From: Acidobacteriota bacterium
GTDB taxonomy: Bacteria; Acidobacteriota; Polarisedimenticolia; Gp22-AA2
Assembly (NCBI GenBank): GCA_003223165.1
Contig: QHXZ01000033.1
Span: 1-38,113, forward strand
Direction of reading: 5' to 3'
DNA: 38,113 nt
Made by a program: the position numbers and the translations under genes. Of this stretch, positions 1-38,113 are shown piece by piece (position 1 is the first letter of the stretch; every line of letters begins with the position of its first letter). The notes under the pieces are model-generated. The model made no database searches, had not been told where the DNA came from, and was given only the letters and a program-made list of their open reading frames with translations.

Positions 1-58
1 GAACTCGGCCGCCCGGGGTCCCCTGACCAGCGACCGAGTCGACAAGGAGGATGACCGC

Positions 59-328
59 ATGCGCAGGTCGGTTCAATTTGCTCTCCGCTTCTTCCTGTTG
101 ATCGCCGTGGTCACGTTCGTCTCCGTGCTTCTCAGCTCTCCGGGCCCCAACCAGAACCCGTACGTGTCGGCTCTTTCGAGCCTCGCCGTGCCGCAGGCCT
201 TCGCCAAGCCGACCTGCAACTTCAAGGCGTGCGGCGGCAGCCGCCACAACGAGGCGTGCAATCCCGTCAACACCGCCTCGCAGTGCACCAACTACAAGGG
301 GTTCTGCATCATCGGCAACTGCACCTAG
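59..328 (+). CDS. small secreted/anchored Cys-rich protein (89 aa)
   Basis: AAGGAGG upstream of ATG 59; N-terminal hydrophobic segment, AFA-like cleavage site, then a short tail with 6 Cys (CNFKAC...EAC...QC...FC..NC). Confidence 0.6.
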   Translation: MRRSVQFALRFFLLIAVVTFVSVLLSSPGPNQNPYVSALSSLAVPQAFAKPTCNFKACGGSRHNEACNPVNTASQCTNYKGFCIIGNCT

Positions 329-506
329 GTTTGGCCGATCGGCCCTGAGGCCAGAGTAGCCGAAGCGCCCCAGGCGGGCGGCGCGCACCATCCGGATCAC
401 CCTCGATTCCCGGCCGCCCCCTGGCGGCCGCTCCCTGCCGGCCGTTCCCTGCTTGCCCGCGGCCCGGCAGCGCCGTATACTCCCCGCACACCTGAGGAGG
501 TCGAAG

Positions 507-860
507 ATGATCCGTGATGGAACGTCTCGTCCATGCCTTCGCTGGGTGGTGGTGTTCCTGGCAGTCTGGATGGCGGCCTTTTCCGTCATCGCGGCGGTCC
601 ACAACCACGGCCTGCCGGGACCCATCTCCAAGACCGCGTCGATCGAGAGGCCTGGGGCGCCGGCGCTGCAGGTGGGCACTTGCTTCGCCTGCCTCGCCTC
701 GCACGTCCCCGTCCCCGCTCCCGGGGGAACGGTCGTCCTCTCCGTCCCGCTCCGCGTGGCGGAGACCGTGCCGGCCACGTCGTCGTGCCCTTTTGACCCC
801 GGGCCTTCCCGCAGCCGTTCTTCCCGCGCTCCTCCGTCCCGACCGACCCTCGCCGCCTAG
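507..860 (+). CDS. small exported hypothetical protein with VHNHG and CFACLASH motifs (DUF2946-like, possibly metal related)
   Basis: GAGGAGG precedes ATG 507 (in-frame start inside ORF 453..860); N-terminal TM, HNH and CxxC motifs; just upstream of a TonB receptor. Confidence 0.5.
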   Translation: MIRDGTSRPCLRWVVVFLAVWMAAFSVIAAVHNHGLPGPISKTASIERPGAPALQVGTCFACLASHVPVPAPGGTVVLSVPLRVAETVPATSSCPFDPGPSRSRSSRAPPSRPTLAA

Positions 861-1021
861 GCAGTCCCGGTATGCCGTCACCTGTGCGTGACGGCGGCAC
901 GGATCTCTAAACAGGCACAAGGCTCCCCAGCCACGTCCTGAGACGCGCGTCTTCCGCCGCACGTCCCGTGACGCCGGCCGGGCGCGCTCGTGCCTTTCAT
1001 GCGGGTCACGGAGGCTTTGCA

Positions 1022-3487
1022 ATGTCTCGATCGGTCAAGCGCGTCCTTCATTCCTTCCTTGTCGGGCTGGTTCTCTTGTTCGGTCAGTTCGCTTCTCCGC
1101 CCGGCGCCGCCGGCGCGGTCGGCTCGATCAAGGGCCGCCTCCTGGGCCCCGACGGTCAAGGCAGGCCGGGAGTCGTGCTGCAGCTCCGCAACGCTCTCAG
1201 CGGCTTTTTCGCCGAGGCGACCACCGGCCCCGACGGCGGTTTCGATTTCCCCAACGTCCCCTTCAACCCCTACCTGCTGCAGGCCGAGGTCCCCTCGTTC
1301 CAGGCGGTGTACCTGCAGGTCGAGGTCCGCTCTCCCATTCCGATGGAGGTGAAGATCGATCTGACACCGTCGCTGACCGAGAAGGTGACGGTGAAGTCGG
1401 ACAAGAACGCCGCTCAGCTCGAGACCGACACCTCGATCAGCCACGTCGACATCGACAAGTCGTTCATCGCCAAGGCGCCGGCGACCAGCGCGACGCGCGC
1501 CATGGAGCAGATCATCACCTCGACCCCGGGCTTCGCCAAGGACGAGAACGGCCGCTTCCACTTCCAGGGGGCGCACAGCCAGAGCGAGTACGTCATCGAC
1601 GGCCAGACGATCTCGGACCAGACCGGAGCCACATTCTCCAACTCCATCGATCCCGGGATCGCCCAGTCGATCGAGGTGATCTACGGCAACGTCCCGGCGG
1701 AGTTCGGCGAGAAGATGGGGGCGGTCATCAACCTCGCCACCAAGTCGGGGCTCGCCTCCGGCCCGCTCAAGGGGGACGTCCTGGCGGGCGCCTCCCGCTT
1801 CGGCACCTACGAGGGCGGCCTCTCGACCACTTACGGCACGGAAAAGTTCGGGATCTTCGCCTCCATCAACGGATCGCAGTCCGATCGCTTCCTCGATCCG
1901 GTGAACCCGGCGAACCTCAACAACCATGGCGATACCTCGCGCGGGTTCGTGCGGCTCGACTGGGCGCCGAGCGCGATCAACAAGTTCCGCCTGACCGCCC
2001 TCCTGGGAGAGACGCGGCGCGGCGTGCCGAACACCTTCACGCAGGAGCTGGCCGGCCAGGACCAGCGCGTCACGACGCGGGACCAGAACTTCAACCTGGG
2101 CTGGCAGCACATCCACTCGGCCAGGAGCTTCCTCGACGTGAGCCTGTTCGGCCGCTTCTCGACCTACCGGCTCGATCCTTCCGCGAACGACACGCCCGTG
2201 ACGGCGTTCTCCGACCGCTCGCTCGACAACTACGGCATCAACCCGTCGATGACCTGGCTCGCCGGGGTCCACGAGCTCAAGGTGGGGGCCGTCATCAAGC
2301 GCGTCCCGATCGAGGAACGCTTCGCCTTCGGCATCACCGACCCGAACCTCAACGATCCTTCCTCGGCCGACCACAACCCTAACCTCGATCCGTACGATCT
2401 GACGCCGTGCGGCGGCGCGCGCGTCACCTCCTGCGGGGGCTCGCAATTCCAGTTCCACGACTCCCGCACGGGGACCTACTACGCCGGCTACGTCCAGGAC
2501 GACATACGCCTGAAGCGCTTCACGGCGAACCTCGGGCTGCGCTACGACCGTAACAACCTGCCGGTCATCGACGCGCAGCTCGAGCCGCGCATCGGTCTCG
2601 CCTACACCCTTCCCGGCAACCGGACGGTGTTCAGGGTGTCCTACAACCGGGTGCTCTACACCCCCGAGTTCGAGAACATCCTCCTCAGCTCCTCGGCATC
2701 GGCGGACGCGCTCGTCCCCCCCGCCGTGCAGGCGTCGCGGGCCCTGGGCGGCGGCGTCCTGCTGGTCCGCTCGGAGCGCCAGAACGCCTACGACGCCGGG
2801 TTCCAGCAGGCCCTCGGGTCGCGCCTGCGGCTGGACGTCGATTTCTGGCAGCGCCAGGGGCAGTTCGCCGGGGATCAGGATCAGTTCCTCAATACGGGGA
2901 TCGTTTTCCCGCTCGCCTTCTCGCACGGACGATTCCACGGCTGGAACATCAGGCTCGACCTGGCCGAGACCGCGGGCGTGAAGGGCTTCGTCTCGGTGGG
3001 CCATACGCGGGCAATCTACGGCGCCCCGCCGGTGGGCGGCCTCTTCCTCGACCAGGGGGCCGTGAACGATCTAACGGCGGGCGAGTTCCTCATCGATCAC
3101 GACCAGGCGCTGCAGATCCAGACCGGCTGGACGTACGATATCGGCAAGAGCGGCTTCTGGGTCGGCACGAACGGCCGCTACGACTCGGGGCTGGTCACCG
3201 ACGCCGACCCGGCCGATCTCGCCGCCGATCCGGACAACGCCTTCGCGGCCCCCTTCGTGCGGGTCCACAGCGGGGAGCGCTTCGACCCGAACCGGATCGC
3301 TCCCCGGACGATCTGGGACTTCTCCGCCGGGATCGACCTGGATCACTACCAGACGCCCCTGACGATCCAGGTGGATCTCCTGAACGCCTTCGACAAGGAA
3401 GGCGTCTACAACATCGAGTCGATCTTCGGAGGCACGCACGTCATCCCGCCGCGCACCCTGGCGGCGCGGGTTCGCTATCGTTTTTGA
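1022..3487 (+). CDS. TonB-dependent receptor with N-terminal carboxypeptidase-regulatory-like domain
   Basis: Signal peptide, GSIKGRLLGPDGQGRPGVVLQLRNALSG..A.TGPDGGFDFPNVP domain, plug (YVIDGQTISDQTGATFSNSIDPGIAQSIEVIYGNVPAEFGEKMGAVINLATKSG), beta-barrel, C-terminal aromatic (VRYRF). Confidence 0.93.
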   Translation: MSRSVKRVLHSFLVGLVLLFGQFASPPGAAGAVGSIKGRLLGPDGQGRPGVVLQLRNALSGFFAEATTGPDGGFDFPNVPFNPYLLQAEVPSFQAVYLQVEVRSPIPMEVKIDLTPSLTEKVTVKSDKNAAQLETDTSISHVDIDKSFIAKAPATSATRAMEQIITSTPGFAKDENGRFHFQGAHSQSEYVIDGQTISDQTGATFSNSIDPGIAQSIEVIYGNVPAEFGEKMGAVINLATKSGLASGPLKGDVLAGASRFGTYEGGLSTTYGTEKFGIFASINGSQSDRFLDPVNPANLNNHGDTSRGFVRLDWAPSAINKFRLTALLGETRRGVPNTFTQELAGQDQRVTTRDQNFNLGWQHIHSARSFLDVSLFGRFSTYRLDPSANDTPVTAFSDRSLDNYGINPSMTWLAGVHELKVGAVIKRVPIEERFAFGITDPNLNDPSSADHNPNLDPYDLTPCGGARVTSCGGSQFQFHDSRTGTYYAGYVQDDIRLKRFTANLGLRYDRNNLPVIDAQLEPRIGLAYTLPGNRTVFRVSYNRVLYTPEFENILLSSSASADALVPPAVQASRALGGGVLLVRSERQNAYDAGFQQALGSRLRLDVDFWQRQGQFAGDQDQFLNTGIVFPLAFSHGRFHGWNIRLDLAETAGVKGFVSVGHTRAIYGAPPVGGLFLDQGAVNDLTAGEFLIDHDQALQIQTGWTYDIGKSGFWVGTNGRYDSGLVTDADPADLAADPDNAFAAPFVRVHSGERFDPNRIAPRTIWDFSAGIDLDHYQTPLTIQVDLLNAFDKEGVYNIESIFGGTHVIPPRTLAARVRYRF

Positions 3488-3503
3488 ACCGTCCCGGGAG
3501 AGA

Positions 3504-3540
3504 GGAGGTGGCGGGGAGGTCCATTCTCCCCGCCACCTCC
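3504..3540 (+). other. perfect 15-bp inverted repeat hairpin, 7-nt loop, no T-tract
   Basis: GGAGGTGGCGGGGAG / GTCCATT / CTCCCCGCCACCTCC between TonB receptor and ATPase genes. Confidence 0.85.
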
Positions 3541-3577
3541 ATCCTCCTGGCTCAAGCCCGTGAACGGAGGCGAAGGT

Positions 3578-5461
3578 ATGGGCACTATCCCGCCGTCTCC
3601 CCTCGATGCCGCCCCGCGAGCGTCCGACGTGGTCCGGATCGGGCTCGTGGCGCTCGCTGCCTTGGCCATCGGGTTCCGGGTCCCGGTGTCATCACCGGTC
3701 CTCGGCCCGATCGGGATCGCCGTCACGCTCCTGGGCGGTTATCCGGTTTTCAAGAAGGCGTTGCAGAACCTGCGCCAGCGGCGGATGACGATGGAGCTCT
3801 CGATGACCATCGCCCTGCTCGCGGCGCTGTCGATCGGGGAATGCGTCACCGCGCTTGCCATCCTCTTCTTCGTCCTCGCCGCGGAGGTCCTCGAGGAGCT
3901 CACGGTCGGCCGGGGCCGGCGGGCCATCAAGGAGCTCCTCGTCCTTGCGCCGCAACGGACGGTGATCCTGCGGGAAGGCCGGCCCCATGACGTGGAGACG
4001 GAGATGGTCCAGGTCGGCGACCGCATCGTCCTGAGGCCCGGCGCCCGGGTACCGGCCGACGGCACCGTCGTCAAGGGACATTCCTTCGTCGATCAGTCGG
4101 CCATCACGGGCGAATCGCTGCCCATCGAGAAGGTGCCGGGATCCGAAGTCCACGCGGGCACGATCAACCAGTCGGGGGCCCTCGAGATCCACGTGACACG
4201 CCTCGGGCGCGACACTTCGTTCGGCAGGATCATCCAGGCCGTCGAGCAGGCGGAGCGCTCACGGGCTCCGATCCAGAAGACGGCCGATCGGCTCGCCGGG
4301 TGGATCGTTTACTTCGCCCTGGCCTGCGCGGCGTTGACGTTCGTCGTCACCCGGGACCTCCGCTCGACGATCTCGGTCGTCATCGTCGCGGGCGCCTGCG
4401 GCGTCGCGACGGGTACGCCGCTTGCCATCCTGGGTGCCGTCGGGCGGGCCGCACGGTACGGTGTCATCGTCAAGGGAGGCATCCACCTTGAGACGCTCGC
4501 CGCCGTCGATACTGTCGTCCTGGACAAGACGGGCACCCTGACGTTCGGACGCCCCGAGGTGGTCGGTGTGCACCCTTGTCCGGGAGAATCGAGGCGGATC
4601 CTTCTTGGCACCGCCCTGATCGCCGAGCGGCCCTCGGAGCATCCGCTCGGCCGCGCCGTCGTCAAGAAGGCGTCCGAGGAGTCCCTGACGACCGTCGAGC
4701 CGGAGCGGTTCACCTCCATTCCCGGGAAGGGGATCGTCTGCTCGGTCGGCGGGGAGGAGATCGTGGTCGGCAACCGGCCCCTCCTGGCCGAGCGCAACGT
4801 CGCGATGGGCGATGTCCCTGGAGACCAGGTCGCCTCCTCGGAGATCCTCGTCGCGCGCGGCGGACGGTTTCTCGGGACACTACGCTTCGAAGACGTCCTG
4901 CGACCCGAGGCCGTGCAGGCCATCCATGCGCTCCAGGACATGGGCCTGCGGACGATTCTCCTGACCGGCGACTCGTACAGCGTCGCCAAGCGCATCGGAC
5001 AAGCCCTCGGCGTCGATGAGATCACGGCGGAGCAGCTTCCCGAAAGGAAGCTGGAGCGTGTGAAGGCGCTCATGGCCGAGGGGCGGCGCGTCGCCATGGT
5101 CGGCGACGGCGTCAACGATGCTCCCGCGATGATGCATGCGAGCGTCGGGGTGGCCATGGGCTCCGGGACCGACGTGGCGCGGGAGAGCGCCGACATCGTG
5201 TTGCTCGGAGACGACCTTCTGAAGCTCGTCGAGACCTTGAGGCTCGCCCGGCGCTGCCGAAGGATCATCATGACGAACTTCGCCGGAACGCTGCTGCTCG
5301 ATTGCGCGGGCGTGGCGCTCGCGGCCTTCGGCATGCTGAACCCCGTGGTGGCGGCGTTCATCCACGTCGCCTCGGAGTCGGCCTTCATCCTGAACTCGGC
5401 GAGGCTCCTGCCCACCCGAAGGAACGGGGCGCTTCGGCTGGAGGGCGCTGTCTCCCGCTGA
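3578..5461 (+). CDS. heavy-metal-type (P1B-like) P-type ATPase with GAC in place of CPC
   Basis: TGES (SAITGESLPIEK), DKTGTLTFG, SEHPLG, GDGVNDAPAM motifs; no N-terminal CxxC metal-binding domain; ATG 3578 preceded by GGAGG. Confidence 0.92.
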   Translation: MGTIPPSPLDAAPRASDVVRIGLVALAALAIGFRVPVSSPVLGPIGIAVTLLGGYPVFKKALQNLRQRRMTMELSMTIALLAALSIGECVTALAILFFVLAAEVLEELTVGRGRRAIKELLVLAPQRTVILREGRPHDVETEMVQVGDRIVLRPGARVPADGTVVKGHSFVDQSAITGESLPIEKVPGSEVHAGTINQSGALEIHVTRLGRDTSFGRIIQAVEQAERSRAPIQKTADRLAGWIVYFALACAALTFVVTRDLRSTISVVIVAGACGVATGTPLAILGAVGRAARYGVIVKGGIHLETLAAVDTVVLDKTGTLTFGRPEVVGVHPCPGESRRILLGTALIAERPSEHPLGRAVVKKASEESLTTVEPERFTSIPGKGIVCSVGGEEIVVGNRPLLAERNVAMGDVPGDQVASSEILVARGGRFLGTLRFEDVLRPEAVQAIHALQDMGLRTILLTGDSYSVAKRIGQALGVDEITAEQLPERKLERVKALMAEGRRVAMVGDGVNDAPAMMHASVGVAMGSGTDVARESADIVLLGDDLLKLVETLRLARRCRRIIMTNFAGTLLLDCAGVALAAFGMLNPVVAAFIHVASESAFILNSARLLPTRRNGALRLEGAVSR

Positions 5462-5467
5462 TGCCCG

Positions 5468-7541
5468 TTAGGGGCAGCTGCGCCCCGGCGTCGGGAGCCC
5501 GCTGGACTGCGTGCCGAGCGGCCCCGGCGAGTTGGGGCAGGCGTTTCCGGCCGCGACCAGGTAGAAGAACCCTTGCCCGGAAGCCGGCAGATCCTGGTCG
5601 GTGGTCGTGGTGGGGATGATCCGCGACGCCACGCAGGTGGCGGCCGAGACGAAATCGGACGAGGTGCCGGAGCGGATCACGTTATAGACCTCGGTCGTCC
5701 CACCCAGCGCCGCGGGGGGGGCCCACTGGAAGGTCACCGCATCGGGGACCGTCAGGTCCTGGGCCTCTCCCGGGACCGCCCAGGCGTTGGGGTCGAAGTC
5801 GTTGCAGTCGCCGTTGTTGGCGAGGTAGCCGGGCGGAGGACCGCAGGCCTGGACGCTGACCGAGCCCCCGAACCCGTCGTGGTCGCCGTCCAGGTAGAAC
5901 GTCGAAGTGGGGAGGCCGTCGTCGATGCGCCCGTTGCAGTCGTCATCGAGGCCGTTGCAGACCTCGGGCGCCCCCGGGTGGACCGCGGGCCGGCTGTCGT
6001 CGCAGTCGATGTCGCTGGTGTACCCGTCCAGGTCGTTGTCCGTCGTGGAGCCGTTCGCGTGCACCCGCAGGTCGTACGATCCGTAGATGCCCCAATCCGC
6101 CGCGTGGTAGGAGCGCAGGTAGAGCCGTCCCGAGGCGGGCGGCGTGTAGACGATGAGCGAGGAGGGGTCGAAGGCGCTCCGGTTGTCGTTCGTCGCCACC
6201 AGCGTGGCCCCGTCGGGGCCGAAGAGATCGAGGGCGGTATTGGCGTCCGAAAGGAGGTTGAGGGTCTCGAGCGTATAGCTCGTGCCTCCGACCAGATCGA
6301 GGGCGAAGACGTCCGGGTCGGGCTCGCCCAGCAGGTCGTTGTTGCGATCGGCGAAGTAGGTCTGGTGCATCGCCCAGGGTGTCGTCCGGCTCGTTGGAGT
6401 CCGGGAAGTACTCGACCTCGAGCTCCCTGAAGATCGCGACCATCTCGGGATAGTGGCCGTTGGCGACGGTCGGGTAGAACCAGCCGTCCCAGAAATCCTC
6501 GAGGCTGACGTTGGCGGCGGTCGGCAGATACAGAGTCATCACCTTCCAGTAGGCGGCGTCCTGGTTCTGCAGCAGGTCCCACGGCTCCTCCACCCCCGGG
6601 CTCTCGTCGGTCGTCGCAGGGCCGTCCATCAGATCCCAGAGAGCGGTCTGGACGGTCGTCTCGCTCGTGGCGCCATGGCAGAGGAACGGCTGCTGGGTCT
6701 CGACGTCGAAGTAGAACCAGAGGTTCCCCGGGCCGGGCAGGCCGAACGTCCGGACGTAGAGGCTGCTGTGCGGCAGGTTGAAATGCCGGCGCACGCTGAG
6801 GCCCCAGGCCGTGGCGTGCCCCTCCTCGAACGCCAGCCTGATGTCCTGGTTGCAGTCGCTCAGGTGATGCTCTCCGCCGGGTCCATCGGTCTTCGAGTAG
6901 TTGAACACGACGTAGTGGCCCATCTCGTGCAGGGCCACCGTGTCGTCGTACCCGGCGCTGTTGCCCATGATGATGGTGTTGCCGGTGTCGGTGGAGAGGT
7001 TCGGGTTGGAGGCGTTGAAGATGATGAGGAGCAGCGGCCCCGGCCCGGGGCCTCGGAGGAACTGCAGATAATCGGCCCCCATCTCGGCCACGTCCAGAAG
7101 GTTGAAGGCCTCGCCCCCTGTTCCCGGCACCGCCACGAGCGTGCCGACGGCGACATTTTGGTTCGGAGCGTGCGCGGTATAGATCTGGCTGGCGATCGAC
7201 CAGATGGTGCCCGACTGGTTGCCCGAGCGGACGTCGATCGGCACGCCGGTCGTCGTCTGGTGGCGGGCGAGGCAGCGCACGTAAATATCGCGGGTCAGGT
7301 TGTCCTGCACCGTGAAGGAGAAGAGGCCCTGGCCGTCCGTGGCGGAGGCCGCCATGATCTTGTTGCCCGAGACGACCTGGACGTCGGCGAAGCGGATCGG
7401 GACCTGCGGCTCGACTCCCGTGAAGCCGTTGCTGTCGAATTCGCGGTCGACGTACAGGAAGCGCCCGCTGACGTTGTAATCGGCGAAGACCGGCGCCGCG
7501 CCGCTGGCCGCGAGGCACAGGGCCAGGAGGATCCGCTTCAC
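5468..7541 (-). CDS. secreted metalloprotease-like protein (HEMGH) with MopE-type metal-binding repeats and C-terminal FN3-like domain; frameshifted
   Basis: Signal peptide MKRILLALCLAASGAAPVFA; ALHEMGHYVVF; after a frame change near 6365-6385 continues as MHQTYFADRNNDLLGEPDPDVFALDL...DCDDSRPAVHPGAPEVCNGLDDDCNG...; ORFs 5943..7541 and 5468..6370 are the two parts. Confidence 0.8.
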
Positions 7542-8140
7542 CGCTGCAGGTCCTCGAGGGGGACGCCCCTGAACTCGTAGGCGCCCGCGTTGAAGCGGCC
7601 CTCCGGCGGGCGGGTGCCGAGGTGCAGGGTCGCCCCTTGGCCGGCCCGGAACGACCGGCCGTCGGCCAGCCGGAACGACACCTCGGCCCGGATCGGGAAG
7701 GCACCGTTGCGATCGGCCGCCAGCGCCGCCGCGTAGAGCCTCGGCTGATGCGCCCTCAGGGCCGTCCTCCAGCCGTGAGTGGGCGTCCCGTCCTCGACGC
7801 GCAGCCCCTCCGGCAACTGGAGGTCCAGGGTCAGCTCCTCGACGTCGGCGTCGGCCGCCAGCGATATCTCGAGGCGGGCCGTGCCGCCGCGCGCCGCCGC
7901 GCTCACCGAGACCAGCCGCGCCTCGAGGGCCACGGGAAGGGTCGGCTCGATGGTCGTGTGAGGCTTCCGGCGGGAGGCGCCTGGCGCATCAATCTGCCGG
8001 GCGGCCGGACCGAGGGCAGGATGTGCGGCCGGGCGGATGGCCAGGGTGCAAACGGTCGCCACGCAGGCCGCCGCCAGGCCCATGACGGCCAAGCGGAGAA
8101 CCGCCGGGGCGCCCGCTCTCACGCGGAATCTCATTCGCAT
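7538..8140 (-). CDS. exported hypothetical protein, translationally coupled to the metalloprotease
   Basis: ATGA overlap with the downstream gene (7538-7541); N-terminal TM segment; likely start at internal Met 8140 of ORF 7538..8215. Confidence 0.6.
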   Translation of the reverse strand: MRMRFRVRAGAPAVLRLAVMGLAAACVATVCTLAIRPAAHPALGPAARQIDAPGASRRKPHTTIEPTLPVALEARLVSVSAAARGGTARLEISLAADADVEELTLDLQLPEGLRVEDGTPTHGWRTALRAHQPRLYAAALAADRNGAFPIRAEVSFRLADGRSFRAGQGATLHLGTRPPEGRFNAGAYEFRGVPLEDLQR

Positions 8141-8365
8141 GAAGTAAGCCCGAACCGCGCGGCGTCCTGACACGTTTCCTGCGAGGGGCTGGTACCTATC
8201 CACCTGGACCTGCATCTAGATACTGCGGTCTACGCATCCAGTCAAGCAGAATCATGGCTCGCGGGGTATCGAGGAGCCCGCCCGGGGACCCGGCCCTTAC
8301 GACTGCCGGCCCGCCCGCCGGGCTGGTACAATGTCGGCCGCAAAGAACATTCCGGTCGGAGGTTC

Positions 8366-9499
8366 GTGCAGATGGCAAAGCGAATGGTCATCATGTTGCT
8401 GGCGCTGGCCGCCTTCGTCGGCACCGTCGGTTTCCTGAAGTTCCGGAAGATCCAGGCCTCGGCGGCGCAATCGTCGTCGTTCCAGCCTCCTCCCGAGGCG
8501 GTCACCACGATCATCGCCCGGCAGGAGGTGTGGCAAGGCAGCCTGGGCGCCATCGGCACGGTTGCGGCCGTCAACGGGGTGGTGGTCAGCGCCGATCTGC
8601 CGGGCATCGTCCAGAAGATCCTGTTCGCGTCGGGGGACGAGGTCGCGTCGGGCGATGTGCTGGTGCAGCTCGATACGCGCCAGGAGCAGGCGCAGCTGGC
8701 TGCCGCGGAGGCCCGGCTGCAGCTGACACACCTCAACCTGGAGCGCTTTCGGGGGCTCAGGGAGCAGGGCATCAGCAGCCAGGCCGACTATGACACGGCC
8801 GACGCGGAGCAGAAGCAGGCGGAGGGAAGCGCCGGCGAGATCCGCGCCAGCATCGAGCGCAAGACGGTCCGCGCCCCCTTCGCCGGGATCCTCGGCCTGC
8901 GGCAGGTCAATCTCGGCCAGTACCTGAAGAGCGGCGATCCGGTCGCGCCCCTGCAGTCGCTCGATCCGATCTACGTCAACTTCGACGTCCCGCAGCAGGA
9001 GCTGGCCCGGATGCGCTCCGGCGCGCAGGTGCGCGTGTCGGCCGAGGGCCTCCCCGGCGTGGAGTTCGCCGGCCGCATCACGGCCGTCGACACGGTCGTC
9101 GACGCCTCGACCCGCAACGTGCGGGTCCAGGCCACGCTCGAGAACCCCAAGGGCCGGCTGCGGCCCGGAATGTTCGTCACGGCGCGCGTGATTCTCGACA
9201 CCAGGGACCGGGTCGTCGCGCTGCCGGCCTCGGCGATCGCCTACGCGCCGTACGGCGACTCGGTCTTCATCGTCGAGGACCTGAAGGGGCAGAACGGCGG
9301 GACCTACCGCGGCGTGCGCCAGCAGTTCGTGAAGATCGGCAGCGCGCGGGGCGACCAGGTCGCCGTGCTCTCCGGCATCGATCCCGGGGCCGAGGTGGTG
9401 ACCTCGGGCGCCTTCAAGCTGCGAAACGGCGCGGCCGTCGAGGTGGACAACAACATCCAGCCCGCCAACGACCCGAAGCCCGCGCCCGAGGACAACTGA
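8366..9499 (+). CDS. RND efflux periplasmic adaptor (membrane fusion protein)
   Basis: VVSADLPGIVQKILFASGDEVASGDVLVQLDTRQEQAQL, KTVRAPFAGILGLRQVNLGQYLKSGDPVAPL; GTG 8366 or ATG 8372 start; overlaps the next gene by ATGA. Confidence 0.93.
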   Translation: MQMAKRMVIMLLALAAFVGTVGFLKFRKIQASAAQSSSFQPPPEAVTTIIARQEVWQGSLGAIGTVAAVNGVVVSADLPGIVQKILFASGDEVASGDVLVQLDTRQEQAQLAAAEARLQLTHLNLERFRGLREQGISSQADYDTADAEQKQAEGSAGEIRASIERKTVRAPFAGILGLRQVNLGQYLKSGDPVAPLQSLDPIYVNFDVPQQELARMRSGAQVRVSAEGLPGVEFAGRITAVDTVVDASTRNVRVQATLENPKGRLRPGMFVTARVILDTRDRVVALPASAIAYAPYGDSVFIVEDLKGQNGGTYRGVRQQFVKIGSARGDQVAVLSGIDPGAEVVTSGAFKLRNGAAVEVDNNIQPANDPKPAPEDN

Positions 9500-12400
9500 T
9501 GAGGCTGACCGACCTCTTCATCAGGCGCCCGGTCCTGGCGATCGTCGTCAACCTGATCATCCTGATCGCCGGCCTGCAATCGATCCGCACGCTGGCCGTG
9601 CGGCAATACCCGCGCAGCGACATCGCGGTCATAAGGGTCTCGACCGTCTACGTGGGCGCCAGCGCCGATCTCGTGCGCGGCTTCATCACCACGCAGATCG
9701 AGCGCGTCATCGCCAGCGCCGACGGCATCGACTACGTCGAGTCCTCGAGCGCCCAGGGCCTGAGCACCATCACCGTGCACCTGAGGCTGAACTACGACAC
9801 GAACGACGCGCTCACCCAGATTCAGACCAAGGTCGCCCAGGTGCGCAACGACCTTCCGCCGGAGGCCCAGGCGCCGATCATCGAGCTCGAGACGGCGGAC
9901 AACCAGTTCGCCGCGATGTACATCGGCTTCTCCTCCGACGCGCTCGATCAGAACCAGATCACCGACTACCTGACGCGGGTCGTGCAGCCGAAGCTGACCG
10001 CCGTCAGCGGCGTGCAGCGCGCCGACATACTGGGCGGCCGCACGTTCGCCATGCGCGTCTGGCTCAAGCCGGACAAAATGGCCGCGCTGCACATCTCTCC
10101 CTCCGAGGTCCGCGACGCCCTGGCGCGCAACAACTACCTGTCGGCGCTCGGCCGCACCAAGGGGTCGATGGTGTCGGTGAACCTCATCGCCAACACCGAC
10201 CTCAAGACGGCCGAGGACTTCCGCCGGCTGGTCGTCAAGGAGGAGAACGGCGTCATCGTCAGGCTGGGTGAGATCGCCGACGTCGTGCTCGGAGCGGAGA
10301 ACTACGACGTGGACGTGCGCTTCAGCGGCCAGACCGCCACGTTCATGGGCCTCTGGGTGCTCCCGACCGCCAACTCGCTGGATGTGATCAGGCGCGTGCG
10401 CGAGACCCTGCCCGAGATCCGCGAGCAGCTGCCCGCGGGGATCAAGGCCGGCGTCGCCTACGACTCCACGGCCTACATCGAGAACGCCATCGACGAGGTC
10501 CTCAAGACCCTGTCCGAGACCCTGGTCATCGTCATCGTGGTCATCTTCCTCTTCCTCGGCTCGGTGCGCGCGGTGATCATCCCGGTCGTCGCCATCCCGA
10601 TCTCCCTGGTCGGCGCCGTCTTCCTGATGCTGATCGCGGGCTTCTCGATCAACCTGCTCACCCTGCTCGCCATCGTCCTCTCGGTCGGCCTGGTCGTCGA
10701 CGACGCCATCGTCATGGTCGAGAACGTGGAGCGGCACCTGCGCTCGGGCACCCCCCCCTTCGACGCCGCCATCCACGCCGCCCGCGAGCTCGTCGGACCC
10801 ATCATCGCCATGACCATCACCCTCGCCGCCGTGTACACGCCCGTCGGCCTGCAGGGCGGGCTGACCGGGGCCTTGTTCCGCGAATTCGCGTTCACGCTCG
10901 CCGGCGCGGTGATCGTGTCCGGCGTGGTGGCGCTCACGCTGTCGCCCATGATGGGCTCGAAGCTCCTGCACGCCGGCGACACCGAGCGCGGCTTCGCCGG
11001 CTTCGTCGATCGGCGGTTCGAGGCCGTCCGCCGTCTCTACACGCGCCTCCTGTCCCGGACGCTTCAGTTCCGGCCGGTCGTCCTCGTCCTGTGGGTCCTC
11101 GTGGTGGCGCTCATGGCGCCCTTCTACCTCTTCTCGCAGCGGGAGCTGGCGCCGTCCGAGGACCAGGGTGTGGTCTTCGCGATCATCCAGTCGGCCGCCA
11201 ACGCGACGCTCGATCAGACCCGGCTCTTCGCGTCCAAGATCGGCGACGTGTTCCTGTCGTTCCCGGAGAGCGACGTTACCTTCCAGATCACCACGCCCAC
11301 CGGCGGCTTCGGCGGCATGGTCACCAAACCGTGGAGCGAGAGGCGCAAGACGACCGAGCAGCTCCACCTCGAGGCGGCCGCGGCGCTGTCGAAGATCCCC
11401 GGGGTGCGCACCATCCCCCTGACGCCGCCGCCCTTGCCCGGCGGCGGGGACTTCCCGGTGGAGTTCATCATCCTGTCCACGGCCGAGCCGGCGCAGATGG
11501 CCGAGCTCGCGGGCGGCATCGTGCAGAAGGCGTTCGGCAGCGGGTTGTTCCTCTACGCCGACACGGACGTGAAGTTCGACCAGCCCCAGGCGGAAGTGGT
11601 GTTCAACCGCGACAAGGTCCGCTCCGAGGGCGTCGACATGAGCCAGGCCGGCGCCGATCTCTCGACGCTGCTCGGAGGCAACTTCGTCAACCGCTTCAGC
11701 ATCCAGGGACGGAGCTACAAGGTCATCCCGCAGATGAAACGGTCGGAGCGCCTGACGCCCGAGCAGCTGCAGAGCGTCTACGTCACGGGGCCCGGCGGCC
11801 GGCTCGTGCCGCTGTCGACGTTCGCCACGCTGCGCACCACCACCGAGCCCCGCGAGCTCAAGCGGTTCCAGCAGCTCAACGCCGTGCGCATCCAGGGGGT
11901 CATCCCGCCGCAGACGTCGCTCGATCAGGCGCTCGGCTTTCTCGAGAAGGAGGCGAAGGCCAGCCTGCCGCAGGGATACACCGTCGACTACGCCGGGGAG
12001 TCGCGGCAGCTCCGCACCGAGGGCAGCCGGTTCCTCGGCATCTTCGTGCTCTCGGCCATCCTGATCTACCTGGTCCTCGCCGCCCAGTTCGAGAGTTTCC
12101 GCGATCCGTTCATCATCCTGGCCGGCTCGGTGCCCCTCGCCCTGTCGGGCGCCCTGCTCTTCTCGTTCCTCGGCCTGACGACCCTGAACATCTACAGCCA
12201 GGTGGGCCTCATCACCCTGGTCGGGCTGATCTCGAAGAACGGCATTTTGATCGTCGAGTTCGCGAACCGCCTGCAGGAGCAGGGGCGCGATCGGCTGCGG
12301 GCCATCATCGAAGCCGCGGGCACGCGCCTGCGCCCGGTCCTCATGACCACGGCGGCCACCGTCGTCGGCCACCTGCCGCTCGTCTTCGCCACCGGTCCCG

Positions 12401-12582
12401 GCGCCGGGGCCCGCAACAGCATCGGCATCATGCTGGTCACCGGCATGATCATCGGCACAGCCTTCACGCTGTTCGTCGTCCCGTCGATCTACCTGCTCGT
12501 GGCGCGCACGCACGCGCTCGCCTCCTCCCAGCGGCCCGGCGAGCCGGAGCCCGCCGCCGACCTGGCCGCCGCCGCGGTCTAG
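9499..12582 (+). CDS. RND efflux inner-membrane transporter (HAE1-like)
   Basis: 1027 aa; MRLTDLFIRRPVLAIVVNLIILIAGLQSIRTLAVRQYP, VDDAIVMVENVERHL, C-terminal RLRPVLMTTAATVVGHLPLV. Confidence 0.97.
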   Translation: MRLTDLFIRRPVLAIVVNLIILIAGLQSIRTLAVRQYPRSDIAVIRVSTVYVGASADLVRGFITTQIERVIASADGIDYVESSSAQGLSTITVHLRLNYDTNDALTQIQTKVAQVRNDLPPEAQAPIIELETADNQFAAMYIGFSSDALDQNQITDYLTRVVQPKLTAVSGVQRADILGGRTFAMRVWLKPDKMAALHISPSEVRDALARNNYLSALGRTKGSMVSVNLIANTDLKTAEDFRRLVVKEENGVIVRLGEIADVVLGAENYDVDVRFSGQTATFMGLWVLPTANSLDVIRRVRETLPEIREQLPAGIKAGVAYDSTAYIENAIDEVLKTLSETLVIVIVVIFLFLGSVRAVIIPVVAIPISLVGAVFLMLIAGFSINLLTLLAIVLSVGLVVDDAIVMVENVERHLRSGTPPFDAAIHAARELVGPIIAMTITLAAVYTPVGLQGGLTGALFREFAFTLAGAVIVSGVVALTLSPMMGSKLLHAGDTERGFAGFVDRRFEAVRRLYTRLLSRTLQFRPVVLVLWVLVVALMAPFYLFSQRELAPSEDQGVVFAIIQSAANATLDQTRLFASKIGDVFLSFPESDVTFQITTPTGGFGGMVTKPWSERRKTTEQLHLEAAAALSKIPGVRTIPLTPPPLPGGGDFPVEFIILSTAEPAQMAELAGGIVQKAFGSGLFLYADTDVKFDQPQAEVVFNRDKVRSEGVDMSQAGADLSTLLGGNFVNRFSIQGRSYKVIPQMKRSERLTPEQLQSVYVTGPGGRLVPLSTFATLRTTTEPRELKRFQQLNAVRIQGVIPPQTSLDQALGFLEKEAKASLPQGYTVDYAGESRQLRTEGSRFLGIFVLSAILIYLVLAAQFESFRDPFIILAGSVPLALSGALLFSFLGLTTLNIYSQVGLITLVGLISKNGILIVEFANRLQEQGRDRLRAIIEAAGTRLRPVLMTTAATVVGHLPLVFATGPGAGARNSIGIMLVTGMIIGTAFTLFVVPSIYLLVARTHALASSQRPGEPEPAADLAAAAV

Positions 12583-14087
12583 CCGAGTCGCTCCGTCGCC
12601 AGCCCGCTCCCGATCCGCCGCACCGCCGCGACCAGCGTGTCGAAGTCCTCGCGCCGGCTGCGGTGGTTCGCGATGGCGACCCGGATCGCGGTGGCGCCCC
12701 GGACCACGGCGCTCGACGGCACGGCGACCCCGGTCTCTTGAAGCCGCAGGAGCAGCTCTCTGTTGAGGGCCTCCAACCCTTCCGGCGGGATCCCCGGGCC
12801 CGCGTAACGGAAGCAGACGATGTTCAGCACGACGGGGGCCAGGAGCTCGAGGTCGGGGGCGGCCTCCACGAGGTCCGCCAGGTAGCGCGCCTGCGCGACG
12901 TTGCGCTCGATCAGGCGCGCGTACCGCTCCACCCCGTGCGTCTTGAGGCTCATCCACACCTTGAGCGCCCGGAAGCCGCGCGACAGCTCGAGCCCTTGCT
13001 CGCCGAAGCGATGGGGGCCGGCGCTCACGCCGCGCCGCTGGGGCGCGAGGTAGCTGGCCGGTGCCGCGAAGGTCCGGGCCTGCGCCTCGCGGTCGCGGAC
13101 GATCACGCACCCCACGTCGTACGGCATGCAAAGCCACTTGTGCAGGTCGAACGCCAGGGAGTGCGCGCGCTCCATGCCGCGCAGCAGCGGGCGCAGCGCG
13201 GGCGAGAGCGCGGCCAGCGACCCGAAGGCCCCATCCACGTGAAGCCACAGCTTCTCGCGCTCGCAAAGGTCGGCGAGCGCGTCGAGCGGGTCGAGCGCGC
13301 CGGTGGCGACGGCGCCCGCGTTGCCGACGACGCAGAACGGGGCGCACCCGGCGTCCCGATCGGCGGCGATCATGCGCTCGAGCTCCGGCACATCGATGCG
13401 GAAGCCGTCATCGACCCTCACCTTGCGCAGGGCCGTCGTGCCCAGGCCGAGCAGCGCGACCACCTTGTCGACCGAGTTGTGCACCTCCGCCGAGGCATAC
13501 ACCGTCGGGCGCGCGGCCAGGGAGCGCAGGCCCCCTTCGCGCGCCCCGGCCAGCCGCGCGTCGCGCGCCACGGCGAGGCCGATCAGGTTGGCGGCCGAGC
13601 CCCCCGTGACCAAGAGCCCGCCGGCCTCCGCGGGGAAGCCCAGGAGCGACTTGAACCAGTCCACCACCTGGGCTTCGACGTAGGCCGCCGCCTGCTCCCC
13701 CCCGAACAGGTTCGAGTTGAGGCCGGACGCGAGCAGGTCGGCGAGCATGCCAATCGGCGTCCCCGTGCCGATGACCCAGCCCCAGAAGCGCGGATGCACG
13801 TTGCCCAGGCCGTAAGGGAGGATGGTCCTCTTGAACTCCTCGTACACGCGCGCGGCGTCGGTGCCGCTGCGTGGCGCCTCGCTTCCGAAGGCCGCCTTCG
13901 CCTCGGGCGGGATGGGGCGCCACGCCGGCCTGTCCCTCACGGAGCGCAGGAAGCCGAGCATGTCATCGACCATGCGATGCCCCAGCCGCCGCGCCTCCTC
14001 CCAGTCCGGGGGATCGAGCGACCCGCCGCCCTCCGGCCCTTCTTCGATCCCGCCGGCGCGGGCGTCCCGCGCCTTTTCGTCATGCAT
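12579..14087 (-). CDS. PLP-dependent (group II, aromatic amino acid-type) decarboxylase
   Basis: LLVTGGSAANLIGLAVAR, HNSVDKVVALLG, LWLHVDGAFGS, DLHKWLCMPYDVG motifs. Confidence 0.9.
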   Translation of the reverse strand: MHDEKARDARAGGIEEGPEGGGSLDPPDWEEARRLGHRMVDDMLGFLRSVRDRPAWRPIPPEAKAAFGSEAPRSGTDAARVYEEFKRTILPYGLGNVHPRFWGWVIGTGTPIGMLADLLASGLNSNLFGGEQAAAYVEAQVVDWFKSLLGFPAEAGGLLVTGGSAANLIGLAVARDARLAGAREGGLRSLAARPTVYASAEVHNSVDKVVALLGLGTTALRKVRVDDGFRIDVPELERMIAADRDAGCAPFCVVGNAGAVATGALDPLDALADLCEREKLWLHVDGAFGSLAALSPALRPLLRGMERAHSLAFDLHKWLCMPYDVGCVIVRDREAQARTFAAPASYLAPQRRGVSAGPHRFGEQGLELSRGFRALKVWMSLKTHGVERYARLIERNVAQARYLADLVEAAPDLELLAPVVLNIVCFRYAGPGIPPEGLEALNRELLLRLQETGVAVPSSAVVRGATAIRVAIANHRSRREDFDTLVAAVRRIGSGLATERLG

Positions 14088-14601
14088 GCAGGTCGCCCTG
14101 GTAGCGCATCTCGTTGGTCGGCGCGAAGCCCAGCCGCTCGTACAGGCGCCGGCCCTCCGCCGAGGCGTGCAGCACCAGCGTGTCGAGGCCGGCGCCGGCG
14201 GCCCAGTCGATCACCCGCCGCATCAGCAGGCCCGCCAGGCCCTTCCGGCGCCAGGCCCGCTCGGTGAAGACGTTGAGGACCAGCCCCTGCCGGCCGCCCG
14301 CCAGGAGGACCCCGCCGGGGCCGCGGAGAGGGTGAGGCAGCATCCGGCGCATCTGCATCCCGGCGCCGGCGACGATCTGCCGCGGCGCCCCGCGCGGCGC
14401 GGCGAGCCAGCCGACATAGTCCTCGGCGCGGATGGCGGCCTCCAGATCGCGCGTCGACGCCGCCAGCAGCGGGTCGTACAGCGCGGGCGGCAGCTCGCCC
14501 ATGTCCGTGAACATCTGCGCGCGGTGCCGCGCGATGACGGGGGCGTCCGCGGCCGTGGCGCGGCGGACCTCGAAAGCCGCAGGCGGGGTGTCGTTTCGCA
14601 T
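14080..14601 (-). CDS. GNAT-family N-acetyltransferase
   Basis: FEVRRATAADAPVIARHRAQMF..., LNVFTERAWRRKGLAGLLMRRVIDWA, LHASAEGRRLYERLGF. Confidence 0.88.
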   Translation of the reverse strand: MRNDTPPAAFEVRRATAADAPVIARHRAQMFTDMGELPPALYDPLLAASTRDLEAAIRAEDYVGWLAAPRGAPRQIVAGAGMQMRRMLPHPLRGPGGVLLAGGRQGLVLNVFTERAWRRKGLAGLLMRRVIDWAAGAGLDTLVLHASAEGRRLYERLGFAPTNEMRYQGDLHA

Positions 14602-14625
14602 GAGCGATTCTCGCTTTGGAAGGCC

Positions 14626-15177
14626 CTAGCGCGCGGTTTCGCCGACGTACCGGCGGCGCTCGTACGCCCGCCGGCCGTCGGAGCGCGGACGCTCTTCGAC
14701 GAGCTCCTCCACCGGGACCGTGTGGAACGACACCACCACCCAGTCGGCCTTTTTTCCGACCACCACCTGATGCCAGGTGTTCGGCGGGATCGACGCCCAT
14801 CTCTTCACGAGGGACGCCGACGGGGCGCTCGTCAGGACGCCCCGGCGCCAGAGGGGCCCTTCCAGGATCTGCAGGTCGCCGCGGCCGCGGTACGACAACG
14901 TCCGCTGGTGGCTGTTCGGGTGGCGCTCCGCCCCGGTGATCGCCCCGGCGCGCAGGATGAACACCCAGCCCGAGCGGATGCCGGCCGGCAGGCCAGGGTC
15001 ATCCAGAGAACACGGCAGCGTCTCCCAGGCCATCGGCGCGGCGCTGTCCGAGGCGAGCCGCCGCTCGAGTCTGAGGATGGCCGCATCGATCTCCGCCTTC
15101 ACGGCCCGGCGCCGGACGATGGCGTCGAGGGCCGATAGGATCTCCTTCTCGCTCGGGGTGAAGGTCCGGGTGCTCAT
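14626..15177 (-). CDS. cupin-like hypothetical protein
   Basis: ATG 15177 with upstream CAGGAG; beta-rich GVLTSAPSASLVKRWASIPPNTWHQVVVGKKADWVVVSFHTVP; DUF assignment uncertain. Confidence 0.65.
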   Translation of the reverse strand: MSTRTFTPSEKEILSALDAIVRRRAVKAEIDAAILRLERRLASDSAAPMAWETLPCSLDDPGLPAGIRSGWVFILRAGAITGAERHPNSHQRTLSYRGRGDLQILEGPLWRRGVLTSAPSASLVKRWASIPPNTWHQVVVGKKADWVVVSFHTVPVEELVEERPRSDGRRAYERRRYVGETAR

Positions 15178-15190
15178 GGCGGGCTCCTGA

Positions 15191-15260
15191 ATGAATCGAT
15201 ACAATTGCCTCGGTGATCGATCGAATGATTCGATACATAAAGTACTTGACTCGATTCAAA
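15191..15260. promoter_or_regulatory. divergent promoter/operator region with repeated ATGA(A/T)TCGATACA sites
   Basis: ATGAATCGATACA at 15191, ATGATTCGATACA at 15225 (34-bp spacing), related inverted CGATTCAA at 15252; palindrome ATCGAAT-G-ATTCGAT at 15220-15234. Confidence 0.7.
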
Positions 15261-15274
15261 TGTCAACGTAAATA
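15246..15274 (+). promoter_or_regulatory. candidate promoter TTGACT-N17-TAAATA for the MocR-type gene
   Basis: -35-like 15246-15251, -10-like 15269-15274; start codon at 15283 with no SD, so leaderless mRNA possible. Confidence 0.4.
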
Positions 15275-15282
15275 TTGTCACC

Positions 15283-16677
15283 ATGACAAGCTGGACTCCC
15301 GACCTCACCCGGCGGAGCGGCCCTCGCTACCGCGCCCTCGCCGACGCCCTGGCCGACGACGTGGCGGGCGGCCGTCTGGCGGCCGGGGCCCGCCTGCCGA
15401 CGCACCGCGACATGGCCGCCTCGCTGGGGGTCACGGTCGGGACCGTGAGCCGCGGCTACGCCGAGGCGCAGCGGCGCGGCCTGATTTCAGGGGAGGTCGG
15501 GCGCGGCACCTTCGTGCGGCGCGCCGACGACGATCGGATCGAATTCGGGATGCCGGCCATCAGGGAGGCGTCGCTCATCGACCTGAGCCTCAATTTCCCG
15601 ATCAGCGAGACGGAGGACCGCGAGGTCGCGAGGGCGCTCCTGGACCTGTCGCGGCGCAAAGACCTGGCGGGCCTCCTGAGCTATCTCCCGCACGCCGGGC
15701 TGCCAGCCCATCGCGACGCCGGGGCCGCCTGGGCCGCCCGCGCGGGTTTCGAGGCCCGGCCGGATCAGATCCTGATCACGAACGGCGCGCAGCAGGCGCT
15801 GTCGATCGCGCTCGCCGCCCTCGCCGCGCCGGGCGACCTGGTCCTCACCGAAGCGCTCACCTACCCGTTGTTCCGGACCCTCGCGGGCCTGCTGCACCTC
15901 AAGATCCAGGGGCTGCCGATGGACGACCAGGGGCTCAAGCCGGAGGCGTTCGAGGCGGCGTGCAGGGCGGGCGCTCCCCGGTTTCTCTACTGCATCCCGA
16001 CGATCCAGAACCCGACCGTCAGCATCATGCCGGAGGCCCGCCGTAGGAGGATCGCGGCCATCGCCCAGGCCCATGGCGTCACGATCCTCGAGGACGACAT
16101 CTACGGCATCCTGCCGGAGGAGCGTCCCGCCCCGATCGCGCTTCACGCTCCCGACCACGTCATCTACGTCACCAGCCTCTCGAAGACGCTCACGCCGGGG
16201 CTGCGGATCGGCTATCTCCTGGCTCCCCGCCGTCTGCTCGATCGCATCGTGCCGGCGATGGGAGCGACCACCTGGATGGCCTCGCCGCTCATGGCGGAGC
16301 TGGCGACGCGCTTCATCGGGGACGGGACCGCCGACCTCATCCTGAAGCGCAGGCGCAAGGAGACGGCGGCCCGGCTGGAGATGGCGGCGCGCATCCTGCG
16401 GCCGGCGCGGGCGGGGGCCCACCCGCACAGCTACCACTTCTGGCTGCCTCTCCCGGAGCCGTGGAAGAGCGACGAATTCGCCTCCCGCCTGCGCGAGCGG
16501 GGCGTGGCCGTCACCCCCGCGGAGGCGTTCCTGGCGGCCGCCGGAAAGCCACCGGCCGCGATTCGGATCTGCCTCGGCGCGGCGCGCACGAGGGACCAGC
16601 TCGAGCGCGGCCTGCGGATCATCGCGGACACCCTGGCGGGCGCCCCGGGCCCTCCCGGAGAGGCCGCCATCATCTGA
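15283..16677 (+). CDS. MocR-type (GntR-HTH plus class I aminotransferase fold) transcriptional regulator
   Basis: N-terminal wHTH (YRALADALADDVAGGRLAAGARLPTHRDMAASLGVTVGTVSRGYAEAQRRGLISGEVGRGTFV) fused to a PLP domain (ILEDDIYG, YVTSLSKTLTPGLRIGYL). Confidence 0.95.
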   Translation: MTSWTPDLTRRSGPRYRALADALADDVAGGRLAAGARLPTHRDMAASLGVTVGTVSRGYAEAQRRGLISGEVGRGTFVRRADDDRIEFGMPAIREASLIDLSLNFPISETEDREVARALLDLSRRKDLAGLLSYLPHAGLPAHRDAGAAWAARAGFEARPDQILITNGAQQALSIALAALAAPGDLVLTEALTYPLFRTLAGLLHLKIQGLPMDDQGLKPEAFEAACRAGAPRFLYCIPTIQNPTVSIMPEARRRRIAAIAQAHGVTILEDDIYGILPEERPAPIALHAPDHVIYVTSLSKTLTPGLRIGYLLAPRRLLDRIVPAMGATTWMASPLMAELATRFIGDGTADLILKRRRKETAARLEMAARILRPARAGAHPHSYHFWLPLPEPWKSDEFASRLRERGVAVTPAEAFLAAAGKPPAAIRICLGAARTRDQLERGLRIIADTLAGAPGPPGEAAII

Positions 16678-17209
16678 CCTGCCGCGCCGCGAGCACCGGC
16701 GCGGCCCCCGCCAGAAGCCCGAGGACCATCCCGCCGAGACCGATGAGGCCGTAGAGAAGGCAGCCGACCGATCCGGCGAGGCCGGCGATGAGGCTGGCGC
16801 TGACCAGGGGGATGCCGTGCGCGTCGCGGGGCCGGGGCGCGAGGAGCCCGAGGGCGACGCCTCCCGCCGCGCCCGCCAGGATGCAGACCGAGGGCACCAG
16901 GAGGCAGCGGCCGGCGTCGCACAGGTGGCCGCCCGCCTGGGCGGCGAGGGGGACGGCGAGCGGGACGATGCCGGCGAGGAGGCCCGGGCGGACGCCGCGG
17001 CCGTACGCCTGGCCGCGCCACAGGCAGAAGGTCACCGCGGCCAGGAGGCACAGACCGCTGATCAGGATCCGGGCCGGGTCGGAGCAGCAGAAAAGCGCCA
17101 GGGCGACGATCGGCAGGAGCAGGAGGCTGCGGCCCACGGCCGCCTCGAGGCGGCCCGCCTCGTAGGCGCGTTTGGCGCGCCTGGCGAGGGCCCCGTCAGG
17201 GACGCTCAT
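16670..17209 (-). CDS. six-TM membrane protein with Cys pair in a loop; candidate membrane anti-sigma
   Basis: Overlaps the 3' end of the ECF sigma gene; six hydrophobic segments; HLCDAGRCLLVPSVC between predicted TM3 and TM4; start taken at MSVPDGALARRAKRAYEAGR. Confidence 0.6.
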   Translation of the reverse strand: MSVPDGALARRAKRAYEAGRLEAAVGRSLLLLPIVALALFCCSDPARILISGLCLLAAVTFCLWRGQAYGRGVRPGLLAGIVPLAVPLAAQAGGHLCDAGRCLLVPSVCILAGAAGGVALGLLAPRPRDAHGIPLVSASLIAGLAGSVGCLLYGLIGLGGMVLGLLAGAAPVLAARQVR

Positions 17210-17738
17210 CGGTCGTCCTCCAGACGGCGCGCAGGCGCCGGAGCGCTCGCTCGACCCTCTTCCTGAAGGTCGCCGCCGCCACCGCCGCACGCTCGCCACG
17301 GGCGAAGAGCCGCAACGTCTCGGCGTCCTCCGGGCGCAGCGCGCCCAGCGCCTCGCGCAGCATCGCCTCCAGGTCGCGCGTGAGCGCCGCCTCCTCGGGG
17401 GTCGGGTCCGGATGGCGCTGCGACTCGAAGGCGTCCTCGGGCGGCGGCTCCTCGCGCCGCCGCTGCCGCCGGCGTCGCGCCGTCCTGATCTCGAAGGCCG
17501 CGATGCCCAGCGCCCAGGCGAGGGCGGGACGCGACGGCTCGAACTCCGCCGCGCGGCGGAAGATCTTCAGCAAGGCCTCCTGGGCCGCGTCCTCGCACTC
17601 CTCCGGCCGCAGGTGCCGGGACGTGAAGCGGCGCAGAAAGGGCCAGAGCGACTCGAAGAGCGGATGGAACGCTTCGCGGTCGCCATCGGCGAGCCGCTCC
17701 ATCAGCCGTTGCAGGTCCGGGGGTGGCAGACGCTCCAT
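17196..17738 (-). CDS. ECF-type RNA polymerase sigma factor
   Basis: Region 2-like GDREAFHPLFESLWPFLRRFTSRHLRPEECEDAAQEALLKIFRRAAEFEPSRPALAWALGIAAFEIRTARRRRQRR and region 4-like C-terminus. Confidence 0.87.
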   Translation of the reverse strand: MERLPPPDLQRLMERLADGDREAFHPLFESLWPFLRRFTSRHLRPEECEDAAQEALLKIFRRAAEFEPSRPALAWALGIAAFEIRTARRRRQRRREEPPPEDAFESQRHPDPTPEEAALTRDLEAMLREALGALRPEDAETLRLFARGERAAVAAATFRKRVERALRRLRAVWRTTDERP

Positions 17739-17750
17739 CCGCTCTTCGTT

Positions 17751-17788
17751 CCGGGGGCCTCAGGACAGGCTCCTGGCAAGGCCCCCGG
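17751..17788 (-). other. strong hairpin between Cys-peptide ORF and ECF sigma gene
   Basis: CCGGGGGCCT (17751-17760)/AGGCCCCCGG (17779-17788) with nested CAGGA/TCCTG (17761-17765/17771-17775). Confidence 0.8.
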
Positions 17789-17791
17789 GGA

Positions 17792-17914
17792 TCAGGGACA
17801 GCAAAGCGGGCAGCAGCAACAGGCCGCTTCGGCCGCCTTGCCGGCCGCCAGGGCGACCGCGGGCAGCGCCATCAGGACGGCGACGGGAACGAGACGATTC
17901 ACGAACCGCATCAT
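17792..17914 (-). CDS. 40-aa secreted Cys-rich peptide MMRFVNRLVPVAVLMALPAVALAAGKAAEAACCCCPLCCP
   Basis: Strong SD (GAGGAGGTGAGATC-ATG); Sec-like signal with ALA cleavage site; terminal CCCCPLCCP; hidden at the 3' end of spurious ORF 17792..18841. Confidence 0.75.
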   Translation of the reverse strand: MMRFVNRLVPVAVLMALPAVALAAGKAAEAACCCCPLCCP

Positions 17915-18052
17915 GATCTCACCTCCTCGCCAGGGATAGGCGCCAGGACGCCCGGGCGTGACAGGGCCCCGCCCGCTCCTTGACGCCGTCACGAGGGTGG
18001 CGGTAGCCTGCCGCCATTCGGCGTCCACCTCGCGCCGACCCCGGGGGGATCC

Positions 18053-21000
18053 ATGAAACGTCTCGTTCTCGCGATCCTGATCGGTCTGGCCGTCCTCACG
18101 ATCGCCTCCGCGGATCCTATCTCGAAGGAAAGGATCCCCGAGCCGTTGCGCCCCTGGATCGACTGGGTGCTGCTCGGCCACGAGGAGGAGCTCTGCCCGT
18201 TCTTCCAGGGGGACGCCGAGCGGCGCGAGTGCGCCTGGCCCTCGCGCCTGGTCCTCGACCTGGGGGATCGCGGCGGCCGGTTCACGCAGCAGTGGATCGT
18301 GGAACATGACCAGTGGGTGCCGCTCCCGGGAGACGCGAAGAACTGGCCCCAGGAAGTGCGCGTCGACGGACGCCCGGCCGGCGTCACGGCGCAGCAGGGC
18401 GCGCCGACGGTCCGGCTGCCGGCGGGGCGGCATGCGCTCGGCGGCGCGTTCGAATGGGACTCCCTCCCCTCGCTCCTGCAGGTCCCCGTCAGGACCGGCC
18501 TCGTCGGCCTGGCGATCCACGGTCGCGCCGTGCCCTTCGCGTCCCGCGACGAGCAGGGGCGCCTCTGGCTGCAGAAGACTCCGGGCGGCGAGCAGGCGGA
18601 GGATCGCCTCGAGATGACGGTGAGCCGGAAGGTCACCGACGACATCCCGCTCGTCCTGACCACCCGCCTCGATCTCCAGGTTTCGGGGAAGAGCCGCGAG
18701 GTCGTCCTGGGAAGGCCGCTCGCGCCCGGTTTCATCGCCATGTCTCTCTCCAGCCCGTTGCCGGCCCGGCTCGATCCGGACGGCGGCCTGCGCGTCCAGG
18801 CGCGGCCGGGGCGCTTCGTGATCGAGGTCAAGGCGCGGCACGATGGGCCGGTCGCTTCACTGCAACCGCCTCCCGCGGGCGGGAACTGGCCTCCCCAGGA
18901 GGTCTGGGTCTTCGAGGCGCGGCCCGCCTTGAGGCTCATCCAGGTCGAGGGTGTTCAGGCCGTCGACCCGCAACAGACCACGCTGCCGGAAGATTGGAAA
19001 GGACTGCCGACGTATCTGATGCTGCCCGGCAAGACCATGACCCTCACGGAGAAACGGCGCGGCGATTCCGACCCCGCGCCGGATCAGCTGTCCCTGCAGC
19101 GCACCATCTGGCTGGACTTCGACGGCGGCGGCTACACGATCCACGACGCGATCGCCGGCACCATGCGGCGCGGCTGGAGGCTGGAGATGCCGCCGCCGGC
19201 GCAGCTCGGCCGCGTGGCCATCGACGGTCGGGATCAATTCATCACCCGCCTCGGCCCCGGCCGCAGCGCGGGAGTCGAGCTGCGGCAGGAGAGCGTCCAT
19301 CTCGAGGCCGACAGCCGCCTCGAGCGCGGCGCCTCGGTGCTGCCCGCGGTCGCCTGGGACCACGACTTCACGCAGGTGACCGCCTGGCTGTACCTCCCGC
19401 CCGCCTGGCGGCTGTTCAGCGCCACCGGCGTGGACGACGTCTCGGCGACCTGGATCTCCTCCTGGACGCTTCTCGACCTGTTCCTGGTCTTGATCGGCGC
19501 CATGTCGGTGGCCCGTCTGTGGGGCCGCCGCTGGGGAGCGCTGGCCCTCGTGGCCTTCGGCCTGACCTGGATCGAGCCGGGCGCGCCGGCCTGGTCGCCG
19601 CTCGCCGTCCTGGCCTTCGAGGCGCTGCGGCGCGCGCTCCCCGACGGAAGGATCCGCAAGGTCGTGACCCTGGCCCACCGTCTCGCCCTGGTGGTCCTCG
19701 TCTGTGTCGCCGCCCCCTTCCTGGTCCAGCAGGTGCGCGCGGCGATCTACCCGGCCCTGGAGCAGACGCTCTACGCCGGAGAGAGCGTGGTGGGGTTCGC
19801 CAGGGGCGGCAGGGCCTTTCCGTACTCCCAGCAGGAGGCCGAGGGGGGCGGGGTCGCGGGGACAGGCATGGAGGACAAAGACGAGATCAGCCGCTCGAAG
19901 ATGCAGGCGTTGGGGTACATCGGCTCGAACGTGCCGGCCGGGAAGTTGCCGGAGTCGAGGCCCTCGGCGCAGATCGCCGCGAAGCTCTCCCTCTACGCGC
20001 CCGACCCGAAGGCGGTGGTGCAGACGGGGCCCGGTCTCCCGGACTGGACGTGGAGAACGGCGACCCTGGAATGGCGCGGGCCGGTCACGAGCGCGCAGCG
20101 CCTGCGCCTCATCCTGATTCCACCGACGCTGAACCGCCTGCTGAATCTCCTGCGCGTCGCGCTCATAGCGCTTCTGGCGCTCTGCCTGTTCGGCTTCGGC
20201 GCGCTATCCTGGCCCGTCGCCTTCCTCGGGCGATGGGGTTTAAGGCGCGGCTTCGTCCCGGCGCTCCTCGCCGGCGCGCTCGCCGCCGCCGCGACGCGCC
20301 CGTCTCTCGCGGCGGAGATCCCGCCGCCCGACCTGTTGAACGATCTGCGCGCCCGCCTTCTGTCGCCACCCGGCTGCCGGCCGGACTGCGCCTCCAGCCC
20401 GCGGCTCGCCCTTGACGCCAGGCCGGCGTTCCTCAGCGCCCGCCTCGAGATGGACGTCGCGGCGGCGACCGCGGTGCCCCTCCCCGGCGGCGCCGACCAG
20501 TGGCTCCCCGAACGCGTGCTGGTCGACGGCGACGCCGCGGCGGGGCTCGTCCGCACTCCCGACGGGCGCCTCTGGCTGCGGCTGGCGCCCGGCACCCACC
20601 AGGTCCTGATGGAGGGAGCGCTTCCCGACCGCGACACGGTGCAGATTCCCCTGCCGCTCAAGCCGCACCGGGTGACGGCGCGCGCCGAGGGCTGGCGCAT
20701 CGAAGGGCTGCACGAGGACGGCCTGGCCGAGGACTCGTTGCAGCTGGTGCAGCTGCGGGGCCGCCCGCGCGGGCCGGCCGGCAGCCTGGAGCCCGGCGCG
20801 CTGCCACCCTTCGTGCGCATCGAGCGCGAGCTGACGCTCGGCCTCACGTGGCAGGTGGAGACCCGCGTGGTGCGCGTGACGCCTCCCGGCGCGGCGGTCC
20901 TCCTCGAAGTCCCGCTCCTGCCGGGCGAGTCGGTGACCACGCCCGACGTCCGCGTGCAGGGTGGACGGGCCCTGGCGAGCCTGGGCCCGCAGGTCTCGCA

Positions 21001-22162
21001 GGCCGGATGGACGTCGACGCTGGCGCAGGCCGAGGCGATCAAGCTGCGCGCGCCCGGCGCGGTCTCCTGGGTCGAAGTCTGGCTGGTGGCGATCTCTCCG
21101 ATCTGGCACGCCGAGGCACAGGGGATCCCGCTCATCAACCGCCCCGACCAGCCCGGCGCCAGGATGCTGGAGTGGCGCCCGTGGCCCGGGGAGACGGTCT
21201 CCCTGGCCGTGAGCCGGCCGGAGGGATTGCCCGGCCAGACCCTGACCATCGACCAAAGCTCCCTGGCGTTCTCACCCGGGTTGCGCGCCACCGACGCCAC
21301 GCTCGACTTCACCCTGCGCAGCAGCCGCGGCGGGCAGCACATGATCACGCTTCCCGACGACGTCGAGCTGCAGTCGGTGAAGATCAACCAGGCCGTCCTG
21401 CCGATCCGGCAGGAGGGGCGCGTGGTCACCCTGCCCGTCGTCCCCGGGATGCAGCAGATCGCTCTTTCCTGGCGGCAGGGCGACGGCATCCGGGTCCTCT
21501 TCAGGACGTCCGAGGTGCGCCTCGGGGCGGCCAGCGTGAATGCGCGCACCGCGATCGCCATGCCGGCGGACCGCTGGACATTGTTCCTGGGCGGACCACG
21601 CCTCGGCCCGGCGGTGCTCTTCTGGGGCCTCCTGACCGTCAGCGGGCTCGCGTCGCTGGCGCTCGGGCGCGTCCGTCTCACGCCGCTGCGCGGGCGGGAC
21701 TGGTTCCTCCTCAGCATGGGGCTGACGCAGGCGCCTCTCTGGATCGCCATCGCCATCGCCGGCTGGCTCTTCGCCCTCGGCTGGCGCAGGCAGAAAGGGG
21801 CGGCGGCGTCCAACCTCGGCTTCAACCTCTTCCAGGTCCTGATCGTCGCGGCGACCGCCGCGGCTCTCTCGGGGCTCTTCTGGTCGATCACGGACGGCCT
21901 GCTCGGGCTCCCCGAGATGCAGGTCTCCGGCAACGGTTCGTCCGCGCGGGACCTGCGCTGGTACCTCGATCGGGCGGGGGACACCCTGCCCCGCGCCTGG
22001 GTGGTCTCGCTGCCGCTGTACTTCTATCGGCTCGCGATGCTGGCCTGGGCGCTCTGGCTCGCCCAGGCGCTTCTGCGCTGGGTGAAGTGGGGCTGGATCT
22101 GCTTCACCGAGGGAGGCCTCTGGCGGCCGCGCGCCAGGAAGGCAGCGGTGCCCCGGCCCTGA
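18053..22162 (+). CDS. very large membrane protein (1369 aa) of two homologous halves, unknown function
   Basis: Signal/TM start, long non-cytoplasmic beta-rich regions and clustered TM segments; internally repeated motifs. Confidence 0.85.
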   Translation: MKRLVLAILIGLAVLTIASADPISKERIPEPLRPWIDWVLLGHEEELCPFFQGDAERRECAWPSRLVLDLGDRGGRFTQQWIVEHDQWVPLPGDAKNWPQEVRVDGRPAGVTAQQGAPTVRLPAGRHALGGAFEWDSLPSLLQVPVRTGLVGLAIHGRAVPFASRDEQGRLWLQKTPGGEQAEDRLEMTVSRKVTDDIPLVLTTRLDLQVSGKSREVVLGRPLAPGFIAMSLSSPLPARLDPDGGLRVQARPGRFVIEVKARHDGPVASLQPPPAGGNWPPQEVWVFEARPALRLIQVEGVQAVDPQQTTLPEDWKGLPTYLMLPGKTMTLTEKRRGDSDPAPDQLSLQRTIWLDFDGGGYTIHDAIAGTMRRGWRLEMPPPAQLGRVAIDGRDQFITRLGPGRSAGVELRQESVHLEADSRLERGASVLPAVAWDHDFTQVTAWLYLPPAWRLFSATGVDDVSATWISSWTLLDLFLVLIGAMSVARLWGRRWGALALVAFGLTWIEPGAPAWSPLAVLAFEALRRALPDGRIRKVVTLAHRLALVVLVCVAAPFLVQQVRAAIYPALEQTLYAGESVVGFARGGRAFPYSQQEAEGGGVAGTGMEDKDEISRSKMQALGYIGSNVPAGKLPESRPSAQIAAKLSLYAPDPKAVVQTGPGLPDWTWRTATLEWRGPVTSAQRLRLILIPPTLNRLLNLLRVALIALLALCLFGFGALSWPVAFLGRWGLRRGFVPALLAGALAAAATRPSLAAEIPPPDLLNDLRARLLSPPGCRPDCASSPRLALDARPAFLSARLEMDVAAATAVPLPGGADQWLPERVLVDGDAAAGLVRTPDGRLWLRLAPGTHQVLMEGALPDRDTVQIPLPLKPHRVTARAEGWRIEGLHEDGLAEDSLQLVQLRGRPRGPAGSLEPGALPPFVRIERELTLGLTWQVETRVVRVTPPGAAVLLEVPLLPGESVTTPDVRVQGGRALASLGPQVSQAGWTSTLAQAEAIKLRAPGAVSWVEVWLVAISPIWHAEAQGIPLINRPDQPGARMLEWRPWPGETVSLAVSRPEGLPGQTLTIDQSSLAFSPGLRATDATLDFTLRSSRGGQHMITLPDDVELQSVKINQAVLPIRQEGRVVTLPVVPGMQQIALSWRQGDGIRVLFRTSEVRLGAASVNARTAIAMPADRWTLFLGGPRLGPAVLFWGLLTVSGLASLALGRVRLTPLRGRDWFLLSMGLTQAPLWIAIAIAGWLFALGWRRQKGAAASNLGFNLFQVLIVAATAAALSGLFWSITDGLLGLPEMQVSGNGSSARDLRWYLDRAGDTLPRAWVVSLPLYFYRLAMLAWALWLAQALLRWVKWGWICFTEGGLWRPRARKAAVPRP

Positions 22163-22245
22163 CGCTTGCACGGACCTCTTTTTTGTGGTATCCAGTCGAG
22201 CATTCCCCGAACCCCCCGGTCGGGCTCAGACAAAGGAGGTCTTCC

Positions 22246-23271
22246 ATGGCATCGATCGGGCGGTCCTGTGTGCTTTTCATGGTTTTCGCGGCGTTCGTAT
22301 CGTCCCTGGCCGTCGCGGCCTCCCCGGCGCAACGCCTCGAGGGGGTGCCCCGTTTCGGGCACGTCTTCATGATCATCGGCGAGAACACGACCTACGACCA
22401 CCTGGACGCGACGAACACCCCCTATCTCATGAACACGCTCAGGCCGCGGGCGGCATGGTTCACCCAGTACTACGCGGCGACGCACTGGTCGCAGGCGAAC
22501 TACGTCGCCTTGGTGTCGGGACAGTTCACCCGCTGCGAGCAGCAGGATTACGGCGCCGCCTGCCACCAGGACGTCGACAACCTGTTCCACCAGCTCGATG
22601 TCACGAACCAGTCGTGGACGACCTGGCTCGAAGGCGGCACCGCCCGTTGCGACACCGGGTCGGGAGGGACCTGCACCGGCGACACCCCCTGCCCGTTGAC
22701 CGGCTTCTACACCACGGGGAACCCGGCCATCCTCTTCGATGACATCGAGGGGCCGAACGGCGTCTGGTCCGCGACCGACCCGTCGAAGGAGTGCCTGCAG
22801 AACGACATCCCGGCGGGAGATCAGGCCGACCCGATGGGTTTCTTCAACCAGGCGCTCGCCAGCGGCAAGATCGCGGACTTTAACCTCATCCTGCCGAATG
22901 GCTGCGAGGACGGCGAGGGGAACTGCGCGCCCATCAACAACCGCTACACCCAGTTCGACGCCTTCCTGGCGCGCGAGGTGCCGCTGATCGAGGCCTCGCC
23001 GGCGTTCGGGTCGGACGGGGTGATCATCATCGTCTACGACGAGGACCAGCGGGCGGGAGGCATGGCGGCGAGGAGCGGCCTGCTGGCCCAGGGGGGCCAG
23101 GTGCCTTGCGCCATCCTGAGCCCGCTCGTCGTTCCCGGCTCGTACGACGAGACCTTCTACCACTACAGCGTGCTGCGGACGCTCGAGGACGGATTCGGGA
23201 TCCCGTACTACCTCGGCAGCGCCGGCGACGTGACCCCGATCAGCGCCATCTGGCGGCCGGCCACCCAGTAA
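22246..23271 (+). CDS. secreted phosphoesterase-family protein (acid phosphatase/phospholipase C-like)
   Basis: AAAGGAGG then ATG 22246; signal peptide; FGHVFMIIGENTTYDHLDATNTPYL..., THWSQANYVALVSGQ, DGVIIIVYDEDQ. Confidence 0.88.
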   Translation: MASIGRSCVLFMVFAAFVSSLAVAASPAQRLEGVPRFGHVFMIIGENTTYDHLDATNTPYLMNTLRPRAAWFTQYYAATHWSQANYVALVSGQFTRCEQQDYGAACHQDVDNLFHQLDVTNQSWTTWLEGGTARCDTGSGGTCTGDTPCPLTGFYTTGNPAILFDDIEGPNGVWSATDPSKECLQNDIPAGDQADPMGFFNQALASGKIADFNLILPNGCEDGEGNCAPINNRYTQFDAFLAREVPLIEASPAFGSDGVIIIVYDEDQRAGGMAARSGLLAQGGQVPCAILSPLVVPGSYDETFYHYSVLRTLEDGFGIPYYLGSAGDVTPISAIWRPATQ

Positions 23272-23384
23272 GGCCCCCCGCCGTCCGCCCCCTGTTAAAT
23301 CCAGCACCGGCCTTGATTTAGGGGGCCGGGACATTGCCCTCTCCGGCGCCAGAACTCATATTGCCTGGGCGCCGGAGTCTCTCA

Positions 23385-25400
23385 ATGTCTCAGTGGCTGA
23401 AGGCGGCACTGGCTGGAACCCTGGTCGCAGGCGTCTGCCTGGGCGCCGCGGCCTGGTCCGGCGCCAGGGAACTGACGGGCCGCCGCGAGGAGCTGCAACG
23501 TGACGCCCGGGTCGTCGCCCGCCTCGTCTCGACGCGGATACAGGGCGGCCTCGAGAAGCACATGACCGCCATGCGGCAGATGGCGAACTTCTACGTCAGC
23601 AGCCGCAAGGTCGGCGAGAAACAGTTCCTCACCTACGCCGCGAACACCCTCAAGATGAGCCCGGCCTGCCTCAACATCGCCTATGTCGATCGATCCCTGC
23701 GGATCCTGAGGAGCTACCCTCCCGACGCCGACCGTTGGAGCATGGTCTTCGACGCGCGCACCCACCAGCCCGGCTACGAGACGCTGGTCCGGGCCAACCG
23801 GGCCCTCAGGCCGATGCTTTCGCCGCCGATGCGGCTGTTCGGCGGGACCTGGGGATTCGTCCTGGTGGAGCCGGTCGTCGCCAACGGCCGACTGCTCGGG
23901 ACGCTCGTCGGGGCCTGCCGCGGCCAGGAGTACTTCGATTCGATGGTCCTGCCCGAGGTGACCGAGCGTTACGAGCAGGTCCTGCTCGACTCCGGCACCG
24001 GGATCTTCGCCAGCGACGTGGGCGGCTCCTCCGACCTCTCCGTCCCTGCCGTCTCGGAGTCCTTCGACTTCGGAGGCGCCGACTGGGAGGTGCGTATCAA
24101 GCCGCAGGATCATGTGGTGCACGCCCGCCTGGCGGCAGGCCGCACCCTCTTCTGGGCCATGGCCTGCCTCTTCTCGCTGGCGTTCGGCGCCCTGGCGTCC
24201 GCGGCGACCCTGTGGGCCATCGGCATGTCCGCCCGCCTGCAGTCCCAGGGCGCGGCCCTCGTGGAGGTCAGGACCCGCCTCGACGGCGCCAAGGAGCAGC
24301 TCCTCCACGCGGAGAGGATGTCCGCCCTCGGAGAGCTGGTGGCCGGCGTGGCGCACGAGATCAACAACCCTCTCGCCGGGATCGTGGGGTACACCCAGCT
24401 GCTGATGAAGCGCAGGTTCTCGGCCCCGGTGCAGAAGAAGCTGGAGACGATCGCGGCGGAAGGCGGCCGGATGGCGAAGATCGTCAGGAACCTCCTGACC
24501 TTCGCGCGCAAGCACGCCTCCGAGAAGAGCCTCACCGACCTGAACAGCGTCGTGCGCAGCACCCTCGAGATCAAGGCCTATCACCTGCGGGCCAATCAGA
24601 TCAAGGTCGTCGAGGAGCTCGATCCCGGCCTGCCGGCCACCCTGCTGGACTTCCACCAGATGCAGCAGGTCCTGCTCAACCTGCTCAACAACGCCGAGCA
24701 GGCGATGCTCGAGGCGCGCCACGGGCACACAATCCGGCTCACGACGCGCATCGTGGGGGACCGCATCCAGATGCGCGTCGCGGACGACGGCCCCGGCATC
24801 CCGCCGGAGATCCGCGAGCGCGTCCTGGAGCCGTTCTTCACCACGAAGAAAGAGGGACACGGGACCGGGCTCGGCCTGTCGCTCTGCAACGGCATCGTCC
24901 AGGAGCACGGCGGCAGGCTGAGCGTCGAGAGCCCGCCGGGCGAGGGCGCCACCTTCATCATCGACCTGCCGATCCGGCAGGAGGCCGTGGAGGCCGATGA
25001 GGCGGCGAAGCCGTTCCCGGCGCCCGCGATCGATCCCCTGAAAGTGCTGGTGATCGACGATGAGACGAGCATGCAGGATTTCCTGGTGGACCTGCTCGAG
25101 CTGGGCGGACACGCTGTCGACACCGCGTCCGACGTGCCCGAGGCGGTGGCGAAGATCGCGGCCGGCGACCACGACCTGATCATCACCGACCTGAAGATGC
25201 CGGGCGGCACGGGGCGCGACGTCTACGCCGCGGTCCTCGAGTCCCGGCCCCACCTGGCACGGCGCATCGTCTTCACCACCGGGCAGATCGCCGGCGACGA
25301 GATGGTCGACTTCCTGAAGATGACCGGCAACGAGCTGGTCCTGAAGCCCTGCAACATCGACGAGATGGAGAGCGCCATCGCGCGCGCCGCCAGAAACTAG
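23385..25400 (+). CDS. membrane hybrid sensor histidine kinase with C-terminal receiver domain
   Basis: Two TMs around a periplasmic domain, GVAHEINNPLAGIVGYTQLL (H box), DGPGIPPEIRERVLEPFFTTKKEGHGTGLGLSL, REC VLVIDDETSMQDF...LIITDLKMPGG. Confidence 0.95.
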   Translation: MSQWLKAALAGTLVAGVCLGAAAWSGARELTGRREELQRDARVVARLVSTRIQGGLEKHMTAMRQMANFYVSSRKVGEKQFLTYAANTLKMSPACLNIAYVDRSLRILRSYPPDADRWSMVFDARTHQPGYETLVRANRALRPMLSPPMRLFGGTWGFVLVEPVVANGRLLGTLVGACRGQEYFDSMVLPEVTERYEQVLLDSGTGIFASDVGGSSDLSVPAVSESFDFGGADWEVRIKPQDHVVHARLAAGRTLFWAMACLFSLAFGALASAATLWAIGMSARLQSQGAALVEVRTRLDGAKEQLLHAERMSALGELVAGVAHEINNPLAGIVGYTQLLMKRRFSAPVQKKLETIAAEGGRMAKIVRNLLTFARKHASEKSLTDLNSVVRSTLEIKAYHLRANQIKVVEELDPGLPATLLDFHQMQQVLLNLLNNAEQAMLEARHGHTIRLTTRIVGDRIQMRVADDGPGIPPEIRERVLEPFFTTKKEGHGTGLGLSLCNGIVQEHGGRLSVESPPGEGATFIIDLPIRQEAVEADEAAKPFPAPAIDPLKVLVIDDETSMQDFLVDLLELGGHAVDTASDVPEAVAKIAAGDHDLIITDLKMPGGTGRDVYAAVLESRPHLARRIVFTTGQIAGDEMVDFLKMTGNELVLKPCNIDEMESAIARAARN

Positions 25401-26650
25401 CGCGTTCCCTTGTGCACGGCCTCGCCGGCGAGGTGGATGAAATCGCGCTCTCCGCTCTCGAGAAACGCGAACAGCAGAAGGTAATCCCGCAGCTGCCTCG
25501 TGAGCAGGAAGTGTTGCCTCACTCCCTCCCGTCCGTTCGCCCCGAGCCATGCCGCGTAGGCAGGCTCGTTCAAGAGGTGCCTGAGCCAGTAGGCGGTGCC
25601 CTCGATCGAATGCGTCAGCACCCCCGAGCACTTGTGGCTGATCTGGAGGGGCAGGCCGCCGACGGCCCCCGCGATCACCGGCTTCCCCTTCCAGAGCGCC
25701 TCGGTCACGGTGAGCCCGAACCCTTCCCTCAACGACTTTTGCAAGATGATTGTCGACGCCCGCTGGATGGCGTTGATCTCCAGATGGCTCGTCGGCGGCA
25801 AGCAGAGCACCAGGATGTCCTCGTCGCCTTTCGTGCGCTCCTGGACCTCGGCGAGCACCTGGGCTCCCTCGGGGTCATCATCCGCCGGCCCGCCGACGAG
25901 CAGGAGGCGCGCCGAGGCCGATGCGTTCGCCATCCGGAAGGCCTCGATCACTCCCGCGGGATCCTTCAGGCGGTCGAAGCGCGATACCTGGGTCACGATT
26001 GGTTTGTCGGTCGGTATGCGGAGGCGCTCCAGGATCGCCCCGGTCTCCTCGGGCGTGAGCTCCCGGTTCTTGTCGGAGAGAGGATCGATCGAGGGCGCGA
26101 TCAGCATCTGCGGGACCTCGAGGCTGCGCGCGAACGACGGCGCGGAGAAGACGCATGCGTCGTATTGCTTGACGTAGGCCCGGAAGAACTCCCAGACCTC
26201 CGGGTCGGGGCGGGAGAGGTCGATGTGGCAGCGCCAGATCCACTTGTTGCCGAGCGCCTTCCTCTCCCTCACGAGGCCCGCGGGCTGCGGGTCGTGGATG
26301 AAGACGATCCCGGCCTCCAGGCTCAGCGCGGCGAGGTTCTCCTGGAGCGTCACCTCGTAGACCTCGTAGTCCCTGGGTGTCACCGTCGCGGCGGCTCCGT
26401 GCAGCGCGTTGTGGAAGCGCTTGGTGGCCGCGTGGAAGTCCTCTCCTCCCTTGATCACCTCCCACCGGGCATCCACTCCAAGCTGCCGCAGGAGCGGGAC
26501 CATCCGGCTCAGGATCTCCGCCACGCCGCCCCCGACCGCCGTCGCATTCACGTTCAGGACCGATTTCCCCTCGAGCCGACGTCCGAGCAGGTGGAGCTCC
26601 TCGACGGTGTCCGCCCCGACCAAGTCGCGATAATCTTCAAGAGTCGGCAC
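25397..26650 (-). CDS. trehalose synthase-type glycosyltransferase (TreT-like, GT4)
   Basis: VLNVNATAVGGGVAEILSRMVPLLRQLGVDARWEVIKGGEDFHAATKRFHNALHG; KSLREGFGLTVTEALWKGKPVIAGAVGGLPLQI. Confidence 0.88.
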   Translation of the reverse strand: MPTLEDYRDLVGADTVEELHLLGRRLEGKSVLNVNATAVGGGVAEILSRMVPLLRQLGVDARWEVIKGGEDFHAATKRFHNALHGAAATVTPRDYEVYEVTLQENLAALSLEAGIVFIHDPQPAGLVRERKALGNKWIWRCHIDLSRPDPEVWEFFRAYVKQYDACVFSAPSFARSLEVPQMLIAPSIDPLSDKNRELTPEETGAILERLRIPTDKPIVTQVSRFDRLKDPAGVIEAFRMANASASARLLLVGGPADDDPEGAQVLAEVQERTKGDEDILVLCLPPTSHLEINAIQRASTIILQKSLREGFGLTVTEALWKGKPVIAGAVGGLPLQISHKCSGVLTHSIEGTAYWLRHLLNEPAYAAWLGANGREGVRQHFLLTRQLRDYLLLFAFLESGERDFIHLAGEAVHKGTR

Positions 26651-27317
26651 GCGAGATCTCCTCGAGGCGCCGCTCCACCATCCCGACGAGCGCCGAGCGC
26701 AGGCCTTCCAGGGTGTGGGTGTAGGGATCCAGGCCCGACACCCTCCTGGCGAGCGCCTTCTCGTCGAGCTGGGTGACGAGCCAGGTCGCGAAGTCGTTGA
26801 GACCCAAGGGGGGGCTCAGCAGGGCCTCGAAAAGGTGCAGGTAGAGGCTCGAGATGCCGACCCGCCTCAGGCACCCCGCGAAGCCCGCGAGGTCCTGGGC
26901 TTCGTACCACGTGGGGAGGGAGAACCGTATCGCCTCCATGAAGTGGAACTCCTTGCCCTCGGGGACGTCACGGCCCTTCGCGTGCTGCTCGAGATGCGCC
27001 CCGATGGCCCCGATGAGAGCCCGCTTCAGCTCCTCCAGGGAGCTGAAGCGCAGCGTGTCGATCGCGGCGAGCCGTTCCGCCAGCCTCTCGTCCACCAGGA
27101 CATTGCCGACCCAGTAGGCGAAATCGTTCGGAGGCTCGGGCACGAGGTACTGGTGCTGCCGAAGGAAGCGGTGCGTGTGCTGGTAGATGACCGTATCGGG
27201 CGCCGCCTCGAGATGGTCCAGCAGCTCCCTCAGGTTTCTGGCCTTGAGCCCGGTCAGGCGCGTCAGGCAGAGGCGGGTGAAGAAGCGAAACGGTTCCCGC
27301 GCGCGCACGAGCTTCAT
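26637..27317 (-). CDS. DUF5752-like protein
   Basis: MKLVRAREPFRFFTRLCLTRLTGLKARNLRELLDHLEAAPDTVIYQHTHRFLRQHQYLVPEPPNDFAYWV; between OtsB and TreT. Confidence 0.75.
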   Translation of the reverse strand: MKLVRAREPFRFFTRLCLTRLTGLKARNLRELLDHLEAAPDTVIYQHTHRFLRQHQYLVPEPPNDFAYWVGNVLVDERLAERLAAIDTLRFSSLEELKRALIGAIGAHLEQHAKGRDVPEGKEFHFMEAIRFSLPTWYEAQDLAGFAGCLRRVGISSLYLHLFEALLSPPLGLNDFATWLVTQLDEKALARRVSGLDPYTHTLEGLRSALVGMVERRLEEISRADS

Positions 27318-28099
27318 ACCGCCTCATCCAGGGCGGCCCCGGCCTCGCGCAGGAACCTCGCGACCTGGGCCTGGGACCCGAGGTAGTAGTCGGCCTTGGA
27401 TGCCCGCGGGCGGCCGATCCGGATGGCGACTCCCTTCCCTCCAAGGGCGGCGAAGACGTCCTCGTCGGTCGTGTCGTCGCCGAGCGCGATCGGGAACGGA
27501 TCCCGAAGGCACCGCATCAGGTACCTCGACGCGGCGCCTTTGTGCCACGGCACCTCCGGGACGAGCTCCCAGACCTTGCGCCCGGCGCCCCAGCGGATCG
27601 GCCGGGCGGAGGTCTCGATCTGCAGGCGGGCACGAAGCTTCCTCAGGGGACCCAGGGCGGCGCGCGGCACGCGCCGGTAATGCACGCTGAGGGTCAGCTC
27701 CTTGTTCTCGAGGACCGCCCCGGGAACGCGCGCCAGGTCTCCTGCGATCCTGACCGCCGCGCCTTGCATGACCGGCTTCAGCGAAAGGGCCTCGACGTGG
27801 CGGAAGGATATTCCCGGCCCCTCGATCTCCAGCCCGTGGTTCCCGCAGTAATAGAGCGCGGGGAGGCCGATCCGCGATCGAAGGTCCGAGAGCGAGCGGC
27901 CGCTGAGGATGGCCACTCCGGCGCGCGGCCGGCCCTGGAGCGAGGAGAGGAGCGACCGGATCGCCTCGGGTAGGACGGCCTCGTCGTGCCTGCCGGCCAG
28001 GGGGGCCAGGGTTCCGTCGAAGTCGAGCAGAAAGAGGACCCTCCTTTGAGTCGCGATCAGGCTTCGGACGCGCGGCCATTCGGGCCACAGGTTGCGCAC
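27314..28099 (-). CDS. otsB: trehalose-6-phosphate phosphatase
   Basis: HAD motif LFLLDFDGTLAPL; GNHGLEIEGPG; ALGDDTTDEDVFAAL; ATGA overlap with DUF5752 gene. Confidence 0.93.
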   Translation of the reverse strand: MRNLWPEWPRVRSLIATQRRVLFLLDFDGTLAPLAGRHDEAVLPEAIRSLLSSLQGRPRAGVAILSGRSLSDLRSRIGLPALYYCGNHGLEIEGPGISFRHVEALSLKPVMQGAAVRIAGDLARVPGAVLENKELTLSVHYRRVPRAALGPLRKLRARLQIETSARPIRWGAGRKVWELVPEVPWHKGAASRYLMRCLRDPFPIALGDDTTDEDVFAALGGKGVAIRIGRPRASKADYYLGSQAQVARFLREAGAALDEAV

Positions 28100-28103
28100 G
28101 CCC

Positions 28104-30005
28104 TCACTCGTTCCCGGCGGCCCTCTGGTCGAGCCTGACCCGCGACAGCGCCTCGACCAGGTTGCCCGCCCAGCGGTAGATGTTGTGCTCCCGTACCGTC
28201 GCCCGCATCTTCGTCATGCGAGAGGCCTTCTCCTCCTGATCCATCTGCAGGGCCTGGCGCATGGCTTCGGTCATCTCCTCCACATCGTAGGGATTGACGA
28301 TCAAGGCGTCCCTCAGCTCCCGCGAGGCCCCGGTGAAACGGCTCAGGATCAGGACGCCGCCGTTGTCGTCGCGCGAGGCGACGAACTCCTTGGCGACGAG
28401 GTTCATCCCGTCGTGCAGGGACGTGACCATGCAGAAATCGGCGTGCCGGTAGAAGGGCAGGATCTCCCGATGGCTGTGGTGCCGCTTCAGGAACAGGATG
28501 GGCCTCCACACCCCGTCCTTGAATCTCCCGTTGATCCGCTCCGCCTCGGACTCCACCTCCGCCAGGAAGTCGTGGTAACGCTTGATGTGGGTGCGGCTGG
28601 GAGCCCCGACCTGGACGAAGGTCATCTCCTTGCGGTAGGCGGGGTATTTCTCCAGGAAGCGCTCGATGGCCCGGAAGCGCTCCAGGACGCCCTTGGTGTA
28701 ATCCATCCTCTCGACGCCGACGCCCAGGTGCCGCCCGGTCATCCCCAGCCCCTTGAGGAACGCCTCTCGATCCGGCTCCGGGGGGTGCTCGGAGCGGACG
28801 TCCTGAAAGGCATTGGGGAAGGCGACGCTGATCGGGAAGGGCGCGACGACCGTCGCGTGGCCCCCTCGCTGGACCTCGAACCGCTCCCAGTCCACGCGGG
28901 ATTCCAGCGTGCGGTCGACGGTCTCGAGGAAGTTGTTGCAGTGGAACTGGGTATGAAACCCGATGAGGTCCGCTCCCAGCATCCCGAGGAGGAGCTCCCG
29001 CCTCCAGGGGCAGATTCCGAAGGCCTCCGGGTTCGGCCAGGGAATGTGCCAGAAAATCGCGATCCTCGCGTCGGGCCGCCTCCGCTTGAGGAGAGCGGGC
29101 AGCAGGGCCAGGTGGTAATCCTGGATCAGGACGCACGGCTCCCCGAGCCGCTCCAGTTCGCTCAGCGTGGCCTCTGCGAACGTCCGGTTGGCCTGTTCGT
29201 AGTGGGCCCAGTCCTCCGGCCTGAACAGGGGCCTGGTGTGGGCGATGTGGCAGAGGGGCCAGAGCCCCTCGTTCGCAAACCCATAGTAGTAGCCCTCCTC
29301 CTCGTCCTTCGCGAGGGCCACCCTCTTGAGCGTGTAGAGAGGATCCTCGGGGGGGACCTTGATCCGGTTCCCTTCCTCGACGACGTCCCAATCGGCATCC
29401 CCGGCACCGTGCGCGATCCAGGTCCCGCCGCTGGCCCTCAGGACCGGGTCGAGCGCCGTGACCAGGCCGCCGGCCGGTACGATGCACTCCAGCCCGAGAC
29501 CGCGGCGGACGTGCATGTAGGGCTCCCGGTTGGACACCACGATGAGCGGCTTCCCCTGGAGCCTCTGGCGCACGTGCTCGCTCAGCCGGTCGGGCGTCCA
29601 CTGGGCTTCCGCCGCCTGCCTGAGCCTGGCTTCCTCCTCGGCCGCGGCCCTGGCGCGGGAGAGCTGCCTGGAGAACCTCTCGACCTCCCGTGCCAGCGGG
29701 TCGAAGAGTCGGACATTCGGAAGATCCGGGCGCACGTGCTCCTCGCCCGTGCGCAGTTGTCTCATCCATAGCGCCATCTGGGCGATGGGACCCGCGATGC
29801 TCCAGCGCAGGACCAGGAGCGTCACGAAGACGATCGCGACCGCCTCGGCGAGAGCCTTGAAGAAAGCCGCGCGCCATGCCGTCCAGTCGGGGGCCGCGAT
29901 CGCGGCCGGGCCCTGTCCGCCTCCCTCTTGAAAATGGGCCGCCAGGAAGGCCGCCGCCAGGGCCACGACGGCCAGCGAGATGACGAGCCTGCGCGTGATT
30001 CGCAT
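28104..30005 (-). CDS. otsA: alpha,alpha-trehalose-phosphate synthase with N-terminal TM/HAMP-like extension
   Basis: LIVVSNREPYMH, VLIQDYHLALLPALLKRRRPDARIAIFWHIPWP, MDYTKGVLERFRAIERFL, SLHDGMNLVAKEFVASR; two N-terminal hydrophobic segments and coiled coil. Confidence 0.93.
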   Translation of the reverse strand: MRITRRLVISLAVVALAAAFLAAHFQEGGGQGPAAIAAPDWTAWRAAFFKALAEAVAIVFVTLLVLRWSIAGPIAQMALWMRQLRTGEEHVRPDLPNVRLFDPLAREVERFSRQLSRARAAAEEEARLRQAAEAQWTPDRLSEHVRQRLQGKPLIVVSNREPYMHVRRGLGLECIVPAGGLVTALDPVLRASGGTWIAHGAGDADWDVVEEGNRIKVPPEDPLYTLKRVALAKDEEEGYYYGFANEGLWPLCHIAHTRPLFRPEDWAHYEQANRTFAEATLSELERLGEPCVLIQDYHLALLPALLKRRRPDARIAIFWHIPWPNPEAFGICPWRRELLLGMLGADLIGFHTQFHCNNFLETVDRTLESRVDWERFEVQRGGHATVVAPFPISVAFPNAFQDVRSEHPPEPDREAFLKGLGMTGRHLGVGVERMDYTKGVLERFRAIERFLEKYPAYRKEMTFVQVGAPSRTHIKRYHDFLAEVESEAERINGRFKDGVWRPILFLKRHHSHREILPFYRHADFCMVTSLHDGMNLVAKEFVASRDDNGGVLILSRFTGASRELRDALIVNPYDVEEMTEAMRQALQMDQEEKASRMTKMRATVREHNIYRWAGNLVEALSRVRLDQRAAGNE

Positions 30006-30023
30006 GGAGGGAAGCCCCCGCTG

Positions 30024-30101
30024 TCACGGGCGGGCCCCGGAATCTCGGGGGCCGGGCCCGCCCGTGACGCTTGCGCCGGATCGTTAGGGGCGATCCGGCG
30101 C
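30024..30101. other. two tandem strong hairpins upstream of otsA
   Basis: TCACGGGCGGGCCC (30024-30037)/GGGCCCGCCCGTGA (30054-30067), 14 bp; GCGCCGGATCG (30073-30083)/CGATCCGGCGC (30091-30101), 11 bp. Confidence 0.85.
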
Positions 30102-30113
30102 CAGGCACCGATC

Positions 30114-30608
30114 TCAGAACCGGACGCCGACGCCCAGCACCGCCTCGGAGTCATCGGCCAGGACGACCTTCATCTGGCCGTAGGGACGTACGTCCCCCTT
30201 CCTGGCGCCGATGCCGAGCACCAGGTTGACGCCAGGGTCGGTATCGTGGGCCGTTCCGGGAGAGGTCCTGTCCCTGAAGATCAGGGTCGGCCCGGCGCCG
30301 GCCCAGAACGTGTACGGCTCACCGCTGGGGAAGTCGTAGTGGAAATCGAAGCTCACCGCCGTCCGATCGCCCGAGTCGGCGGCGAAGGCGTGCTCGAGGT
30401 TGGGGTTCCCGAACCAGCGGTTCGTGGTCCCGACGCCGAACAGCGCCTCGGCGCCCAGGAAGGGCTCGTCGACATCGCTGTAGGTACCACCCCGCACGCC
30501 GAAATCGGTCTTCGCGTGGCCGGGTGCGATCGAAAGGAGACCGGTGAGAGCGCCGGCGCTTGCGAGCAACAGACCACGGACAAAGCGCGACCTGCGAGTC
30601 TTCGTCAT
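30114..30608 (-). CDS. outer-membrane beta-barrel-like exported protein
   Basis: Signal peptide after MTKTRRSRFVRGLLL; alternating beta-strands; C-terminal GVGVRF. Confidence 0.65.
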   Translation of the reverse strand: MTKTRRSRFVRGLLLASAGALTGLLSIAPGHAKTDFGVRGGTYSDVDEPFLGAEALFGVGTTNRWFGNPNLEHAFAADSGDRTAVSFDFHYDFPSGEPYTFWAGAGPTLIFRDRTSPGTAHDTDPGVNLVLGIGARKGDVRPYGQMKVVLADDSEAVLGVGVRF

Positions 30609-30688
30609 CCTGACCTCCTTGCGGCAGGCAGACACTGCGCCGCTCAAAAGGTGTGATCCCTCCCGCAGACGCGGGAAGCTCGTTCGTA

Positions 30689-31273
30689 TCAGCCGCGGAC
30701 CTGCAGCCGGTTCACGACATCCTTGACGCCGTCGGCGTCACGGGCGACCCGGGTGGCGAGCTGGCGCTCGGCCTCCGAGGCGACCTCGCCGGTCAGCGTC
30801 ACCGTGCCGCGCTCGGTGTGGACGGTGATGTGGGAGCCCTTCACGCCCCGCTGGAAGGCCAGCGCCATCTTGACCGTGGCGGTCGTCGAGGCATCGTGCA
30901 CCGCTTCGCCGAAGCTCTTCTCCGCCTCGTCCGGTCCCTCCCCGCTGTCCGAGGCCACCAGCAGATCGTCACGGACCTCCGTGACTCCGTCGGCGTTCCG
31001 GGCGATCTCGACGGCGAGATCACGGTGGATGTCGCTCGGGACGGATCCGTGCAGCGTCACGACGCCGTCACGGGTGTCGACGTTGATGCGGAACGGGTTG
31101 AGGTGCCGGCTGAACAGGTAGGTCGTCTTGATGCGCATCGTGATCGACGCGTCGTGAATCGCGTCGCCCGCGGTGCGCCGCCCGACACTCTGGGACGAAG
31201 AGAGCGAGCAACCCGAAGAGAGCGCCGCGACGACCAGAAGTGTCATGATCGTGTGAGCGATTCGGCGATCCAT
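30689..31273 (-). CDS. BON-domain lipoprotein (two BON domains)
   Basis: Lipobox LSSGC; two repeats INVDTRDGVVTLHGSVPSDIHRDLAVEIARNADGVTEVRDDL and ITVHTERGTVTLTGEVASEAERQLATRVARDADGVKDVVNRL. Confidence 0.92.
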   Translation of the reverse strand: MDRRIAHTIMTLLVVAALSSGCSLSSSQSVGRRTAGDAIHDASITMRIKTTYLFSRHLNPFRINVDTRDGVVTLHGSVPSDIHRDLAVEIARNADGVTEVRDDLLVASDSGEGPDEAEKSFGEAVHDASTTATVKMALAFQRGVKGSHITVHTERGTVTLTGEVASEAERQLATRVARDADGVKDVVNRLQVRG

Positions 31274-31542
31274 CGTTCCCTCCTTTTCGGCCCCGATCGA
31301 CGTGTGAGGCGTGGGTCCAGAGGGGAACGATCGGAGGCCGGCGGATTGGATTGGCTGAGCGCCGCGGTCATGCCAGCAAGCCCGATGCCAGATGGGCCGG
31401 CGCGCAGGGATCGGAGTGCTAAGTCGTGCGGGTTCAGTCGGCTGGCGGCGACGGCCTCGGGAGCGGGCCTGTCCCGTCCCGGGAACAGGATGTCCTCTCG
31501 CGTGGAATCAGATCTCGCCTCGGGGTGGGGGCGTGCGGAGGC

Positions 31543-32322
31543 TCAAGTGCCGATCGAACGCACCCGGTAGTCCACGTTGTGCTGCACCCAGGCCCACAGC
31601 CGCTCCTGGCTCTCCAGCGCGCTGCCCGGCTGCATTTGGGCCTTCCAGCCCTTCATGATTTCTGCGTCGACGGTCCAGAGCCTCACGCGCTGGTGCGGCA
31701 CCAGCTCGCGCCAGTTCTTCCCTACCTGGGGCGAGACGTAGGCGAGCCGCACGGTCATGCGCCGGGACAGGTACTCCAGAGGCGTCAGGTCGATCCGCTT
31801 GTAGAGGGCCTGGGGACCGGCCTTCGCCCGCGCCACGGTGACGTCGGGAATACCGTCCGTGACCACCGTCAGGGTGATCGGGGCGAGGACGAGGTTGCGC
31901 TCCTTCACGATCCGGGCCACCTGCTGGAAGAAGGGGTTGTAGTCGGTCAGGGAGTCGCTGGTGGGAAACCACTTCCTCAGGCTGTGCTCGATCTCCTGGA
32001 CACTTTTGCCCGTGAAGTCCTGGATCGGATGGAAGGCCTTCGGCTCGTTGGGATCCTTGCCGCCGATCGCCCCGACGAACAGCTCCCGCGGCTTGTCGAG
32101 GCCCCCGAGCTCGTGGAGATGGCCGTAGATGTAGTACGCCAGGAAGGTCATGGCGTCGTTGTAAGACCCTCCGCGTTGAAAGGAGCCGCTGGTGTCGACG
32201 CCCACGAACAGGGTCGTGCGCGGCTTCCGCTCGCTCGATTCGAGGCCGCAGCCGGTTGCAAGGAGGGCGATGACGGCGACGGCAGCCGCGAAGCCGCGGG
32301 CACTCCTCGGTGTGCGCATCAT
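31543..32322 (-). CDS. VWA-like lipoprotein
   Basis: Lipobox LLATGC; TTLFVGVDTSGSFQRGGSYN (MIDAS-like DxSxS), LTVVTDGIPD; ATGA overlap with upstream membrane gene. Confidence 0.7.
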   Translation of the reverse strand: MMRTPRSARGFAAAVAVIALLATGCGLESSERKPRTTLFVGVDTSGSFQRGGSYNDAMTFLAYYIYGHLHELGGLDKPRELFVGAIGGKDPNEPKAFHPIQDFTGKSVQEIEHSLRKWFPTSDSLTDYNPFFQQVARIVKERNLVLAPITLTVVTDGIPDVTVARAKAGPQALYKRIDLTPLEYLSRRMTVRLAYVSPQVGKNWRELVPHQRVRLWTVDAEIMKGWKAQMQPGSALESQERLWAWVQHNVDYRVRSIGT

Positions 32323-33557
32323 TGACTCTCCGCCCCCTTGGGCTGCAGCCGGATGACGTTGGCGATCTCCCTGGATTCCATGATGTCGTTCAGGCTCTTC
32401 AACGGAAGGTTGATGACCGGCTTCGACGCCACCAGGATCATGGCGAAGTTCAAGGCCGCCGCCAGGACGTGCAGGAAGGGAAGCGCGAGGTACTCCAGGA
32501 TCTCGTGCGACTTGGCGTGCAGCCAGTCGGTCTCCGCCTTGAAATCCTGGATCAGCTGGTGCCAGCAGCTCACCCGCTCCTCCTCTCGCGGCTCGGGTGC
32601 CCGACGCTCCCCCTGGGGCATCGGCTGGCGGGAGATGAAGGCCAGGAGCGACGGCGTGCCGAACTGCCCGAACAGGAACCAGGTCATGCCGCGGATGCCG
32701 ATCCATCCGAACGTCGCCACCGTAAGGGTGAAGCCGATTCCCAGGCGGAAGCGCTCGCCGGTCTGCTGCGCGATCCAGGGCGTGATCGCGTCCACCAGCT
32801 CGCGATAGAGGAACATCACCTCGAAGAACATCACGAACAGCTCGACCAGGACCATCTGGACGATCAGCTTGAAATCCCGCTTCTTGAAGCTGTCCAGGAG
32901 GGCCTGGATGCAGGCGAAGCTGCCCATGATCAGCATGAGCAGGAACAGGAACAGGACCGGCGCGGCGAAGCGCGGCGCCTCCATGCCGACCAGGTCGGCC
33001 AGGACCTCCGACACCGTCGGGAACAAGGTGTAGGTGAAGATCGTGCCCTCGAGCAGCGACCAGAACAGCAGCATCACGAAGGCGATCCAGGGCACCCCGG
33101 GCTGGAAGTAGCTCCTGGAGAGCCTGCCGGTCAGCGTGAACGGCGCGATCAGGATCTGCCGGAACGCTTCCATCACCAGTCGCAGGGCGAAGCGCGCCAG
33201 CGTCAGGACCCAGCCGATGGCGACCACCACCAGCCGGAAGAGGCCCACCCAGTAGAACCAGACCGCCCTGGCCGCGTCCCACCAGCTCAGCACCACCATT
33301 CCGATGAACCTGACGCGGGTCGAACGGAAGGGAACCGTGTAGAGCGACAGGAGCGTGCACCAGATGGCGGCGACGAAGAGCATGGCCGGCAGGAGGAGAA
33401 GGGTGCACTTCCATACGGCGGCCCAGTCGGAGGTCGACGTGAGGAAAAAGTCCATGAACGCCCGCTGCATCGCCGGTATCCAGGCGATGGGCGCAAGGAG
33501 CATCCGGAGGACAGCCTGCAAGCGGTCGGCGTCCGCGGCAACAGCAATATTCAGCAT
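32319..33557 (-). CDS. polytopic membrane protein, unknown function
   Basis: 412 aa, many TM segments, coupled to the VWA-like lipoprotein. Confidence 0.75.
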   Translation of the reverse strand: MLNIAVAADADRLQAVLRMLLAPIAWIPAMQRAFMDFFLTSTSDWAAVWKCTLLLLPAMLFVAAIWCTLLSLYTVPFRSTRVRFIGMVVLSWWDAARAVWFYWVGLFRLVVVAIGWVLTLARFALRLVMEAFRQILIAPFTLTGRLSRSYFQPGVPWIAFVMLLFWSLLEGTIFTYTLFPTVSEVLADLVGMEAPRFAAPVLFLFLLMLIMGSFACIQALLDSFKKRDFKLIVQMVLVELFVMFFEVMFLYRELVDAITPWIAQQTGERFRLGIGFTLTVATFGWIGIRGMTWFLFGQFGTPSLLAFISRQPMPQGERRAPEPREEERVSCWHQLIQDFKAETDWLHAKSHEILEYLALPFLHVLAAALNFAMILVASKPVINLPLKSLNDIMESREIANVIRLQPKGAESQ

Positions 33558-33751
33558 CGGCCCCTCCCTGGGCTCGGATCCAAAACTTGGACTTACGAGC
33601 AGAAGATAGTTTTCGTGGCGGCAGAGTCAAGGGGAGAAGGCGTGGCATTACCAAATTGCAATCCATCCTGGCGCCCTCGGTCACCTATACTTAGTGGTGA
33701 GGTGCAGTCCGGGACCGCCGTGGGCCCGGGCCAATCGTTCCGGAGGTCACC

Positions 33752-34204
33752 ATGCATCCAGCTCACCGGTACCTGACGGTCGCGGCGCTCATCCTGGCGC
33801 TCCCCCTCCCGTTTGCCATCGGGGCGCAGGCCCGCGCCGCCGAGAAGAAAGAGGAGAAGCCCGAAGCGGAGCCGTTCGGGCGGTTCACGGTGGACCAGGT
33901 GGAGCGGCGCCTCGGCAAGCCCAACGTCTACGTCTTCGACGGCAACGACCCCACGACCTACGAGGCGAACCACCTGCCGGGCGCCGTGCGCCTGAATCAT
34001 GAGGAGATCAAGGAAGGGGTCCTGCCCAAGGACAAGGCCGCCACCCTCATCTTCTATTGTATGAACCTGCTCTGAATGGAGTGCCACCACGCGGCCCGGA
34101 GGGCCGTTGACCTGGGGTACGGCGACGTGTTCATCATGCCGTCGGGGATCATGGGGTGGGTCAAGGCGGGGAAGCCGATCGTGAAGGGGGGATCTCCGAG
34201 CTAG
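33752..34204 (+). CDS. exported rhodanese-like protein interrupted by in-frame TGA at 34073-34075 (candidate Sec codon or nonsense mutation)
   Basis: FGRFTVDQVERRLGKPNVYVFDGNDPTTYEANHLPGAVRL...ATLIFYCMNLL-[TGA]-MECHHAARRAVDLGYGDVFIMPSGIMGWVKAGKPIVKGGSPS-stop; same frame and homology-like continuation after TGA. Confidence 0.8.
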
Positions 34205-34923
34205 CGGGCCGCGGCGCTCGCGCCGCCGGGCTCGAGGTCGCTGAAGGAGGTGCTCGACTGGACTCCCGTCCAGGGCCTACCGTCGAGCTCGGCGTAAGGA
34301 TAGACGAAGTAGTTCAGCGCGTCGCCCTGCTGCGCCGGGTCGAGGCGGATGTCGCGTCCGCGGGTGAACAGGACCCGGTTCGCGTCATGGGCGCCGAAGA
34401 AGTAGTCGCGGCGCGCGGGATCTTTCCAGCCTTCCGAAGCATCCACCGGCACCCACCCCAGACCGTCGACCCAGAACCGCGCCCAGCAGTGATAACCGGC
34501 GATCTCGCCGCTCTTCCGGTCGCGCGGCAGCGGGAAGCCGATCTCGAACCGGGCGGGGATGCCGGCGGCACGCGCCATGCCGATGAAGAGCGCATGGAAG
34601 TCGGTGCAGTTCCCCTTCTTGACGTTGCAGGCGTAGATCGCGTCTCCCCGGCCCCAGCCCTCCCCCGTTTCTTCATGCATCTCGTAAGGCGCGGGGCTCT
34701 TGAGGGCGAGATCGGAGATGTCCTGCTGGGCGTCCGACGCCGGGACGGGAATCCAGATACGCAGCCGCCTGGCGTCCTTGGGAAGCTCTTTGGAACGGAC
34801 CGTGTACTTGAACTCGAAGGTGCGCGACGAAACCGGCTTCGATGCGTCGGCGGACATGGCGGCGGCCAGGGCGACCGATGCCGCCAACGCCATCGCCGCC
34901 AGGGGAACCCCTCGTCCTCGCAT
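34201..34923 (-). CDS. exported transglutaminase-like protein
   Basis: GEGWGRGDAIYACNVKKGNCTDFHALFIGMARAAGIPARFEIGFPLP...GYHCWARFWVDGLGWVPVDASEGWK; Cys-His-Asp triad. Confidence 0.88.
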   Translation of the reverse strand: MRGRGVPLAAMALAASVALAAAMSADASKPVSSRTFEFKYTVRSKELPKDARRLRIWIPVPASDAQQDISDLALKSPAPYEMHEETGEGWGRGDAIYACNVKKGNCTDFHALFIGMARAAGIPARFEIGFPLPRDRKSGEIAGYHCWARFWVDGLGWVPVDASEGWKDPARRDYFFGAHDANRVLFTRGRDIRLDPAQQGDALNYFVYPYAELDGRPWTGVQSSTSFSDLEPGGASAAAR

Positions 34924-34941
34924 GCGGCGGGATTATAGTCT

Positions 34942-35409
34942 CTACCAGCTCCGCCTTCTCAAGGCGTCCGACCTCTTTCCGGCAGCTTCGATCTCCTTCG
35001 TGAGGCGCTCGAGGTCGCGATCCCAGCTGTAGGCGGGGAACTCGACTCCGGGCGGGACCATCGGCTTCAGGCCCTGGGTGGGAGTGCGCCCATCCTCCCC
35101 CCTCATGTGGCCGATGTAGATGCCAAGCAGGCCGTTCTTCTGCGCGATCGACTGTTCGATCTCGTACTTGACCCATGGACGGTTCGCCGTCTCGGCGCCG
35201 ATCAGGACCACCGTCACCGAGGTGTTCTTGAGGTGCCTCTGGATCAAGCGTTCCATCCCTTCCCGCCCCTGCTTCTTCGCCTCCTCATGCTCGCCAGGAT
35301 CGAAGAACCCCGCCACCTCCCTCCCTGCAACACCGTCCGAGTTGCGGACCTGGCTCGCCCTCCAGAGATCGCCGTCGTGGTCAAAGCTGAAGAAAATCCG
35401 TCGTGCCAT
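34942..35409 (-). CDS. TIR-like (DUF1863/ThsB-like) domain protein
   Basis: RRIFFSFDHDGDLWRASQVRNSD...GMERLIQRHLKNTSVTVVLIGAETANRPWVKYEIEQSIAQKNGLLGIYIGHMRG. Confidence 0.85.
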   Translation of the reverse strand: MARRIFFSFDHDGDLWRASQVRNSDGVAGREVAGFFDPGEHEEAKKQGREGMERLIQRHLKNTSVTVVLIGAETANRPWVKYEIEQSIAQKNGLLGIYIGHMRGEDGRTPTQGLKPMVPPGVEFPAYSWDRDLERLTKEIEAAGKRSDALRRRSW

Positions 35410-35566
35410 GATTCATCCCCTCGACCGACCGCCGCCTCGGCGATCGGGAGCCTCCGGAACCGGAAGGTATGTACGCCCTCGCAGGAGAGGACTCCATCCG
35501 GGAAACACCCGAATCGAGCGGCGGGGAAACCCTGGCAGATCTCGATCGTCAGGGGGGGCATGCAGT

Positions 35567-37141
35567 TTAAGGAGAGCTCTTGCTCTGCGCGGACGTCTCG
35601 CAGGCGTCGCCGACGCCATCCTTGCTGACATCGCTCTGGTCGGTGTTGGGGACGGTCGGGCAGTTGTCGCACGCATCGCCGACGAGATCGCCATCGGCGT
35701 CGATCTGGTCGGGATTGGGAACCCCGGGACAGTTGTCGTCGCAGTGTGCCGTCGAGCCGCCGGTGCAACGGTGGGCGGCGAACTGACCGTCGCCATCGCC
35801 ATCGTTGAGCACCCCGTCCTCGTCGAAGTCGGCGAGATCGACGTTGCGCGTGAAGACGTCCGCGTCACCGTTGCGCTGGTCGGTCCAGATGGCGTGCATC
35901 CTGCCTCCGGCGATGGTGCCCTGATCGTAATCACCGAAGCTCAGGCGGCCGCCCGGGAACACTCCATCCGATATCCGGATGTTGGGACCGAAGAAGACGC
36001 CCCCGTTGGTCGAGGTGGCCATGTAGACCGCGTAGCAACACCCATCGGGGCTGAGCCGGCGGTCCTTGAAGGTGACGTGGACGTGCCCCTCGTCGTCAGC
36101 GCTCACCGACGGCTGGTTCTGCCTGGCCTTCGTGCCCAAGGCGTCGTCGTTCACGCGCACGGGGGCGCTCCAATGATCGCCGCGATCGTCGGACCAGGCC
36201 AGCAGGATGTCGGGGTCCGCCAACCAGAAATACGACCACACGACGTAGATCCGGCCGCGATAGGGGCCGCGGCTCCGATCGACCGCGACGGGCGGGAAGA
36301 GAAAGCGCCCGTTCTGGCCTTTGAGCTCTACGGCCGGTTTGTTGATCGGGCCGTTGACCAGCCTGTGGCGTGAGAGCCAGGTCTCACCACCATCGAGGGA
36401 TCGGTCGAGGAAGACCTTTCCGTAGACCCCACCCCAGACAACATAGATTTCCCCGTCGGGGCCGACCATCGGCACGGTGCCCAATCCGTCGGCCGCGGGG
36501 CTCGAGATCGTCTTCGGCGCCGAAAAGGTCGCTCCATGATCGCGGCTCCTCGCGAAGACGAGGTGCGATCCCAGAGGAATCAAGGTGAAGTCGGCCCACG
36601 TGAGGTAGAGATCGTCGGAGGCCGGATCGACGCCGAGGAAGGGCTTGTCAGCCACGATAAGCGCGGGCAGGTCCGCGGTCTGCGAGAAGGTCTCGCCCTT
36701 GTCCGCCGAGCGGAAGACCAACAGGTGATCCTCCTCCTCAAATGTCACTGCATCCGTTCGGGTGAATAGAGCATTGATGTAGAAGGACCCGCCGCGATCG
36801 GCGACCACAGAAGGATCGCAGCTGTCGTCGAATCCCCCTTCGTTCGGAAGCGGCAGGCTGTGCCAGCTGGCCCCGCCATCGTGCGACCACCCGTACTCGA
36901 TCACGACGGACGTCGTGGTCGAGTCCCGGGTCACCTCGCACCAGACCGCGACGAGGTTGCGCGGATCGCCCGGATCGGCCGCCATGCTCGTCTCGACCTG
37001 CGGGTTACCCGAATGGTCCTGATTGATCCTCACATCGGCGGGCGGAGATGGCGAGCCGGCGGCAACGACGAACGCGGGTGCATGAGCGAGCGCCACAGCA
37101 AGAAGGACGATGAGCGCGAGGCCCACCTTCGAACGTGACAT
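35567..37141 (-). CDS. secreted sialidase/BNR-repeat-like protein with C-terminal thrombospondin type-3 repeats
   Basis: Signal peptide; repeated SxDxGxTW-type motifs ([21 protein letters not shown]); C-terminal DxDGxxDxxDNCPxVxNxDQ repeats. Confidence 0.88.
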
Positions 37142-37503
37142 GGCGGTCCTCCTTCCGTGATGAGGCGGCCTGATGTCGAGCCTGCCGGCCATATACGCTC
37201 AAAGAGGCCATCCGGCAAGTTCGATCGCCGCCCGGTGTCGACCGCCCCCCGGGATCGCGCGCAAGGCGGGAGCGAGCGACGCGGAGATCGGCGAGGTGAC
37301 CGCCGCGCTCGATACCCCCGCCGACCCTCGCCCGGGGCGGCCGCCGCAATTCGCCTCTGTCCGAGTTGTGCGGCAAGGTGCGGCCACCGGAGAACCCCGG
37401 AGCGCCCGATCAGGCCTCTCCTCTTCGTCGCTTGCGGGATTCACCTGAATGCACCGAGGTCTCGATAGGGCCAATCTTGGCGGCGCAGCGGGAGGGGATG
37501 CGC

Positions 37504-38113
37504 ATGCGACTTCATCCGAGCCGTGTCCGGTGGCACCACGTCGTGGCTCTCTTGACGATCCTGGGGGGGTGGTGGATCTCGCCGCACCACGCTTTGGCGC
37601 AGCTGCCCGGCGATCTGATCGTCACCATCACGTCTCCGACCTCCGGCTCGACTGTCGCCGCGACGATCACCGTCAGCGCCAGCGTGAGCCCGGTGGGAGT
37701 GGTGGTCGGAGGTGTCCAGTTCAAGCTGGACGGCGGCAACCTGGGCGCGGAGGACACGTCGGCGCCCTATGCGGTCTCCTGGAACACCACCGGCGCCAGC
37801 AATGGATCGCACACCCTCGTTGCGATCGCGCGCGACGCGCTCGGTCTCACGTACGCTTCCAGCCCCGTCTCGGTGACCGTCTCCAATGCTCCGCCGCCCG
37901 ATACGACTCCGCCGACCGTGAGCATCACTTCCCCCGCCGGCGGCGCCACCGTCTCGGGCACCACTGCGGTCAGTGCGTCCGCTTCGGACAACGTCGGCGT
38001 TGTCGGTGTGCAGTTCCTGCTCGACGGCGCGGCCTTGGGCGCGGAGGACACGACTTCGCCCTACTCGGTCTCCTGGAACACCGCCAACACGAGCAATGGC
38101 TCCCACACCCTGA
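37504..38113 (+). CDS. secreted protein with tandem bacterial Ig-like repeats, truncated by window end
   Basis: GGAGG upstream of ATG 37504 (in-frame ATG also at 37498); signal peptide; two Ig-like repeats (ITSPTSGSTVAATITVSASVS..VGGVQFKLDGGNLGAEDTSAPYAVSWNTTGASNGSHTL); frame open to 38113. Confidence 0.85.
   Translation, partial: MRLHPSRVRWHHVVALLTILGGWWISPHHALAQLPGDLIVTITSPTSGSTVAATITVSASVSPVGVVVGGVQFKLDGGNLGAEDTSAPYAVSWNTTGASNGSHTLVAIARDALGLTYASSPVSVTVSNAPPPDTTPPTVSITSPAGGATVSGTTAVSASASDNVGVVGVQFLLDGAALGAEDTTSPYSVSWNTANTSNGSHTL

Follow-up and report, generated by a model that had tools for sequence, protein, structure and literature searches.

A rhodanese gene with an in-frame TGA

The window, which is the whole stretch of 38,113 nucleotides analyzed here, contains a forward-strand reading frame that starts with an ATG at 33752, ends with a TAG at 34202–34204, and has one in-frame TGA at 34073–34075. 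Our translation agrees with that of the initial annotation, which had placed the TGA within a rhodanese-like frame at the second cysteine of a C-x4-C motif; homologues do have cysteine in that column. The locus has the following features.

33742..33746, + strand: GGAGG, probable ribosome-binding site judged from the sequence, 5 nt before the ATG
33752..34204, + strand: predicted selenoprotein coding sequence, ATG to TAG, 150 residues with Sec108, the TGA being conserved
33752..33838, + strand: probable signal peptide, residues 1–29, with an ARA/A type site (inspection of the translation, homologue N-termini, low pLDDT in the model)
33887..34165, + strand: rhodanese domain PF00581, residues 46–138, spanning the UGA (Pfam, AlphaFold, fold matches in PDB)
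34058..34060, + strand: Cys103, the invariant catalytic-loop cysteine (alignment of homologues)
34073..34075, + strand: TGA, read as Sec108, the fifth residue after Cys103 (translation and alignment)
34082..34087, + strand: Cys111-His112 (UMECH), with Cys or Ser at 111 and His112 invariant in the aligned set (alignment)
34091..34107, + strand: candidate bSECIS apical stem-loop GCGGCCC-GGA-GGGCCGT, loop at 34098–34100 (folding and comparison of homologues)
34201..34923, − strand: convergent transglutaminase-like gene, a neighbor outside the system, sharing the CTAG at 34201–34204 (domain search)

The read-through protein matches PF00581 with 44.7 bits (gathering cut-off 22.2) over model positions 1–101 of 102. 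The truncated product, ending at the TGA, reaches only 31.6 bits over model positions 1–68, and the C-terminal third is missing. Hence, the TGA cuts the rhodanese domain midway. In the AlphaFold model, residues 41–140 have block-mean pLDDT values of 95–98, with a helix from residue 110, right after Sec108, followed by a strand and a helix. The closest solved folds are the rhodaneses BH2092 (3nhv/3o3w), YgaP, and GlpE, and the read-through tail is confidently predicted to complete such a fold. The N-termini of most homologues have, by inspection, a signal peptide or a lipobox, on which basis the family is predicted to be mostly exported, either as signal-peptide proteins or as lipoproteins. Three homologues (L135, L136, and L139) have no clear N-terminal signal; L136 also carries a long Lys/Cys-rich repeat (KKGDCKKGDC) ahead of its rhodanese part. 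The gene, from an uncultured soil acidobacterium, almost certainly has its internal UGA read as selenocysteine, and the product is predicted to be a small exported sulfur-handling protein of rhodanese fold.

We then compared the gene neighborhoods of the homologues and found no operon or gene neighbor widely common to their loci. The gene does share a CTAG with the convergent transglutaminase-like gene, as described, but this overlap carries little of the weight once given to it as a natural gene end because the neighbors are not conserved. For the same reason, the context gives no hint of the substrate. Two genes away from the selenoprotein frame, a 155-residue product (34945–35409, − strand) matches PF08937 ThsB_TIR with 75 bits and has a Thoeris-like TIR domain. 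A GT20 protein of trehalose-phosphate-synthase type (28107–30005, − strand) and a BNR-repeat protein (35570–37192, − strand) are ordinary.

Homologues and the Sec/Cys column

A search of 100 related genomes for homologues of the window protein found eight acidobacterial ones, each from a different genome of the same family or order and 47–69% identical to the window protein. They include loci of Acidobacteria gp22 AA4, AA3, PMV_2.74, and AA152. Each has exactly one internal stop, which is a TGA at the same codon as in the window. In a contig scan, the single-sequence query had no match, and the alignment query found six loci. Homologues with TGA at this codon are also present in the MAGs of Deltaproteobacteria bacterium DP_38 and Byssovorax sp. 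In the phylum to which the Byssovorax MAG belongs, a match was found in 70 of 379 genomes; among the 29 genes read there, 13 have TGA and 16 have a cysteine codon (TGC or TGT) at the Sec column. Altogether, the identical TGA occurs in 24 genes, namely the window gene, the eight acidobacterial homologues, and 15 genes from other MAGs, which belong to Myxococcota where named or searched. The Cys-bearing homologues are the 16 of Myxococcota, and a more distant group with YCSNPMCRKAP, used as outgroup, also has cysteine in this column.

The alignment of homologues that had been proposed as a check gave a column filled solely by Sec or Cys, residue 108 being one or the other in all 39 aligned members. 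Twelve positions are invariant in the same 39 (D63, N65, A78, L91, P92, F101, Y102, C103, H112, A115, A118, and G122), and position 111 is serine in many members, giving UxxS in L116 and L135, for example. In a family tree built with column 108 masked, at least four changes between Sec and Cys are needed; as branch support is moderate, their number and direction are not fixed by the tree. The mean pairwise dN and dS are 0.19 and 0.61 after the TGA, and 0.31 and 0.95 before it. By this comparison of homologues, the tail after the TGA is under purifying selection rather than decayed.

The hairpin after the TGA and the Sec machinery

The hairpin CGGCCC-GGA-GGGCCG lies at 34092–34106, extends to 7 bp (34091–34107) when a G-U pair is counted, and has its loop 22 nt after the TGA, confirming the earlier observation that it sits at roughly the bacterial SECIS distance. 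The bSECIS model of a 2026 review requires a loop of 3–9 nt, a stem of 4–16 bp, a G among the first two nucleotides of the loop, a distance of 16–37 nt from the UGA, and an MFE of at most −7.5 (PMC13188914). The window hairpin lies within these limits, with a loop of 3 nt, a stem of 7 bp, GG in the loop, a distance of 22 nt, and −15.5 kcal/mol. Taken alone it is within chance (z = −1.71), and an equally good hairpin arises in about 16% of synonymous recodings (p about 0.16). A single hairpin of this kind is weak evidence and unremarkable in GC-rich DNA, and the doubt expressed on that point in the initial annotation was right.

Comparison across homologues goes beyond chance and supports a SECIS. 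A stem of 6–8 pairs follows the UGA in every one of the 24 TGA genes; its loop lies 20–26 nt downstream of the UGA and has a G among its first two positions. A stem score of at least 18 is reached by 22 of the 24 TGA genes and by none of the 16 Cys genes (Mann-Whitney p = 2e-7 for the scores of the two groups, a value made optimistic by the relatedness of the sequences). Among the nine acidobacterial genes, synonymous identity is 92% in the stem codons vs. 53% elsewhere (permutation p = 0.0008). Two compensatory pair changes are seen, from C-G to T-A at pair 3 (L116) and from G-C to C-G at pair 6 (L070), and the stem register differs slightly between clades. With a stem in the TGA genes and not in the Cys genes, frozen stem codons, and compensatory changes, the comparison makes the hairpin a convincing SECIS candidate. 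A search of the window's own genome with RF00031 gave no match, which is uninformative because RF00031 describes the eukaryotic SECIS.

We also looked for the Sec machinery in the window's own assembly, a check suggested along with the first reading. It contains selA (548 bits, contig C43), selB (349 bits, C174), and selD (366 bits, C151), all above the curated cut-offs. The selD gene (L077, G000:C151:1276-2208) contains a single in-frame TGA, a feature of Sec-type SelD, and the SelD of this genome is probably a selenoprotein itself. No tRNA-Sec was found in this assembly, where the best match is a tRNA-Ser in the ARAGORN check. The assembly is 85% complete, the more complete relatives do have a tRNA-Sec, which occurs in eight genomes from this family or order, and a gene that flanks it in two relatives (G005 and G003) is also absent from the window's assembly. 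An assembly gap is hence the simplest reading of the missing tRNA-Sec, though not a proven one.

Several explanations other than Sec insertion have to be weighed. The window gene comes from a single draft MAG and has Cys homologues, which would fit a TGC or TGT codon turned into TGA by a sequencing or assembly error or by a private nonsense mutation. The initial annotation had named this as a real alternative. The same TGA recurs in 23 further genes whose surroundings are unrelated, some of them from named MAGs of other projects. This rules out a private mutation or a read error, and we give this explanation practically no weight. A decaying pseudogene, or a functional truncated protein of 107 residues followed by an untranslated relic tail, is just as improbable. 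It is how ordinary annotation would treat the gene, by stopping it at the TGA, but the tail evolves under purifying selection, completes the fold, and contains A115, A118, and G122, which are invariant in the 39 members.

It is also very improbable that the UGA is decoded as something other than Sec, either by genome-wide reassignment to Trp or Gly or by programmed near-cognate readthrough. Readthrough in principle needs no special tRNA, and tRNA-Sec was not found in the window's MAG. Against this, the column alternates with Cys alone, the genome has Sec machinery, and a SECIS-like stem follows the UGA. Reassignment in particular is rejected because ordinary genes of the window genome (selA, selB, and the GT20 gene) end in TGA, so the code has not been changed genome-wide. 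Insertion of Sec is the reading that we prefer. The initial annotation had proposed a candidate selenoprotein and named three observations that would speak against it: a genome lacking Sec machinery, reads with a cysteine codon, and close relatives in which the TGA is followed by decayed sequence. None of these three checks refuted it; selA, selB, and selD are present, the same codon recurs in 24 genes from different MAGs, and the downstream sequence is selected and completes the fold. By comparison, the UGA is conserved as a sense codon, its column in this rhodanese-fold family is Sec or Cys, and the genome encodes selA, selB, and selD; we consider it very likely that the gene is a true selenoprotein with the UGA read as Sec.

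Relation to known rhodanese selenoproteins and proposed chemistry

The motif of the window product is C-x4-U-x2-[C/S]-H. A c-type cytochrome haem site (CXXCH) was considered and rejected, as the window has UxxCH, residue 111 is often serine, and the site lies in a rhodanese helix. The 2026 review lists the rhodanese selenoprotein forms UxxS, UxxG, CxU, UxxG, and UxxxxU (PMC13188914), none of which is C-x4-U-x2-C-H. Form 1 is UxxS of PF00581, represented by WP_010941598.1 (PMC13188914 Table 1). It is likewise a rhodanese with Sec and, compared by motif rather than by the sequence of WP_010941598.1, may share the Sec site at the second cysteine. It differs in that the window has UxxCH and belongs to a family predicted to be mostly exported, although some members of this family also have UxxS. 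The C-x4-U-x2-S rhodaneses of three relatives (L146, L147, and L148 from G006, G005, and G004) fit the form 1 motif and may be form 1; they form a clade separate from the window family.

The window protein stays below the cut-off of every NCBIfam model, and for the 39 members together the best E-values are modest and come from the same distant models. The best match is TsoB (NF045694, rhodanese/DsbD fusion-like, UxxxxU), to which all 39 members match weakly. Both have an x4 spacing of Sec or Cys in the rhodanese loop, but the window protein reaches 43.9 bits where the cut-off is 805, lacks the DsbD part, and has Cys in place of Sec at the first position. No true TsoB was found above cut-off in 297 genomes of the phylum, where matches fall mainly on model positions beyond the rhodanese region. 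LYCAU rhodanese (NF041203, form 3, CxU) is also a small rhodanese able to carry Sec; its Sec is two residues after the loop cysteine while that of the window is five, and the window protein scores 37.8 bits against a cut-off of 115. The PQQ-associated CXXCW protein TIGR03865 is a rhodanese relative to which 39 of 39 members match weakly, the window protein with 30 bits against a cut-off of 128. The C-x4-C rhodaneses share the fold with the window protein, both the YCSNPMC group (L090, L098, and L099) and the solved BH2092, YgaP, and GlpE. The YCSNPMC group has Cys and no TGA at the Sec column and forms a separate clade.

Two further sets of genes carry an in-frame TGA. Seven loci of the same phylum (the above L146, L147, and L148 together with L028, L030, L094, and L149) form a separate clade with YC-x3-TU, often as UxxS, and are probably further selenoproteins. 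L013/L150 and L095 are YCAU or YCSU rhodaneses that resemble the LYCAU motif of NF041203.

From these comparisons, the Sec site as such may already be known, while the exported subfamily appears uncatalogued among NCBIfam and the forms of PMC13188914. We lean slightly toward regarding it as an uncatalogued family of envelope rhodanese selenoproteins, secreted or lipoproteins, with C-x4-[U/C]-x2-[C/S]-H in Acidobacteriota and Myxococcota, which switch between Sec and Cys and would act as extracytoplasmic persulfide or thiol-selenol enzymes.

Following known SelB biology, SelB carrying Sec-tRNA would bind the GG-loop hairpin 22 nt downstream and insert Sec at the UGA, and the product of 150 residues would be exported by its own signal peptide. 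As the fold suggests, Cys103 in the rhodanese active loop would carry a thiolate or persulfide. Sec108, next to the following helix at the loop's other end, may form a reversible Cys-Sec bond with Cys103 (or Cys111). A U-x2-C pair is not required, given that residue 111 can be serine. The protein would then act in the envelope, either as an oxidoreductase of thiols and persulfides or as a carrier of sulfur, and Sec would be its fast residue for attack or resolution. We infer this chemistry and role with roughly even confidence. A rather unlikely alternative accepts Sec insertion but treats the protein as a thiosulfate sulfurtransferase of the classical kind, whose chemistry would be done entirely by Cys103, with a small modulating role for Sec108. 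It agrees with the rhodanese fold, with the invariance of Cys103, and with some rhodanese loops that have no second thiol at that place. However, column 108 has Sec or Cys in 39 of 39 aligned members and none has another residue, which argues that position 108 is chemically active and makes a second chalcogen appear essential.

In ordinary annotation such genes would end at the UGA, and the C-terminal third of the fold would be lost. Their recognition adds to the rhodanese selenoproteins a subfamily predicted to be exported, in soil Acidobacteriota and Myxococcota. The family also offers a natural comparison, with Sec or Cys in one column and a hairpin that comes and goes with the UGA, which is useful for testing the rules for SECIS elements and the contribution of Sec to the chemistry of rhodaneses.
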